Origin: Bradyrhizobium sediminis
GTDB taxonomy: Bacteria > Pseudomonadota > Alphaproteobacteria > Rhizobiales > Xanthobacteraceae
Reading direction: 5' to 3'
Assembly (NCBI RefSeq): GCF_018736085.1
Contig: NZ_CP076134.1
Location: forward strand, 4,970,501 to 5,034,500
DNA length: 64,000 nucleotides
The notes beneath the pieces are model-generated. The model was not told where the DNA came from. It saw only the letters and a list, made by a program, of their open reading frames with translations, and searched no databases. Below, piece after piece: positions 1 to 64,000 of this stretch. The translations under genes were made by a program, and so were the position numbers. Position 1 is the first letter of the stretch; each line of letters opens with the position of its first letter.

Positions 1-535
1 CGAGCAGCAGCGCATAGGTCATCGCCTGCGTAATGATCGAGAGATAGACGCCGGTGACGCGGGAACGGAACGCCAGCCAGCCGAAGCAGAACGCCAGAAG
101 GCCGGGCACCAGGATGACCATCAGCGCCGCGAACCAGAACATGTCGAAGCCGTGCCAGTACCACGGCAGCTTCGGATAGTTCAGGAACACCATGAAATCG
201 GGCAGGATCGGATTGCCGTAGACGCCGCGGCTGCCGATCTGGCGCATCAGATACATGCCCATCGCGTAGCCGCCGAGCGCGAAGAAGGCGCCGTGACCGA
301 GCGAGAGAATGCCGCAATAGCCCCAGATCAGGTCGATCGCGAGCGCGAGGATGGCGTAGCAGACATATTTTCCGAACAGCGCCACCAGATAGGTCGGCAC
401 CTGGAACATGGAGCCGGCCGGCAACAGCAGGTTCGACAGCGGGATCAGCACGCCGACCGCGGCGACCACCGCGAGAAACACGGTCGCACTGCGGTCCAGC
501 GAACGCGTGAGCACATGCGGCATCATCGGAGGCAT
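1..535 (-). CDS. urtC: Urea ABC transporter permease UrtC (5' part, runs off the window)
   Basis: Partial gene; only the N-terminal part is in the window and it continues beyond base 1. The minus-strand frame from 535 reads a hydrophobic permease containing KYVCYAILALAIDLIWGYCG and then LSLGHGAFFALGGYAMGMYL, the conserved opening of the UrtC/LivM inner-membrane permease family. UrtC pairs with UrtB to form the channel of the high-affinity urea importer. Three ATG codons (535, 526, 523) could start it. A GGGAG lies only one base before the first but about ten before the second, so 526 may be the true start. It follows urtB on the same strand, separated by a palindromic repeat (545-675). It is absent as a plain open frame because it has no stop inside the window. 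Confidence 0.88.
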   Translation of the reverse strand, partial: MPPMMPHVLTRSLDRSATVFLAVVAAVGVLIPLSNLLLPAGSMFQVPTYLVALFGKYVCYAILALAIDLIWGYCGILSLGHGAFFALGGYAMGMYLMRQIGSRGVYGNPILPDFMVFLNYPKLPWYWHGFDMFWFAALMVILVPGLLAFCFGWLAFRSRVTGVYLSIITQAMTYALLL

Positions 536-544
536 GCTCCCTTA

Positions 545-675
545 CCTCTCCCGCTTGCGGGGGAGGTCGGATCGCATCGAACGATGCGATCCGGGTGGGG
601 GAAATCTGTCCACACGACCAGCGTGAATCGCGGAGAGACCCCCACCCCAACCCTCCCCCGCAAGCGGGAGAGGGA
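545..675. repeat. Palindromic intergenic repeat, family A
   Basis: The outer arms (545-566 and 650-673) are inverted copies built on CTCTCCCGCTTGCGG. An inner perfect 12-bp inverted repeat with a 2-base loop lies at 568-593 (CGGATCGCATCG / CGATGCGATCCG). A second copy with the same outer arms is at 53487-53608. It lies between urtB and urtC, so it would be transcribed as a hairpin inside the operon message. Confidence 0.8.
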
Positions 676-713
676 GCGGAGCTCCGGATGAGATTCGGTT
701 GCAGAAAGCGGCA

Positions 714-2327
714 TCATGCTTCCACCGCCCGCCCCTTGAGCGCGAACAGGCCGCGCGGGCGCTTCTGGATGAACAGGATGATCAGCACCAGGATGGCGAT
801 CTTGCCGAGCACGGCGCCGGCCACCGGCTCGAGGAACTTGTTGGCGATGCCGAGCGTGAAGGCGCCGACCAGCGTGCCCCAGAGATTACCGACGCCGCCG
901 AACACCACCACCATGAAGGAGTCGATGATGTAGCTCTGGCCGAGGTTCGGGCTGACATTGTCGATCTGCGACAGCGCCACGCCGGCGATCCCGGCAATGC
1001 CGGAGCCGAGGCCGAAGGTCAGCGCGTCGACCCGCGAGGTCGCGATCCCCATCGAGGCCGCCATGCGCCGGTTCTGCGTGACCGCGCGCATTTCGAGGCC
1101 GAGCGCCGTGTAGCGCAGCATCGCGAGCAGGATGGCGAACACCGCCAGCGTGAAGCACAGGATCCACAGCCGGTTGTAGGTGATCGTGACTTGCCCGATC
1201 TCGAACGCGCCGCTCATCCAGGATGGATTGCCGACCTCGCGGTTGGTCGGGCCGAACATGGTGCGCACCGCCTGCTGCAGCACCAGCGACAGGCCCCAGG
1301 TCGCCAGCAGCGTCTCCAGCGGGCGGCCGTAGAGGAAGCGGATGATGCTGCGCTCGATCAGGATGCCGATCGCGCCGGCGACGACGAAGGCCAGCGGCAC
1401 CGCCATCAGCAACGAATAGTCGAACAGCCCGGGATAGCTGGTGCGGATGGTTTCCTGCACCACGAAGGTGGTGTAGGCCCCGATCATGACCATCTCGCCG
1501 TGGGCCATGTTGATGACGCCCATCACCCCGAAGGTGATGGCAAGCCCGATAGCCGCGAGCAGCAGGACCGAGCCGAGCGACAGGCCGTACCAGGCGTTCT
1601 GCACCATCGACCACAGCGCGAGGCTGCGCTGAATGGCCGCCGTCGCGTTCGCCGCGGCGCTCACGATCGCAGCCGGCTGATCCCCGGTCAGCCCGGTCAG
1701 CAGCGCCATCGCCTCCTGGTCGCCGCGCGCCTTGATGGCGGCGATGGCTTCCAGTTTTTCAGCGTCGGTGGCGTCGGGTTTGAACAGCAGGATGGCTGCG
1801 CGCGCCTCGGTAAAGGCCAGCTTGGCGGCCTTGACGGTTTCGTTCTTCAGCGCCTCATCGACCAGCGGAAGCATGGCCTCGTCGTGGGTTTTGAATACCG
1901 ACTGCGCGGCATGGATCCGCTTGGCGGGATCGGGCGACAGTAGGGTCAGTCCGCCCAATGCAGCTTCGACGGCGCGGCGCAGGCGGTTGTTGAGGCGAAC
2001 GGCGGCCGCGGCCGCAGGGAGGCTCGCGACCGGTTCGGCGGTGGCGGCATCGACGATCTTGCCGTTGGGCTCGGTGACGTAGACTTTTTTGGTGTCGGGA
2101 TCGGCCATCAGACGGCCATCCTGCAGCGCGCTGATGATGGCAAAGGCGAGCGGATTGCCCGATGACGCGACCGCACCGATCGCATCGTTGGTGTCGGAAA
2201 AATCGTCGTTGGCGAACTTGCCGACCGCATCCTCGAACGGGCCCGCGAGCGCCGGAACGGCGAAGGCGGCGATCAGGAAGATCGAGAGGGCAAGCGCGCG
2301 AAAACGCTCAAGAACATTGGCAACCAC
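714..2327 (-). CDS. urtB: Urea ABC transporter permease UrtB
   Basis: A 537-residue protein. An N-terminal hydrophobic signal (about residues 10-28, ending in VPALA) is followed by an extracytoplasmic domain of about 200 residues. The rest is a LivH-type permease beginning near GLSLGSVLLLAAIGLAITFG, with the motif MGVINMAHGEMVMIGAYTTF typical of this family. The long N-terminal domain is usual for proteobacterial UrtB and absent from plain LivH. Role: one of the two inner-membrane channel subunits for urea uptake, with UrtC, and UrtA as the periplasmic binding protein. It lies 77 bases downstream of urtA on the same strand and is probably cotranscribed with it. Confidence 0.93.
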   Translation of the reverse strand: MVANVLERFRALALSIFLIAAFAVPALAGPFEDAVGKFANDDFSDTNDAIGAVASSGNPLAFAIISALQDGRLMADPDTKKVYVTEPNGKIVDAATAEPVASLPAAAAAVRLNNRLRRAVEAALGGLTLLSPDPAKRIHAAQSVFKTHDEAMLPLVDEALKNETVKAAKLAFTEARAAILLFKPDATDAEKLEAIAAIKARGDQEAMALLTGLTGDQPAAIVSAAANATAAIQRSLALWSMVQNAWYGLSLGSVLLLAAIGLAITFGVMGVINMAHGEMVMIGAYTTFVVQETIRTSYPGLFDYSLLMAVPLAFVVAGAIGILIERSIIRFLYGRPLETLLATWGLSLVLQQAVRTMFGPTNREVGNPSWMSGAFEIGQVTITYNRLWILCFTLAVFAILLAMLRYTALGLEMRAVTQNRRMAASMGIATSRVDALTFGLGSGIAGIAGVALSQIDNVSPNLGQSYIIDSFMVVVFGGVGNLWGTLVGAFTLGIANKFLEPVAGAVLGKIAILVLIILFIQKRPRGLFALKGRAVEA

Positions 2328-2404
2328 TGGACGACCCCGGCAGGAGTAGAGGAGAAGGCGGCAGCAGCGCCGCCTTCTCCGGTCTCAGAGAGCAATGGGA
2401 ACTA

Positions 2405-3727
2405 TCAGGAACCCTGACCGCCGCACTTGTTGGTCTTGGTGTTGTAGTTGCCGCACTTCTTGCCGACCCAGTCGCCGATCAGGTCCTTGGAGCCCTCGAG
2501 CTCCTTCGACCATGCATCGCCGGCCACCAGGCCCGGGGTCTTCCACACCACATCGAACTGGCCGTTGGCTTTGATTTCGCCAATGAACACCGGCTTGGTG
2601 ATGTGATGGTTCGGCAGCATCTTGGAGGTGCCGCCGGTCAGGTTCTTGGCTTCGATGCCCGGCAGGGCGTCGATCACCTTGTCGGCGTCGACCGACTTCA
2701 CCTTCTCGACCGCCTTGACCCACATGTCGAAGCCGATGACGTGAGCTTCCATCGGATCGTTGGTCACGCGCTTCGGGTTCTTGGTGTAGGCCTGCCATGC
2801 CTTGATGAACTTCTCGTTGCCCGGATCCTTGATCGACTGGAAGTAGTTCCAGGCGGCGAGATGGCCGAGCAGCGGCTTGGTGTCGATGCCGGCGAGTTCC
2901 TCTTCACCGACCGAGAACGCGACCACCGGAATGTCGGTCGCCTTGATGCCCTGGTTGCCGAGTTCCTTGTAGAAGGGAACGTTGGCGTCACCGTTGATGG
3001 TCGAGACCACCGCGGTCTTCTTGCCGGTCGAGCCGAACTTCTTGATGTCAGCCACGATCGTCTGCCAGTCGGAATGACCGAACGGCGTGTAGTTGATCAT
3101 GATGTCTTCCTGCTTGACGCCCTTCGACTTCAAGTAGGCTTCGAGGATCTTGTTGGTGGTGCGCGGATAGACGTAGTCGGTGCCGGCCAGCACCCAGCGC
3201 TTCACCTTTTCATCCTTCATCAGGTAGTCGACCGCAGGGATCGCCTGCTGGTTCGGCGCCGCACCGGTGTAGAACACGTTGCGCTCGCTCTCCTCGCCCT
3301 CGTACTGCACCGGATAGAACAGGATCGAATTCAGTTCCTTGAACACCGGCAGCACGGACTTGCGCGACACCGAGGTCCAGCAGCCGAACACCACCGAGAC
3401 CTTGTTCTTGGTGATGAGCTCGCGCGCCTTTTCCGCGAACAGCGGCCAGTTCGACGCGGGGTCGACGACGACGGCCTCGAGTTTCTTGCCGAGCACGCCG
3501 CCCTTCTTGTTCTGCTCGTCGATCAGAAAGAGGATGGTGTCCTTCAGCGTGGTTTCGCTGATGGCCATGGTGCCCGAAAGCGAATGCAGAACGCCGACCT
3601 TGATGGTGTCGTCCGCCGCCTTTGCGTTGGTAAACGCGGCCAGGCCCAGAACCAGCCCGGCGGTAGCCGCCAGCCAGCGACGGCGGGTCAAAGGCGTCGC
3701 TATATCGTGAGTCAATTGAGTAAGCAT
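2405..3727 (-). CDS. urtA: Urea ABC transporter substrate-binding protein UrtA
   Basis: A 440-residue periplasmic binding protein. The N-terminus carries TRRRWLAATAGLVLG, a twin-arginine-like signal, and then the mature start around ADDTIKVGVLHSLSGTMA, the opening of the UrtA/Leu-Ile-Val-binding family. FYPVQYEGEESERNVFYTGA is typical of UrtA. The ATG at 3727 was chosen because an AGGGAG lies about ten bases upstream. First gene of the urtABC unit. A sigma-54-type promoter at 3800-3814 would start transcription about 60 bases upstream, which fits nitrogen control of urea uptake. The C-terminus is Lys/Asn/Cys-rich (NYNTKTNKCGGQGS). Confidence 0.94.
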   Translation of the reverse strand: MLTQLTHDIATPLTRRRWLAATAGLVLGLAAFTNAKAADDTIKVGVLHSLSGTMAISETTLKDTILFLIDEQNKKGGVLGKKLEAVVVDPASNWPLFAEKARELITKNKVSVVFGCWTSVSRKSVLPVFKELNSILFYPVQYEGEESERNVFYTGAAPNQQAIPAVDYLMKDEKVKRWVLAGTDYVYPRTTNKILEAYLKSKGVKQEDIMINYTPFGHSDWQTIVADIKKFGSTGKKTAVVSTINGDANVPFYKELGNQGIKATDIPVVAFSVGEEELAGIDTKPLLGHLAAWNYFQSIKDPGNEKFIKAWQAYTKNPKRVTNDPMEAHVIGFDMWVKAVEKVKSVDADKVIDALPGIEAKNLTGGTSKMLPNHHITKPVFIGEIKANGQFDVVWKTPGLVAGDAWSKELEGSKDLIGDWVGKKCGNYNTKTNKCGGQGS

Positions 3728-3799
3728 GAGGTGTCATCTCCCTGACGCAGACGTTAAACGCTGCGAAACGGCCCCACGGCCGCCTGCGTTAATGGAATC

Positions 3800-3814
3800 G
3801 CAAGAACCATGCCA
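3800..3814 (-). promoter_or_regulatory. Sigma-54 (-24/-12) promoter candidate for urtA
   Basis: On the minus strand this reads TGGCATGGTTCTTGC: the essential GG and GC are separated by exactly ten bases, and TGGCA-N6-TTGC agrees with the RpoN consensus TGGCAC-N5-TTGC at all but one position. It lies about 73 bases ahead of the urtA start. No clear NtrC palindrome was found upstream. Confidence 0.6.
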
Positions 3815-4284
3815 TGGGGGACAACGGGTATAACCAAATGTTTTTGTTGATGAATTTAGCGCTGGCCGCAAAAATGCCGAATTTATTTGCCTATTATTCA
3901 GCCGGAAAAACTGTATGCTTACGCGGCAGCCTGAGCAATTTTTGAGCAAATGAGGCCTATTGGCTAATTTTCCGGCACAAAATTCTTGCGTTGCAGCACG
4001 CGAAAGCCCCCGATCGGGCGAAAAATCGCGTCACTCCACCAGTTCCCTTAACCCCGCCGGGCAACAGTCGGGCGATTCACCTTGAAAGCGCCGCGTTCGT
4101 GCTCCATATGATCAACACGACCCAGGGAATCACCGGGTCACTGCGAGCCGCGTGTTCTGAGCCCGTCCAACGGTTTCTGGCTTGCCCCTTCAGCTAACCG
4201 AAACCGACGCCCCCAACACGCGGGTGTCTCTGACACCCCTCGCGCGCTCCTGGCTGCAACAATGCCGGGCGCCTGCCCTTTATA
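3815..4284. other. Intergenic region between divergent urtA and the helicase gene
   Basis: No gene is supported in this stretch. The urtA-proximal part (about 3830-3960) is clearly more AT-rich than its surroundings and is presumably the enhancer/promoter region of urtA. The helicase-proximal part is GC-rich, with no convincing promoter, riboswitch or hairpin. Confidence 0.5.
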
Positions 4285-5733
4285 ATGGAAAGAACCCACC
4301 TTTTGACCTCCTTTCAGGATTTCGGCCTTGCCGATCCAATCTCGCGTGCGCTCAAGGAAGAGAATTATCTCACGCCCACGCCCATCCAGGCTCAAACCAT
4401 CCCCCTCGCACTCGCCGGCCGTGACGTCGTCGGCATCGCCCAGACCGGCACCGGCAAGACCGCATCCTTCGCGCTGCCGATCCTGCACCGGATCCTGGAG
4501 AACCGCATCAAGCCGCAGCCCAAGGCCTGCCGCGTGCTGGTGCTGAGCCCGACCCGCGAACTGTCCGGACAGATCCTCGACAGCTTCAACGCCTATGGCC
4601 GCCACATTCGCCTGACCTCGGCGCTGGCGATCGGCGGCGTGCCGATGGGCCGCCAAGTCCGCTCGATCATGCAGGGCGTCGAAGTTTTGGTGGCCACGCC
4701 CGGCCGCCTGCTCGATCTCGTGCAAAGCAACGGATTGAAGCTCGGCCAGGTCGAGTTCCTCGTACTCGACGAGGCCGACCGCATGCTGGACATGGGCTTC
4801 ATCAACGACATCCGGAAGATCGTCGCCAAACTGCCGATCAAGCGGCAGACGCTGTTCTTCTCGGCGACCATGCCGAAGGATATCGCCGAACTCGCCGAAG
4901 CCATGCTGCGCGATCCGGCCCGCGTCGCCGTGACGCCGGTAGCCTCCACGGTCGAGCGCATCACCCAGCGTATCATCCAGGTCGATCACTCCAACAAGCC
5001 GGCATTTCTGGCGCAGCTTCTGAAGCAGGAGCCGGTCGACCGCGCGCTGGTCTTCACCCGCACCAAGCACGGCGCCGACAAGGTGGTGAAGGGCCTCGCC
5101 AGGGCCGGCATCACCGCCGATGCCATCCACGGCAACAAGTCGCAGAACCACCGCGAGCGGGTGCTGGCGGCGTTCCGCACCGGCGAGATCCGCACTTTGG
5201 TGGCCACCGACATCGCCGCCCGCGGCATCGACGTCGACGGCATCAGCCATGTGGTGAATTTCGACCTGCCCAACATTCCCGAGACCTACGTCCACCGCAT
5301 CGGCCGCACCGCGCGCGCCGGCGCCGAGGGCGTCGCGATCTCGCTGATCGCTGGCGCCGAGGAAATGGGATATCTGCGCGACATCGAAAAGCTGATCCGC
5401 ATCGCCTTGCCGCGGGAAGACCGCCGCACGCCGGGCCATCGCGAGCCGGCGCCGGCACCGACGCAGCATCGCGGGGCTCGATCCGGGCCGCGCGTGCACG
5501 CCGGCAGGGGCAACAATGAAGCCGCCCCCGGCGCGAAAGGCCCTCGCCGTAACCGCCGTCCTGGTGGTAGTAATGGCGCTCCGCAAACCAACCGCCACGA
5601 GACCAGCCGGCACGAGCCGGCGCGTCCGTCGGCGCAAGGCAGCGGCAGGGCCGAAGGGATGCAGGGGGTTGCCTTTTTGCATCGCGAAAGCCGTCCGAAT
5701 ACCAAACCCAACCGTACCCAACGACCGCGCTAA
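4285..5733 (+). CDS. DEAD-box ATP-dependent RNA helicase (RhlE-like)
   Basis: A 482-residue helicase with all family motifs in order: Q motif (FGL...TPIQ), motif I AQTGTGKT, Ia PTRELSGQ, TPGR, II DEAD, III SAT, VFTRTK, ATDIAARGIDV and VI HRIGRTARAG. These span about residues 10-365. They are followed by an Arg/Pro/Gly-rich basic tail of about 110 residues that probably binds RNA. It unwinds RNA duplexes with ATP and is expected to act in ribosome assembly or mRNA decay. The ATG at 4285 gives MERTHLLTSFQDFGL; an in-frame TTG at 4303 is a possible alternative start. The infA-like gene follows 24 bases downstream, so the two are probably cotranscribed. Confidence 0.92.
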   Translation: MERTHLLTSFQDFGLADPISRALKEENYLTPTPIQAQTIPLALAGRDVVGIAQTGTGKTASFALPILHRILENRIKPQPKACRVLVLSPTRELSGQILDSFNAYGRHIRLTSALAIGGVPMGRQVRSIMQGVEVLVATPGRLLDLVQSNGLKLGQVEFLVLDEADRMLDMGFINDIRKIVAKLPIKRQTLFFSATMPKDIAELAEAMLRDPARVAVTPVASTVERITQRIIQVDHSNKPAFLAQLLKQEPVDRALVFTRTKHGADKVVKGLARAGITADAIHGNKSQNHRERVLAAFRTGEIRTLVATDIAARGIDVDGISHVVNFDLPNIPETYVHRIGRTARAGAEGVAISLIAGAEEMGYLRDIEKLIRIALPREDRRTPGHREPAPAPTQHRGARSGPRVHAGRGNNEAAPGAKGPRRNRRPGGSNGAPQTNRHETSRHEPARPSAQGSGRAEGMQGVAFLHRESRPNTKPNRTQRPR

Positions 5734-5757
5734 TCGTCGATCGATCTGGAGACAACC

Positions 5758-6039
5758 ATGGCTAAAGAAGAGCTGATCCAGTTCGAAGGACTGGTGACCG
5801 AAATCCTCCCCGACGCCCGCTATCGCGTGCAGCTCGACGCCGGACACGAGATCGTCGCCTACACCGCCGGCAAGATGAAGAAGAACCGCATCAAGACGCT
5901 GGCGGGCGATCGGGTGACGATCGAGATGTCGCCCTACGATCTGGAAAAGGGCCGGCTGATCTTCCGCCATAAGGACGAGCGTCCGGGTGGCGGAGCCCCG
6001 CGTGGTGCACCGCCGCGCGGTCAATTCCGCCGCCGCTAG
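5758..6039 (+). CDS. infA: Translation initiation factor IF-1
   Basis: A 93-residue protein with the IF-1 S1/OB fold: [46 protein letters not shown]-1 binds the 30S A site during initiation. At 93 residues it is longer than the classical 72-residue IF-1 because of a C-terminal Gly/Pro/Arg tail (residues about 75-93), which resembles the tail of the helicase just upstream. Whether it is the only IF-1 gene or a second, cold-adapted copy cannot be told from this window. Confidence 0.9.
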
Positions 6040-6049
6040 CGCATTTGGG

Positions 6050-6081
6050 TACCGGTTCGCGTCAGAATGACGCGCTCCGGT
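6050..6081 (+). terminator. Hairpin after infA, possible terminator
   Basis: Nested inverted repeats ACCGG/CCGGT and GCGTCA/TGACGC form a hairpin shortly after the infA stop codon. There is no U-tract, so it may be an RNA-stabilising hairpin or repeat remnant rather than a true terminator. Confidence 0.35.
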
Positions 6082-6179
6082 CCAATCGCGAGCACCGCGT
6101 GACGAAATCATGGCGGTGCGCGGGCAACAGCTCCAATAGCCATCCGGGGCGCGCGATCAAAAAATCGTGCACCTCAGGA

Positions 6180-6208
6180 TTGTTTTGGAGGCAATTTTGG
6201 AATATTAT
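6180..6208 (+). promoter_or_regulatory. Sigma-70-type promoter and long leader of cspA
   Basis: TTGTTT, a 17-base spacer, then TATTAT. Transcription would start near 6215 and give a 5' leader of about 135 bases before cspA. Long structured leaders are typical of cold-shock genes. The rest of 6082-6350 holds no gene that can be supported. Confidence 0.5.
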
Positions 6209-6350
6209 AAGCAATCGATTTTCGGCCGGACGACATTAGCTATCCACCGGTACAGCCGGTTTAGACGCTGACGACCCTTCCAAAAATTCGATCTCACCAG
6301 CCTGACGAAAGTCGGCTTTACTATATCTATCTTGAGAAGGGACTACCCCC

Positions 6351-6563
6351 GTGAGCATGGGAACCGTGAAGTGGTTTAACGCGACCAAGGGCTTCGGCTT
6401 CATTCAACCGGATGACGGTGGCAACGACGTGTTCGTTCACATCAGCGCCGTGGAGCGCGCCGGCCTTGGTACGCTGCGCGAAGGCCAGAAGATCTCCTAC
6501 GAGATCGTGGCCGATCGCCGCTCTGGCAAGTCTTCGGCCGACAATCTGCGCGCCGCAGGCTAA
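6351..6563 (+). CDS. cspA: Cold-shock protein, CspA family
   Basis: A 70-residue single OB-fold protein. [31 protein letters not shown] carries both nucleic-acid-binding motifs: RNP1 (KGFGFI) and RNP2 (VFVHI). It binds single-stranded RNA/DNA as an RNA chaperone. The GTG start at 6351 sits after a GAGAAGGG ribosome site; the ATG two codons later is an equally possible start. It follows a helicase and an IF-1 gene, so three RNA-handling functions are grouped here. A strong intrinsic terminator follows at 6613-6640. Confidence 0.95.
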
Positions 6564-6612
6564 ACGGATTCTTTCCGGCACGCCGGGCGAATCCGATGAT
6601 CTGACTAATGTG

Positions 6613-6645
6613 AAAGGCCGCGCTCGCTGCGCGGCCTTTTTATTT
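6613..6645 (+). terminator. Intrinsic terminator after cspA
   Basis: AAGGCCGCGC, a short loop, then GCGCGGCCTT form a perfect stem followed by TTTTATTTT. Confidence 0.9.
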
Positions 6646-6707
6646 TGTGTCGACTTATTTTGCATCGACGGCGGCGGATATCTTGCCGCGCCGCGCGGCT
6701 TCCGCGC

Positions 6708-7292
6708 TTACAGCGTCGTGCACGCCGTGGTCTTGTACATCACGCAGCTCGATTGCCGCGGACGGGTGTAGGAGACATCATTCAGATTGATCCCGGCCGG
6801 CGCCATCACGTAACCGACCGCCGGCACGTATTTGTAGCTGACCTCGCTGAAGATCAGATAGGTTCCGCCAACCTTGAGCGCGGTCGGGATCGTCACCGTC
6901 GTGCCCGCCGCCCGCGCCGAGTTTCCCTGGCTCCATTGCACCCGCGCCGCCAGCGTCTTGGGGTCGATGTACAATTCGGTAATCGTGGATTGCGTCGGCG
7001 TCGACGAATAGGGGGTCATGATGCCCTTGCTGGCGGCAAAGAAATTGGTCAGGTCGCTGTCGGTGACCGACGTCGATTGCGAGGTCAGGTCAGACAGTGT
7101 GCGCGCCATCAGCGTCACCTTGCGGTCGACCGCCACGCCGGAGGAGAATTCGACGGTGCCGAAGAACATCACCAGCATGATCGGCACGATCACGGCGAAT
7201 TCGGTCGCAGCTATACCGCGGCAATCGGCCAGCATCGCGGCGGCGGAGCACCGCAGGCGAAGCCAGATCAGGGACATCGACATCGTTTTCAT
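6708..7292 (-). CDS. TadE/TadG-like minor pilin (second of a pair)
   Basis: A 194-residue protein. After a short basic N-terminus it has the TadE signature GIAATEFAVIVPIMLVMFFG (about residues 26-45): a pseudopilin-type cleavage region with the conserved Glu and one membrane helix. The rest is extracytoplasmic, with Cys residues near the C-terminus (SSCVMYKTTAC). Predicted minor pilin-like component of the Flp (Tad) pilus. It starts 9 bases after the other TadE-like gene and is surely cotranscribed with it. Confidence 0.82.
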   Translation of the reverse strand: MKTMSMSLIWLRLRCSAAAMLADCRGIAATEFAVIVPIMLVMFFGTVEFSSGVAVDRKVTLMARTLSDLTSQSTSVTDSDLTNFFAASKGIMTPYSSTPTQSTITELYIDPKTLAARVQWSQGNSARAAGTTVTIPTALKVGGTYLIFSEVSYKYVPAVGYVMAPAGINLNDVSYTRPRQSSCVMYKTTACTTL

Positions 7293-7301
7293 GGCGCCAT
7301 C

Positions 7302-7844
7302 TCAGAAGGGCTCGTTGCGGAAGGCGGCCGTCGCGCTCAACAGCCGCTTGCTGCCGGTGAGGTTCGCGATGTTGTAGCCGAGCCCGGTGACGAACAGCGG
7401 CCACTGGTAGAACACCCGAACCACGACGATGTCGCCGGCTTTGCCGGGGCTGTAACTCATGTTGGGCACGAAATTCTTGCCGGCGTCGATCGGGTCGGCG
7501 ATCACCACACTGGAGAAGCCGGAATAGCTCTTCACGTCGACATAGAGGTCGTTGCAGTTGAACAGCGCGGGGATCTTTCCGCAGAGATAGGTCTTGAACT
7601 GCGCCTCGGTATAGGAGGCGGTCTGCGCCTGACCGGTCATGATCATGCGCGCGGAGTCCTGCGTGATGGTCTCGAGCACCTGGCTCGCGAAGAAGATGAT
7701 CGCGGTCTCGATGATGGCGAACAGCAGCGCGAAGAATACCGGCGCGACGAGCGCGAACTCGACGGCGGCCGACCCCCGGCGGTTGCGGCGAAACTGGCGC
7801 AGGGCGTTTCTGGCGGTGGCCGTTGCGGCAGCGGGCGACGACAT
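7302..7844 (-). CDS. tadE: TadE-like pilus assembly protein
   Basis: A 180-residue protein with a basic N-terminus and then RRGSAAVEFALVAPVFFALLFA (about residues 22-43), the TadE-family membrane/pseudopilin segment with the conserved Glu. It has two Cys residues around residue 90 (YLCGKIPALFNCND). Minor pilin-like role in Flp pilus assembly is inferred from family and from the cpa/tad genes nearby. First gene of a two-gene minus-strand unit. A CtrA-type box lies 106 bases upstream. Confidence 0.85.
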   Translation of the reverse strand: MSSPAAATATARNALRQFRRNRRGSAAVEFALVAPVFFALLFAIIETAIIFFASQVLETITQDSARMIMTGQAQTASYTEAQFKTYLCGKIPALFNCNDLYVDVKSYSGFSSVVIADPIDAGKNFVPNMSYSPGKAGDIVVVRVFYQWPLFVTGLGYNIANLTGSKRLLSATAAFRNEPF

Positions 7845-7949
7845 CGGGCAATCCTCAAGACACGCGGCAGCGATTTTTCCGCCCGCGAGATGTACTGCAA
7901 AGTGATTGTTGAAGTGTTTCGCCGGATCGAAGCGGGCCGGCCCGCTTCG

Positions 7950-7965
7950 TTAACCCGGCATTAAC
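7950..7965. promoter_or_regulatory. CtrA-type box upstream of the tadE pair
   Basis: TTAA-CCCGGCA-TTAAC matches the CtrA full-site consensus TTAA-N7-TTAAC at every fixed position. It is 106 bases before the start of the minus-strand tadE gene. CtrA is the alphaproteobacterial cell-cycle response regulator and controls Flp pilus genes in Caulobacter. Confidence 0.6.
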
Positions 7966-8077
7966 CGATCTGGGCATGGCGCGCGGCATCGATTCGCGGG
8001 ACCGCCCTGTCGGGTGTGCCATCAGGCCGTGCCGGGCCCTGCAGGCGAGGTCCGCCAGCCGGTCCGGCGCGGACGGC

Positions 8078-8587
8078 TCAGTTCTGGGCTTTGCCCGCCG
8101 CAGCGGCGCTGCCGCTGGCCTGGCTGCTGAGCGTGCCGGCCTGATCGATCGCGGTCTTGAAGTAGGCCGCGCCATCGCCGAGCGTAACCCGGCGCTGGCA
8201 GACCGGCATGCAGCTATAGGATTCGCGTTCGACGCCGCGATAGATGGTGATGAGCTGGTCAGTGGGGCCTTCGACCTGGATGACCCGATCGACCACGATA
8301 TCGCCGGCGCGATCCATCGCAACGAAGTTGGTGGCGCCGTAGCCCTTGCCGGTGACGACGATGATGCCGCCGCTCTGCAGGGTTACGTCGGCAATCAGCG
8401 GGTTTCCGACCACGATGGTGGCGACCTTGCCGGGGAGCTTGACGAGCTTCGCCTGATCGACGTTGACCGCGATGGTGTCGGCTACCGGCGCGGCCAGCGC
8501 CGCCGCCGGCCACAGCAGGATTCCAATCGCGAGCGAGCGGAATGAAAAGGGCGCGCGAGCGCGGATACGAAGGGAACTCACAGACAT
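8078..8587 (-). CDS. Standalone pilus/secretin N-terminal-domain protein (CpaC N-domain-like)
   Basis: A 169-residue exported protein. The N-terminal signal ends near AAALAAP. The next part (ADTIAVNVDQAKLVKLPGK...VVGNPLIADVTLQSGG...GKGYGATNFVAMD) parallels the N-terminal domain of the CpaC secretin in this same window (IGKSVVVDLPRDIKDVLVADPKIA). It lacks the secretin barrel. Two Cys residues (SCMPVC) lie near residue 130 and the tail is Ala-rich. Probably a periplasmic accessory of the Tad pilus. It stands alone on the minus strand upstream of the tadE pair. Confidence 0.75.
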   Translation of the reverse strand: MSVSSLRIRARAPFSFRSLAIGILLWPAAALAAPVADTIAVNVDQAKLVKLPGKVATIVVGNPLIADVTLQSGGIIVVTGKGYGATNFVAMDRAGDIVVDRVIQVEGPTDQLITIYRGVERESYSCMPVCQRRVTLGDGAAYFKTAIDQAGTLSSQASGSAAAAGKAQN

Positions 8588-8726
8588 ACTCTACCCCGGG
8601 ACGTTGACTAGCCGGCAAAAGCGATACGCAGCGGAACCGGCGCCCGACCGGGCAAATCTGACCGCAATGTGTGAACGAAGTGCAAACGGTCTTTCGAAAC
8701 CCGCGCCTCGCGGCCTGGAGTCTTTT

Positions 8727-8818
8727 CCGTTCCGATTGAATCGGAACGGGCCTCTATCTTTTGTTTTGACGCGTTTTCTTCACGCGAACCGGTATCCGCT
8801 TCGCTTGAAAACGCTCTG
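8727..8818. repeat. Intergenic repeat, family B
   Basis: It begins with an inverted repeat CCGTTCCGATT-G-AATCGGAACGG (8727-8749). A block containing GACGCGTTTTCTTC and later CGCTTCGCTTGAAAACGC follows. A shorter, diverged copy of the second block lies at 35541-35600. It occupies most of the gap between two minus-strand genes. Confidence 0.6.
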
Positions 8819-8819
8819 G

Positions 8820-9650
8820 TTAGTGCCGGAACGGATAGGCCAGTTGCCCGGCAATCTCCTGGGGAAACGTGGCCTGGTCGTCGACGCCATAATGATCGGG
8901 CAGCTTGTTGTCCGGCATCCGGTAGGTTCCGAACAGGACGTCCCAGAGCGGAAAGGTGCCGGCGAAGTTGGTATTGCCGCCCACTTCGAGCGCGGTGTGA
9001 TGCCAGCGGTGGAAAACCGGGGTGGCCAGCACGTATCTGAACGGGCCGAGCGTCCAGTTCAGATTGGCGTGGACGAACGCCGAGTGGAACATGTTGAAGG
9101 GCCCGACCCAGAGCATGACGTTCGGCGAAATCCCCGCCATCAGCAGGATTACGTCGACGATGATGGTTCCGAGGAACAGGTTGACGGGGTGAAAGCGCGC
9201 CGCCGAGATCCAGTCCAGATCCTCGGAGGAATGATGGACGGCGTGATATTTCCAGAAGCCGCCGCCGTGGAACATCCGGTGCAGCCAGTACAGCATGAAG
9301 TCCGACAGCACCAGGAACAGCACCGCCTGGGACCACAGCGGCAGTTCGGACAGCGGGCCGTGGCCATTGTCGTAAAAGGCGATCAGCGCATCGGCGTCAT
9401 GGATGTTGAAGACGACGCCGGCGCCGAGCACCAGGAGCCCGATCCGCAGCACGCGCCCGAACAAGGGCACGAAGAACCAGTAAACAATGTCGGTGACGAG
9501 CTCCCGCTTGCGCCACCATGGCGTTCCGGGATTGCAGGCCCAGAAATGGGTCAGCACCGAGAACACCAGCGCCAGCACGATCGTGACGGGCACCACCCTC
9601 GCGATCGTCTGGCCGAGCATCTCGACGACTTCCATGGGCAAATTTGACAT
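8820..9650 (-). CDS. Sterol desaturase / fatty acid hydroxylase family membrane protein
   Basis: A 276-residue membrane protein with the three histidine clusters of the di-iron hydroxylase superfamily: HRMFH (about 124), HAVHH (about 136) and HRWHH (about 214). Hydrophobic segments flank them. The family uses O2 to hydroxylate or desaturate lipids at the inner membrane. The substrate here is unknown; hopanoid, sterol-like or carotenoid lipids are all possible. It stands inside the pilus region but shows no link to it. The gene upstream is divergent. Confidence 0.85.
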   Translation of the reverse strand: MSNLPMEVVEMLGQTIARVVPVTIVLALVFSVLTHFWACNPGTPWWRKRELVTDIVYWFFVPLFGRVLRIGLLVLGAGVVFNIHDADALIAFYDNGHGPLSELPLWSQAVLFLVLSDFMLYWLHRMFHGGGFWKYHAVHHSSEDLDWISAARFHPVNLFLGTIIVDVILLMAGISPNVMLWVGPFNMFHSAFVHANLNWTLGPFRYVLATPVFHRWHHTALEVGGNTNFAGTFPLWDVLFGTYRMPDNKLPDHYGVDDQATFPQEIAGQLAYPFRH

Positions 9651-9876
9651 CGCAACCTCATCCGACCGGGTCCTTCAAGGGGTACCCGTTCGCGCTTAAG
9701 GAGCCATGAATCCAAAGCCGTCGGCGTCCAACGCACGTTCAGGATAGTGTGTCGTTTTAGGTCACGCTTTCAGCCGACGGGGACTAGATCAACCGGTTGT
9801 TAGGAAGTTTCGTTCAGCGTGCGCGCGGAATGGCTGCATCGAACGGATTGGCCAAGACTTCAGTGAGGACAGTATC

Positions 9877-12345
9877 TTGCAAGCATTCCCCAGAGTTCTA
9901 GGCCGCCATTATTTCGCGATTTTTGTATTGGCCTCAGCGACTCTGTCCTATCAGATATTGATAACTCGTTTCTTCAGCGTCATGCTGTATTATCATTTTG
10001 CATTTGCTGCCATTTCGCTTGCCATGCTCGGGCTTACCCGCGGAGCCATGGAAGTCTACAACAAACCTGAGCGCTACGCTCTGGAACACGTGGGGATGGA
10101 ATTCGCACGCCACGCCTCGTGGTTCGCGATCACCGGCGTTGGCGCAATGGTTGCCTTCCTCTGCGTGCCCCTCGTGATCCCCGAGCAATACGTGATGGCG
10201 GCGCTGGCGATCACGACGGTCGCCTTCGTAAGACCGTTTACTGAAAGTGGCGTCTGCATAACCCTTTTGTTGACTCGCCTGCCCTATAGCGGCGGCTGGC
10301 TTTATGCGGCCGACCTCGCAGGCGCGGCGCTCGGATGCCTCGGTGTCATCTTCGTATTGCTCATGGTCGATCCCGTGAGCGCCACATTGGCGATCGGCGC
10401 CTTTGCCGCCGGTGCAGGCTGGATCGTGGTGCGGGACAGCGGCGACATCCGCAGCCTGCGCCTCAGCGGCGCCATCGCGCTGAGTCTGGCTGCGGTCACC
10501 ATTGTGCACACCGGACTTGAAGCTTCCGGCAGGAGCCATCTCGGCGTGTTCTGGGCCAAGGGCGCACAGCAGATGGGCACGCTGTTCGAACGCTGGAATA
10601 CCTACTCGCGCGTGCGGGTGACGGCATGGGGAGAGACCGCTCCATTCGGCTGGGGCCTTACCCACGTGCCGGAGATGAAAATAGACCAGAAACGCCTCGA
10701 TATCGACGCCGACGCGGCCACGGTCATCACCCGTTACGATGGCGATATCAGCAAGCTGTCCTACCTCAAAGACGACGTCATCAATGCCGCCTATCTGGTG
10801 CAACCGCCGGCCCAAGTCGCCGTCGTCGGCGTGGGGGGCGGCCGTGATATTCTTTCCGCGCTTTATTTCGGCGCCAAGCGCATCCACGGCATTGAAATCA
10901 ATCCCGCGATCTTCGAAGTCCTCACCGACAAGTTCGCCGACTTCTCCGGCCACCTCGATCGCCAGCCCGGCGTGTCGCTGGTCAATGCCGAAGCGCGCAG
11001 CTACATCAATCACTCATCCGACCGCTACGACCTCGTCCAGATTTCGCTGATCGACACCTGGGCGGCGACGGCTGCCGGCGGATTGACGCTCACGGAAAAT
11101 CGCCTCTACACCGTGGAGGCATGGGGTGACTTCTATAGGGCGCTGAACCCGGGCGGGATGCTGTCGATATCGCGCTGGTACGATCCAGACATTCACCGTG
11201 GCGAGTTCTATCGCCTGGTGGCGATCGCGGCGAGCGCGCTTCAGCGCAAAGGTGTACCCGCAGCCGAGCTGGCGCAGCATGTCGTCGCTCTGAACGTCGG
11301 CAATATCGTAACGGTGATTACCCGTCCTGACGCCTTCACCGATGCCCAATGGCAAGCTGCGCGCACCAGAGTTCTGGCCCAGGGCTTCAAGATACTGCTG
11401 GGGCCGGATGTTGCTTTCGACACTGTCACCTCGACGTTGTTGTCGGGCATGGCCGACGCGGCATTCTTCGCGTCATTGCCGGAGAACGTCACGCCCTCGA
11501 CGGACGATAATCCGTTCTTCTTCTATACGACGCGGTTCGGGAATCTTGCCCGCACCTCCCCGAACGCCCCCACCCACAACAACGCGGCGATCAATATGAC
11601 CTTGATGCTGATCATAGTATCGCTGCTCGCCTGCGTGTACTATATCATCACGCCGTTTGTCCGTCTCGCGAAGCGGATGCCGCTATCGACGCTGACGCCG
11701 CCCGTGGCGTATTTCTGCGCGATCGGCATGGGCTTCATGCTGATCGAGATATCGCAGATGCAGCGGCTGATGGTCTTCCTGGGGCATCCCGTCTACGGAC
11801 TGGGCGTCGTACTTTTCACGATTCTTCTGTTTAGCGGGATCGGCAGCGCCACAGTCGGTGCGCAGGCCCCGCGATCGGGCGCGCTCATCGTGAGGGTTGT
11901 CGCCCTGCTGGCAACGGTGGTGCTGGCGGGGCTGTTGACTCCCCTGCTCACGACATGGGCGCGATCGGCAACCACCGACATGCGTATTCTGTCGTCGGTA
12001 CTGCTGCTGGCTCCCCCGGCATTCTGCATGGGGATGATGTTCCCGCTCGGGCTGAGCATCTGGCGCCATCACGCGGGGCTTCTTCCGTTCTTCTGGAGCG
12101 CCAACGGGATTACCTCGATGTTTGCTTCGGTGCTGGGCATGGCCTTGTCGATCGAATTCGGCATCGCCACGACCTACACGTTGGGCGCCTGCTTCTATGT
12201 CGTCTGTGCTTTGGTGATTTTCATCAGCCGCCAGGGTATCCGCGCAGAAGAGTTTGCAGCGGGGTCCGTCAAGGGACTGGGATTGGCGCCTCAGGCTGAA
12301 GCTGCTGCGGCCAATCCGGCCGCAGCATCGGCCCAATCGACATAG
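9877..12345 (+). CDS. Polytopic membrane protein fused to a spermidine-synthase-like domain
   Basis: An 822-residue protein with a TTG start. The N-terminal part (about residues 10-210) is a string of membrane helices. The middle (about 300-460) is a Rossmann SAM-binding domain of spermidine-synthase type: VAVVGVGGGRDILSALYFG, then the acidic residue in IHGIEINP, and later DLVQISLIDTW. The C-terminal part (about 570-800) is again helical. This is the fused MFS/spermidine-synthase architecture. Whether it makes polyamines or methylates something is not known; many members are uncharacterised. The C-terminus is Ala-rich. It is followed 113 bases downstream by a GT-C-like membrane protein. Confidence 0.8.
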   Translation: MQAFPRVLGRHYFAIFVLASATLSYQILITRFFSVMLYYHFAFAAISLAMLGLTRGAMEVYNKPERYALEHVGMEFARHASWFAITGVGAMVAFLCVPLVIPEQYVMAALAITTVAFVRPFTESGVCITLLLTRLPYSGGWLYAADLAGAALGCLGVIFVLLMVDPVSATLAIGAFAAGAGWIVVRDSGDIRSLRLSGAIALSLAAVTIVHTGLEASGRSHLGVFWAKGAQQMGTLFERWNTYSRVRVTAWGETAPFGWGLTHVPEMKIDQKRLDIDADAATVITRYDGDISKLSYLKDDVINAAYLVQPPAQVAVVGVGGGRDILSALYFGAKRIHGIEINPAIFEVLTDKFADFSGHLDRQPGVSLVNAEARSYINHSSDRYDLVQISLIDTWAATAAGGLTLTENRLYTVEAWGDFYRALNPGGMLSISRWYDPDIHRGEFYRLVAIAASALQRKGVPAAELAQHVVALNVGNIVTVITRPDAFTDAQWQAARTRVLAQGFKILLGPDVAFDTVTSTLLSGMADAAFFASLPENVTPSTDDNPFFFYTTRFGNLARTSPNAPTHNNAAINMTLMLIIVSLLACVYYIITPFVRLAKRMPLSTLTPPVAYFCAIGMGFMLIEISQMQRLMVFLGHPVYGLGVVLFTILLFSGIGSATVGAQAPRSGALIVRVVALLATVVLAGLLTPLLTTWARSATTDMRILSSVLLLAPPAFCMGMMFPLGLSIWRHHAGLLPFFWSANGITSMFASVLGMALSIEFGIATTYTLGACFYVVCALVIFISRQGIRAEEFAAGSVKGLGLAPQAEAAAANPAAASAQST

Positions 12346-12458
12346 ATCGCCATCGCCGATCCGGATCGCTGCGCGGCGCGCGGAGCCATGCGGCGCAGCG
12401 CCAACGCCTTGTTGCGAACATCGCACTTAAGCGTTGCGTAACCACCTTCGGCTACACC

Positions 12459-14294
12459 GTGCCTGAGGTAGCGATGATGTCTGATGTTTCATCGACCGCG
12501 GACGGCCCCGCCTGTCGCACCAGCAGCACGGGAGGCCCGCTCGCCATGATGGCCGTGCTGTGGGGCACCGTCGTGATCGCGCTCGCCGCACCAGCCACGA
12601 CAACCGGCGTGTTCGACGCCATGTCCACCGACGATGCGATGCGGCTGGTCGAACTGCGCGACCTGATCGCCGGACAAGGCTGGTTCGATCTGGTCCAGCA
12701 CCGGCTCAATCCGCCCGGCGTCCTGATGCATTGGTCGCGCGCGATCGACGCCCCGCTGAGTGCGCTGATCCTGATCCTGCGACCGCTGGCGGGGACACAT
12801 GGTGCGGAAGCCATCACGCTGGCACTGTGGCCAGCGCTGCTGTTCGGCGCGATCTTGCTGCTGGCCGCGGCGATCGCGAAGCGAATGAGCGACGGCGGCG
12901 CTCAACCCAAGACGCAGCTTGCCACCGCTCTGCTGACGGCGCTCTCGGTTCCTGCGCTCGTCCATTTTCGGGCCGGTGCCATCGATCATCATAATGCCCA
13001 GATCGTTCTCATGTTCGCTTTCGTCTTGCTGGCGACAGAGATCGAACGAAGCGCCGTCAAGGCATGCCTGGCCGGCGTCACAGCCTCATTGTCGCTGGCG
13101 ATCGGGTTGGAAATGTTGCCGGCCATCGCCGCGGCATGCGTCGCAATATTCGGGTTGTTGATCTGGCGGGGCGACTCCGTATCCCGCCCGGTCAGTATCT
13201 TCGGCGGGGCACTGGCTGGATCGTCCCTGCTTCTCGCCTCGGTGCTGCTGCCGATCCATTCGCTCACAGCTCCCGCATGCGATGCGTTCGGAGGGCCGTT
13301 CCTGCTATTGATAGCCGGAGGCGGCGTGAGCCTGGTGGCAGTCGCATACGTCAATCGCCTTCATCCGACGCTGGGCGGACGGCTCGCTGCCGCTGCGGTC
13401 GCGGGAGGGGCACTTCTCGGATCGTTTTTCGAGTTGTTTCCCGGATGCATTGCGTCGCCTTATGCGCAGGTTGCTCCGCTGCTGACGGAGTTTTGGCTCG
13501 ACCGCGTCGCCGAGACCATGTCGTTCCAAAAGGTGCTGCAATATACGCCGCAGAAAATCCTGGGCTTTTACGGCTTTCCGCTGATCACGCTCGGCTTGGC
13601 TGTGGTGGCCCTGATTCGCTGCGCGCCGCCCGCGCGATTTCCGTGGATCGTTTCCATCGTCACGCTTGCAGCGCTGATCGGGACCAGCCTGTGGGAGGTT
13701 CGCGGCGCTGCGGCCGCCAACATGGTGGCCGCGCCGTTCTGCGCCGTCAGCCTCGCCGGCCTTTGGGCCAACCGCGCACAGGGACGGCAGCTGGTTCTCG
13801 CTGCACTGATCGTTTCACCGGCAAGCCTTGGGGCCATTGGCCTTGCGGCGCGGCCCCTGATCGAGCGGATTCTCATGCCGCAATTCACCATTGCCGCGAT
13901 GGATTCGACGGCGTCATGTCAGACTGTTTCCAGCGTCGCGTCGCTGGCGGGGCTGCCGCCCGGCCGCGTGATGGCTCCGATCGATCTCGGCCCAGCGATA
14001 TTGGCCGCGACCGGCCACACTGTTTTCGCGGCCCCCTATCACCGCAACAACGATGGCAACCTTGCCATGGTCAATGCGATGCTGTCCGCCCCGGAGGCTG
14101 CGCAGCGAATCCTGTCCGACCGCCAAGTCGATTACGTCGTCATCTGCGCCGCCTCTCCCGATCAGAAGGACTTCGTCAAGTCGGCCCCGGATGGGCTGGC
14201 AGCGCGCCTCGGCCGCGGCGAGACGCCTGATTTCCTGCAACCGCTCGACCTCGATCCCACCCGCAAACTCACCGCATGGCGCGTACGAGAGTAA
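12459..14294 (+). CDS. Polytopic membrane protein, probable GT-C glycosyltransferase
   Basis: A 611-residue protein with about ten hydrophobic segments over residues 30-470 and a soluble C-terminal part. The first outer loop carries STDDAMRLVELRDLI, and then RLNPPGVLMHWSR. This resembles the acidic first-loop motif of GT-C enzymes that transfer sugars from polyprenyl carriers (ArnT/oligosaccharyltransferase type). The GTG at 12459 and ATGs at 12474/12477 are possible starts. It lies 280 bases ahead of the flp pilin gene, so a role in modifying pilin or envelope sugars is possible but not shown. No firm family assignment can be made without a profile search. Confidence 0.55.
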   Translation: MPEVAMMSDVSSTADGPACRTSSTGGPLAMMAVLWGTVVIALAAPATTTGVFDAMSTDDAMRLVELRDLIAGQGWFDLVQHRLNPPGVLMHWSRAIDAPLSALILILRPLAGTHGAEAITLALWPALLFGAILLLAAAIAKRMSDGGAQPKTQLATALLTALSVPALVHFRAGAIDHHNAQIVLMFAFVLLATEIERSAVKACLAGVTASLSLAIGLEMLPAIAAACVAIFGLLIWRGDSVSRPVSIFGGALAGSSLLLASVLLPIHSLTAPACDAFGGPFLLLIAGGGVSLVAVAYVNRLHPTLGGRLAAAAVAGGALLGSFFELFPGCIASPYAQVAPLLTEFWLDRVAETMSFQKVLQYTPQKILGFYGFPLITLGLAVVALIRCAPPARFPWIVSIVTLAALIGTSLWEVRGAAAANMVAAPFCAVSLAGLWANRAQGRQLVLAALIVSPASLGAIGLAARPLIERILMPQFTIAAMDSTASCQTVSSVASLAGLPPGRVMAPIDLGPAILAATGHTVFAAPYHRNNDGNLAMVNAMLSAPEAAQRILSDRQVDYVVICAASPDQKDFVKSAPDGLAARLGRGETPDFLQPLDLDPTRKLTAWRVRE

Positions 14295-14574
14295 GGAATG
14301 ATCAAGCTGCTCTTGTGCTTCAAGGGAAACCAGCCGTAACCGATTAACCTTGAATCATGAGTATGCGGCCTAGGTGAAAAAAGCTCGCATTGCGCGCGAA
14401 GCCTTAATCCCTCATTTACTCTGCTCAAGAACAGCGCCTTCGAACCATGTTTACGCGGCCGAATTAACTGCACTGCAATTTCCCGACCCTAGGGTGACGC
14501 CATGGTCACGGTGCTGAGAACGCCGGCGAGACCAAACTTAAGTCGACCAGCCACGTGTACACATGGAGTTAGCT
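14295..14574. other. Leader and promoter region of flp
   Basis: No gene is supported here. Relatively AT-rich around 14340-14480. It contains a near-consensus CtrA box (separate entry). A GGAG at 14565-14568, six bases before the flp start, is the ribosome site. Confidence 0.5.
14404..14419. promoter_or_regulatory. Near-consensus CtrA box upstream of flp
   Basis: TTAA-TCCCTCA-TTTAC agrees with TTAA-N7-TTAAC at eight of nine fixed positions. It lies 156 bases before the pilin start. Confidence 0.4.
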
Positions 14575-14739
14575 ATGAAGAACCTGATTGCGCGTTTCGT
14601 GAAGGACGAGTCCGGCGCCACCGCCATCGAATACGGCCTGATTGCAGCCGGCATTTCGCTCGCCATCATCGCCGTGGTGAACGGCCTCGGCACCAACCTG
14701 AATGCCAGGTTCACCTCGATCAACAACTCGCTGAAATAA
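14575..14739 (+). CDS. flp: Flp/Fap-type major pilin
   Basis: A 54-residue pilin prepeptide: MKNLIARFVKDESG, then ATAIEYGLIAAGISLAIIAV. The Gly/Ala junction followed by Glu-Tyr is the exact Flp prepilin processing site, with Glu at mature position 5, and one hydrophobic helix forms the filament core. The Flp subunit polymerises into the Tad pilus used for surface attachment. A ribosome site (GGAG) lies six bases upstream and a strong terminator follows, giving an abundant short transcript. The prepilin peptidase is encoded 320 bases downstream. Confidence 0.95.
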   Translation: MKNLIARFVKDESGATAIEYGLIAAGISLAIIAVVNGLGTNLNARFTSINNSLK

Positions 14740-14762
14740 GCGGCTGTTACGGGAAGCGTCAG

Positions 14763-14797
14763 AGGCCCCGGCAATCCCGGGGCCTTTGCTGTTTTTG
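14763..14797 (+). terminator. Intrinsic terminator after flp
   Basis: AGGCCCCGG, loop, CCGGGGCCT, then a T-rich tail ending in GTTTTT. Confidence 0.85.
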
Positions 14798-14823
14798 AAG
14801 TCTGGCGTTGGCGTAGGGTAAAC

Positions 14824-14970
14824 ATGCGTGAACCGGCGACAGCCTCTGCCGCGGCCACGACCGCGTTGCCGCCGGCCGGCAGCCGCGACAAGCGGCCGGT
14901 GGAACTGGTGTGCCTGGCGCTGGTGCTGGCGCTTCTCGCCCTTGGCTCCCGGATTGCCAGCATCTGGTGA
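14824..14970 (+). CDS. Small single-span membrane protein between flp and cpaA
   Basis: A 48-residue frame with an ATG start: MREPATASAAATTALPPAG, a basic stretch RDKRPV, then ELVCLALVLALLALGSRIAS as one membrane helix. Codon use fits neighbouring genes. The start lies only about 26 bases past the flp terminator. No family is recognised. Its position between the pilin and the prepilin peptidase suggests a Tad-locus role, but it could also be a chance frame in high-GC DNA. Confidence 0.45.
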   Translation: MREPATASAAATTALPPAGSRDKRPVELVCLALVLALLALGSRIASIW

Positions 14971-15061
14971 GACGTCCGTCCGTTTCCCGATTGTTCATCT
15001 CTGACCGATAGAATTGGGTGATGCTCCGACCTCGCGTCAGCCATACGGGCTGCATAATCCC

Positions 15062-15586
15062 ATGATCCTCGACATCGTCCGCCTCTCGCTGTTTCCGGCC
15101 CTGATGGCGTTCGCGGCGGCCAGCGATCTCTTCACCATGACGATTTCGAACCGGGTGTCGCTGGCGCTGGCGGCGGGCTTTCTGGCGGTCGCGCTGCTGA
15201 GCGGCATGGGATTCTACGATATCCTGACCCATATCGGCGCCGGCTTGACCGTGCTCGCGGTCGCCTTTGCCTGCTTTGCGATGGGCTGGATCGGCGGCGG
15301 CGACGCCAAGGTCGCGGCTGCGGCCGCGCTGTGGTTCGGTTTCGGCCATCTGCTGAACTATCTGCTCTACGCCTCGCTGTTCGGCGGCGCCCTGACCCTG
15401 CTGCTGCTGCAGTTCCGGCAATGGCCGCTGCCCTACGCGCTGGCCGGCCAGCCCTGGCTGCTCAGGCTGCACGCCAAGGAGAGCGGCATTCCCTACGGCA
15501 TCGCGCTGGCGATCGGCGCATTGATGATCTATCCGGAGACCGAATGGATCAAGGCGGTCGACCTCGCCCACTTCGCGGCGCGCTGA
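15062..15586 (+). CDS. cpaA: Prepilin peptidase CpaA (TadV-type)
   Basis: A 174-residue A24-family aspartic peptidase. The first catalytic Asp is in AAASDLFTMTISN (about residue 20) and the second in the GGGDAKV motif (about residue 80); hydrophobic helices surround both. It cleaves the Flp prepilin, and probably the TadE-type pseudopilins, at the inner membrane. A TTG at 15014 would extend the frame, but the ATG at 15062 gives the usual MILDIVRLSLFP start. First processing gene of the cpa series. cpaB follows after 125 bases that contain a CtrA-like box. Confidence 0.9.
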   Translation: MILDIVRLSLFPALMAFAAASDLFTMTISNRVSLALAAGFLAVALLSGMGFYDILTHIGAGLTVLAVAFACFAMGWIGGGDAKVAAAAALWFGFGHLLNYLLYASLFGGALTLLLLQFRQWPLPYALAGQPWLLRLHAKESGIPYGIALAIGALMIYPETEWIKAVDLAHFAAR

Positions 15587-15594
15587 GCGCGTTG

Positions 15595-15610
15595 GTAAAC
15601 TCCCGTTAAC
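15595..15610. promoter_or_regulatory. Near-consensus CtrA box upstream of cpaB
   Basis: GTAA-ACTCCCG-TTAAC agrees with TTAA-N7-TTAAC at eight of nine fixed positions. It lies 102 bases before the cpaB start. Confidence 0.4.
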
Positions 15611-15711
15611 GCGATTTAGATACGCCTCATTAACCATGCTTTGACGAATAGCTGGTCAACTCCCGTCACGGCGGCGGCAGCGTCGCGGCGTAATGTGGAA
15701 AGTGAAGCGTA

Positions 15712-16506
15712 ATGAATACCGCACGCATTGTGGTCCTGACCATCGCTGTCGGTGCCGGCGGCATTGCCGCATATCTCGCGAGCGGCTCCGACAACAAGCC
15801 TGCGCCGTCCGAACCGGTCGCGCAACTGCAGACCGTGGACGTCCTGGTGGCGAAGGCCGACATCGGCCTCGGCCAGTCGCTCAAGCCCGACGACCTGCAA
15901 TGGCAGACCTGGCCCGCGGCGGCGACCAGCAGCACCTTCATTCGCCGCGGCGAACGCCCCGACGCCACCACCCAGGTCGCGGGCTCGATCGCGCGCGCGC
16001 CTTTCATCGCCGGCGAGCCGATCCGCGAGCAGAAGCTGGTCAAGACCGACGGATCCGGCTTCATGGCGGCGATCCTGCCCACCGGCATGCGCGCCATCTC
16101 CACCGAAATTTCGCCGGAGACCGGCGCCGGCGGCTTCATCCTGCCGAACGACCGGGTCGACGTGATTCTTTCCAAACGCGAAAAGAACCCCGACCGCAGC
16201 GGCCCCGACGTCGTCAATTCCGAGATCATCCTGAGCAACGTCCGCGTGCTCGCGATCGATCAGGCGCCGAAGGAAAAGGACGGCCAGAACGCCGTGGTCG
16301 GCAAGACCGTGACGCTCGAGCTGAAGCCCGAGCAGGCCGAGACGCTGGCCCGCGCGCGCCAGAGCGGCACGCTGGCGCTGGCGCTGCGCAGCATCGCCGA
16401 TGTCAACATGGTCGAGAATACAACCGACGAGCGGGCTCCCAAGCGTGGCGACAGCGTCAACGTCGTTCGTTACGGCATCGCCAGCCCGACGACCACACAG
16501 AAGTGA
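15712..16506 (+). CDS. cpaB: Flp pilus assembly protein CpaB
   Basis: A 264-residue protein with one N-terminal membrane/signal helix (RIVVLTIAVGAGGIAAYLAS). A SAF domain follows at about residues 45-110 (VDVLVAKADIGLGQSLKPDDLQWQTWP), then the RcpC/CpaB C-terminal domain (GMRAISTEI...VDVILSKREK). CpaB is a periplasmic partner of the CpaC secretin. First gene of the long cpaB-tadC unit; cpaC starts 17 bases downstream. Confidence 0.93.
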   Translation: MNTARIVVLTIAVGAGGIAAYLASGSDNKPAPSEPVAQLQTVDVLVAKADIGLGQSLKPDDLQWQTWPAAATSSTFIRRGERPDATTQVAGSIARAPFIAGEPIREQKLVKTDGSGFMAAILPTGMRAISTEISPETGAGGFILPNDRVDVILSKREKNPDRSGPDVVNSEIILSNVRVLAIDQAPKEKDGQNAVVGKTVTLELKPEQAETLARARQSGTLALALRSIADVNMVENTTDERAPKRGDSVNVVRYGIASPTTTQK

Positions 16507-16523
16507 CCGAAAGGACGCACGAT

Positions 16524-17999
16524 ATGAAGTGCAGGGGAAATCAGCCGGTGATGCGGACCTTCATGGTCCGCGCCCTGTCGTTTTCGGCTGTGGCAGCGCT
16601 GATGTTCAATCAGGCCTTGGCGCCGGTGGTGGCGAGCGACTACCGCGTCGCCGCGCCGATGGCCGCCGATGGACAGATGAATGCGCGCTTTCTCGCCCTC
16701 GGCATCGGCAAATCCGTCGTGGTCGACCTGCCGCGCGACATCAAGGACGTGCTGGTCGCTGACCCCAAGATCGCCAATGCCGTGGTCCGTTCCGCGCAGC
16801 GCGCCTACATCATCGGCGCTGCGGTCGGCCAGACCAACATCGTATTCTTCGATTCCGCCGGCCAGCAGATCGCCGCCTACGACATCGCCGTCAAACGCGA
16901 CCTCAACGGCGTCCGCGCCGCGCTCAAGACCACGCTGCCGAATGCCGACATCCAGATCGAGGGCGTCGGCGACGGCGTCATGTTGTCCGGATCGGCGGCA
17001 AGCCCGGTCGAGGCGCAGCAGGCCGGTGAACTCGCCGCCCGCCTGGTCGGCGGCGCCGACAAGGTCGTCAACTCGATCGCGGTCCGCGGCCGCGACCAGG
17101 TGATGCTGAAGGTCACGGTGGCCGAAGTCGCGCGCAACGTCATCAAGCAGCTCGGCATCGACCTCACCGCCAGCATGAGTTACGGCACCGCGGTCGTCAA
17201 TTTCAGCAACGCCAACCCCTTTACGGCCTATGGCCGCGCGCTGGTCGCCAACAATGCCACGACCGCGTCGTTCGGAGCGACGCCGTCGGTGACGGCCACA
17301 TTGCGCGCGATGGAAAGCGCAGGCGTGGTGCGCACGCTGGCCGAGCCCAACCTGACCGCGATTTCCGGCGAGTCCGCGACCTTCATCGCCGGCGGCGAGT
17401 TTCCGGTTCCCGCAGGCTACTCCTGCGACCCGACCACGCATGTCTGCACGACCCAGATCAGCTTCAAGAAGTTCGGTATTTCCCTCAACTTCACCCCGGT
17501 GGTGCTGACCGAGGGCCGCATCAGCCTGCGGGTGATGACGGAAGTCTCCGAATTGTCCAACGACAACTCGATCACGCTGTCGCAGTCGGTCACGGCCTCG
17601 ACGGTGAACTCCGTGACCATTCCCTCGATCAAGACCCGCCGCGCCGAAACCACGCTGGAGATTCCGTCGGGCGGCGCGATGGCGATGGCGGGCCTGATCG
17701 CCGAACAGACCAAGCAGGCCATCAACGGCCTGCCCGGCCTCGCGCAACTGCCGATTCTCGGCACGCTGTTCCGCAGCCGCGACTACGTCAACAACCAGAC
17801 CGAACTGATGGTGCTGGTGACGCCGATCATCGTGCGCGCGGTCGCGCAGAAGGACCTGTCGAGGCCGGATGACGGATTCGCCAGTTCGTCGGATCCGCAG
17901 GCCGATCTGCTCGGCAGCATCAATCGCATCTACGGCGTTCCGGGCCGCGTCGAGCCGGCACGGAATTATCGCGGCACCTACGGCTTTATTACCGACTGA
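16524..17999 (+). CDS. cpaC: Outer-membrane secretin CpaC (RcpA)
   Basis: A 491-residue secretin. A signal region (FMVRALSFSAVAALMFNQALAPVVA) precedes the pilus N-terminal domain (about 45-115) and a BON-like segment. The secretin domain covers about 230-430 (VMLKVTVAEVARNVIKQLGI, later VPSIKTRRAETTLEIPSGG-type strands and LPILGTLFRSRDY). It forms the outer-membrane channel for the Flp pilus. The ATG at 16524 was chosen over a longer upstream open stretch because AAAGGA precedes it and the signal peptide begins there. cpaD follows 21 bases on. Confidence 0.94.
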   Translation: MKCRGNQPVMRTFMVRALSFSAVAALMFNQALAPVVASDYRVAAPMAADGQMNARFLALGIGKSVVVDLPRDIKDVLVADPKIANAVVRSAQRAYIIGAAVGQTNIVFFDSAGQQIAAYDIAVKRDLNGVRAALKTTLPNADIQIEGVGDGVMLSGSAASPVEAQQAGELAARLVGGADKVVNSIAVRGRDQVMLKVTVAEVARNVIKQLGIDLTASMSYGTAVVNFSNANPFTAYGRALVANNATTASFGATPSVTATLRAMESAGVVRTLAEPNLTAISGESATFIAGGEFPVPAGYSCDPTTHVCTTQISFKKFGISLNFTPVVLTEGRISLRVMTEVSELSNDNSITLSQSVTASTVNSVTIPSIKTRRAETTLEIPSGGAMAMAGLIAEQTKQAINGLPGLAQLPILGTLFRSRDYVNNQTELMVLVTPIIVRAVAQKDLSRPDDGFASSSDPQADLLGSINRIYGVPGRVEPARNYRGTYGFITD

Positions 18000-18020
18000 G
18001 GCGGGACGAGGACGAAACCG

Positions 18021-18758
18021 ATGACAGCCAGAATACCCCTCGATCGCAGCCGCGCTTTCCGCCTGGCGGGAGCGCTTGTCGGTCTTTCCGTCGTGCTCGG
18101 GGCCTGCAGGCACACCGAAGACGTGTACGCCGCAAGCGCTCCGAACGATTATCGCCTGCGCCATCCGATCGCCGTCGAGGAAGCCAACCGCTCGGTCGTG
18201 ATCTTCGTCGGCCAGGCGCGCGGCGGCCTTTCCGCTTCGCAGCGCGCCGACGTCATAGGGCTGGCGCAGACCTGGCTCCGCGAAGGCACCGGCGCGATCA
18301 CCGTCGACGTGCCGGTCGGCACGCCGAACGCGCGGGCGGCTGCGGATTCGTTCCGGGAAATCCAGGCGACGCTGGCGGCCGCGGGCGTGCCGCCGCGCGG
18401 CATCGTGGCCCGCCGCTATCATCCGGAAAACCCGCGCCACATGGAGGCGATCCGGATGAACTATCCGAAGATCTCGGCGGTGGCCGGTCCCTGCGGGACC
18501 TGGCCCGAGGATCTCGGCCCGTCGGTCAACAACACGAGCTATTTCGAAAACAAGCCCTACTACAATTTCGGCTGCGCCTATCAGCGCAACATGGCGGCGA
18601 TGGCCGACAATCCGTCCGACCTGCTGCAGCCGCGGAGCGAGACGCCGGCCTATACGCCGCGGCGTTCCACCGCCTTCGACAAGTATCGCAAGGGCACGCC
18701 GACGACGACGATCTATCCCGAGGCCGAAAAGGCCAAACTCAGCGATACAGGCAAATGA
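18021..18758 (+). CDS. cpaD: Pilus assembly lipoprotein CpaD
   Basis: A 245-residue lipoprotein. The lipobox LVGLSVVLGAC has its Cys near residue 30. The remainder is the CpaD domain, with VVIFVGQARGGLSASQRADV and the conserved late segment SYFENKPYYNFGCAYQRNMAAMADNPSDL. It is thought to help place or stabilise the secretin. Its TGA overlaps the cpaE ATG by four bases (ATGA), so the pair is translationally coupled. Confidence 0.9.
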   Translation: MTARIPLDRSRAFRLAGALVGLSVVLGACRHTEDVYAASAPNDYRLRHPIAVEEANRSVVIFVGQARGGLSASQRADVIGLAQTWLREGTGAITVDVPVGTPNARAAADSFREIQATLAAAGVPPRGIVARRYHPENPRHMEAIRMNYPKISAVAGPCGTWPEDLGPSVNNTSYFENKPYYNFGCAYQRNMAAMADNPSDLLQPRSETPAYTPRRSTAFDKYRKGTPTTTIYPEAEKAKLSDTGK

Positions 18759-20023
18759 TCAGCTACGCGCGCCAGACCCCCGAAGAGCAGCCGGACGCCT
18801 CGTCCCCGGCGGCGGACGATCACATTGCGCCAGCGCCGCGTGTGTCGGTGCAGGCCTTTTGCGAGACCGTGGAGACCGCCGCCGCCGTGCAGTCGGCGGG
18901 CGAAGACCGCCGCCTCGGCAAGGCTCACCTCAAGATCCAGATGGGCGGCATGGCAGTCGCCATCGAGGCCTATCGCACCGCGCCGACGCCGAACGTGATC
19001 ATCCTGGAAACCGAAGGCCGCAGCGACATCCTCGGCGGCCTCGACCAGCTTGCGACCGTGTGCGACGCCGGAACCCGGGTGGTCGTGATCGGCCGCATCA
19101 ACGATGTCACGCTGTATCGCGAACTGGTCCGCCGCGGCGTCAGCGACTACGTGCTCGCGCCGGTCAACGCGCTGGACGTGGTGCGTTCGGTCTGCAACCT
19201 GTTCTCGGCGCCGGAAGCCAAGGCGGTCGGCCGCATCATCGCCATCGTCGGCGCCAAGGGCGGCGTCGGCGCGTCCACCATCGCGCACAACGTCGCCTGG
19301 GCGATCGCGCGCGATCTCGCGCTGGATTCCGTGGTTGCCGATCTCGATCTCGCGTTCGGCACCGCCGGCCTCGATTACAATCAGGATCCGCCGCAGGGCA
19401 TTGCGGACGCGGTGTTCTCGCCCGATCGCGTCGATACCGCGTTCGTCGACCGCCTGCTGTCGAAGTGCACCGACCACCTCAGCCTGCTGGCGGCGCCGGC
19501 GACGCTGGACCGGGTCTACGACTTCGGCGCCGACGCGTTCGATGCGATCTTCGATACGCTTCGCACCACGATGCCGTGCATCGTGCTCGACGTTCCCCAT
19601 CAGTGGTCGGGATGGACCAAGCGCGCCCTGGTGGGCGCCGACGATATTCTGATCGTCGGGGTGCCCGATCTCGCCAATTTGCGCAACACCAAGAACATCT
19701 TCGACCTGCTGAAGGCATCGCGGCCCAACGACCGGACCCCGCTCTACTGCCTCAATATGGTCGGCATGCCGAAGCGGCCGGAGATCAACGCCAGCGAATT
19801 CGCCAAGGCGATCGAGAGCCAGCCGATTGCCGCTATTCCGTTCGATCCGCAGATGTTCGGATCGGCGGCCAACAACGGCCAGATGATCGCGGAGATCTCC
19901 GCCAGCCATCGCACCACCGAGATGTTTCTGCAGATCGCACAGCGGCTGACAGGCCGCGGCGAGACCAAAAAGCCGCGGGGTTCGTTCCTGTCACCCCTCA
20001 TCGAGAAGCTGCGGGCCAAGTAA
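18755..20023 (+). CDS. cpaE: Pilus localisation ATPase CpaE (TadZ)
   Basis: A 422-residue protein: an N-terminal receiver-like domain (about 70-155) and a C-terminal ParA/MinD-like ATPase domain (about 160-400). The Walker A region is GAKGGVGASTIAHN, which lacks the usual terminal Lys-Thr of KGGVGKT; this departure is common in CpaE/TadZ. It directs the pilus machine to its cell site. Overlaps cpaD by four bases; cpaF starts 21 bases downstream. Confidence 0.92.
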   Translation: MISYARQTPEEQPDASSPAADDHIAPAPRVSVQAFCETVETAAAVQSAGEDRRLGKAHLKIQMGGMAVAIEAYRTAPTPNVIILETEGRSDILGGLDQLATVCDAGTRVVVIGRINDVTLYRELVRRGVSDYVLAPVNALDVVRSVCNLFSAPEAKAVGRIIAIVGAKGGVGASTIAHNVAWAIARDLALDSVVADLDLAFGTAGLDYNQDPPQGIADAVFSPDRVDTAFVDRLLSKCTDHLSLLAAPATLDRVYDFGADAFDAIFDTLRTTMPCIVLDVPHQWSGWTKRALVGADDILIVGVPDLANLRNTKNIFDLLKASRPNDRTPLYCLNMVGMPKRPEINASEFAKAIESQPIAAIPFDPQMFGSAANNGQMIAEISASHRTTEMFLQIAQRLTGRGETKKPRGSFLSPLIEKLRAK

Positions 20024-20044
20024 CCGTCCGCATGGAGTAACGTC

Positions 20045-21508
20045 GTGTTTGGTAAGCGTAGCGGAACTGACAGCGATACGCGGGCGTTGAAGCCCGCCGC
20101 CGGCGCATTCAACCCGCCTGCGGCGGCGCCGGCCGTCCATACCTCCGCCCCGCCCATGGTTTCCTCGCCGCCGATCTCGCCGGCGAAGGCGGCGCCGCCG
20201 GCGCCCGCGATGGATGCGCGGCGGTCGGACAGCTACTATCAGGTCAAGGCGACGATCTTCGGCGCGCTGATCGAGGCGATCGACCTTGCCCAGCTCGCCA
20301 AGCTCGACGGCGAGTCCGCGCGCGAGGAAATTCGCGACATCGTCAACGAGATCATCGCGATCAAGAACATCGTGATGTCGATTGCCGAGCAGGAAGAACT
20401 GCTCGACGACATCTGCAACGACGTTCTCGGCTACGGCCCGCTGGAACCCCTGCTGTCGCGCGACGACATCGCCGACATCATGGTCAACGGCGCCGGCACG
20501 GTGTTCATCGAAGTCGCCGGCAAGATCCAGCGCACCGGGATCCGCTTTCGCGACAACCAGCAGCTCCTCAATATCTGCCAGCGCATCGTCAGCCAGGTCG
20601 GCCGGCGGGTCGACGAATCCTCGCCGATCTGCGACGCCCGCCTCGCCGACGGCTCGCGCGTCAACGCCATCGTTCCGCCGCTGGCGATCGACGGCCCCGC
20701 ACTGACCATCCGCAAGTTCAAGAAGGACAAGCTGACGCTGGATCAGCTGGTCAAGTTCGGCGCGATCACGCCGGAAGGCGCCGAAATCCTGCAGATCATC
20801 GGGCGCTGCCGCGCCAACGTGCTGATCTCCGGCGGCACCGGCTCCGGCAAGACCACGCTGCTGAACTGCCTGACCAACTACATCGACGACGACGAGCGCA
20901 TCATCACCTGCGAAGACGCCGCCGAACTTCAATTGCAGCAGCCGCATGTGGTGCGGCTGGAAACCCGTCCGCCCAACATCGAAGGCGAAGGCCAGGTCAC
21001 GATGCGCGAACTGGTCCGCAACTGCCTGCGTATGCGCCCTGAACGCATCATCGTCGGCGAAGTCCGCGGACCCGAGGCGTTCGACCTCCTGCAGGCCATG
21101 AATACCGGCCACGACGGATCGATGGGAACGCTGCACGCCAACAATCCGCGCGAAGCCCTGTCGCGCTGCGAATCGATGATCACGATGGGCGGCTTCTCGC
21201 TGCCGTCGCGGACCATTCGCGAGATGATATGCGCCTCGATCGACGTCATCATCCAGGCCGCGCGCCTGCGCGACGGTTCGCGGCGCATCACCCACATCAC
21301 CGAGGTGATGGGCATGGAAGGCGACACCATCATCACCCAGGACCTGTTCATCTACGACCTGATGGGCGAGGACGCCAACGGACAGATCATCGGCCGGCAT
21401 CGCTCGACCGGGATCGGACGGCCGCGGTTCTGGGATCGGGCGCGATATTACGGCGAGGAGAAGCGGCTTGCCGCAGCCCTCGACGCAGCCGAAGTCAAGG
21501 AAACCTGA
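20045..21508 (+). CDS. cpaF: Pilus secretion ATPase CpaF (TadA)
   Basis: A 487-residue type II/IV secretion ATPase with a GTG start. A Pro/Ala-rich N-terminus of about 60 residues leads into the N-terminal domain and then the RecA-like core: Walker A GGTGSGKTTLL (about residue 263), Asp box, Walker B RMRPERIIVGEVRGPEA, and the His box MGTLHANNPREAL. It powers assembly (and probably retraction) of the Flp pilus from the cytoplasmic side. tadB follows 11 bases on. Confidence 0.95.
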   Translation: MFGKRSGTDSDTRALKPAAGAFNPPAAAPAVHTSAPPMVSSPPISPAKAAPPAPAMDARRSDSYYQVKATIFGALIEAIDLAQLAKLDGESAREEIRDIVNEIIAIKNIVMSIAEQEELLDDICNDVLGYGPLEPLLSRDDIADIMVNGAGTVFIEVAGKIQRTGIRFRDNQQLLNICQRIVSQVGRRVDESSPICDARLADGSRVNAIVPPLAIDGPALTIRKFKKDKLTLDQLVKFGAITPEGAEILQIIGRCRANVLISGGTGSGKTTLLNCLTNYIDDDERIITCEDAAELQLQQPHVVRLETRPPNIEGEGQVTMRELVRNCLRMRPERIIVGEVRGPEAFDLLQAMNTGHDGSMGTLHANNPREALSRCESMITMGGFSLPSRTIREMICASIDVIIQAARLRDGSRRITHITEVMGMEGDTIITQDLFIYDLMGEDANGQIIGRHRSTGIGRPRFWDRARYYGEEKRLAAALDAAEVKET

Positions 21509-21519
21509 GGGAGCGGGCC

Positions 21520-22497
21520 ATGAACATTCAAGCGCTCGCACTGGCATTTCTCGCCGCCACCGCGGTAGGCGGCGTGTTATGGGTCTTCGTCTATCCCCTG
21601 CTGTCGGGCGAGAAGAAGGCCGAAAACCGCCGCGCCTCGGTCGCCAAGGCGGAGCCGGTCGCCGCCCGGCAAGCCGACAAGAGCCAGCGCTCCCGACGCG
21701 AACAGGTCGAGGGATCGCTGAAGGAACTCGACGCGCGCCTGCAGAAGGAAAAAAGGGTTTCGCTGAGCGTCCGTCTCACCCAGGCCGGCCTGGACTGGAC
21801 GCCGCAGAAATTCATGATCGTTTCCGGCATCATGGGCGCGGCCTGCTTCGCCCTGGTGCTGATGTCCGGGGGCGGATTGCTGGGGGCCGCGGGCCTCGGC
21901 ATTGGCGCCGGCTTCGGCCTGCCGCGCTGGGCCCTGGGCTTTCTCAAGACGCGCCGGGAAAAGGCATTTCTCAAGGCGCTGCCGGACGCCGTCGACGTCA
22001 TCGTTCGCGGCATCAAGGCGGGCCTGCCGCTGTTCGAATCGATCAAGGTGGTCGCCGCCGACGCGCCGGAGCCGCTGCGGGGCGAATTCCTCGCCATCAT
22101 CGAAACCCAGGCGATCGGCATGCCGCTCGGCGAGGCCTGCGCGCGGCTGTTCGACCGGATGCCGGTGCCGGAAGCCAACTTCTTCGGGATCGTGATCGCG
22201 ATCCAGCAGAAGTCCGGCGGCAACCTGTCGGAAGCACTCGGCAACCTGTCCAAGGTGCTGCGCGACCGCAAGAAGATGGCCGAGAAGATCCAGGCCATGT
22301 CGATGGAGGCCAAGGCGTCCGCGGCGATCATCGGCTCGCTGCCGCCGATCGTCATGCTGCTCGTCTACCTCTCGACGCCCGACTACATCTCGCTGCTGTG
22401 GACCCATCCGACCGGCCAGCTGATGCTGGTCGGCTGCGTGATCTGGATGTCCATCGGCATCTTCGTGATGAAGAGAATGATCAACTTCGACTTCTGA
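21520..22497 (+). CDS. tadB: Pilus inner-membrane platform protein TadB
   Basis: A 325-residue type II secretion F-domain protein. An N-terminal helix, a charged linker, then two central helices (about 100-150), the T2SSF domain (LPDAVDVIVRGIKAGLPLFESI ... IAIQQKSGGNLSEALGNL) and two C-terminal helices. It is a core platform subunit that couples CpaF to pilin assembly. The ATG at 21520 follows GAGGGAGCGGG, a strong ribosome site. tadC begins 9 bases after its stop. Confidence 0.94.
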   Translation: MNIQALALAFLAATAVGGVLWVFVYPLLSGEKKAENRRASVAKAEPVAARQADKSQRSRREQVEGSLKELDARLQKEKRVSLSVRLTQAGLDWTPQKFMIVSGIMGAACFALVLMSGGGLLGAAGLGIGAGFGLPRWALGFLKTRREKAFLKALPDAVDVIVRGIKAGLPLFESIKVVAADAPEPLRGEFLAIIETQAIGMPLGEACARLFDRMPVPEANFFGIVIAIQQKSGGNLSEALGNLSKVLRDRKKMAEKIQAMSMEAKASAAIIGSLPPIVMLLVYLSTPDYISLLWTHPTGQLMLVGCVIWMSIGIFVMKRMINFDF

Positions 22498-22506
22498 CGG
22501 TGCAGC

Positions 22507-23481
22507 ATGATTGATTTCCTGGTCACAAAGCTCCACGACGCGCGGTTCATGACCATGCTGCTCGCCGCCATCGCCGTGAGCGCGACCGCCTATACCCTGA
22601 TCATGCCGCTGTTCGCGGGCGAGGGGCTGGCAAAGCGCATGAAGGCGGTCGCCAGCGAGCGCGAGCGGATCCGGCAGCGCGAGCGCGAGCGTCTCACCAA
22701 GACCGAGAAGGTATCGCTGCGCCAGACCCCGAAGCAGGTCGTCTCCCGGGTGGTGGAAGACTTCAACCTGACGAAATGGCTGGCGCAGGAAGCCGCGCGC
22801 GAAAAGCTGACCATGGCCGGCTATCGCGGCCAGGCGCCCTATATCACCTTCCTGTTCTTCCGGCTGGTGACGCCGATCGTGATGTTCTTCGGCGCTGTGC
22901 TGTATGTCTTCGTGATCTCGCACATGGAAAAATCATTGCCGGTCAAGATCGGCATGTGCGTCGCTGCGGCCTATCTCGGCCTGCAGGCGCCGATGCTGTT
23001 CCTGAAGAACGCCATCACCAAGCGCCAGCTCTCGATCAAGCGGGCGTTTCCCGACGCGCTCGATCTGCTGTTGATCTGCATCGAGTCCGGCATGTCGATC
23101 GAAACCGCGTTCCGCAAGGTCTCGACCGAGATCGTCACCCAGTCGATCGCGCTGTCGGAGGAGTTCACGCTGACCACCGCCGAACTGTCCTATCTGCAGG
23201 ACCGCAAGGTGGCCTACGAGAACCTCGCGAAGCGCACCGGGCTCGAGGGCGTGAAGTCGGTCTGCCTGGCGCTGCAACAGTCGGAACGTTACGGCACCCC
23301 GCTCGGCCAGAGCCTGCGCGTGATGGCGCAGGAAAACCGCGACATGCGCATGAACGAGGCCGAGAAGAAGGCCGCCGCATTGCCGCCGAAGCTGACGGTG
23401 CCGATGATCCTGTTCTTCCTGCCGGTGCTGTTCGTGGTCATCCTGGGACCGACCGGCATCAAGGTCGCGGCGATGCAGTGA
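22507..23481 (+). CDS. tadC: Pilus inner-membrane platform protein TadC
   Basis: A 324-residue partner of TadB with the same fold: an N-terminal helix, a highly charged Arg/Glu stretch (about 45-75), paired helices near 120-165, and the T2SSF domain (FPDALDLLLICIESGMSIETAF ... LALQQSERYGTPLGQSLRVMAQE). Two C-terminal helices end the protein. Last gene of the cpaB-tadC series. Confidence 0.94.
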   Translation: MIDFLVTKLHDARFMTMLLAAIAVSATAYTLIMPLFAGEGLAKRMKAVASERERIRQRERERLTKTEKVSLRQTPKQVVSRVVEDFNLTKWLAQEAAREKLTMAGYRGQAPYITFLFFRLVTPIVMFFGAVLYVFVISHMEKSLPVKIGMCVAAAYLGLQAPMLFLKNAITKRQLSIKRAFPDALDLLLICIESGMSIETAFRKVSTEIVTQSIALSEEFTLTTAELSYLQDRKVAYENLAKRTGLEGVKSVCLALQQSERYGTPLGQSLRVMAQENRDMRMNEAEKKAAALPPKLTVPMILFFLPVLFVVILGPTGIKVAAMQ

Positions 23482-23532
23482 GGCCGCAGTTTCGCGACGG
23501 AGCCGATCAGCTACGGCATTTGACGCTGTCAT

Positions 23533-23553
23533 CGCCCGGCACTTGACCGGGCG
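23533..23553 (+). terminator. Possible terminator hairpin between tadC and tadD
   Basis: CGCCCGG / CCGGGCG inverted repeat about 50 bases after the tadC stop, in a convergent 196-base gap. A second small palindrome (GCCGGCACGCCGGC) follows. No T-run is present. It may equally be a truncated palindromic repeat. Confidence 0.35.
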
Positions 23554-23677
23554 AGCCGGCACGCCGGCGGCCCCAAACCAAAAATATCGAAAACAACCCC
23601 ATGCAAAGTAAGTCGACGGTATCTGGACGCCTCCAGCGGCGCGGTGTCGGGCGAGCCGGCCTTGAATGGTGACGCCG

Positions 23678-24502
23678 TCAGTCCGGCCGGTTGAGCGAGG
23701 CCACCGGCATCGACGCCGCGCCGCCGGCAGCGCGCGGGTTATCCTTGCGCGCCAGCATCTGCTTCAGATAGCCGACATTGGCGGCGGCTTCCTCGGCCGG
23801 CAGGTCGGCCTTGACGATTTCCTCGGCTTCGGCGAAGCGGCCCTGCAGGCCGACCACGAGGCCCAGATTCTGCCGCACCCGCGCGTCGGCGCGGGCGTTG
23901 CCATAGGCCTTGCGCAGGGTCGCTTCGGCCTTCGGCAGGTCCCTGGAGAGAACGTAGGACAGCCCGAGATTGGACAGCACCGACGGCTCGTCGGGCACGA
24001 TCCGCAAGGCGCTGGCGTAATAGCGGCGGGCCTCTTCATGCCGGCCGAGCTGATCGAGCGTGGTTCCCTGCACCGACAGGATGCGCCAGTCCGGATTGTC
24101 GGGCGAATGGGCGCGGGTGAGGACGTCGAACGCGCGCTGGAAACTGCCGTTGTCGGCGAGCGCCCGGCCATAGCCGGCGAGCAGCGCCTTGTGGCTCGGA
24201 TGGGCGATGGTGGCCTGCTCGAACACGGCAACGGCCTGGGCGCGCTGACCGGTGGAGCGGAGCGCCTGGCCGTAGCGCAGGGCGGCTTCGGGATCCTTGG
24301 GATTGGCGCGATAGCGCTCGCCATAGGCGTCGACCGAGCGCCGCGGATCGGCATCGGGGCCGGGACTGGGACTTGCTTCGGCCTTCGAGGTGATCGAGCC
24401 GGTGATGTCGGACATGGTCTGGCAGCCGCCAAGGCTCGCGGCCAGAATCGCCGTCGCGGCTGCGGACGCAAGAAGCCGGGCAAGGCTGGGAGGCTGACGC
24501 AT
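23678..24502 (-). CDS. tadD: TPR lipoprotein TadD
   Basis: A 274-residue protein with lipobox LAASLGGC (Cys about residue 27) and about five tetratricopeptide repeats between residues 60 and 235 (for example AALRYGQALRSTGQRAQAVAVFEQA and VLSNLGLSYVLSRDLPKAEATLRKA). TadD-type lipoproteins help place the secretin or machine in the envelope. It converges on tadC from the opposite strand. A weak CtrA-like site (TTAA-N7-TTAGG, minus strand, 24562-24577) lies upstream. Confidence 0.85.
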   Translation of the reverse strand: MRQPPSLARLLASAAATAILAASLGGCQTMSDITGSITSKAEASPSPGPDADPRRSVDAYGERYRANPKDPEAALRYGQALRSTGQRAQAVAVFEQATIAHPSHKALLAGYGRALADNGSFQRAFDVLTRAHSPDNPDWRILSVQGTTLDQLGRHEEARRYYASALRIVPDEPSVLSNLGLSYVLSRDLPKAEATLRKAYGNARADARVRQNLGLVVGLQGRFAEAEEIVKADLPAEEAAANVGYLKQMLARKDNPRAAGGAASMPVASLNRPD

Positions 24503-24643
24503 GGCACTTTAACTCACGGGCGAATTGACCGGGCCGAACGCGCCAGCAATAGACTGTTAACCCTAACGTCTGGTTAATTGACGCCCTGCGCCCGACTCTC
24601 CTCTGCCCTGCCCCCGCCATTTCAATGGAAGACCGAAAACCGC

Positions 24644-26026
24644 ATGCCATCCGTATTCGAGACCGCGGCCACAGTCACAGCTATTCCCATCACCTTTGCC
24701 ACCAAGGCGACATGGGACGCGATCTGCGCCGGCCTGCCCGCGCAAGCCCGGCAGTTCGCGCTCGCAAACGGCTTTGCCGCCAAGCCCGGGGCCTGCCTGA
24801 CGCTGCCGTCAGCGGACGGACAGATCGCGCAGGTGCTGTTCGGTCTCGAGGATGAGGCCAGCAAATCCCGCGACCTGTTCCAGCCAGGCTCCCTGCCCGG
24901 CCTGCTGCCGCCGGGCATCTACCGTTTTGCCAATTCGCCGCATGATGCGCGCCTCGCCGCGCTGGCGTTCGCGCTTGGATCCTACCGCTTCGGCCGCTAT
25001 CGCAAGGCGGATGCGCCTGGCGTCCGGCTGGTGCCGCCCGCAGGCGTCGACACAGGCGAGATCGCGCGGATGACGGAAGCCGCTGCCCTTGCCCGCGACC
25101 TCATCAATACGCCGTCGAACGACATGGGACCGGAGCAGCTGGCGCAGGCCGCCCAGGAACTCGCCAGCCGCTTCGGCGCCAGCTTCAGCGTCATCGTCGG
25201 CGAGGACCTGACGCGGCAGAATTTCCCGCTGATTCACGCGGTGGGCATGGCGTCCTCCCGCGCGCCGCGGCTAATCGACTTCCAATGGGGCGATCCCGCC
25301 CACCCCAAGGTGACGCTGGTCGGCAAGGGCGTCTGCTTCGATACCGGCGGGCTCGACCTCAAGTCATCGGCCGGCATGCTGATCATGAAGAAGGACATGG
25401 GCGGCGCCGCCAACGTGCTGGCGCTGGCGCAGATGGTGATGGATGCGCAACTCAAGCTGCGGCTGCGCGTGCTGATTCCGGCGGTCGAGAACGCGGTCGG
25501 CGGCAACGCGTTCCGGCCGCTCGACATCTTCAAATCGCGCAAGGGCCTCACGGTGGAGATCGGCAACACCGACGCCGAGGGCCGGCTGGTGCTGGCGGAC
25601 GCGCTGGCGCTGGCCTGCGAGGACAAGCCGGATCTGCTGATCGATCTCGGCACGCTGACGGGTGCGGCGCGGGTGGCGCTGGGGCCGGATTTACCGCCCT
25701 TTTACACCAATGATGAAACGCTGGCGCAGGACGTCGCGCGGTGCGCAGGAGCGGAGAACGACCCGATGTGGCGATTGCCGCTGTGGCCGGCCTACGATGC
25801 CTGGCTCGATTCGAAGGTCGCCAACGTCAACAATGCGCCGTCGGGCACCTTTGCGGGCTCCATCACCTGCGCTCTGTTCCTGCAGCGCTTCGTCGAGGAC
25901 ACGACACGCTGGCTGCATGTCGATATCTACGGCTGGACGCCGTCGGCCAAACCGGCGCGTCCGGAGGGCGGCGAATGCCAGGCCGCGCGCGCGATCTACA
26001 GACTGTTGGGCGAACGCTATGGATGA
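24644..26026 (+). CDS. Leucyl aminopeptidase family protein (M17)
   Basis: A 460-residue cytosolic metallo-aminopeptidase. The catalytic C-terminal domain carries VGKGVCFDTGGLDLKSSAGM, MKKDMGGAA and the M17 signature NTDAEGRLVLADAL, which include the two-metal ligands and the catalytic Lys and Arg. It releases N-terminal residues from peptides. A TTG at 24578 would extend it, but the ATG at 24644 gives the better start. It overlaps the next gene by eight bases, so the peptidase and the NlpC/P60 protein are probably made together. Confidence 0.92.
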   Translation: MPSVFETAATVTAIPITFATKATWDAICAGLPAQARQFALANGFAAKPGACLTLPSADGQIAQVLFGLEDEASKSRDLFQPGSLPGLLPPGIYRFANSPHDARLAALAFALGSYRFGRYRKADAPGVRLVPPAGVDTGEIARMTEAAALARDLINTPSNDMGPEQLAQAAQELASRFGASFSVIVGEDLTRQNFPLIHAVGMASSRAPRLIDFQWGDPAHPKVTLVGKGVCFDTGGLDLKSSAGMLIMKKDMGGAANVLALAQMVMDAQLKLRLRVLIPAVENAVGGNAFRPLDIFKSRKGLTVEIGNTDAEGRLVLADALALACEDKPDLLIDLGTLTGAARVALGPDLPPFYTNDETLAQDVARCAGAENDPMWRLPLWPAYDAWLDSKVANVNNAPSGTFAGSITCALFLQRFVEDTTRWLHVDIYGWTPSAKPARPEGGECQAARAIYRLLGERYG

Positions 26027-26864
26027 TCCGCGGCTGACGCCGGCGCGACCCGATCTCGCCGCGAAATATCTCGAAGGCAAGGTCAAGGCAGCGCGCTTCG
26101 TCACCGGCGAGGAATTCGAGATTGCGGAAGCGATCGCGCCGCTGCGCACCGGGCCGTCGGCCGATGCCGAGCTGGCGACGCAGGCGCTCAAGGGCGAGCG
26201 CATCACGATCTATGACCGCAACCATGAAGGTTTTGCCTGGGGCCAGCTGAACGGCGACGGTTATGTCGGCTGGCTGCCCGACCGCGCGCTGGAAAAACCA
26301 AAGGGCGCGCCGACGCACAAGATCACGAGCTTGCGAACCTTTGCCTTCCCGGGCCCTTCGATCAAATTGTCGCCCGCCGAGACGTTGCCGATGGGCGCGC
26401 TGGTAATGGTGGTGCGCGAGGAGGGCCCGTTCGCCGTGACGCGGGAGGGATGGTATCTGCCGCGCATGCATGTCGATGTCCTCGATGAGATGGCGGAAGA
26501 TTTCGTCGCGGTCGCCGAGCGCTTCGTCGGCACGCCCTATCTCTGGGGCGGCAAGAGCAGTTTTGGCATCGATTGTTCCGGCCTGCTGCAGGTGTCGCTC
26601 AACGCCGCCGGCACCGGCTGCCCGCGTGACAGCGACATGCAGCGCGACGGCCTCGGCCGCCTGCTGGGACTGGCCGAAGCCAGCCATTTGCAGCGCGGCG
26701 ACCTGATCTTCTGGAGCGGCCACGTCGCCATCGTGCGCGACGCCGAAACCATCGTGCACGCCAATGCGCATCACATGGCGACCGTGATCGAAAACACCCG
26801 CGACGCCATCGCCCGCATCAAGGCCGCGGGCAGCGAGGTCAGGGCGATCAAGCGGCTGGGTTAA
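26019..26864 (+). CDS. NlpC/P60 family peptidase with SH3-like domain
   Basis: A 281-residue protein. An SH3-like region (about 45-135, with GQLNGDGYVGWLPDRALE) leads into an NlpC/P60 Cys-peptidase domain (about 150-270). The catalytic Cys is in GIDCSGLLQ and the His in SGHVAIVRDA. The family cleaves gamma-D-Glu bonds in cell-wall peptides. No signal peptide is visible, which fits a role in cytoplasmic recycling of muropeptides alongside the overlapping aminopeptidase gene. Start ATG at 26019 lies inside the end of that gene. Confidence 0.9.
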   Translation: MDDPRLTPARPDLAAKYLEGKVKAARFVTGEEFEIAEAIAPLRTGPSADAELATQALKGERITIYDRNHEGFAWGQLNGDGYVGWLPDRALEKPKGAPTHKITSLRTFAFPGPSIKLSPAETLPMGALVMVVREEGPFAVTREGWYLPRMHVDVLDEMAEDFVAVAERFVGTPYLWGGKSSFGIDCSGLLQVSLNAAGTGCPRDSDMQRDGLGRLLGLAEASHLQRGDLIFWSGHVAIVRDAETIVHANAHHMATVIENTRDAIARIKAAGSEVRAIKRLG

Positions 26865-26883
26865 AAGACAGCGCCTTTGTGCT

Positions 26884-26967
26884 CGTCATTGCGAGCGCAG
26901 CGAAGCAATCCATAGCTGACCAGGACGATGGATGGATTGCTTCGTCGCTTCGCTCCTCGCAATGACG
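26884..26967. repeat. Palindromic intergenic repeat, family C
   Basis: Inverted arms starting CGTCATTGCGAGCG... and ending ...CTCGCAATGACG, with GAAGCAATCCAT / ATGGATTGCTTC inside. A second copy is at 54417-54500. It sits between two convergent genes and may act as a bidirectional hairpin. Confidence 0.8.
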
Positions 26968-26984
26968 CTGAGATGCCGAAACGG

Positions 26985-28622
26985 CTACGTCGCCGCCGCG
27001 CCGTTCGGCGTGGTTTCCAGCCGGAACGCGGCGGCGAACAGCGCGCGGGTGTAATCGGTCTTCGGATTCTTGAACAGCTCCGAAGCCGGCCCCTCCTCCA
27101 CCACCTTGCCGTAACGCATCACGATCAGGTGGCTGGCGAGCGAGGCGACCACGCGCAGGTCGTGCGAGATGAACATATAGGTCAAATCGCGCTTGCGCTG
27201 CAGTTCGCGCAACAGGTCGACCATCTGCGCCTGGAACAGCATGTCGAGCGCGCTGGTCGGCTCGTCCAGCACCACGAAATTCGGCTCCAGCACCGCAGCG
27301 CGGGCGATCGAGATGCGCTGGCGCTGGCCGCCGGAGAATTCGTGCGGATAGCGGAATCGCGTCGCCGGATCCATGCCGACGTCCTTCAGGGCCTTGATGA
27401 CGCGCGCCTCGCGCTCGTCTTCCGAGAGCGCGCGCTGGTGCACGCTGAGGCCTTCGGCGACGATGTCGCCGACCGACATGCGCGGACTGAGCGCCCCGAA
27501 CGGATCCTGGAATACGATCTGCATGTCACGGCGGAACGGCCGCATCGCCTTGAAGCGCAGGCCCTGGATATCCTTGCCGAGGAACACGATCGGGCCGTCG
27601 GAGGAAATCAGCCGCAACAGCGCCAGCCCGAGCGTGGTCTTGCCGGAACCGGATTCGCCGACCACGCCGAGCGTCTCACCCTTGCGCACGGAGATGCTGA
27701 CGCCGTCGACCGCCTTGATGTGCCCAACCGTCTTGCGCAGCAAGCCGCGCTTGATCGGAAACCAGACCTTCAGGTCGTCGGACGAGATCACCACGGGATT
27801 GCCCGGCCGCGGCGGCGCCGGATCCGGCTTCGGCTCGGCCGCCAGCAGCGCCCTGGTGTAGGGATGCTTCGGCGCGGTGAATACCTGCTCGACCGGGCCC
27901 TGCTCGACTATCTTGCCGCCGTTCATGACGCAGACGGTGTCGGCGATGCGGCGGACGATGCCGAGGTCGTGGGTGATGAACAACAGGCTCATGCCGAGCC
28001 GGGCGCGGATTTCCGCCAGCAGCGCCAGGATCTGCGCCTGCACGGTGACGTCGAGCGCGGTGGTCGGCTCGTCGGCGATCAGGAGGTCCGGCTCGTTGGC
28101 GAGCGCCATCGCGATCATGACGCGCTGGCGCTGGCCGCCGGACAATTGATGCGGATAGCTCGCAAGCCGGGTTTCCGGCTCGGGAATGCCGACCTGGGTC
28201 AGCAATTCCAAGGTCCGCGCCCGCGCCTTCTGGCCGCTGATGCCGCTGTGCAGCTGCAGTATCTCGCCGATCTGCGACTCGATCGAATGCAGCGGATTGA
28301 GCGAGGTCATCGGCTCCTGGAAGATGATCGAGATGTCGTTGCCGCGAATGCCGCGCATCTCGTTCTCCGACAGGCCGAGCAGTTCCTGACCCTTAAAGCG
28401 GATGCTACCGGAGGGATGCGACGCGGTCGGATACGGCAACAGCTTCAGGATCGACAGCGCGCTGACCGATTTGCCGGAGCCGGATTCGCCGACCAGCGCC
28501 ACGCACTCGCCGCGCTTGATCTCGAAGGAAACATGATCGACCGCGGTCGTGGTGCCGCTCGGCTGGTGGAACGCCACAGAGAGATCGCGGACATCGAGCA
28601 GGGGGTGGTTGATGGCGTCCAT
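26985..28622 (-). CDS. yejF: Peptide ABC transporter ATP-binding protein YejF
   Basis: A 545-residue protein with two full ABC domains. Domain 1 has Walker A GESGSGKS (about residue 56) and signature [16 protein letters not shown]. Domain 2 has GESGSGKT (about residue 325) and [15 protein letters not shown]. Fused double ATPases are typical of YejF, which powers the YejABE importer of oligopeptides (microcin C-type substrates in enterobacteria). Its ATG overlaps the stop of the upstream PIN-toxin gene by one base (TAATG), an odd arrangement because yejE would normally precede it directly. Confidence 0.92.
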
Positions 28623-29095
28623 TACGGCAACTCTCTCAGTAGTCCTGCCAAGCCCGCATGATCGCAGTCGACACGCTCCATGCCCACCGGCAGTCTTTCA
28701 AAATCCCGGTCTGCCGAAACAAAAAACCTGCATTGAGCATGGATGGCGGATACGAGATGAACTGCATCAGGCAATTTCAGCCTGTGCATCGCTCTCTGTT
28801 CGGCAGTCTCAATCAGTATGTTCCGGCCTACAGGGATCAGCGCGACAAACCCGCTCCATAGAAGCAAATCGAGATAGGCGCGACGCTTCATGTCGAACGG
28901 CATCGCGTCTGCCTGTCTGGATGGCGCCAGAACCTCAGCCAGTGTGATTTCGCTCGTTGCCGCAAGACCAGCAGGTCGCCGACGAAGCTCCTTGATGAGT
29001 GACTTTGCAGGAGCAGCCGCCTCATCCAGGCCTTCGACCGCCTTGATGAAAACATTGGTATCCAGATAGACAAGACTGGAAGACGCTTCAGTCAT
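28622..29095 (-). CDS. PIN-domain toxin (VapC-like)
   Basis: A 157-residue PIN-domain nuclease. The acidic residues of the active site are visible: Asp12 in YLDTNVF, Glu54 in TLAEVL, Asp110 in LPDAVHL and Asp129 in SADRDF. VapC-type toxins cleave RNA, often tRNA, when their antitoxin is lost. The upstream gene (antitoxin candidate) overlaps it by eight bases and yejF overlaps it by one. Local GC is visibly lower than in the flanking yej genes, which suggests acquisition by transfer into the operon. Confidence 0.85.
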   Translation of the reverse strand: MTEASSSLVYLDTNVFIKAVEGLDEAAAPAKSLIKELRRRPAGLAATSEITLAEVLAPSRQADAMPFDMKRRAYLDLLLWSGFVALIPVGRNILIETAEQRAMHRLKLPDAVHLVSAIHAQCRFFVSADRDFERLPVGMERVDCDHAGLAGLLRELP

Positions 29096-29315
29096 CCCAT
29101 TCGTCTCGCTGACGCCTCAGATCGGCATCAATTTCCGCAGCAGACCGGCGACGGAAGCCCTTGAGAGAGAAAATTTCCTCCAGGCTCATCACCTTTTCCG
29201 GCCGCTTCTCCTCCTCCACAATGGTTACCGTGACGGTCGCGGACGGATCCACGCCGGTCCGCAAATCCTCGGGAAGTTTGGATGCCGGATAGTTTTCGCG
29301 AATGATCCTGTTCAT
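29088..29315 (-). CDS. Probable antitoxin partner of the PIN toxin
   Basis: A 75-residue acidic protein. The C-terminal segment RSAAEIDADLRRQRDEWDD is the charged helix usual for toxin-wrapping antitoxin tails. The N-terminal part (ATVTVTIVEEE) may form the dimer or DNA-binding portion, but no clear ribbon-helix-helix or AbrB motif can be named. A ribosome site AGAGGTG precedes the ATG. It overlaps the toxin gene by eight bases, the normal order for type II modules, and starts 35 bases after the yejE stop. Confidence 0.7.
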   Translation of the reverse strand: MNRIIRENYPASKLPEDLRTGVDPSATVTVTIVEEEKRPEKVMSLEEIFSLKGFRRRSAAEIDADLRRQRDEWDD

Positions 29316-29350
29316 GGCGCACCTCTATCTGGTTGAGACATACCACAAAT

Positions 29351-30529
29351 CTACCTGAACGTCTTGCGCGGATCGAAGGCGTCGCGCACCGCTTCGCCGA
29401 TGAAGATCAGGAGCGACAGCATGATGGCGACCGCGAAGAAGCCGGTGAAGCCGAGCCACGGCGCCTGCACGTTGGCCTTGCCCTGCGACAGCAGTTCGCC
29501 GAGCGACGGCGAGCCCGGCGGCAGGCCGAAGCCGAGGAAGTCGAGCGCGGTCAGCGTCATCACCGACGACGACACGATGAAGGGCAGGAACGTCATGGTC
29601 GCGACCATGGCGTTCGGCAACAGATGCCGGAACATGATCACGGCATTGGAGACGCCGAGCGCGCGCGCCGCCATGATGTATTCGAAATTGCGGCCACGCA
29701 GGAATTCGGCGCGCACCAGCCCGACCAGCGACACCCATGAGAACAGCAGGAGGATGCCGAGCAGCACGAAGAAGCCGGGCACCAGCACCGAAGACAGGAT
29801 CAGCAGCAGATAGAGCGAGGGGATCGCGCTCCAGACCTCGATGAAGCGCTGGAAGCCGAGATCGACCCAGCCGCCGAAATAGCCCTGCACGCCGCCGGCG
29901 GCCACCCCGATGATGGAAGAGATGATGGTGAGGCTAAGCCCGAACAGCACCGAGATGCGGAAGCCGTAGATCAGCCGCGCCACCACGTCGCGGCCCTGAT
30001 CGTCGGTGCCGAGCCAGTTGTATTCGAGGTCGCGGCAGCTCTTGAGACCCTTCTTCTGCACCACCTCCTTGCATTGCGCTTCGGTCAGCATCCATGTCGG
30101 CTTCGAGGGCGCCGGCGTCGGCAGGTCGAGATTGTGGGTGTCGTAGGAATAGCGGATCAGCGGCCAGACGATGCTGCCGCCTTTCTCCTTGATCAGCTTC
30201 TGCAGATAGGGATCGCGGTAGTCGGCCGCGGTCTCGAAGTCGCCGCCGAAGGTGGTTTCGGAATAGCTGATGAAGGCCGGGAAATACAGATGGCCGTCGA
30301 ACTTGATCAGGAACGGGCGGTCGTTGGCGATCAGTTCGGCAAACAGCGAGACAATGAACAAAGTGAGGAAGATCCAGAACGACCAGTAGCCCCGGCGGTT
30401 GGACTTGAAATTCTGCCAGCGCCGGCGGTTGAGCGGCGACGGCGAGAAGCGATGGCGCGTCATCGGCACCGCTTCGCCGAGCGGCTGTTGCGTTGAGGTC
30501 TCGATCGGTTGCGGCGCGGTGATGTTCAT
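29351..30529 (-). CDS. yejE: Peptide ABC transporter permease YejE
   Basis: A 392-residue inner-membrane permease. One N-terminal helix (YWSFWIFLTLFIVSLFAELI) and a long periplasmic region of about 150 residues, as usual for YejE, precede the transport core. The core has five or so helices and the permease loop EYIMAARALGVSNAVIMFRHLLPNA. The ATG at 30529 was chosen because it overlaps the yejB stop (TGATG); a longer frame exists upstream but lies inside yejB. Confidence 0.92.
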   Translation of the reverse strand: MNITAPQPIETSTQQPLGEAVPMTRHRFSPSPLNRRRWQNFKSNRRGYWSFWIFLTLFIVSLFAELIANDRPFLIKFDGHLYFPAFISYSETTFGGDFETAADYRDPYLQKLIKEKGGSIVWPLIRYSYDTHNLDLPTPAPSKPTWMLTEAQCKEVVQKKGLKSCRDLEYNWLGTDDQGRDVVARLIYGFRISVLFGLSLTIISSIIGVAAGGVQGYFGGWVDLGFQRFIEVWSAIPSLYLLLILSSVLVPGFFVLLGILLLFSWVSLVGLVRAEFLRGRNFEYIMAARALGVSNAVIMFRHLLPNAMVATMTFLPFIVSSSVMTLTALDFLGFGLPPGSPSLGELLSQGKANVQAPWLGFTGFFAVAIMLSLLIFIGEAVRDAFDPRKTFR

Positions 30530-31638
30530 CAGACTTCCCGCGCCTCGAAATCGATCCGCGGATCGATCCACATGTAGGCGAGATCGGAGACCAGATTGAC
30601 CACGAGACCGACCAGCGAAAAGATGAACAGCGTGCCGAACACCACGGGATAATCGCGGTTCAGCACGCTCTCGAAGCCGAGCAGGCCGAGGCCGTCGAGC
30701 GAGAAGATGGTCTCGATCAGCAGCGAGCCGGAGAAGAAGGCGTGGATGAACGCGCCGGGGAAGCCGGCGATCACGATCAGCATGGCGTTGCGGAAGATGT
30801 GATTATAGAGCACCTGCCGCTCGCTGCAGCCCTTGGCGCGCGCGGTCATGACGTACTGCTTGCGGATTTCATCGAGGAACGAGTTCTTGGTCAGAAGCGT
30901 CATGGTGGCGAAGGCCCCCAGCGCCATCGAGATCAGCGGCAGCGTGATGTGCCAGAAATAATCGATGATCTTCCAGTACCAGGGGAACGCCGACCAACCG
31001 TCCGAAGTCAGCCCGCGCAGCGGGAAGATGTTGAAGAACGAGCCGCCGGCGAACAGGATGATCAGGAGAATCGCGAACAGGAATCCGGGAATCGCAAATC
31101 CGACGATGATGATCGCCGAGGTCCAGGTGTCGAACTTGGAGCCGTCCATCACTGCCTTGCGGATGCCGAGCGGGATCGAGATCAGGTAAGTCAGAAGCGT
31201 CATCCAGATGCCGAGCGACATCGAGACCGGCAGTTTCTCCTTGATCAGCTGCAGCACGCTGACGTCGCGGAAATAGCTTTTGCCGAAATCGAAGCGGGCG
31301 AAGTTCCACAGCATCAGCGCGAAACGCTCCGGCGCCGGCTTGTCGAAGCCGAACTGCTTTTCCAGGCTCTTGACGAAATCGGGATCGAGCCCCTGGGCGC
31401 CGCGGTATTTCGAGCCGACCGCGTCGGCCGACGCTCCGACCTGGGTGCGTGCGCCGAAATCGCCGCCGGTGCCGCCCGAGATCCGCGACGAGCCGCCGGT
31501 GTCGGCGCCGGAGAGCTGCGCGATCACCCGCTCCACCGGACCGCCCGGCGCGAACTGCACCACGACGAAGGAGACGAACAGGATTCCGAGCAGCGTCGGG
31601 ATCATCAGCAGAATGCGGCGGGCGATATAAGCACTCAT
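30529..31638 (-). CDS. yejB: Peptide ABC transporter permease YejB
   Basis: A 369-residue permease of the DppB/OppB family. N-terminal [21 protein letters not shown], a periplasmic insertion rich in Gly/Ser/Thr (about 45-75), then the core with the ABC-coupling loop [25 protein letters not shown]. It pairs with YejE to form the channel. Its stop overlaps the yejE start by one base and it begins 3 bases after the stop of the upstream yejA. Confidence 0.93.
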
Positions 31639-31641
31639 GTT

Positions 31642-33510
31642 CTATTTCGCCTGTTCCAGCTTCGCCGCCTTGGCCGCCTCGAACCACCAGAGTTCGGGGG
31701 CGCCGACGCCTTGCGCGTAGCGCGGAAGTTTCGGGGGATGTCCGAACTGGTCCCAATAGGCGATCGGATGGCTGGTGCGATACCACTGCGGCACCCAGTA
31801 ACGCCCGGCGCGGAATACCCGGTCGAAGGCGCGGCAGGCGACCGTCAGATCGGCGCGGGTCTCGGCGCCGAGAATTTTCTCGATCAGCGCGTCGATCGCC
31901 GGATTGGCGATCCCGGCCAGATTGTAGGAGCCCTTGGTGGCAGCGGCCTGCGAGGTGAAGAACGGCCGCATGCCGTCGCCCGGGGTCGCCGACATGCTGA
32001 AGCGCTGGATGGTCATGTCGAAATCGAAATCTTCCAGCCGGGCGCGATATTGCACGGGATCGACCAGCCGCACGCTGGCCTCGATCCCGAGCGTGCCGAG
32101 ATTTTTGACATAGGGCGCATGGTGCGGCTGGATCGAGGGCTCGTCGACCAGGAATTCTATTCTGAACACTTCGCCGTTCGGCAACAGCCGCTTGCCGTCC
32201 CTGGTGACGAACCCAGCCTCCTGCAGCAATTGCTGGGCCTTGCGCAGCAAGGTCCGATCCTGTCCCGAGCCATCCGACACCGGCGGCACGAACGGCGCGC
32301 CGAACACTTCGTCCGGCACCTGGCCGCGGAACGGCTCGAGCAGCTTGAGTTCCTCCGGCGAGGGCGGCCCGCTCACCATCATGTCCGAATTCTGGAACGG
32401 CGAATGGGTGCGCGCATAGGCGCCGTACATGATGGTCTTGTTGGTCCACTCGAAATCGAACGCCTGGATCAGCGCCTCGCGCACCTTCGGATCCCTAAAC
32501 TTGTCGCGGCGGGTATTGATGAACCAGCCCTGCGCGCCCGACGGCGTGTCGTCGGGCAGGATCTCGCGCTTGACGCGGCCATCCCTGACCGCCGCAAAAT
32601 CATAGCGCGTCGCCCATACCCGCGCGGTGAACTCCTCGCGGTACAGATAGTTCTTGCCGGTAAATCCCTCGAACGCGACGTCGCGGTCGCGGTAGAACTC
32701 GTAACGCACGGTATCGAAATTATAGGCGCCGCGCGCCACCGGCAGATCGGCGGCCCACCAATCCTTGACCCGCTCGAATTCGACGTAGCGATTGACCTCG
32801 AACTTGCCGACCTTGTACGGCCCGGAACCGAGCGGAATATCGAGCGTCGATTCATCGAAGGGGCGCGTCGCATAATAAGCCCTCGAAAAAATCGGCAAGG
32901 AGGCGACATAGAGCGGCACGTCGCGCGCGCGCTTCTCCGCGAAGGTAACGACCAGCGTGGCGTCGTCGGGCGCTTCCGCCTTCACCATGTCGCGCATCTG
33001 CGTCACGATCAAAGGATGGCCCCTGGCCTTCAGCGTGGTCAGCGAGAAGGCGGCGTCATGCGCAGTCAGTTTCGAACCGTCGTGAAACCGCGCCTCCGGG
33101 CGCAGCGTGAAGCGGTAGGTCAGCTTGTCCGGTGAAATCTGCACCGATTTGGCAACGAGGCCGTACATCGCGTCGGGCTCGTCGGTGGCGCGCACCATCA
33201 GCGGCGAGAACGTCATGTCCATGCCCTGCGCGCCTTCGCCCTTCAGGATGTAGGCGTTGAAGGAGTTGAAGGTCTGGTAGGACTGGTTGTAGGCGCGCGT
33301 CGAGGGGATCAGCGAAAACATCCCGCCCTTCGGCGCCGCCGGATTGACGTAGTCGAAATGACGGAAGTCGGCCGGATATTTCAGATCGCCGAACACCGAT
33401 ATGCCATGCGCTTCGGTGCCGCCGCCAGCGGCGCGCGCGGGCCGGAACTGCGCCGCGCCCAGCGCGCCGAGGCCGAGACCGAGCACATGCCGGCGGGAGA
33501 AAAGCGCCAT
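31642..33510 (-). CDS. yejA: Extracellular peptide-binding protein, YejA type (copy 1)
   Basis: A 622-residue SBP_bac_5 family protein. Tat-type signal SRRHVLGLGLGALGAAQFRPARA, then GISVFGDLKYPADFRHFDYVNPAAPKGG, the YejA opening. The ATG at 33510 was chosen over an upstream in-frame extension: GAGGGA precedes it by about nine bases and overlaps the stop of the upstream copy. It delivers peptides to YejBEF. The neighbouring gene is a paralogue, so the transporter has two different binding proteins. Confidence 0.92.
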   Translation of the reverse strand: MALFSRRHVLGLGLGALGAAQFRPARAAGGGTEAHGISVFGDLKYPADFRHFDYVNPAAPKGGMFSLIPSTRAYNQSYQTFNSFNAYILKGEGAQGMDMTFSPLMVRATDEPDAMYGLVAKSVQISPDKLTYRFTLRPEARFHDGSKLTAHDAAFSLTTLKARGHPLIVTQMRDMVKAEAPDDATLVVTFAEKRARDVPLYVASLPIFSRAYYATRPFDESTLDIPLGSGPYKVGKFEVNRYVEFERVKDWWAADLPVARGAYNFDTVRYEFYRDRDVAFEGFTGKNYLYREEFTARVWATRYDFAAVRDGRVKREILPDDTPSGAQGWFINTRRDKFRDPKVREALIQAFDFEWTNKTIMYGAYARTHSPFQNSDMMVSGPPSPEELKLLEPFRGQVPDEVFGAPFVPPVSDGSGQDRTLLRKAQQLLQEAGFVTRDGKRLLPNGEVFRIEFLVDEPSIQPHHAPYVKNLGTLGIEASVRLVDPVQYRARLEDFDFDMTIQRFSMSATPGDGMRPFFTSQAAATKGSYNLAGIANPAIDALIEKILGAETRADLTVACRAFDRVFRAGRYWVPQWYRTSHPIAYWDQFGHPPKLPRYAQGVGAPELWWFEAAKAAKLEQAK

Positions 33511-33524
33511 GCGCGAAAAATCCC

Positions 33525-35417
33525 TCAAGATCGCTTGCCGATCCGCCCGGCCTTGTCGGCATCGAACCACCACAGCGACGGCAACCCGGAACGGCCGTAT
33601 TTCGGCAGCGGCTCGAAATGGCTGAAGCGGTCCCAGCGCGCGTAGCGCGAAAAGCCATAGGTGAATTGCGGCACGACGTAGAAATTCCACAGCAGCACGC
33701 GGTCGAGCGCCCTGGTCGCGGCCACCAGCGTCGGGCGATCCTTGGCGAAGATCAACTTCTCGATCAGCGCATCGATCGCGGGATTCTTGACGCCGATGGT
33801 GTTTCTCGAGCCGGGCTGGTCGGCGGTCTGCGACCCCCAGAATTCCCGCTGCTCGTTGCCGGGCGACAGCGACTGGCCCCAGAGGTCGGTGATGACATCG
33901 AAGTCGAAGTTGCGCAGCCGGTTCTGATATTGCGCATCATCGACGATGCGGATCGAGGTGGTGACGCCGATGCGCTCCAGCGACGGCTTGTAGAACAGCG
34001 CGATCCGCTCGGCGGAAGGGTCCTGCACCAGGATCTCGACTGACACGGGCTTGCCTGATGCATCGACCAGCTTGCGCTCGCGCACCTCGAAGCCGGCTTC
34101 CTTCAGGAGCCGCGCGCTCTCACGCAAATTGGCGCGCACCGATTCCGGATTGCCGCCGACCGGATTGACGTAAGGCTTGGTGAAGACATCGGCCGGCACC
34201 TTGTCGCGGACCGACTGCAGAATCTCCAGCTCCAGCCCCTCGGGCAGACCGGAGGACGCAAGCTCGGTGCCCTCGAAATAGCTGTTGATGCGCTTGTACT
34301 GCCCATAGAACAGCTGCTTGTTCATCTCCTCGAAATCGAAGGCGTAGTTGAAGGCCCGGCGCAGCCGCGCGTCCTTGAACTGGTCACGGCGCAGGTTGAG
34401 AACGAAGCCCTGCATCCGGCCGGAATCGGTGATCGGGAATTCCTCCTTGACGACGCGCTTGTCGGTCACGGCCGGAAAGTCATAGGCCGTCGCCCATTGC
34501 TTGGCCGAATTCTCCGCGATCCAGTCGGCCTGGTCGGCCTTGAAGGCTTCCAGCGCCACCACGTTGTCGCGGAAGAACTCGAAACGCATTTCGTCGAAAT
34601 TGTTCTGGCCGATCCGCGACGGCAGATTGAGGCCCCAGTAATCCTTCACCCGCTCCAGCGTGATCGAACGCCCGGCGACGAAATCCTTGATGCGGTAAGG
34701 GCCGGAGCCGAGCGGCTTCTCCAGCGTGGTCGCCGAGATGTCGCGCTTGCGGCCCTGGCTGTCGGTGCCTTCCCAATAGTGTTTCGGCAGTACCAGCAGC
34801 TCTCCGACGATGGTCGGCAGTTCGCGGTTGCCCGTCGTGTCGAAGGTGAACTTGATGTCGCGCTCGCCGATCTTTTCGGCCTTGACGACGTGGCGGTAAT
34901 AGGACGCGTACATTGGGCTGTATTTCTTCAGCACCTCGATCGAGAAGATCACGTCGTCCGGCGTCACCGGCTTGCCGTCGTGCCAGCGGGCTTCCTTGCG
35001 CAGGCGGTAGATCACCGAGCCGAAATCGTCGGGATGCGATGCCGCCTCGGCGACCAGGCCGTATTCGGTGGCGACCTCGTCCTGCGACTTGGTCATCAGC
35101 GTTTCGTAGATCAGGGCGGCGGCCGGCGCGAGCGAGCCTTTGACGCCGGCGACCGCGATGTTGAAATTATCGAAGGTGCCGATCGAGATCATGCGGGCGA
35201 TGCCGCCCTTCGGCGCATTCGGATTGACGTAATCGAAGTGCTTGAAGCCGGCCGGGTATTTGATGTCGCCGAACAGCGACAAGCCGTGGCGCCAAGCCGG
35301 TTCGCCGGATTGCGCCTGGGCCGGTTCCGCTGCGGGAACGCCTGCCGCTATCCCCAAAGCCGGGGCGAGCGCGGCATAGGCGCCGCTCTGCAGAAGATGT
35401 CGTCGGGTAATCGCCAA
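33525..35417 (-). CDS. yejA: Extracellular peptide-binding protein, YejA type (copy 2)
   Basis: A 630-residue paralogue of the preceding protein, with Tat-type signal TRRHLLQSGAYAALAPALGIA and then LSLFGDIKYPAGFKHFDYVNPNAPKGG. The two copies are clearly homologous throughout but well diverged, so the duplication is old. First gene of the yejA-yejA-yejB-yejE-[TA]-yejF unit. The two probably widen the range of peptides bound. Confidence 0.92.
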   Translation of the reverse strand: MAITRRHLLQSGAYAALAPALGIAAGVPAAEPAQAQSGEPAWRHGLSLFGDIKYPAGFKHFDYVNPNAPKGGIARMISIGTFDNFNIAVAGVKGSLAPAAALIYETLMTKSQDEVATEYGLVAEAASHPDDFGSVIYRLRKEARWHDGKPVTPDDVIFSIEVLKKYSPMYASYYRHVVKAEKIGERDIKFTFDTTGNRELPTIVGELLVLPKHYWEGTDSQGRKRDISATTLEKPLGSGPYRIKDFVAGRSITLERVKDYWGLNLPSRIGQNNFDEMRFEFFRDNVVALEAFKADQADWIAENSAKQWATAYDFPAVTDKRVVKEEFPITDSGRMQGFVLNLRRDQFKDARLRRAFNYAFDFEEMNKQLFYGQYKRINSYFEGTELASSGLPEGLELEILQSVRDKVPADVFTKPYVNPVGGNPESVRANLRESARLLKEAGFEVRERKLVDASGKPVSVEILVQDPSAERIALFYKPSLERIGVTTSIRIVDDAQYQNRLRNFDFDVITDLWGQSLSPGNEQREFWGSQTADQPGSRNTIGVKNPAIDALIEKLIFAKDRPTLVAATRALDRVLLWNFYVVPQFTYGFSRYARWDRFSHFEPLPKYGRSGLPSLWWFDADKAGRIGKRS

Positions 35418-35540
35418 ATGAGAATTCCTGATTGCTATCGCGGGCTATTGAGGACGCAATATAAGGCAAGGATTCGACCGATTATGTTGCTTTTTCCTCA
35501 TGTTACCAGAGCCTTTTCGGTTCTGGCGGGATCGAACCCG

Positions 35541-35600
35541 AGGCTCTATCTCCTTTGTCTGACGCGTTTTCTTCGCCCCGCTTCGCTGAAAAACGCTTCT
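35541..35600. repeat. Intergenic repeat, family B (short copy)
   Basis: It contains GACGCGTTTTCTTC and CGCTTCGCTGAAAAACGC and so matches the second half of the repeat at 8727-8818. It lies in the gap between the first yejA and the cytochrome gene. The rest of 35418-35649 shows no gene. Confidence 0.5.
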
Positions 35601-35649
35601 GTCCCCCGCTGCGGCGAAACGCCCCGATAACAAGGCCGCGATCATAGCA

Positions 35650-35676
35650 AAACGGCCAGGCAATGCCTGGCCGTCT
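35650..35676 (-). terminator. Intrinsic terminator of cycM
   Basis: On the minus strand ACGGCCAGGCA and TGCCTGGCCGT form a strong stem followed by TTTTGC, 34 bases after the cytochrome stop codon. Confidence 0.8.
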
Positions 35677-35709
35677 TGAGGTGGAGACCCATGGTGGGGC
35701 GCCGGGATG

Positions 35710-36258
35710 TTACTTCGACGCCGTCGGCCGCGGAACCGGCTTGTCCGCAAGCGAACGCAGGTAGTCGATGACGTCGGCGCGTTCGCTGTCCTTGGCGATG
35801 CCGGCGAAGCCCATCGCGGTGCCGGGAACGTTGGCCTTGGGATTGAGAAGGAATGCGTTGAGCTCCTGGAAATCCCATTTCCCGCCCTTGGCCTTCATGG
35901 CGGCGGAATAGTTGAAGCCGGCCTCGGAGGCGCGGGCGCGTTCGACGACGCCGAACAGGTTCGGACCGACGCGGTTGGGGCCGCCCTTCTCGAAGGTGTG
36001 GCAGGCCGCGCATTTCTTCGCCGCCGCGGCGCCCTTCTCGACGGAGGCGGTCTGCAGCAGCTTCTCGATCGGTTCGGCCGGCGCCGCCGCGGCTGCCTTG
36101 CCGGCGCCGTGGCCCGCGTCCTTGACCGCGATTTCATAACCCGGCTTCGCCGGCATCTCGGGCGCAAAAAGCGCGCCGGCGGTGAAGCTCGTCACCAGCA
36201 GGAGAAGACAGGTGGCCAGAATGGCGCCGAGAATTTTATTGAGTTCGAAGGAGTCCAT
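35710..36258 (-). CDS. cycM: Membrane-anchored cytochrome c (CycM-like)
   Basis: A 182-residue protein. An uncleaved N-terminal helix (ILGAILATCLLLLVTSFTAGALF) is followed by an Ala-rich linker and a class I cytochrome c domain. Haem-binding CAACH lies near residue 85 and the distal Met ligand is in GTAMGFAG. It matches the CycM c552 family, which in Bradyrhizobium carries electrons from the bc1 complex to aa3 oxidase. It stands alone with its own terminator; kdsB is divergent, 199 bases away. Confidence 0.88.
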   Translation of the reverse strand: MDSFELNKILGAILATCLLLLVTSFTAGALFAPEMPAKPGYEIAVKDAGHGAGKAAAAAPAEPIEKLLQTASVEKGAAAAKKCAACHTFEKGGPNRVGPNLFGVVERARASEAGFNYSAAMKAKGGKWDFQELNAFLLNPKANVPGTAMGFAGIAKDSERADVIDYLRSLADKPVPRPTASK

Positions 36259-36457
36259 TTTGGATCAGGCTCCAGGCCGGAAGGTCGACTAAAAGGCCGG
36301 AGAGACGGCCGGGATGAGCATCAGGAATCGGCTTTCGCACCGCCCCCCGAGCGAGGATGAGATATCGGTTTGCCCGGGCTCTGGCAACCCGTATAAACGC
36401 CCCAACTTTCCGCCCATCCCCATCAATTCCTGATCCTGTGAGCCGGGTCCGAACCCG

Positions 36458-37216
36458 ATGACCGACCCCCGCATTCTGGTGCTGATTCCCGCCCGCATGG
36501 CGGCCACGCGCCTGCCCGGCAAACCGCTATTGGACATTGCCGGCCTGCCGATGATCGTCCATGTACTGCGCCGGGCCTGCGAGGCCGGCATCGGCCGGGT
36601 GGCGGTCGCCACCGACACGCCGGAGATCGCCGCCGCCGTGACAACCCATGGCGGTGAAGTGGTCATGACACGCGCCGATCACCCCTCCGGATCGGACCGG
36701 ATCCACGAGGCGCTGGGCAAGCTCGATCCCCAAGGCGAGGCCGAAATCGTCGTCAACCTGCAGGGCGATTTCCCGACCATCCGCCCCGACAACATCCGCA
36801 GCGTGCTGGCGCCGCTGGCCGATCCCGCGGTCGATATCGCCACCCTGGCCGCCCGGATCCACACCGAGGAAGAGGCCACCAATCCGAATGTGGTGAAAGC
36901 GGTCGGCTCGCCGATCAGCTCGGTGCGGCTGCGCGCGCTGTATTTTACCCGTGCCACGGCGCCCTGGGGCGATGGGCCGCGCTATCATCATATCGGCCTC
37001 TATGCCTATCGCCGGGCGGCGCTGGAGCGTTTCGTGTCGCTGCCTCCCTCCCCGCTCGAGCAGCAGGAGAGACTCGAGCAGTTGCGGGCGCTGGAGGCCG
37101 GCATGCGGATCGATATCGGCATCGTCGACACGGTGCCGCGCGGCGTCGATACGCCGGCCGATCTCGAAACCGCCCGCCGCATACTGGCTGACGCTGGCAA
37201 AAGCCTGAACGGCTGA
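36458..37216 (+). CDS. kdsB: 3-deoxy-manno-octulosonate cytidylyltransferase KdsB
   Basis: A 252-residue nucleotidyltransferase. [15 protein letters not shown] carries the CTP-binding motif at the N-terminus; [15 protein letters not shown] and [10 protein letters not shown] are family hallmarks. It makes CMP-Kdo from CTP and Kdo, the activated sugar for the lipopolysaccharide inner core. pheA starts 23 bases downstream on the same strand, so the two are probably cotranscribed although their pathways are unrelated. Confidence 0.94.
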
Positions 37217-37239
37217 TACAAGGCCCCCAGGAAAACATC

Positions 37240-38100
37240 ATGACCAAAAAGCTGAAAATTGCCTTCCAGGGCGAGCCGGGCGCCAATTCCCACATCGCCA
37301 TCGTCGAAGCCTATCCCGACGCCGAGCCATTGCCCTGCCCGACCTTCGAGGACGCGCTGGCCGCGATCGCCTCCGGGGAAGCCGACCTCGGCATGATCCC
37401 GATCGAGAACTCGGTCGCCGGACGCGTCGCCGACATCCATCATCTGCTGCCGCAATCCGGCCTGTTCATCGTCGGGGAATACTTCCTGCCGATCCACCAC
37501 CAGATGATGGCGCCGCGCGGCGCCAAGCTCTCCGACATCAAGACGGTGGAGAGCCACGTCCACGCGCTCGGCCAATGCCGCAACATCATCCGCAAGCTCA
37601 AGATCAAGCCGATCGTCTCGGGCGATACCGCAGGAAGCGCCCGCATCGTCGCCGAGCGCGGCGACAAGAGCTGCGCCTCGATCGCCTCGAGGCTCGCCGC
37701 CGATATCTACGGCCTCGATATCCTCGCCGAAGACGTCGAGGACGAGACCCACAACACCACACGCTTCGTGGTGCTGGCGCGCGAAGCGGCCTGGGCCAAA
37801 CAGGGATCGGGACCGCTGGTTACGAGTTTCGTGTTCCGGGTGCGCAACCTGCCCGCCGCGCTCTACAAGGCGCTGGGCGGCTTTGCCACCAACGGCGTCA
37901 ACATGACGAAATTGGAAAGCTACATGGTCGACGGCAATTTCTTCGCCACGCAATTCTATGCCGACGTCGACGGCCATCCCGAGGACCGGGGGCTGGCGTT
38001 CGCGCTGGAGGAGCTGAAATTCTTCTCGCGCGAATTCAGGATCGTCGGGGTTTATCCGGGCCATCCGTTCCGCGCGACGTTCAGTGAGAAGGCGGAGTGA
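37240..38100 (+). CDS. pheA: Prephenate dehydratase PheA
   Basis: A 286-residue monofunctional prephenate dehydratase. IAFQGEPGANSHIA opens the catalytic domain and the catalytic Thr lies in HNTTRFVVL (about residue 170). A C-terminal ACT domain (about 195-275) has ALYKALGGFATNGVNMTKLES, the phenylalanine-sensing segment. It converts prephenate to phenylpyruvate and is inhibited by Phe. There is no chorismate mutase domain, unlike the enterobacterial enzyme. Confidence 0.94.
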   Translation: MTKKLKIAFQGEPGANSHIAIVEAYPDAEPLPCPTFEDALAAIASGEADLGMIPIENSVAGRVADIHHLLPQSGLFIVGEYFLPIHHQMMAPRGAKLSDIKTVESHVHALGQCRNIIRKLKIKPIVSGDTAGSARIVAERGDKSCASIASRLAADIYGLDILAEDVEDETHNTTRFVVLAREAAWAKQGSGPLVTSFVFRVRNLPAALYKALGGFATNGVNMTKLESYMVDGNFFATQFYADVDGHPEDRGLAFALEELKFFSREFRIVGVYPGHPFRATFSEKAE

Positions 38101-38123
38101 ATTAACCGCGGGATTTCTCCGCA

Positions 38124-38215
38124 CGTCGTCCCGGCCTTGAGCCGGGACCCATACCGCGTGATGCATCAATAAGGCGCTGTGGCTGACGCCTACCGCAACA
38201 ATTTGCAGCGGTGGT
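38124..38215. repeat. Left part of a palindromic repeat (family D) split by the IS element
   Basis: It begins CGTCGTCCCGGC and runs ...GCCGGGACCCATA..., matching the left arm of the family D repeats at 57062 and 58916. The loop region follows, up to about GCGGTGGTT. The right arm is found 1.4 kb away at 39592-39630, on the other side of the IS. Confidence 0.7.
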
Positions 38216-38222
38216 TGATGGG

Positions 38223-38235
38223 GTGGACGGCCCCC
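38223..38235 (+). repeat. Left subterminal inverted repeat of the IS
   Basis: GTGGACGGCCCCC; its exact reverse complement is at 39577-39589. Confidence 0.85.
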
Positions 38236-38293
38236 TACGGCATCAGTTGTGCCAGAATGAGGTTGTTGCAAATCTCAGACAAAGGAGCCGTCC

Positions 38294-39334
38294 GTGGAAC
38301 AGATTATCCGAATTGGCATGGATACGTCGAAGCATATTTTCCAGCTGCATGGGGTTGATGCGACCGAACGGCCGGTGTTGCGCAGGCGGCTCGGCCGGGC
38401 GCAAATGGTGGCATTTTTTACCAAGCAGCCGCCGACCGTGATCGGGATCGAGGCCTGCGGTGCGGCGCATTATTGGGCGCGCGAGCTTGGCAAGCTCGGC
38501 CACGAGGTGAAGCTGATCGCGCCGCAACACGTGAAGCCTTACGTCAGGCGGAACAAGAACGACGGGCGAGATGCCGAGGGGCTGTGTGAAGCGATGGGCC
38601 GACCGACGATGCGGTTTGTGCCAGTGAAGACGGCCGAGCAGCAGGCAGCTTTGATGCTGGCAGGTCTCCGCGAGCAGATGGTCGCCCGTCGCACCCAGCT
38701 CAGCAATATGATCCGGGGCTATGCGGCAGAGTTCGGCCTTGCGGTGGCCAAGGGCCTCGACAAGATCGAACCGCTTTTAGCTGGCATCGCGCAAGATGAC
38801 AGCGTGCCGGCGCTGGCGCGCGAGTCGTTTGCGGTCCAGGGCCGCGAGTACGCGCAGTTGCAGGGAGAGTTGAAGGCAATCGAAGCCAGGCTGAGGGCCT
38901 GGCACCGCGGCAATGCCGATAGCCGGCGCTTGGCGAAGATTCCAGGAGTCGGGCCGATCGGCGCCACGGCGCTGGTGATGAAGACGCCTGATCCGCGTGC
39001 CTTCTCCTCGGGCCGGCATTTTGCGGCCTGGCTCGGACTGACCCCGAAAGACCACTCCACTGCCGGCAAAACCCGGCTCGGCAAGATCACCCGTGCCGGC
39101 GATGAGAGGTTGCGCAGCGTGCTGGTGGCAGGAGCGACCGCCGTGATTCAGCAGGCGAAGTACGGCCGTGGCCATCCATCGCCCTGGCTGATCGCTTTGC
39201 TCAAGCGCAAGCCGCCAAAACTCGCGGCGGTGGCGCTCGCCAACAAGATTGCCCGCATCGCCTGGAAACTGATGGTTACGGGGGATAATTACGACGGCGC
39301 GCGGATGTCTGAGGCATCGGCGTCAGCCGCCTAA
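38294..39334 (+). CDS. IS110/IS1111-family transposase (DEDD recombinase)
   Basis: A 346-residue protein, full length for the family. The N-terminal RuvC-like domain has Asp10 in GMDTSK, Glu53 in GIEACG, and Asp90/Asp93 in NKNDGRDAEG. The C-terminal transposase_20 domain carries IPGVGPIGATALV (helix-hairpin-helix-like) and the serine-bearing FSSGRHFAAWLGLTPKDHST. No frameshift or early stop is seen, so it is probably active. The GTG-containing ribosome region (AAAGGAGCC) precedes the ATG... start GTG at 38294 reads MEQIIRIGMD. It would move the element by RNA-guided recombination if the noncoding end encodes a bridge RNA. Confidence 0.92.
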   Translation: MEQIIRIGMDTSKHIFQLHGVDATERPVLRRRLGRAQMVAFFTKQPPTVIGIEACGAAHYWARELGKLGHEVKLIAPQHVKPYVRRNKNDGRDAEGLCEAMGRPTMRFVPVKTAEQQAALMLAGLREQMVARRTQLSNMIRGYAAEFGLAVAKGLDKIEPLLAGIAQDDSVPALARESFAVQGREYAQLQGELKAIEARLRAWHRGNADSRRLAKIPGVGPIGATALVMKTPDPRAFSSGRHFAAWLGLTPKDHSTAGKTRLGKITRAGDERLRSVLVAGATAVIQQAKYGRGHPSPWLIALLKRKPPKLAAVALANKIARIAWKLMVTGDNYDGARMSEASASAA

Positions 39335-39576
39335 GAGATCAGCCGGTAAGTTCGTCTTATCGGCTGAGCCGGAGCTGCAAGAGGAGCAGATGGTAGGATC
39401 GATCGATCCGAGGTGCGAGACAATCCGTGGGACCCATTGGCCCAAGACAGGTCGTGTGGTTGTTTGGAACTCGCGTCGCGGAAGCCATCTTGGCCAGCGG
39501 TCCAAGCGACCGCACCAACAGGCCGGACATATGGATGCAAGCGATCCGATCAGACCTCAAAAAACTCTTGTGGCAC
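39335..39576 (+). ncRNA. Candidate bridge-RNA region of the IS1111 element
   Basis: A 242-base stretch with no credible gene between the transposase stop and the right inverted repeat. In IS1111-type elements this end encodes the bridge RNA. GGGACCCAT at 39429-39437 is the exact reverse complement of the right target flank ATGGGTCCC (39592-39600). GTGGTTG at 39456-39462 equals the left flank at 38211-38217. Both fall within about 35 bases of each other, as expected of the two guides of one target-binding loop. RNA boundaries and folding were not computed. Confidence 0.5.
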
Positions 39577-39589
39577 GGGGGCCGTCCAC
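39577..39589 (+). repeat. Right subterminal inverted repeat of the IS
   Basis: GGGGGCCGTCCAC, the exact reverse complement of 38223-38235. Confidence 0.85.
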
Positions 39590-39591
39590 AT

Positions 39592-39630
39592 ATGGGTCCC
39601 GGCTCGCGCTTCGCTTGGCCGGGACGACGA
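39592..39630. repeat. Right arm of the IS-split palindromic repeat (family D)
   Basis: It runs from ATGGGTCCCGGC to GGCCGGGACGACGA and is identical over about 40 bases to the right arm of the repeat at 57062-57212. Confidence 0.8.
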
Positions 39631-39635
39631 GTGTG

Positions 39636-40655
39636 TTACGCCGCCGCCATTTTCCTCAGCCCGAACGCATCCGCCAGCAGGCTGTAGGATTTTTTCCGCG
39701 CGTCGTGGTCGTAGACGGCGGTGATGACCATCAGCTCGTCGGCCTGGCTCGCGTCGATCATCGGCTGCAGCTGTTGCAGCACCGTGGCCGGACTGCCGAC
39801 GAACAGCCGCGAGCGGTTGCGGGCGATCGAGGCGCGCTCGGAGTCGGTGTAGGGATAGGCCAAGGCTTCTTCGACGCTCGGCAGCGGCAGATACTGGCCG
39901 CGGTCGCGGCGCAGGCGGTTGAGATCCATCGACGACGCCAGCTTTTCGGCTTCCGCATCGGTCTCGGCCGCTACCACGGCGACGGCGAGAATGCCGTGCG
40001 GCGCCGCGCGCCAGCCCGACGGCTTGAAGTGGGTGCGGTAATTCATCATCGCTTCGACGGCGTCATGGGAGGCAAAGTGGTGCGCGAACGCAAAACCCAT
40101 CCCGATCTGCGCCGACAGCTCCGATGAGTAATCGCTGGAGCCGAGCAGCCAGATCGGCGGCAGCGGGCTGTCGTCCGGCATCGCCACCACATTGTTGTAG
40201 GGATGGCCGGGCGGAAAATCGCGGGTCTCCCACAGGATCAATTCATGCAGCCGCTCGAGGAAGTCGTCGCCCTCGCGGCGGTCGAGCCGGCTGCGCAGCG
40301 CATGCGCGGTGGCGCCGTCGGTGCCGGGCGCGCGGCCGAGGCCGAGATCGATGCGGCCGGGAAACAGCGCCTCCAGCATCTTGAAGCGCTCGGCCACCAC
40401 CAGCGGCGCGTGGTTGGGCAGCATCACGCCGCCGGAGCCGACCCGGATGTGCCTGGTCACCGCCGCGATCTGCCCGATCATCAGGTCGGGCGCCGGGCTC
40501 GCCACCGATGCAAGATTGTGGTGTTCGGCCAGCCAGTAGCGGACGTAGCCGAGGCCATCGGCGTGGCGCGCCAGGTCGATGCTGTTGCGCAAGGCCGCCG
40601 CGGGCTTCGTGCCGGTGGTGACGACGGAGAGATCGAGGATCGAGAGCGGAATCAT
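39636..40655 (-). CDS. Luciferase-like flavin-dependent oxidoreductase
   Basis: A 339-residue LLM-class protein. PLSILDLSVVTTGTKPAAALRNSIDLA, then YWLAEHHNLASVASPAPDLMIGQIAA and RVGSGGVMLPNHAPLVVAERF are the hallmarks of the YhbW/MsnO8-like subgroup. It would use reduced flavin and O2 on an unknown small molecule. Single gene; its stop lies six bases beyond the repeat that flanks the IS element, so the insertion has not damaged it. Confidence 0.88.
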   Translation of the reverse strand: MIPLSILDLSVVTTGTKPAAALRNSIDLARHADGLGYVRYWLAEHHNLASVASPAPDLMIGQIAAVTRHIRVGSGGVMLPNHAPLVVAERFKMLEALFPGRIDLGLGRAPGTDGATAHALRSRLDRREGDDFLERLHELILWETRDFPPGHPYNNVVAMPDDSPLPPIWLLGSSDYSSELSAQIGMGFAFAHHFASHDAVEAMMNYRTHFKPSGWRAAPHGILAVAVVAAETDAEAEKLASSMDLNRLRRDRGQYLPLPSVEEALAYPYTDSERASIARNRSRLFVGSPATVLQQLQPMIDASQADELMVITAVYDHDARKKSYSLLADAFGLRKMAAA

Positions 40656-41072
40656 GAAGGTAAACTAGTGCGCCTGATCGGGCCGACAAAGGCCCTTGCC
40701 GCGCAGATCAGGCGCGCGCCGGCAGACATCCGCGACGGTAGCCTGGACATGGAAAGTGGGCCAATTTGCCAGATAGAAACACATACTATGTTCTGCCCAC
40801 CATATAGCTCTGGGATGGCGCGGCACCCGGACCCGCCGAAACTTGATGAAATGTCCGATTTTATGGTATTTATCCGAAATTTTGGCCAATGAGGCGCTTC
40901 GCCCTCCATTGCCCACCAATTGAGTAGTGGAACAATAATTCCATACGAAATGCAAATATTGGGCTATTTCCCATCTGCGATGGGCTGTTTGAACGACCTT
41001 GTTTGGCTTATTTTAGCGTCTCGGCAGCTAAGCCGGCCGTTCCCGAAAGCTTCGAGTGGAGTTTGTGGTGCC
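40656..41072. other. AT-rich intergenic block upstream of metF
   Basis: No gene is supported. The part from about 40740 to 41040 is strikingly AT-rich for this window (38% GC in bases 40921-40980 by hand count). No SAM, SAH or cobalamin riboswitch core was recognised. It presumably holds the divergent promoters of the oxidoreductase and metF, and may include foreign DNA. Confidence 0.5.
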
Positions 41073-41987
41073 ATGACCGAGGTTACGCCCCCCGCGCCTG
41101 ACGGGCACCGCGCGCTCAAATCGCCTGACATCTCCTTCGAGTTCTTCCCGCCGAAGACCGAGGAGATGGAGAAGAGCCTGTGGGAGACCATCAAGCGCCT
41201 GGCGCCGCTCACGCCGAATTTCGTGTCGGTAACCTATGGCGCCGGCGGATCGACCCGCGAGCGCACCCATTCCACCATCGCCCGCATCCTGGCGGAAACC
41301 GACCTGACGCCGGCGGCGCATCTGACCTGCGTCGGCGCCGCGCGCGGCGAGATCGACGAGATCGTCGGCCGCTACCATGACATCGGCGTCCGCCATATCG
41401 TCGCGCTGCGCGGCGATCCGCCCGGCGGCATCGGAACCGCCTACTCCAGCCATCCCGACGGCTACCAGACCTCGGCCGAACTCGTGGCCGGCATCAAGCG
41501 GCAGCACGGTGACATCGAGGTTTCGGTTTCCGCCTATCCGGAAAAACATCCGGAAAGCCACGACTTCGATGCCGACATCGATACGCTGAAGGCCAAGGTC
41601 GACGCCGGCGCGACGCGGGCTATTACGCAGGTGTTCTTCGACAACGACCTCTACTTCCGCTACCTCGACCGGGTTCGCGCGCGCGGCATCGCCATTCCGA
41701 TCGTGCCCGGCATCATGCCGATGCACAATTTCAAGCAGGCCCGCAATTTCGTCACCCGCGCCGGAACGTCAGTGCCGGACTGGCTCGCGGAAAAATTCGA
41801 AGGCCTCGACGACGATGCGGAGACCCGCAAGCTGGTGGCGGCGACGGTTGCCGCCGGCCAGGTGCAAAACCTGGCCAAGCACGGCGTCGACACCTTCCAC
41901 TTTTACACCATGAACCGCGCGGACCTCGTGTTCGCGATCTGCCATTTGCTCGGCATTCGCCCGCAGGGCGCACAGAAAGCCGCCTGA
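41073..41987 (+). CDS. metF: Methylenetetrahydrofolate reductase MetF
   Basis: A 304-residue FAD-dependent TIM-barrel enzyme: [14 protein letters not shown] at the N-terminus, [29 protein letters not shown] and YPEKHPES, all family hallmarks. It reduces 5,10-methylene-THF to 5-methyl-THF, the methyl donor for MetH encoded 4 bases downstream. The ATG at 41073 was chosen; the open frame continues upstream into the AT-rich block, but that extension has no family resemblance. Confidence 0.94.
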
Positions 41988-41991
41988 TCCG

Positions 41992-44900
41992 ATGACCGTA
42001 CCCGTTTCCGAAAAGCGAACCGCTTTGCTCGCGGCTGCCCGCGAGCGCATCCTGGTGCTCGACGGCGCCATGGGCACCATGATCCAGGGCCTGCAATACG
42101 ACGAGGCGGCGTTTCGCGGCGAACGCTTTGCGGATTTCCACCGCGACATCAGGGGCAATAACGACCTGTTGATCCTGACGCAGCCGAAAGCGATCGAGGA
42201 CATCCACGCCGAATACTTGCGCGCCGGCGCCGACATCGTCGCCACCAACACCTTCTCCTCGACCTCGATCGCGCAGGCCGACTACGATATGTCGGACCTC
42301 GCCTATGAACTCAACCGGGACGGCGCGAAGCTGGCGCGCGCCGCTGCCGAGCGCGTGACCGCCGAAGACCGCAAACCGCGCTTCGTCGCCGGTGCGCTCG
42401 GCCCGACCAACCGCACCGCCTCGATCTCGCCCGACGTTTCCAATCCCGGCTACCGCGCCGTCACCTTCGACGACCTGCGCAAGGCCTATGGCGAACAGAT
42501 CGACGGCCTGCTGGATGGCGGCGCCGACCTGCTGCTGGTCGAAACCATCTTCGATACGCTGAACGCCAAGGCAGCGCTGTATGCGATCGCGGAAATCGCC
42601 GAGGCGCGCGGCATCGACGTGCCGGTGATGATCTCCGGCACCATCACCGATAAGTCCGGCCGGCTGTTGTCGGGCCAGTTGCCGGAAGCGTTCTGGAATT
42701 CGGTGCGCCACGCCAAGCCGATCACGGTCGGCTTCAACTGCGCGCTCGGCGCCGAGGATCTGCGCGCCCATATCGCCGACATCGGCCGCGTCGCCGATAC
42801 CCTGGTCTGCGCCTATCCCAACGCGGGCCTTCCCAACGAATTCGGCCAGTATGACGAGAGCCCGGAATATATGGCGCGGCTGATCGGCGAATTCGCTGCC
42901 AGCGGCCTCGTCAACATCGTCGGCGGCTGCTGCGGCACCACGCCGGCCCACATCGCCGCCATTGCGGCTGCCGTCGCGCCGCATAGGCCGCGCGTTGTCC
43001 CCGTGATCGAACCGCGGCTGCGGCTGTCGGGACTCGAGCCGTTCGAACTGACGCCCGCGATCCCCTTCGTCAATGTCGGCGAGCGCACCAATGTCACGGG
43101 CTCCGCCAAATTCCGTAAATTGATCACCGCGGGCGATTACACCGCAGCCCTGCAGGTGGCGCGCGACCAGGTCGAGAACGGCGCCCAGATCATCGACGTC
43201 AACATGGATGAGGGCCTGCTAGATTCCGAAGCCGCGATGGTGACGTTCCTCAACCTCGTCGCCGCCGAGCCCGACATCGCCCGCGTCCCGGTGATGGTCG
43301 ATTCCTCGAAATTCGCCGTGATCGAAGCCGGCCTGAAATGCGTTCAGGGCAAGCCGGTGGTGAATTCGATCTCGATGAAGGAAGGCGAGGCAAAATTCAT
43401 CCACGAGGCCCGGATCGCGCGGCGCCACGGCGCGGCCGTGGTGGTGATGGCGTTCGACGAGACCGGGCAAGCCGACACTTTCGTGCGCAAGACCGAGATC
43501 TGCAAGCGCGCCTACGACATCCTGGTGGGCCAGCTCGATTTCCCGCCGGAAGACATCATCTTCGATCCCAATATTTTCGCGATCGCCACGGGGCTCGAAG
43601 AGCACAACAATTACGGCGTCGACTTCATCGAGGCGACGCGCTGGATCCGCGCCAACCTGCCGCACGCCCATATCTCCGGCGGCGTCTCCAACCTGTCGTT
43701 CTCGTTCCGCGGCAACGAGCCGGTGCGCGAGGCGATGCATTCGGTGTTTCTGTACCACGCGATTCATGCCGGCATGGACATGGGCATCGTCAATGCCGGG
43801 CAGATGATCGTCTATGACGACATCGATCCCGAGCTGCGGCAGGTGTGCGAGGACGTCATTCTGAATCGCGACCCCGGCGCGTCGGAACGGCTGCTGCAGC
43901 TTGCGGAGAAATTCCGCGGCAAGGAGAAGCAGGCGAAAGAGCAGGACCTCGCCTGGCGCGAATGGCCGGTCGAAAAGCGGCTCAGCCACGCGCTGGTGCA
44001 CGGCATCACCGAATTCATCGAGGCCGACACCGAGGCCGCCCGGCTGCTGGTCGAGCGCCCGCTCAACGTGATCGAAGGCCCGCTGATGGCCGGCATGAAT
44101 ATCGTCGGCGACCTGTTCGGCGACGGCAAGATGTTCCTGCCCCAGGTGGTGAAATCCGCCCGCGTGATGAAGCAGGCGGTCGCCTATCTGATGCCATTCA
44201 TGGAAGAAGAGAAGGCGCGCAACCTCGCCAACGGCATCGAGGGCGACGGCCGCAACTCGGCCGGCAAGATCGTGCTCGCCACCGTCAAGGGCGACGTCCA
44301 TGACATCGGCAAGAACATCGTCGGCATCGTGCTGCAATGTAACAATTTCGAGGTCATCGACCTCGGCGTGATGGTGCCGGCTTCGAAGATCATCGAGACC
44401 GCCAAGGCCGAAGGTGCCGACATCATCGGGCTGTCCGGCCTGATCACGCCATCGCTGGACGAGATGAGTTTCCTGGCCGGCGAGCTGGAACGGCAGGGCA
44501 TGAAGGTGCCGCTGTTGATCGGCGGCGCCACCACCAGCCGCGTCCATACCGCGGTCAAGATCGACCCGAACTACAAGGGCGGCCCGGTGGTGCATGTCAA
44601 CGACGCCAGCCGCGCCGTCGGCGTCGCCTCCTCGCTGCTGTCGCCGGAACGGCGCGAAGCCTATGCCGCCGAGGTGCGCGCGGATTATGCGAAAATTTCC
44701 GCGGCGCATTTCCGGGCGCAGGCCGACAAGAGGCGGCTGAAGCTGGCGGATGCCCGCGCCAACGCGATCACGATCGATTTTGCCAAGGCGCCGCCGAAGA
44801 AGCCGGCGTTCCTCGGCATCCGGAGCTTTGCCGAGTACGATCTCGCCGAATTGGCCTCCTACATCGACTGGACGCCGTTCTTCCAGACCTGGGAACTGAC

Positions 44901-45867
44901 CGGGCGTTTCCCGGCGATTCTCGACGATCCCAAGGTCGGCGAAGTCGCGCGCTCGCTCTATGACGATGCCCGCAAGATGCTCGATCGCATCATCGCGGAG
45001 AAATGGTTCAAGGCACAGGCGACGATCGGCTTCTGGCCCGCCAACGCCGAAGGCGACGACATCGTGGTCTATGCCGACGACAGCCGCAAACAGCAGATTG
45101 CGACGTTCCACACCCTGCGCCAGCAACTGGAGAAGCGCGAAGGCCGCTTCAACTCGGCGCTGTCGGATTTCATCGCGCCGGCATCCTCGGGCGTGCCCGA
45201 CTATATCGGCGCCTTCGTGGTCACCGCCGGGATCGGCGAGGACATCATCGCCGACCGCTTCAAGAACGCCAACGACGACTACTCCTCGATCCTGTGCAAG
45301 GCGCTGGCCGATCGTCTCGCCGAAGCCTTTGCCGAGCGGATGCATGCCCGCGTGCGCCGCGAGTTCTGGGGCTACGCGCCGGATGAGGCGCTTTCGCCGG
45401 AGCAACTGATCCTCGAACAGTACGTTGGGATTCGCCCGGCGCCGGGCTATCCGGCGCAGCCCGATCACACCGAGAAGGCGACGCTGTTCGCGCTGCTCGA
45501 TGCCGAGAATACCGCCGGCGTGAAGCTGACGGAAAGCTATGCGATGTGGCCGGGCTCCTCGGTGTCCGGGCTCTATTTCAGCCACCCCGAAAGCTTCTAT
45601 TTCGGCGTCGGCAAGATCGAGCGTGATCAGGTCGAGGATTACGCCGCGCGCAAGGGCTGGAGCGTGGCGGAAGCCGAGCGCTGGCTGGCGCCGGTGCTGA
45701 ATTACATCCCGGCGCAGGATCAGTCCGAGCAGGATCGCCGCCTCAAAGAGGCGATGCCGACGCTGGCGCCGACCTCCGCCGAGCCCGCCAACGACGTGTC
45801 GTCGCATCCGCCCGGCTGCAACTGCGCAGTGCATCTGGCGTATCGCAAGAAGGCGGCACGGGCGTAG
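41992..45867 (+). CDS. metH: Cobalamin-dependent methionine synthase MetH
   Basis: A 1291-residue, complete four-module enzyme. Homocysteine module (1-345) with zinc-binding Cys in GFNCALG and [10 protein letters not shown]. Folate module (about 355-640; [19 protein letters not shown]). Cobalamin module (about 660-900) with the B12-ligand motif [11 protein letters not shown] near residue 767. Activation module (about 930-1260) with [20 protein letters not shown] for S-adenosylmethionine-driven repair. It forms methionine from homocysteine using the methyl-folate made by MetF. metF and metH are surely one operon. Confidence 0.96.
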
Positions 45868-45885
45868 GTGGATTCTTGTTTCCCT

Positions 45886-45930
45886 TCTCCCCCTGTGGGA
45901 GAAGGTGGCGCGAAGCGCCGGATGAGGGGT
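45886..45930. repeat. Intergenic repeat, family E
   Basis: TTCTCCCCCTGTGGGAGAAGG hairpin, then GGCGCGAAGCGCCGGATGAGGGG. A truncated relative (CCCTCTCCCCTTGTGGGAATTTG) is at 47913-47937. The remainder of the gap to 46115 shows no gene. Confidence 0.6.
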
Positions 45931-46115
45931 CTCTATCCGCCGGCACGACGGCCGTTTCCATGGCCGCTGTGTCCCGGCCGACACGCGAATTTGTCCTGGG
46001 CGGAACAACCATGGGACCATGCGGAACACTGCTTCAACAGCGTCGGGCTTCATGAACGCGTCTTCAATTGGCCGCGACTACCAGAGGAGAGATCGATTCC
46101 TGGGCAGGGGGCGCC

Positions 46116-47111
46116 ATGCAGAACATCGAACCGCTCGGGCACGCGCATATCACCACGAATGCGTTCGCGGAGCACACGCGGCTGGCGACCTGGCAGGAGA
46201 TCTACGGCCGCGGCATCGCCAACGTCGATATCGAGCCGATCGGCGACAAGCCGTTTCACGCCGACGTCACCTTCAACCTGCTGCCCAATGTCAGCATCGC
46301 CGCCGGCTCGCGCTCGCCGGCGCATTACCGGGTGACGCGGGAGCTCGCCGGGCGCGGCCGTGACATCATCGCGCTCAGCATCCTGCGCAGCGGCGCCGCT
46401 TCCGCCACGCAGTTCGGCAACGAGCTGATCAGCGGCGTCGGCAGCGCCAGCGTGCTGGTGCCGACCGATCCCTCGACCTCGACGCTGTACACGGATGGCA
46501 GTTTCATCACGCTGGCGCTGTCGCGCAGCAGCCTCGCCGCACTGGTTCCGGACCTGTCGCAGGCCTTCGGGCGGCCGGTCCCGGGCAGCAGCACGGCGCT
46601 GCGGCTCCTGACCCGCTATCTCGAGGTGGTGCAGGCCGGCGACGAGCTGACCCATCCCCGCATCGGGCAGAGCGTGTCCGACCACATCATCGACCTGGCA
46701 GCTCTGGCGCTGGGCGCGCGCGGCGATTACGCCGAGATGGCGCGCGGGCGCGGCGCCAGGGCGGCGCGGCTCGGCGCCATGAAATCGGATATCCTGCGCG
46801 AGCTCGGCCGCGGCGAGCTGTCGGCCGACCTGATCGCGGCCCGTCACGGCATCTCGGCGCGCTATGTGCGAAAGCTGTTCGAGCAGGACGGCTCGTCGTT
46901 TTCCGCCTTCGTGCTGCACGAGCGGCTGGTCAAGGCCCATCGCATGCTGATCGACCGCCGCTGCAGCGGCATGAGCATCGCGCAGATCGTCTACGCCAGC
47001 GGCTTCGGCGACATCTCCTATTTCAACCGCGCCTTCCGCCGCCATTTCGGCGCCAAGCCCTCGGATTTCCGCGAGGCCGCGCGGCGGAGCTGGCGCGAGG
47101 GGTTGGAGTGA
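46116..47111 (+). CDS. AraC-family transcriptional regulator
   Basis: A 331-residue regulator. The N-terminal 200 residues look like the AraC_binding_2 (AraC/FeaR) sensing domain. The C-terminal domain (about 225-325) holds two helix-turn-helix units: LIAARHGISARYVRKLFEQDG and MSIAQIVYASGFGDISYFNRAFRRHFG, the latter a clear AraC signature. ATG at 46116 was chosen for the GGGGGC just upstream. Its targets are unknown; it may control the GST-type gene that follows. Confidence 0.87.
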   Translation: MQNIEPLGHAHITTNAFAEHTRLATWQEIYGRGIANVDIEPIGDKPFHADVTFNLLPNVSIAAGSRSPAHYRVTRELAGRGRDIIALSILRSGAASATQFGNELISGVGSASVLVPTDPSTSTLYTDGSFITLALSRSSLAALVPDLSQAFGRPVPGSSTALRLLTRYLEVVQAGDELTHPRIGQSVSDHIIDLAALALGARGDYAEMARGRGARAARLGAMKSDILRELGRGELSADLIAARHGISARYVRKLFEQDGSSFSAFVLHERLVKAHRMLIDRRCSGMSIAQIVYASGFGDISYFNRAFRRHFGAKPSDFREAARRSWREGLE

Positions 47112-47122
47112 GGGCGGTTGTT

Positions 47123-47208
47123 CGTCATCACCGGGCTTGACCCGGTGATCCATCTTCTCAAGAGTCTTGTGAAGATTGATGGATGCGCGGGTCGGGCCCG
47201 CGCATGAC
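47123..47208. repeat. Palindromic intergenic repeat, family F
   Basis: CATCACCGGGCTTGACCCGGTGATCCATC forms one hairpin and GCGCGGGTCGGGCCCGCGC another, flanked by CGTCAT / ATGAC ends. It resembles the double-hairpin repeat at 48698-48826. The text of the hairpins mirrors itself around the common CGGGCTTGACCCGG core. Confidence 0.65.
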
Positions 47209-47226
47209 AACGGCGCGGATTCCTCC

Positions 47227-47889
47227 ATGAAATTCTTTTCCTTCTGGCGATCGCTGGCGAGTTTTCGCGTTCGGATCGCGCTCAATCTCAAGGGCCTGCC
47301 GGCCGAAATCGTGTTCGTCGATATCGACGCCGACGCGCACCGCGCCGACGACTACCGCAAGGTCAATCCGCAGATGGCGCTGCCGGCGCTGGTCGAGGAC
47401 GACGGCACCACGCTGTTCCAGTCGCTCGCCATCATCGAATATCTCGACGAGACCCATCCCGCCCCGCCGCTGTTGCCGGCCGATCCGCGCGGCCGCGCGA
47501 GGGTGCGCGCGCTGGCGCTGATGGTCGCCTGCGAAGGCCATCCGCTGCTGGTGCCGCGGGTGCGGCGCTATCTCGATCACGAACTGAATTTGCGGGAGAC
47601 CCAGCAAGCGGCGTGGCGGCGGCACTGGACGACGGAGACGCTGGCCGCGCTGGAAGCCATTCTCGCCAACGACAAGGCCACCGGCCGCTTCTGCCATGGC
47701 GACACGCCCACGCTCGCCGACATCTGCATGGTCGGCCACGTCAGCGTGGCGCTCACCCAGCAGATCGATCTTGCGCCCTGGCCCACCGTCAAGCGCATCT
47801 TCGAGACCGCGATGGCGCTGCCGGCATTTGCGAGCGCCCATCCGCTGGCCCAGCCGGATACGCCGGAGGCGATGCGGGTGAAGAAGTGA
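47227..47889 (+). CDS. Glutathione S-transferase family protein, maleylacetoacetate isomerase-like
   Basis: A 220-residue zeta-type GST. SFWRSLASFRVRIALNLKGL has the Ser-containing active-site region of the zeta class (SxxSxRVRIAL), followed by NPQMALPALVEDDG and QSLAIIEYLDETHP. The C-terminal all-helical domain has the GDTPTLADICM capping motif. Probably isomerises maleylacetoacetate-like compounds, but the pathway genes are not adjacent. The ATG at 47227 follows the repeat directly. Confidence 0.85.
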   Translation: MKFFSFWRSLASFRVRIALNLKGLPAEIVFVDIDADAHRADDYRKVNPQMALPALVEDDGTTLFQSLAIIEYLDETHPAPPLLPADPRGRARVRALALMVACEGHPLLVPRVRRYLDHELNLRETQQAAWRRHWTTETLAALEAILANDKATGRFCHGDTPTLADICMVGHVSVALTQQIDLAPWPTVKRIFETAMALPAFASAHPLAQPDTPEAMRVKK

Positions 47890-47954
47890 GGGTAGCGGGG
47901 CTTCTTACTTCCCCTCTCCCCTTGTGGGAATTTGTCGCAGGCGCTCGCTCGCTC

Positions 47955-48036
47955 CGTCATTCCGGGGCGATGCGTTAGCATCGAACCCGGAATCTCGAGA
48001 TTCCGGGTTCACGCTTCGCGTGCCCCGGAATGACGG
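47955..48036. repeat. Palindromic intergenic repeat, family G
   Basis: CGTCATTCCGGGGC ... GCCCCGGAATGACGG outer arms with an inner perfect palindrome CCCGGAATCTCGAGATTCCGGG. A second copy is at 55717-55814. It fills the gap between two convergent GST-type genes. Confidence 0.8.
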
Positions 48037-48046
48037 GAGGAGTTTT

Positions 48047-48676
48047 TCACCCCTTCGGCGGATCGAGCTTCTGCACGACTTCCCGGAACGGCTGCAGCGC
48101 CTCGCAACGCGCGGCGTGCGCCGTCAGCGCCGGATAGCGCGCCGCCGGGAACAGCGCCGGATGCGCCTCGCCGGTGAAGCGCAGCGCGCAGGCGACCATG
48201 ATGTCGGCGTGGCCGATCCGCTCCCCGAACCAGAACGGCGTCGCCACCGCGGCGCGTTCCTTTTCCAGCAGGTCGAGCACGCCGCCGATCTGGGCCTGGC
48301 AGCGCTCGACCCACAGCTCCAGCTGATCCTTGCGCAGCACCCGCTCATAGATCAGGCTGACCGCCTTGTCGGCGAGCCCGCTTCCGAGCGCGCAGATCTT
48401 CAACGCATGGCGCCGCGCCTGACCATTTTCCGCGATCATCGCCTTTTCCGGCCCGACCAGCTCGTCGAGATAATCCAGCATCGCGCTGCTCTCGATCAGC
48501 ACCTCGCCGTCGTCGAGCACGAGCGTCGGCACCCGCCGCAGCGGATTGAAGGCTGCGATCTTGTCGGCGTCGCCGAAGGTCGACCACGGCCGGTGCTCAT
48601 AGGGCAGCCCGTAAAGCCGCAGCGCAATCGCCACGCGGCGGACGAAGGGGGAGTCGTATTGGCCGATCAGGATCAT
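48047..48676 (-). CDS. Glutathione S-transferase family protein
   Basis: A 209-residue GST: MILIGQYDSPFVRRVAIALRLYGL, then FNPLRRVPTLVLDDGEVLIESSAMLDYLDELVG, the thioredoxin-fold glutathione site, and a helical C-terminal domain (FGERIGHADIMVACAL). Substrate unknown. The ATG at 48676 was chosen; upstream codons come from the neighbouring repeat. A broken second copy of its 5' end is found at 49625-49761. Confidence 0.88.
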   Translation of the reverse strand: MILIGQYDSPFVRRVAIALRLYGLPYEHRPWSTFGDADKIAAFNPLRRVPTLVLDDGEVLIESSAMLDYLDELVGPEKAMIAENGQARRHALKICALGSGLADKAVSLIYERVLRKDQLELWVERCQAQIGGVLDLLEKERAAVATPFWFGERIGHADIMVACALRFTGEAHPALFPAARYPALTAHAARCEALQPFREVVQKLDPPKG

Positions 48677-48697
48677 TTCTGCAGATACCTCTCTCAT

Positions 48698-48826
48698 CGT
48701 CATGGCCGGACTTGATCCGGCCATCCACGTCTTTGCCTCACCTCAAAGTAAGTAAGACGTGGATCACCGGGTCAAGCCCGGTGATGACGGTCGGATGGAT
48801 GCCCGGATCAAGTCCGGGCATGACGG
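48698..48826. repeat. Double palindromic intergenic repeat, family F
   Basis: Three hairpins in a row: GGCCGGACTTGATCCGGCC, CACCGGGTCAAGCCCGGTG and GCCCGGATCAAGTCCGGGC, joined by CCACGTCTT / AAGACGTGG and bounded by CGTCATGG / CATGACGG. Confidence 0.75.
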
Positions 48827-48882
48827 CTGAATGCGTTGCAGCGCTCAGCTCCGCCGCGAAGCGCCTGCAAGACGCCGGTCCA

Positions 48883-49560
48883 TCACCCTTGCGCCGCTTC
48901 CCGTTCCATGTCGCGGCCGGAGAGGTCCTCGCTTTGCATGTGGGCGTAGTCGCGCGCCATCTCCCGCATCAGGAATTTTGCCGGAACGTCGTGGAACGAG
49001 CCGTGATCGCAGACATATTGCATGTAGGTCCGCCCCTCGCCGTCGAAGGGATGCAGCAGCGCGTCGGTGTGGCCGTCGAAATCGAGCGGATGCACGCCGA
49101 CCTTGGCGCACAGCGTGGCGTTGAAGGTCGGGGTGGCCTTGCGCCAGGCGCCGTCGACATGGACTTCGGTGTAGCCGTGCCAGGTGAAGATATCCGTGCC
49201 CATGCTCCGGCGCAGCTTCTCGGTCGTGAGGTGGTTGCGCACGTCGGCGAATCCGACACGGGCGGGAATGCCGTGGACGCGGCAGGCGGCGGCGTAAAGC
49301 GCCGCCTTGCCGACGCAATAGCCGACCCCGGCCGCCAGCACGCTGGAGGCCCGGAACGTCTCTGATGTGCGCATGTTGACGTAAGGGTTATAGCGGATGC
49401 CGTCGCGCACCGCTCTGTAGAGCAGGCTGGCCTTCTCGCGGTCGGAGGCGTCAGCCGCAGCGGCGGCGGCGGCGAAGCTTTGCACGGCCGGATGGTCGCT
49501 GTCGATATAGTCGCCGGGATCGGTGTAGAGGCGGCGGATCGTGTCGGGAAGGTCGGTCAT
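48883..49560 (-). CDS. Transglutaminase-like cysteine protease family protein
   Basis: A 225-residue protein of the bacterial transglutaminase-like superfamily. The catalytic Cys is in GVGYCVGKAALYAA (about residue 82), His in WHGYTEV and the Asp/Glu region follows (VDGAWRKATPTFN). There is no signal peptide, so it acts in the cytoplasm. Substrate and pathway are unknown. Confidence 0.85.
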   Translation of the reverse strand: MTDLPDTIRRLYTDPGDYIDSDHPAVQSFAAAAAAADASDREKASLLYRAVRDGIRYNPYVNMRTSETFRASSVLAAGVGYCVGKAALYAAACRVHGIPARVGFADVRNHLTTEKLRRSMGTDIFTWHGYTEVHVDGAWRKATPTFNATLCAKVGVHPLDFDGHTDALLHPFDGEGRTYMQYVCDHGSFHDVPAKFLMREMARDYAHMQSEDLSGRDMEREAAQG

Positions 49561-49624
49561 GCCGCAAGTCTAGCAAGCGGGGGTCGGTTGGCAAATGGTG
49601 TTGCTAACTCCCTCGCCGCAACAG

Positions 49625-49761
49625 CGCCGGCACCCGCCGCAGCGGCTTGAACGGCGCGATCTTGTCGGCGTCGCCGAAGGTCGACCATGGCCGGTGCTCG
49701 TGGCCGAGCCTATCGCCACGCGGCGGACCAAGGGGGAGCCGTATTGGCCGATCAGGATCAT
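49625..49761 (-). pseudogene. Truncated duplicate of the GST gene
   Basis: From the ATG at 49761 this reads MILIGQYGSPLVRRVAI, nearly identical to the start of the GST gene at 48676. After a net loss of about 16 bases the nucleotide match resumes (GAGCACCGGCCATGGTCGACC) but out of frame. It stops being recognisable near 49625. No complete gene remains. The low-GC PP2C/kinase pair begins 16 bases from its start codon. Confidence 0.85.
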
Positions 49762-49776
49762 GGGGGACTCGGAGCG

Positions 49777-50487
49777 CTATCCAACGACAAAGACCGTCGC
49801 AATGCTGTAGTTATCATCTGCATTTCGCAGCGCCATCTTATCGCTCAATATCTTGATAACAGCTTGAGGAGTCCGCACTTTCGAGGTCAAGACAAAAAGC
49901 TCTCGCAAGGGGATCTTGTTGTGAAACCCATCGCTTGAGAAGAAAAATCTATCACCGAGCATTAACGGAAAACTACCGGCGTCGATTTTCGGCTCTCCCT
50001 TGATGCCAAGCGCGCTCTCCAGAATGTTTTTACGCGGATAATCTTCGAATTGAGCTTTAGTTATCGCACCCGACGAGAGCAATCTTTGGGCTTCTGTATG
50101 ATCGACCGTGAGCCTGCGAATGCCTGCATTGCGAGCAACCGATATTCGCGTGTCTCCGCAGTGTACAAACTCCATCAAGCCGCTTCGGAATATTGCTCCT
50201 GACAACGTTGTTGCCATTGTACGTATTTCGGGGCTCCGCTGTTGATACTCCCGTATCTGCGAATGAATGTGAAGCGCCACCGATTGAAGATCGACGTTTC
50301 GTTCCGAAGCCAGATCAACGAATGTCTCGACTGCCAGCATTGACGCAATTCTGCCGCCGGCATGCCCTCCCAACCCATCAGCCACGGCAACTACTAGGTT
50401 GGCAGCACCAAATTCCTTCAGTCCAATCGCATCCTGATTTTCAGGACGCGGCCCTGCGCTTGTCAGAGAATCTACTACGAAACGCAT
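49777..50487 (-). CDS. PP2C-type Ser/Thr protein phosphatase
   Basis: A 236-residue PP2C phosphatase with the metal-binding motifs in order: ENQDAIG (about 17), VAVADGLGGHAGG (Asp37), HCGDTR (about 110), SSDGFH (about 190) and DDNYS (about 228). It removes phosphate from Ser/Thr and has no membrane segment. It overlaps the stop of the kinase gene by one base (TAATG), so the two are translationally coupled and the kinase is the probable substrate or opponent. GC is low (52% in 49981-50040 by hand count), unlike the flanking genes. Confidence 0.92.
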   Translation of the reverse strand: MRFVVDSLTSAGPRPENQDAIGLKEFGAANLVVAVADGLGGHAGGRIASMLAVETFVDLASERNVDLQSVALHIHSQIREYQQRSPEIRTMATTLSGAIFRSGLMEFVHCGDTRISVARNAGIRRLTVDHTEAQRLLSSGAITKAQFEDYPRKNILESALGIKGEPKIDAGSFPLMLGDRFFFSSDGFHNKIPLRELFVLTSKVRTPQAVIKILSDKMALRNADDNYSIATVFVVG

Positions 50488-51797
50488 TAGCAGATTTCAC
50501 CTAGAGTGTGAGCTAGCAGGGGGTGGAGGGACGTACGACTGACATGTATTGATCGCTCGAGATGAGAGACCGCCCTGCATACCTTTTCGTCGGAAGCGCG
50601 AAATTCAATCGCCAGACGCTTAGCAACGGGTTCGTCTAAGTCTGCGGAACATAGGCTTACAAACATTCGTTCAACGTACCAGCGATTGTGCGAGGTCCCC
50701 ATCAATAACAGCGCCATTAGACACTCGACTTTCGCCGTGATTGGAACCGATGAAATAAGGGCGGAAAGACGATCGGCAATGCCGTCACAGGCGTCAAAGT
50801 TGAATCCGGACGACGCAACCCATTCCGCATACACAACCGCCAACCTACCGGCGTTATCAGGGGCCTGGCCGCAGAGCTCCTCTATACGTTCGAGACTCAA
50901 CTTCCTAAGCAGGGATTTGCCGTCCTCGCTCGCCAGGTTATCCTCTACGAATTCTACAAACCGGCTCCATATGGCTGGCGTCATCGGTCCCGGCTTTTCT
51001 AAATGCTCGGCCAACTCCTTCGCCTGGTCGTTTTGTAAGGCGGGCGCCTTGGGATCTATTGATATTAGGGCATCTAAAAAAGCACGGACGGATTTGAACC
51101 TTCGGGCCGGATCAGTTCGGGTACATCCCAATAGAACTTGGGCGTAGTCGCCATCCTCCTTGATTTCTTGGCATGGTACCCGATCCTTCTGTCCAACAAT
51201 GTCGTGGAGTATGCATCCCAAGGAATAGATGTCTGATTGGGCCGATGCGCGCCTCAAATCAGCAGTGATCTCTGGGGCTGTGTAATAGTCGGATCCCTTC
51301 GCCATTCCAGTGGTCGTTAATTTGGAGAGCGTCGAGTCTTTTTGAGAAATCAATCCGAAATCGCTCACTGCATAGAATTGGGAATCACCTTCTTGGAATC
51401 GGAGAATATTGTGTGGCTTTAAGTCTCGATGATAAATATCTAGGGAGTGGAGCTCTTCGAGAGCCGCAACAATATCACTAATAACCGAAATGAAATTACC
51501 GCCACACGTGCGATCCTTATCTAGGTCATCACCTAAGCTAGAAAGCGCAACTGGCATCAAGTAGTAGGGCTTATCACCCTCTAAATTTTCACCAACAACC
51601 GGAACAATGTTTCGGTGACGAAGGCCCTGCTGCATCTTAGCTTCACGAATGAATCGTTTTCTGACGTTACTGACCATCTCCTCCGAGAAATTCTGACTAT
51701 TTGAGAACGTTTTTCGGGCAAATGGCATTCCCTTGTCGTCAGTAACCAAATCGACGACTCCGAAGCCTCCCGCACCGAGTTGTTTGACAAGTTTCAC
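50487..51797 (-). CDS. Hanks-type Ser/Thr protein kinase with C-terminal helical region
   Basis: A 436-residue cytosolic kinase starting with GTG (GAGG lies about eight bases upstream). The kinase domain (1-260) has the P-loop GAGGFG (8-13), Lys29, catalytic HRDLKPHN (123-130), DFGL (146-149) and APE (174-176), so it should be active. Residues about 265-436 form a helical region of no recognised family. No transmembrane or PASTA domain is present, unlike PknB-type kinases. Bases 51421-51480 are 43% GC by hand count. The pair looks horizontally acquired; a signalling or anti-phage role is possible but not shown. Confidence 0.92.
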   Translation of the reverse strand: MKLVKQLGAGGFGVVDLVTDDKGMPFARKTFSNSQNFSEEMVSNVRKRFIREAKMQQGLRHRNIVPVVGENLEGDKPYYLMPVALSSLGDDLDKDRTCGGNFISVISDIVAALEELHSLDIYHRDLKPHNILRFQEGDSQFYAVSDFGLISQKDSTLSKLTTTGMAKGSDYYTAPEITADLRRASAQSDIYSLGCILHDIVGQKDRVPCQEIKEDGDYAQVLLGCTRTDPARRFKSVRAFLDALISIDPKAPALQNDQAKELAEHLEKPGPMTPAIWSRFVEFVEDNLASEDGKSLLRKLSLERIEELCGQAPDNAGRLAVVYAEWVASSGFNFDACDGIADRLSALISSVPITAKVECLMALLLMGTSHNRWYVERMFVSLCSADLDEPVAKRLAIEFRASDEKVCRAVSHLERSIHVSRTSLHPLLAHTLGEIC

Positions 51798-51874
51798 TGA
51801 AATACCTCGACAGCAGCCCCATTCTATTGCGCTTTTACCACATTACTTGTGTTAGATTGACTGTGTCCAAAGGG

Positions 51875-53380
51875 CTACCCCTCCCCCTCATCGCTCGCCA
51901 ACAGCCCCTTCACCGCCCTCGCCCACCCCGCCAGCTTGCGCTCGCGCGTCGCAGCAGACATCGCCGGCTTGAAGCGGTGCTCCAGCCGCCAGTTGTCGGC
52001 AAACTTCGCCGGCTCGGGATAGACGCCGGCGGCGAGGCCGGCGAGATAGGCGGCGCCGAGCGCGGTGGTTTCCTGGATCATCGGGCGGTCGACCGGCGCG
52101 TCCAAGAGGTCGGCGAGGCGTTGCATGGTCCAGTCCGAGGCGGTCATGCCGCCGTCGACGCGGAGCACGACATGGGCCGCCTTGGCATCCGGCCAGTCGG
52201 CGCGCATCGCGGCCCACAAGTCAAACGTCTGGTAGCAGACGCTTTCGAGCGCGGCATGGGCGAGTTCGGCGGGACCGGTGTTGCGGGTCAGCCCGAACAG
52301 CGCGCCGCGCACCCGCGGATTCCAGTAGGGGGCGCCGAGGCCGACGAAGGCCGGCACCAGGTAGACCGACTGCATCGAATCGGACTTGTCGGCGAGCGGG
52401 CCGGTCTCCGAGGCCTGCCTGATGATGCCGAGCCCGTCGCGCAGCCACTGCACCGCGGAGCCGGCGACGAAGATCGAGCCTTCGAGCGCGTAGGTGCGCT
52501 GGCCGTTGAGCTGGTAGGCGATGGTGGTGAGCAGCTTGTTCTTCGAGTTAACCGGCGTGGCGCCGGTGTTGAGCAGCGCGAAACAGCCGGTGCCGTAGGT
52601 CGACTTCATCATGCCCGGCGCAAAGCAGGCCTGGCCGATGGTGGCGGCCTGCTGGTCGCCGGCGATGCCGGAAATCGCGATCGCGCCGCCAAACAATTCG
52701 GGCACGCTGTCGCCGAAATGGTGCGAGGAATCCTTCACCTCCGGCAACAGCGAGCGCGGCACCCGCAAAAGCTTCAGGAGGTCGTCGTCCCACTGCCCGG
52801 TGTGGATGTTGAACAGAAGCGTGCGCGAGGCGTTGGTGGCGTCGGTCGCGTGCGCCTTGCCGCCGGTCAGCCGCCACAGCAGATAGCAATCGACGGTGCC
52901 GAACAGCAGTTCGCCACGCTCGGCGCGCTCGCGGGCGCCGGGGACGTGATCGAGGATCCAGGCGACTTTGGTGCCGGAGAAATAGGGATCGACGATCAGG
53001 CCGGTCTTGCCTGTTATCGCCGGCTCATGGCCTTCGGCCTTCAATTTGGCGCAGATGTCGGCGGTGCGGCGATCCTGCCAGACGATGGCGCGGTGGATGG
53101 CCTGCCCGGTGGCGCGGTCCCACACCACGGTGGTCTCACGCTGGTTGGTGATGCCGATCGCGGCGATGTCCTTTGCCGTGACGCCGGCTTTCTTCAGCGC
53201 CTCGCGGCAGACCGCGATGGTCGAGGTCCAGATGTCCTCCGGCTCGTGCTCGACCCAGCCGGAGGCCGGAAAATGCTGCGGGAATTCCTGTTGCGCGGTC
53301 GCGGCGATCGAGATGTCGCCGCGAAACACGATGGCGCGCGAGGATGTGGTGCCCTGATCGATGGCCAGCACAAAGGACAT
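51875..53380 (-). CDS. glpK: Glycerol kinase GlpK
   Basis: A 501-residue FGGY kinase: [55 protein letters not shown] and the C-terminal [13 protein letters not shown], all diagnostic of GlpK. It phosphorylates glycerol to glycerol-3-phosphate. The ATG at 53380 with GGGAAG six bases upstream is preferred over a longer in-frame extension. No glpD or glpF gene is adjacent. Confidence 0.95.
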
Positions 53381-53486
53381 GACGTTGCTTCCCGGCGGTT
53401 GGGTGGTGTTATAGGCAAGGCAAGCGGATTGGGGGTGGTTCGTCAATATGGGCGGGAGCGAGCGTGCTTCTTCACGAACGGCGCGC

Positions 53487-53608
53487 CCCCTCTCCCGCGC
53501 TTGCGGGGGAGGGTTGGGGTGGGGGCTCTTGCCGCAAAGGGATTCGCGGAGGCAGCCCCCACCTGCCTCGCTTTGCTCGGCACCCTCCCCCGCAAGCGGG
53601 AGAGGGAA
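53487..53608. repeat. Palindromic intergenic repeat, family A (second copy)
   Basis: Outer arms CCCTCTCCCGCGCTTGCGG and CCGCAAGCGGGAGAGGG match those at 545-675. It separates glpK from the SDR gene and ends only six bases before the SDR stop codon. Confidence 0.8.
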
Positions 53609-53613
53609 GAGAG

Positions 53614-54387
53614 CTACACCGACGCGGTGGTAACCCCGCCGTCGACCACGATGGTCTGGCCGGTCATGAAGCTCGAGGCGTCGGAGCCGAGATAGGCGAC
53701 GGCGCCGGCGATTTCGTCGGGTTCGCCGATCCGGCGCAAGGGCGTGGTGGCGCAGCGGCGCTTCAGGCGTTCTTCGTCTTCCCACAGCGCTTTCGCGAAA
53801 TCGGTTTTGATCAGGCCCGGCGCGACGCAATTGACGCGCACGCCCTTCGGGCCCCATTCGCCGGCGAGGCTGCGGCACAGCGCGAAATCCGCCGCCTTGG
53901 AAATCCCGTAGGCGCCGATCACGGTGGAGCCACGCAGGCCGCCGATCGAGGAGATGATGACCACCGAGCCGTTGCCGCGCTCGGCCATCTGCGGGATCGC
54001 CAGCTGGCAGAGCCAGATGTTGCTCTTGACGTTGGAGTTCATGATCTTGTCGAAGGCCTCGTCCGTGATGTCGAGCAGCGGGCCGTAATAGGGATTGACC
54101 GCGGCGTTGCAGACCAGGATGTCGATCTTGCCGTAGTGCATGATGGCCCCCTTGATCAGCACCTCGACTTCCGCGCGATGCGAGATGTTGCAGGGGATGA
54201 CGTGGGCGTCGCCGCCCGCCTTGCGGATGCCAGCAGCCACTTCCTGGCAGGCATCGATCTTGCGGCTGGAGATCACCACCTTGGCGCCGAGCTTCGCCAG
54301 CAGTTCGGCCGAGGAGCGGCCGATGCCGCGGCTCGAGCCGGTGACGACGGCGACCTTGCCGGTGAGATCGAACGGGGTGTTTTTCAT
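53614..54387 (-). CDS. Short-chain dehydrogenase/reductase
   Basis: A 257-residue [27 protein letters not shown] (NAD(P)-binding TGxxxGIG), NAAVNP, the catalytic YGISK (Tyr-xxx-Lys) with Ser in VVIISSIGG, and [10 protein letters not shown] at the C-terminus. Substrate unknown, likely a hydroxyacyl or related oxidation step, because it ends the pim-type operon. The ATG at 54387 was chosen; upstream codons belong to the repeat at 54417. Confidence 0.88.
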
Positions 54388-54416
54388 CGTTTGATACCTC
54401 CCTGTTTTTTTCTCCT

Positions 54417-54500
54417 CGTCATTGCGAGGAGCAAAGCGACGAAGCAATCCATGCCCGAGCCCGCGGCCCTATGGATTGCTTCGCTTCGCTCGCAATGACG
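54417..54500. repeat. Palindromic intergenic repeat, family C (second copy)
   Basis: CGTCATTGCGAGGAG ... CGCTCGCAATGACG arms with GAAGCAATCCAT / ATGGATTGCTTC inside, matching the repeat at 26884-26967. Confidence 0.8.
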
Positions 54501-54542
54501 CTGAGGGGGCGCGTTGCTTGCTCCGACAGAGGCGATTGCCCC

Positions 54543-55685
54543 TTACACCAATCCCCCGCCGTCACTGACGCGGCGCAGGTGGTATTCGGTGTCGCCGAAG
54601 GTGTTCTCGATCATGGTCAGCCGCTTGAAGTAGTGGCCGATCCTGGCCTCCTGGGTCATGCCGATGCCGCCATGGAGCTGGATCGACTGCTGGCCGACGA
54701 ATTTCGCCGACTTGCCGATCTGCACCTTGGCCGCGGCAACGGCGGTTGCGCGCTCCTTGGCGTTGTCGAAATCGGCCGCCATGGTCGCGAACATCGACAT
54801 GCTGCGGGCCTGCTCGACGGCGACGAACATGTCGGCGGCGCGATGCTGCAGGGTCTGGAAGCTGCCGATCGCCACGCCGAACTGCTTTCGGGTCTTGAGA
54901 TATTCGACGGTGGTCTTCAGCGATTCATCCATCGCGCCGACCGCTTCCGCGCACAGCGCGGTGCGGGCCTCGTCGACCACGCGCTCGATCAAGGCGAGGC
55001 CGTTCTCGGGGTCGCCGATCGCCGCGTCGGCGCCGACCTCGACGCCGGTGAAGGCGATGTCGGCCGCGTGCAGGCCGTCCTGGGTCGGATAGCCCTTTTT
55101 CGTGATGCCCTTGGCGTTGGCCGGCACCAGGAACACGCCGATGCCGGTCTTATCGCGCTGGCCGCCCTTGGTGCGCGCGGTCACCACGAAGCTGTCGGCG
55201 TTCTCGCCGTTGATGACGACGAACTTCTCGCCGTCGATCACCCAGCCGTCGCCCTTCTTCTTCGCCGTGGCGGTGACGTCGGAAAGGTCATAGCGCGAAT
55301 TCTTCTCGAGCTGCGCAAAGGCAAAGGTCTTGCTGCCGTCGATGATGCCGGGAATATGCGCGGCCTTCTGCGCCGCCGAGCCGCCATGGCGCAGGAAGCC
55401 TCCCGCGATCACCACGGTCGGCAGATAGGGCTCCAGCACCATCGCCTTGCCGAGCGCCTCCATCACGATCATGGTCTCGACCGCGCCGGCGCCGAAGCCG
55501 CCGTCGGCTTCCGGGAACGGCAGGCCGAGCAGGCCCTGTTCGGCGAGCTTGCTCCAGACGGCCTTGCTCCAGCCGCCCTTCTCCGCCCTGTATTTCTTGC
55601 GCGCGTCGAAGTCGTAGGAGTCGTTCAACAGCCCGTCGACGCTTTCCTTGAGAAGCCGCTGCTCCTCGGACAGATCAAAATCCAT
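54543..55685 (-). CDS. pimD: Acyl-CoA dehydrogenase, PimD-type small subunit
   Basis: A 380-residue acyl-CoA dehydrogenase: MDFDLSEEQRLLKESVDGLL, LGLPFPEADGGFGAG, and the C-terminal IQLHGGIGMTQE...IGHYFKRLTMIENTFGD. It resembles the small subunit of pimeloyl-CoA dehydrogenase. It probably forms a two-chain FAD enzyme with the large subunit encoded just upstream and oxidises dicarboxylyl-CoA to the enoyl-CoA. Subunit naming is by analogy with the Rhodopseudomonas pim operon. Confidence 0.8.
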   Translation of the reverse strand: MDFDLSEEQRLLKESVDGLLNDSYDFDARKKYRAEKGGWSKAVWSKLAEQGLLGLPFPEADGGFGAGAVETMIVMEALGKAMVLEPYLPTVVIAGGFLRHGGSAAQKAAHIPGIIDGSKTFAFAQLEKNSRYDLSDVTATAKKKGDGWVIDGEKFVVINGENADSFVVTARTKGGQRDKTGIGVFLVPANAKGITKKGYPTQDGLHAADIAFTGVEVGADAAIGDPENGLALIERVVDEARTALCAEAVGAMDESLKTTVEYLKTRKQFGVAIGSFQTLQHRAADMFVAVEQARSMSMFATMAADFDNAKERATAVAAAKVQIGKSAKFVGQQSIQLHGGIGMTQEARIGHYFKRLTMIENTFGDTEYHLRRVSDGGGLV

Positions 55686-55716
55686 GTTCTCTACTTTCCT
55701 TGATACTTAGAAGCGA

Positions 55717-55814
55717 GTCATTCCGGGGCACGCGTCTTCGCGTGAACCCGGAATCTCCGGGTGCCACAATCTCGAGATTCCGGGTTCGCGCTCACGCGCG
55801 CCCCGGAATGACGG
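55717..55814. repeat. Palindromic intergenic repeat, family G (second copy)
   Basis: GTCATTCCGGGGC ... GCCCCGGAATGACGG arms around AATCTCGAGATT, as at 47955-48036. It separates the two dehydrogenase genes and ends at the stop codon of the upstream one. Confidence 0.8.
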
Positions 55815-57005
55815 TCACAACCCCAGCACGGCCTTGGTGATGATGTTGCGCTGGATCTCGTTGGAGCCGCCGTAGATCGAGACCTTGCGGTTGTTGAAGT
55901 AGCTCGGCGCGATCTGCGCAGTCCAGTCCATCGCCTCGTTGCTGCCGTCCTCGCCGTGCTCGTCATAGGGCGCCGCGAACGGGCCGATCACTTCCATCAA
56001 GAGTTCGGTGGTGGTCTGCTGGATTTCCGAACCCTTGATCTTCAGGACCGAGGACGCCGGATTGGGCTTGCCCTTGCCGTGCTTGCCTTCATCGGCGACG
56101 ACGCGCAGCTGGGTGAGCTCGAGCGCCTTGAGCTCGATCTCGCAGGCGGCGAGCTTCTCGCGGAAGCCCTGGTCCTGGATGATCGGCTTGCCGCCGGATT
56201 CGACCTTGGAGGCGAGTTCCTTGATGCGGCGCAGCCGCTCCTTGGAGACGCCGACCCGGGCGATGCCGGTGCGCTCGTTGCCGAGCAGGAACTTGGCGTA
56301 ATCCCAGCCCTTGTTCTCCTCGCCGATCAGGTTCTCGACCGGCACCTCGACGTCATCGAAGAACACCTCGTTGACCTCGTGGCCGCCGTCGATGGTCTCG
56401 ATCGGGCGCACCGTGACGCCCTTCGACTTCATGCTGAACACGATGAAGGAGATGCCCATCTGCTTCTTCGCATTGGTGTCGGTGCGGCACAGGCAGAAGA
56501 TCATGTCGGCGTGCTGCGCCAGCGTGGTCCAGGTCTTCTGGCCGTTGATGATGTACTTGTCGCCCTTGCGCTCGGCCTTGGTCTTGAGCGAGGCGAGGTC
56601 CGATCCCGAGCCGGGCTCCGAGAAGCCCTGGCACCACCAGTCGTCGACATTGGCGATGCGCGGCAGGTATTGCTTCTTCTGCTTCTCGTTGCCGAAGGTG
56701 TAGATCACCGGGCCGACCATGCTGACGCCGAAGGCGAGCGGCGCCGGCGCCGGGTGCATCTGCAGTTCCTCGTTGAAGATGTAGTGCTGCACCGAGCTCC
56801 AGCCGGTGCCGCCATATTCCTTCGGCCAGTGCGATACGCCCCAGCCCTTCTTGTTCAGGATGCGCCACCAGGCGACCATCTCGTCCTTGGAGAGGTGACG
56901 GCCCTCGACCAGTTTCCGCCGCGTCTCCGTCGGCACGTTGTCCCTGAAGAACGCCCGCACTTCCTCACGAAACGCTGCTTCTTCCTTGCTGAAAGCGAGA
57001 TCCAT
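55815..57005 (-). CDS. pimC: Acyl-CoA dehydrogenase, PimC-type large subunit
   Basis: A 396-residue acyl-CoA dehydrogenase: MDLAFSKEEAAFREEVRAFF, WCQGFSEPGSGSDLASLKT, GQKTWTTLAQHAD and the C-terminal IYGGSNEIQRNIITKAVLGL. The position of the usual catalytic Glu (YEG in many family members) is Gly here, so its base must come from elsewhere or from the partner subunit. That fits a heteromeric enzyme with the PimD-like protein. Substrate: pimeloyl-CoA or other dicarboxylyl-CoA, by operon analogy. Confidence 0.82.
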   Translation of the reverse strand: MDLAFSKEEAAFREEVRAFFRDNVPTETRRKLVEGRHLSKDEMVAWWRILNKKGWGVSHWPKEYGGTGWSSVQHYIFNEELQMHPAPAPLAFGVSMVGPVIYTFGNEKQKKQYLPRIANVDDWWCQGFSEPGSGSDLASLKTKAERKGDKYIINGQKTWTTLAQHADMIFCLCRTDTNAKKQMGISFIVFSMKSKGVTVRPIETIDGGHEVNEVFFDDVEVPVENLIGEENKGWDYAKFLLGNERTGIARVGVSKERLRRIKELASKVESGGKPIIQDQGFREKLAACEIELKALELTQLRVVADEGKHGKGKPNPASSVLKIKGSEIQQTTTELLMEVIGPFAAPYDEHGEDGSNEAMDWTAQIAPSYFNNRKVSIYGGSNEIQRNIITKAVLGL

Positions 57006-57061
57006 CGGATCCTCCTGTGTGCGAATGAACTACATTCGTTAGTTACGCGTTGTCTCAATCT

Positions 57062-57212
57062 CGTCGTCCCCGCCTAGTGCGCCATTGCGCACGGGGCGCG
57101 GGGACCCATAACCCCCGGCGTTCGGGAGTGGCAAAAGCCGGCCACCACGGTGCCTCAAGCACATCCTCGGCGTATGGGTCCCGGCTCGCGCTTCGCTTGG
57201 CCGGGACGACGA
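57062..57212. repeat. Palindromic intergenic repeat, family D
   Basis: Arms CGTCGTCCCCGC...GGGGACCCATAA and GTATGGGTCCCGGC...GGCCGGGACGACGA. It lies between the ligase and dehydrogenase genes, where the pim operon of relatives carries a thiolase gene. Confidence 0.8.
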
Positions 57213-57222
57213 GGATGTTTGG

Positions 57223-58905
57223 CTACGCTCGCCCTCCCGATACCAGTTGCGGTTGCTTTCCCGGCGCCGGCTGCCGGTTGCGCAATTCGTGGCGCGACAG
57301 CTTGCCGACCGGGGTGCGCGGCAGTTCGTCGACGAATTCCAGTGCGGCGGGAATTTCGTGCTTGCCGAGCTTGCCGGCGAGAAGCGCCTTGAGTTCGTCC
57401 AGCGTGAACGGCGCAGCACCATCACGCAGCTTGACGAAGGCCTTGGCCGCCTCGCCGCGATAGTCGTCGGGAATGCCGATCACGATCACTTCATGCACCG
57501 CCGGGTGGGTGTAGATCGCCTGCTCGATCATCTGCGGGTAGACGTTGAAGCCGCCGGAGATGATCATGTCCTTCTTGCGGTCGACCAGATAGAAGTAGCC
57601 GTCCGGATCCATGTAGCCGATGTCGCCGGTGAGAAAACGGTCGCCGACGAAGGCCTCGGCGGTTTCCTTCGGCTTGTTCCAGTAACCCTTGGTGACATTC
57701 GGCCCGCGAATGCGGATTTCGCCGACTTCGCCCGGCTGCAGGACCTGCTTGGGATCCTCGAGCGCGACCACGTCCATTTCGATGCCGGGCAGCATCAGCC
57801 CGATCGAGCCCGGCTTGTCCGGGCCTTCCTTGGGATGGCCGGTGCCGGGCGAGCAGGTCTCGGTCATGCCCCAGCCGCTCTTCAGCTTCATGCCGACCTT
57901 GCGTTCGAAGATTTTTGCGACTTCGACCGGCAGCGGCGCGCCGCCGGAGCCGCAGCTCACCAGCGACGACAAATCGCGCTTGTCGAGATCCGGAAGGGCG
58001 GCGATCGCGATCCACATCGTCGGCACGCCGGGGAAGGCGGTGGCGCGCTTGATCTCGATGTCGCGCATCACGGCCTCGACGTCGAAGCGCTGATGCAGCG
58101 AGATCAAATTGCCGCGCCGGAGCGAGGACAGCAGCACCACCGTCAGCGCGAAGATGTGGAACAGCGGCAGCACGCAGATCACGCGCTCGATGGCGTTGCG
58201 CTCGGCGCGCGCCGTCTTGCCCCAGACGTCGTAGACCGAAACCGCCGACGTCAGGTTGCCGTGACTGAGCATGGCGCCCTTGGGCAGCCCCGTGGTGCCG
58301 CCGGTATATTGCAGCAATGCTGTGTCATCGACCGCGATCTGCGGCCACTGCGCCGGCTTCGCCGCGCCGTCGACGAACTGACGGTAGGTGACGATGGCGG
58401 GATTGGCGGGCAGCGGCGTCTGCGGCGTGCCGACCTTGCCCCAGTCGTCGTCCTCGCAGACGATCAGGCGATCGAGCAGGCCCTTGTCGAGAAATTTCAG
58501 CGCGGTCGGCAACAGCGCCTGAAGATTGCTGGTGACCAGCACCCGCGCCCCGGAATCGCTGAGCTTGTGCGACAGCGCGATCTCGCCGTCGAGCGGACTG
58601 AGATGCACGATGCGGGCGCCGGCCTTCAGCGCGCCGAAGAAGTTCACGGGGTGATCGGGCGTGTTGCCGAGGAACAGCGCGACCGAATTGTCCCTGCCGT
58701 AGCCGGCGCGCAGGAACGCCGCGGCCGCGACCTCGACCCTGGCTTCGAGCTCAGTGTAGCTGATCGGACGGTCGCGGAATTCGATCGCCGGCCGCGCGCC
58801 GTATTCCGCCGCCGCCTGCGACAGCAGGTCAGGCAGCGTACCGCGCGCGATCAGATCGTCCCAGTGGACGCCTTGCGGATAGAACTGTTCGCCGGGGTGG
58901 GTCAT
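57223..58905 (-). CDS. pimA: Dicarboxylate--CoA ligase, PimA type
   Basis: A 560-residue ANL-superfamily acyl-CoA synthetase. Phosphate-binding YTGGTTGLPKGA (about residue 213), GWGMTETCSPGTGHP (A5 motif), GEIRIRGPNV and the C-terminal VDRKKDMIISGGFNVYP hinge. It activates a carboxylic acid with ATP and CoA. The family match, and position after a pimF-like gene, point to medium-chain dicarboxylates such as pimelate. Substrate is inferred, not shown. Confidence 0.85.
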   Translation of the reverse strand: MTHPGEQFYPQGVHWDDLIARGTLPDLLSQAAAEYGARPAIEFRDRPISYTELEARVEVAAAAFLRAGYGRDNSVALFLGNTPDHPVNFFGALKAGARIVHLSPLDGEIALSHKLSDSGARVLVTSNLQALLPTALKFLDKGLLDRLIVCEDDDWGKVGTPQTPLPANPAIVTYRQFVDGAAKPAQWPQIAVDDTALLQYTGGTTGLPKGAMLSHGNLTSAVSVYDVWGKTARAERNAIERVICVLPLFHIFALTVVLLSSLRRGNLISLHQRFDVEAVMRDIEIKRATAFPGVPTMWIAIAALPDLDKRDLSSLVSCGSGGAPLPVEVAKIFERKVGMKLKSGWGMTETCSPGTGHPKEGPDKPGSIGLMLPGIEMDVVALEDPKQVLQPGEVGEIRIRGPNVTKGYWNKPKETAEAFVGDRFLTGDIGYMDPDGYFYLVDRKKDMIISGGFNVYPQMIEQAIYTHPAVHEVIVIGIPDDYRGEAAKAFVKLRDGAAPFTLDELKALLAGKLGKHEIPAALEFVDELPRTPVGKLSRHELRNRQPAPGKQPQLVSGGRA

Positions 58906-58915
58906 GAATTTTCCG

Positions 58916-59036
58916 CGTCGTCCCTGCGAACGCAGGGACCCATAACCCCGAACCTCGACATTGAAGAAAGGTCTCTACCCCCGCGCCAAAACGCGAGTTC
59001 CCGGCGTATGGGTCCCTGCGTTCGCAGGGACGACGG
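58916..59036. repeat. Palindromic intergenic repeat, family D (another copy)
   Basis: CGTCGTCCCTGCGAACGCAGG...GACCCATAA and GTATGGGTCCCTGCG...CAGGGACGACGG. Same frame as the repeats at 38124 and 57062 with a different stem sequence. It lies between the two fatty-acid genes. Confidence 0.8.
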
Positions 59037-59073
59037 GTTGAGGCGCGGAGCAGAGCACATCCGGTTCATCCCA

Positions 59074-61170
<2,097 letters not shown>

Positions 61171-61208
61171 GAGACTCTCCCTGGATACCTGTTCTTGGAT
61201 GGCTTCTT

Positions 61209-61279
61209 AACTTGCGTCGAGAAGCTACGGCACTTGTTAACTTGCGTTCAGTAGCTACGCACTTGCGTTGAGTGGCTAC
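61209..61279. repeat. Three direct repeats upstream of the pimF-like gene
   Basis: Imperfect 20-base units based on ACTTGCGT-(C/T)-GAG-A-GCTACG: 61209-61229, 61239-61259 and 61260-61279. They lie in the promoter region shared by the divergent operon and regulator. Confidence 0.65.
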
Positions 61280-61289
61280 ATTTTTGCTT

Positions 61290-61306
61290 ATTTCGCACTG
61301 CGAAAT
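61290..61306. promoter_or_regulatory. Perfect 17-bp palindrome, candidate IclR operator
   Basis: ATTTCGCA-C-TGCGAAAT is a perfect inverted repeat with one central base. It lies 76 bases before the IclR start and 120 bases before the pimF-like start. IclR-family proteins bind palindromes of about this size that often contain TTCGC/GCGAA. Confidence 0.55.
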
Positions 61307-61381
61307 TCAATTCCACACCTTGACACGGAGGGTTATTTTGAAGCACGTCCGTTGTCAACGAGGTCCGTTCAGCAGCAGGCA

Positions 61382-62242
61382 ATGAAACGTCCAGCCAAGA
61401 AAGTGGCGACCGATCGCAGTTTCGTCGTCGCACTTTCCCGCGGCCTTGATGTGTTGCGCGCATTCCATCCCAACGACGGGCTTCTTGGCAATCAAGAGAT
61501 CGCGGCCCGTACGAACTTGCCAAAGCCAACCGTTTCACGGCTGACCTATACTTTGACCAAGCTCGGCTACCTTACACCGGTTCCTCGGTTCGAGAAGTAT
61601 CAGCTGGCGCCTTCAGCCATGGCGCTGGGGTATGCCGCCCTTGCAAACCTCGGGGTCCGGCATTTGTCCGAACCCTTTCGCGAGGAACTCATGCGCGAGA
61701 CCGGCGGCGCGGTCGCCGTCGGCGGCCGCGACCGCACCAGCATGATCTACTTCGGCCAGAGCCGCGGCCAAACGCTGGGCGTGCAGCTGGACGTCGGTTC
61801 GCGAGTCCCGATTGCCACCACCGCAATGGGACGCGCCTATATCTGGGCACTGCCGGACGAAGAGCGCGGCGCGCTACTGCGCGAACTGCGCGAGCACTAC
61901 GGCAGCCGTTGGCCGCGGATGCGCGACGGAATCGAACGCGCCGGCGAAACAGTGGAAAGACTCGGCTTCGCGATCTCGGCCGGTGAATGGCATGACGACA
62001 TCCACGCCGTCGGCGTAGGGCTGAAGCTCAACGACGGAACTGGTCCGTACGCCTTCAATTGCGGCGCGCCCGCATTCCGTTTCACGGAAGATCGGCTGCG
62101 CAACGATATTGGACCTCGCCTCGTGGCGATGGTAAGGAACATCGAAGCGGCCTTGGGTGGCGCGGCGCCGCAATCAAAAAAAGATGACAAGAAGTTGAAA
62201 GCAGGAGGAAAAGTTGCACGTGTGGTTGAGGGGATCAGGTAG
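61382..62242 (+). CDS. IclR-family transcriptional regulator
   Basis: A 286-residue regulator. Winged helix (about 20-80): LSRGLDVLRAF...NQEIAARTNLPKPTVSRLTYTLTKLGYL. The IclR sensing domain follows (about 95-265), with GVQLDVGSRVPIATTAMGRAYIWAL. It probably senses a CoA ester or acid and controls the divergent dicarboxylate operon and the transporter genes downstream. The ATG at 61382 was chosen; a 38-codon upstream extension would run over the palindrome. Lys-rich C-terminus. Confidence 0.9.
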   Translation: MKRPAKKVATDRSFVVALSRGLDVLRAFHPNDGLLGNQEIAARTNLPKPTVSRLTYTLTKLGYLTPVPRFEKYQLAPSAMALGYAALANLGVRHLSEPFREELMRETGGAVAVGGRDRTSMIYFGQSRGQTLGVQLDVGSRVPIATTAMGRAYIWALPDEERGALLRELREHYGSRWPRMRDGIERAGETVERLGFAISAGEWHDDIHAVGVGLKLNDGTGPYAFNCGAPAFRFTEDRLRNDIGPRLVAMVRNIEAALGGAAPQSKKDDKKLKAGGKVARVVEGIR

Positions 62243-62314
62243 CCTTCATCATTGCGACCGGCGAAAAAATTCGCATGGCCGCTTCCGCCCAACGATCGAC
62301 GTGGGCGGAGCCAG

Positions 62315-63112
62315 ATGATGCAGGCACAGCTCGCGCAGGGACATAACCCCCTGCTCGCGGTTCGCGACGTCAGCGTCGTGTTCGGCGGCATCGTCGCGTT
62401 GAATGGCGTGTCGTTCGACATGCGCAAGGGCCAGATACTCGGCCTGATCGGGCCGAACGGCGCCGGCAAGACGACGCTCTTCAACTGCCTCTCCAGGCTT
62501 TACCAGCCGAGCTCCGGCGACATTCTGATGGAAGGCGAGAGCATCCTGATGCGCCCGCCGCACCGGATCGCCGAAATCGGCATCGGCCGCACCTTCCAGA
62601 ACGTGGCGCTGTTCCCCAATCTTTCGGTGCTCGACAATGTCAGGGTCGGCACCCATTCACGCACCAACAGCGACATCATCTCAGACTCGCTCCAACTGGG
62701 CTGGGTCCGCCGCGGCGAGGCCGAGATCAACCGGCGCGTCCATGAAATCATCAGCTATCTCGAGCTTGACGCCGTCGCGCACACCGTGGTGTCCGGCCTG
62801 CCGTTCGGCACCCAGAAGCGCGTCGAATTGGCGCGCGCTCTGGCTGCGGAACCGAAGATCCTGCTGCTCGACGAGCCCGCCGGCGGTCTCAATCACGAGG
62901 AAGTCCACGTACTCGGCGACCTGATCCGCCGGATTCGCGACGATCGCCATATGACCGTGCTGCTGGTCGAACATCACATGGGTCTGGTGATGTCGATCGC
63001 CGACCACGTGGTCGCGCTGAACTTCGGCCGCAAGCTCGCCGAAGGCACGCCGGCCCAGGTGCAATCCGACCCGGATGTCATCAAAGCCTATCTGGGGAGC
63101 AAGGACCAATGA
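62315..63112 (+). CDS. livG: Branched-chain-type ABC transporter ATP-binding protein LivG
   Basis: A 265-residue ATPase: Walker A GLIGPNGAGKTTLF, signature-like GLPFGTQKRVELARALA in which the canonical LSGGQ is replaced (as is usual in LivG), and Walker B ILLLDEPAGGL. The ATG at 62315 has GGAG six bases upstream. It probably serves uptake of the dicarboxylates degraded by the divergent operon, by location; amino acid transport cannot be excluded. It overlaps livF by four bases (ATGA). Confidence 0.9.
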   Translation: MMQAQLAQGHNPLLAVRDVSVVFGGIVALNGVSFDMRKGQILGLIGPNGAGKTTLFNCLSRLYQPSSGDILMEGESILMRPPHRIAEIGIGRTFQNVALFPNLSVLDNVRVGTHSRTNSDIISDSLQLGWVRRGEAEINRRVHEIISYLELDAVAHTVVSGLPFGTQKRVELARALAAEPKILLLDEPAGGLNHEEVHVLGDLIRRIRDDRHMTVLLVEHHMGLVMSIADHVVALNFGRKLAEGTPAQVQSDPDVIKAYLGSKDQ

Positions 63113-63822
63113 CCGCGATGCTTAACGTCAAGGATCTCAGGGCCTATTACGGCCAGGTCCAGGCGCTTCACGGCCTCTCCTTCTCGCTCAACGAAGGCAG
63201 CCTGACCACGTTGCTCGGCGCCAACGGCGCCGGCAAGACCACCACCTTGCGGGCGATCTGCAGCATGGTGCGTTCGACCGGCGGCATCGAGTTCGACGGC
63301 GCTCCGCTCACCGGCCGCTCCACCGAAAACATCGTCCGCCTCGGCATCGCCCATGTGCCGCAGGGCCGCGGCACCTTCACCACCATGACGGTGGAGGAAA
63401 ACCTGCAGCTCGGCGCGATCACGCGCAAGGACAGGGCCGGCGTCACCTCCGACATCGAGCGCATGTACGATCACTTTCCGGTCCTCAAGGAGCGGCATAC
63501 CCAGCAGGCCGGCACGCTTTCGGGCGGCGAACAGCAGATGCTGGCGGTCGCCCGCGCGCTGATGCTGCGCCCGCGGCTGATGCTGCTGGACGAGCCGTCG
63601 TTCGGCCTGGCGCCGTTGATCGTGCGCGATCTGTTCAAGATCCTCGGCAAGATCAACCGTGAGGACAAGGTCACCATTCTGGTGGTGGAGCAGAATGCGC
63701 AGCTTGCGCTGGAGCTCGCCGACAAGGCCTACGTCATTGAAACCGGACGCATCGTGATGTCGGGAAGCGCTGCCGAAATCGCGAACAACGAAGACGTCCG
63801 TAAATCCTATCTCGGTTATTGA
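63109..63822 (+). CDS. livF: Branched-chain-type ABC transporter ATP-binding protein LivF
   Basis: A 237-residue ATPase with GANGAGKTTTL (Walker A), LSGGEQQMLAVARAL (signature) and LMLLDEPSFGLAPL (Walker B). It pairs with LivG as the motor of the importer. Its ATG overlaps the livG stop by four bases and the livH start lies 11 bases on. Confidence 0.92.
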   Translation: MTAMLNVKDLRAYYGQVQALHGLSFSLNEGSLTTLLGANGAGKTTTLRAICSMVRSTGGIEFDGAPLTGRSTENIVRLGIAHVPQGRGTFTTMTVEENLQLGAITRKDRAGVTSDIERMYDHFPVLKERHTQQAGTLSGGEQQMLAVARALMLRPRLMLLDEPSFGLAPLIVRDLFKILGKINREDKVTILVVEQNAQLALELADKAYVIETGRIVMSGSAAEIANNEDVRKSYLGY

Positions 63823-63833
63823 GGAGCGCAGCC

Positions 63834-64000
63834 ATGGAACTTTTTATCAACCAAGTCCTGGCTGGCATCGCCACAGGTGCGATCTATGCCTGCATGGCGC
63901 TAGCCGTCGTCATGATCTACCAGGCGATCGATCATCTCAATTTCGCCCAGGGCGAAATGGCGATGTTTTCGACGTTCATCTCCTGGCAACTGATGCAGTG
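63834..64000 (+). CDS. livH: Branched-chain-type ABC transporter permease LivH (5' part)
   Basis: Partial gene; its 3' part is outside the window. The visible 55 codons read MELFINQVLAGIATGAIYAC, then ALAVVMIYQAIDHLNFAQGEMAMF, the opening of a LivH permease with the NFAQGEM motif. GAGGAG precedes the ATG. It is the channel subunit of the transporter served by the two ATPases upstream. Confidence 0.88.
   Translation, partial: MELFINQVLAGIATGAIYACMALAVVMIYQAIDHLNFAQGEMAMFSTFISWQLMQ

Follow-up and report, generated by a model that had tools for sequence, protein, structure and literature searches.

The 3′ noncoding end of an IS1111-type insertion sequence (IS) very probably encodes a bridge RNA (also called a seekRNA) that directs the element to the tails of CGTC-type REP repeats, with a left guide that would stand out of register on the target and two target bases, TA, that would be lost on insertion – this last step being less certain than the rest of the account. 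The element lies within the window, the whole 64-kb stretch of DNA analysed here (4,970,501–5,034,500 of a single-contig 5.55-Mb genome), to whose numbering all positions below refer. Relatives of the element put the reading to the test: at the guide positions, their RNA bases vary in step with their own insertion sites.

The element and its target repeat

Judged from its sequence, the element (38216–39592, + strand), which has eight identical copies in the genome (100% identity, with 1,374 bases of the IS as query), is of the IS1111 type. Such elements are described in PMC11187229 (Siddiquee et al. 2024) as having subterminal inverted repeats just inside their ends and terminal extensions of 7+3 bp. 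Here, a perfect pair of 13-bp subterminal repeats (38223–38235 and 39577–39589, + strand; 100% identical, the usual length being 11–13 bp) is bordered by the left extension TGATGGG (38216–38222, + strand), which begins with the core TG and follows the family pattern TG[ATC]TGG[GTA], and by the right extension ATA (39590–39592, + strand), which reads ATA in 39 and ATC in four of the 43 aligned rows introduced below. Positions 38216–38217 and 39592 are counted as part of the IS because of the 7+3-bp end convention given in the same paper. The ends so drawn are consistent with the family pattern and the sister groups, but leave the joined flanks of this branch 2 bp short of the uninterrupted site. 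No target bases are added on insertion, and the longer noncoding region lies, as is characteristic of IS1111, downstream of the transposase gene (242 bases before the right repeat, compared with the 58 that separate the left repeat from the start codon).

The gene itself (38294–39334, + strand, GTG start) encodes a transposase of 346 aa that matches Pfam PF01548 and PF02371 (IS110-type DEDD and Transposase_20), both above cut-off, as well as NF033542, the model for RNA-guided transposases of the IS110 family (319 bits, cut-off 140). D10, E53, D90 and D93, read by eye, are candidate DEDD residues, and the nearest solved structures by sequence are the ISCro4 and IS621 transposases, to which the E-value link is distant. 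The IS may already have a name in use elsewhere.

The insertion interrupts a repeat dimer, whose first half lies at 38124–38151 (+ strand) and whose second half, at 39593–39629 (− strand), begins with the right half-site TGGGTCCC; the left half-site GTGGT is at 38211–38215 (+ strand), as identified from the flanks of the copies and the guide columns of the alignment. By the 7+3 convention, the left flanks of the eight copies have GTGGT (six) or GTGGC (two) at their ends, and the right flanks start with TGGGTCCC (six), TGGGCCCC (one) or TGATGGGTCCC (one, copy L006); read from the equivalent of 39592, the right flanks are ATGGGTCCC (six), ATGGGCCCC (one) and ATGATGGGTCCC (one). The repeats that the first-pass annotation had put forward as targets are indeed abundant and uninterrupted in the same genome, RNA-directed insertion into them being predicted: the loose pattern GTGGYTN{0,6}GGGYCCC has 46 uninterrupted matches, against two for a reversed control, and GTGGYTATGGGTCCC is present at 34 uninterrupted sites. 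The target sites are tails of head-to-head palindrome dimers with a CGTC tag, a stem of the GTCCCGGC type and a CCA tail. These features fit the CGTC-tagged REPs of alphaproteobacteria – including Bradyrhizobium – as set out in PMC3733652 (Di Nocera et al. 2013; a CGTC tag, a stem of the 8-bp type, a CCA tail and head-to-head dimers), and the assignment of the target, and of both dimer halves, to CGTC-type REPs is made by comparison with that description. The same paper reports CGTC repeats without transposase-gene association, bar a few fortuitous cases, whereas here one branch of IS elements has landed in CGTC-type REPs repeatedly.

The guide scheme does not readily accommodate copy L006. 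Its right flank, TGATGGGTCCC, is shifted by 3 bp from the register of the right guide, and its joined flanks equal GTGGTTGATGGGTCCC, a variant that occurs uninterrupted once, at G000:3551209. Elsewhere in the window (49777–51797, − strand), a gene for a PP2C-type phosphatase adjoins a protein kinase gene, with a stretch of lower G+C around the two (0.579 at 48–52 kb); the kinase resembles the PADLOC PD-T4-6 and mad6 kinases in its kinase domain only.

Probable guides that follow the insertion sites of relatives

The first-pass annotation had proposed a bridge RNA on the basis of two matches to the flanks, both of which are exact: GGGACCCAT at 39429–39437 is the reverse complement of 39592–39600 (ATGGGTCCC), and GTGGTTG at 39456–39462 is identical to 38211–38217, with 18 bases between the two (about 20 had been given). 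Small corrections were needed to the guide register and the IS ends; the family alignment places the right guide TGGGACCCA at 39428–39436 plus the next base, T, at 39437 (+ strand), and the left guide GTGGT at 39456–39460 plus the core TG at 39461–39462 (+ strand). The two guides match opposite strands of the target halves in the IS1111 seekRNA order, in which, according to PMC11187229, the top-strand match stands 5′ of the bottom-strand match. Among 20,000 dinucleotide shuffles of 39335–39576, the 9-mer arose in 27 and the 7-mer in 252, with none containing both in the observed order within 60 bases; when 8,886 pseudo-sites elsewhere in the window were used instead, there was a 9-mer match at 11 and a 7-mer match at 173.

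Comparing the flanks of other copies, as had been suggested, neither refuted nor tested the reading, because all eight copies share the same guide and have nearly the same flanks; relatives do provide a test. These were drawn from 98 genomes of the same genus, at least 86 of which have a match among the matches listed, and from named genomes (the best 80 of 105). An inverted-repeat pair was usable at 80 of the 110 loci examined and failed at 30. From the 80, we removed nine duplicates, 17 loci failing a strict GTGG/CCAC register (seven of them Croceicoccus/Novosphingobium rows that are about 65% identical) and 11 with an identity below 56%, leaving 43 non-redundant noncoding ends, which were aligned with the guides in fixed columns between conserved anchors. 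The fixed columns replaced a longest-match search for flank sequence in the noncoding ends, which was too loose for the left guide. Four rows were kept in the covariation counts although the left flank ends at a contig edge (L128 and L154) or the left end is shifted (L042 and L047).

Across the 43 rows, the right guide agrees with its own flank at 5.70 of 7 non-core bases, compared with 2.80 after permutation, and the left guide at 3.72 of 5, compared with 1.39, values reached in 0 of 10,000 permutations for either guide. When each distinct right target is represented by a single row (21 rows), the agreement is 5.38 versus 2.21 for the right guide and 4.0 versus 1.38 for the left (again 0 of 10,000 for each); the rows are kin, and permutation leaves this kinship in, an effect that the 21-row subset only lessens. 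The right guide fits at 7 of 7 bases in nine rows (L046, L055, L058, L059, L128, L130, L142, L147 and L149) and poorly, at three or fewer, in four of the 43 (L132, L151, L052 and L054). In L151, the right end is immediately followed by another sequence that resembles a right end, GGGGGCCGTCCACAT, as though two of them stood in tandem, and this arrangement may account for the poor fit of its guide.

The insertions L056, L057 and L060 (57% identity) lie exactly at a start codon, their joined flanks reading ATG or GTG followed by TGC AAT CTN (M-C-N-L-Y-S). The right-flank stretch of L060 has a Pfam SRAP match (1.5e-07), while that of L057 has no Pfam match; the beginnings of SRAP-type genes may be what these relatives target.

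Folding of the 43 rows with RNAalifold gives a two-lobed RNA in a conserved region at 39386–39555 (+ strand; the span is approximate as an RNA). The target-binding lobe (39412–39477, + strand) comprises an outer stem (39412–39419/39470–39477) and, in the consensus fold, the stems 39424–39426/39466–39468 and 39438–39442/39450–39454, and the donor-binding lobe (39478–39538, + strand) the stems 39478–39480/39536–39538, 39491–39494/39522–39525 and 39499–39501/39509–39511. In the 26 consensus pairs retained for statistics (one 4-pair 5′ hairpin of the RNAalifold result was omitted), 94.2% of cells are standard pairs, and 68 cells are changed on both sides, compared with 18.5 in shuffles, none of 500 of which reaches 68; when the partners are slid, only 23–39% of cells pair. 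In the first internal loop, the right guide (39428–39437) faces the left guide (39456–39462), both unpaired. The annotation's expectation that the guides fall in loops rather than stems thus holds for the 43-row consensus, which we adopted, and not for minimum-energy folds of single sequences, which pair parts of the guides. Against Rfam, the region 38000–39800 gave four matches of 15.7–20.5 bits (thresholds 70–100), none above chance.

The second internal loop, which would serve the donor, sets CCATC (39485–39489, + strand), complementary to GATGG of the left end, opposite ACATATG (39527–39533, + strand), equal to the right IS end plus the core. Covariation with the donor is clear at the right end and partial at the left. 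ACATATG, ACATCTG and ACACATG go with the right extensions ATA, ATC and ACA in relatives, except in L065, which has kept ACACATG with the extension ACG; CCATC fits the left end here, fits partially in relatives with TGTTGG or TGCTGG ends, and fails to track the variable third position of the left extension. In a modelled circle junction, a candidate −35 box, TTGTGG (39568–39573, + strand), is followed after 17 bases by TATGAT, formed by joining 39591–39592 to 38216–38219 – a putative promoter, TTGTGG-17-TATGAT, proposed from consensus match only. Scored as a sigma-70-type promoter, the modelled 10-bp junction reaches 8 or 9 of 12 in 39 of the 43 rows, whereas a modelled 8-bp junction scores 8 in four rows and 7 or less in 39.

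With an element of the IS1111 type, guides that covary with flanks, the IS1111 guide order, the placement of the guides in an internal loop of a consensus structure with compensatory changes, and abundant uninterrupted repeats in the same genome, the bridge-RNA reading of the first-pass annotation is supported. That the matches arose by chance, or represent captured repeat sequence without a guide role, is scarcely conceivable: a multi-copy palindromic repeat as target would lend itself to such an origin, but the two matches have opposite strand sense within the fixed frame of a conserved RNA, and the same RNA positions track non-REP targets in relatives. It was on this guide–flank covariation that we rejected it.

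The TA missing at the left junction

With 7+3 ends, the joined flanks of this branch read GTGGT-TGGGTCCC, while the common repeat is GTGGT-TA-TGGGTCCC. Of the 80 loci examined in regions orthologous to five insertions, 30 have a REP tail. In these regions, 24 of 25 GTGG half-sites have two bases before TGGG or TGGA – TA in 21 – although the orthologous half of the dimer is not always certain in these counts; the sole exception is L099 from G010, which is TA-less and orthologous to the window's site. At the fifth insertion, the sole REP tail found is GGGGTAATGGG (L314). L289, aligned across the insertion site, has exactly TA extra. REP-type insertions make up 38 rows, and in none of the 34 with 72% identity or higher is the TA kept; these 34 rows correspond to 33 sites (L312 repeats L278), L006 being left out, and three of them are Rhodopseudomonas sites, TGGATTCC, counted from their integrated form. 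By contrast, the G054 element (64% identity) keeps the TA at the REP in three of three copies; in L126 (70% identity), the TA is not shown. In G054, the left guides are in register with the repeat and have CA or TA directly ahead of the core; in this branch, they end in bases such as GGT, followed by TG.

In the right guide, the base just 3′ of the core was also compared with the base that precedes the core in the element's own site, skipping L042 and L047. Of 26 other elements, 18 show a match (permuted mean 6.1; 0 of 20,000), while among the 15 close relatives whose left core is clean the base is U in all and matches the integrated base in none. This U pairs with the A of TA. On account of the orthologous half-sites, the contrast with G054 and the U at the right guide's core, the target that is recognised most likely contains TA.

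Integrated copies read alike whether TA is deleted from the target or the circle is 2 bp shorter, and we favour deletion because of the donor guide, the conserved ATA, the sister group and the modelled junction promoter. One alternative is a bridge RNA acting without target loss on a circle with an 8-bp spacer, the right extension being a single A and the target contributing the TA of the right junction; the predicted circle junction is then CCACATGATGGGG. Although the joined flanks would then equal the common repeat, we consider this possible but rather unlikely: the donor guide, ACATATG, corresponds to the AC-ATA-TG expected at the end of a 7+3 circle; 39 of 43 rows, with many different targets, have ATA in front of TG; 7+3 ends in the sister group restore the uninterrupted CTCGTGAACCGAGCC (two of 11 pattern matches being in that repeat context); and the 10-bp modelled junction outscores the 8-bp one as a promoter. 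That the element enters only rare REP variants in which TA is absent beforehand (GTGGTTGGGTCCC), with nothing lost, seems improbable. Uninterrupted sites of this kind do exist – three in this genome, seven in G010 (at least one of them, L253, outside a REP context) and eight in G042 – and they fit both guides without a gap; the half-site of G010 orthologous to the window's (L099) is TA-less as well. However, the other 24 of the 25 orthologous half-sites have two bases there, the U of all 15 close relatives pairs with the A of TA, and TA-less sites are absent both from G070, with at least five close copies among the matches listed and 142 TA sites, and from G004, with at least two close copies among the matches listed and 233 TA sites.

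Under the favoured account, and as expected from the family, formation of the excised circle would complete the promoter from which the RNA is transcribed; the RNA would then bind the transposase and link the circle to a CGTC-type REP at its tail. For the processing of the RNA and the order in which strands are exchanged, we follow PMC11187229 and PMC11208160. The guides change with the targets among relatives, and the second loop carries bases matching the IS's own ends. In the REP-targeting branch, the left guide would be offset by 2 nt relative to the right guide on GTGGT-TA-TGGGTCCC, so that the two junctions would be set separately and TA lost; 7+3 ends combined with a 2-bp loss predict the circle junction CCACATATGATGGGG. 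We rate as an even chance the more specific reading that the left and right guides address their half-sites independently and that the recombinase accepts the stretched GTGGT-TA-TGGGTCCC, removing two bases. Excision would in that case leave TA-less REP scars such as GTGGTTGGGTCCC.

The TA-less REPs of G000, G010 and G042 are suggestive of such excision scars, the alternative being that they are repeat variants. Speaking against excision as their source is G043 (L266), which has 17 TA-less and 25 TA half-sites – one dimer being TA-less in both halves – and no close relative of the IS among the matches listed; TA-less sites are far scarcer in the other genomes sampled.

Relation to known RNA-guided elements

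As described in PMC11187229, ISEc11, ISPa11 and ISKpn4 share with this element the subterminal inverted repeats, the downstream noncoding region, the guide order and, by the convention adopted here, the 7+3-bp extensions. IS1111 seekRNA systems described there also have a promoter at the circle junction (modelled in our case) and, for ISPa11, a REP as target, but differ from what we see here in the CGTC-type REP target, the left guide 2 nt off and the apparent 2-bp loss. The plan of the RNA – two internal loops with two guides each, for target and donor – is that given for bridge RNAs in PMC11208160 (Durrant et al. 2024), where IS621 and six IS110/IS1111 bridge RNAs likewise have two guide loops and a shared core dinucleotide. 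IS621, too, inserts in REP elements; it belongs, however, to the IS110 group, carries its RNA at the left end and has CT as its core, whereas the present element has TG as its core and its predicted RNA at the right end. Our literature search, which had most subscription journals outside its reach, found no published IS1111 elements at CGTC-type REPs and no 2-bp target loss.

The finding belongs to the known RNA-guided IS110/IS1111 class, with the apparent 2-bp loss at the landing site as a new detail. Genomes alone reveal bridge RNAs of an IS1111 branch that track many targets (21 distinct right halves in 43 rows), and guide bases that can be read at fixed positions should aid the finding and engineering of such systems. 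CGTC-type REPs, for their part, gain a regular user, and the missing TA, set against a relative that keeps it at the same repeat, makes the placement of strand exchange by each guide directly testable.
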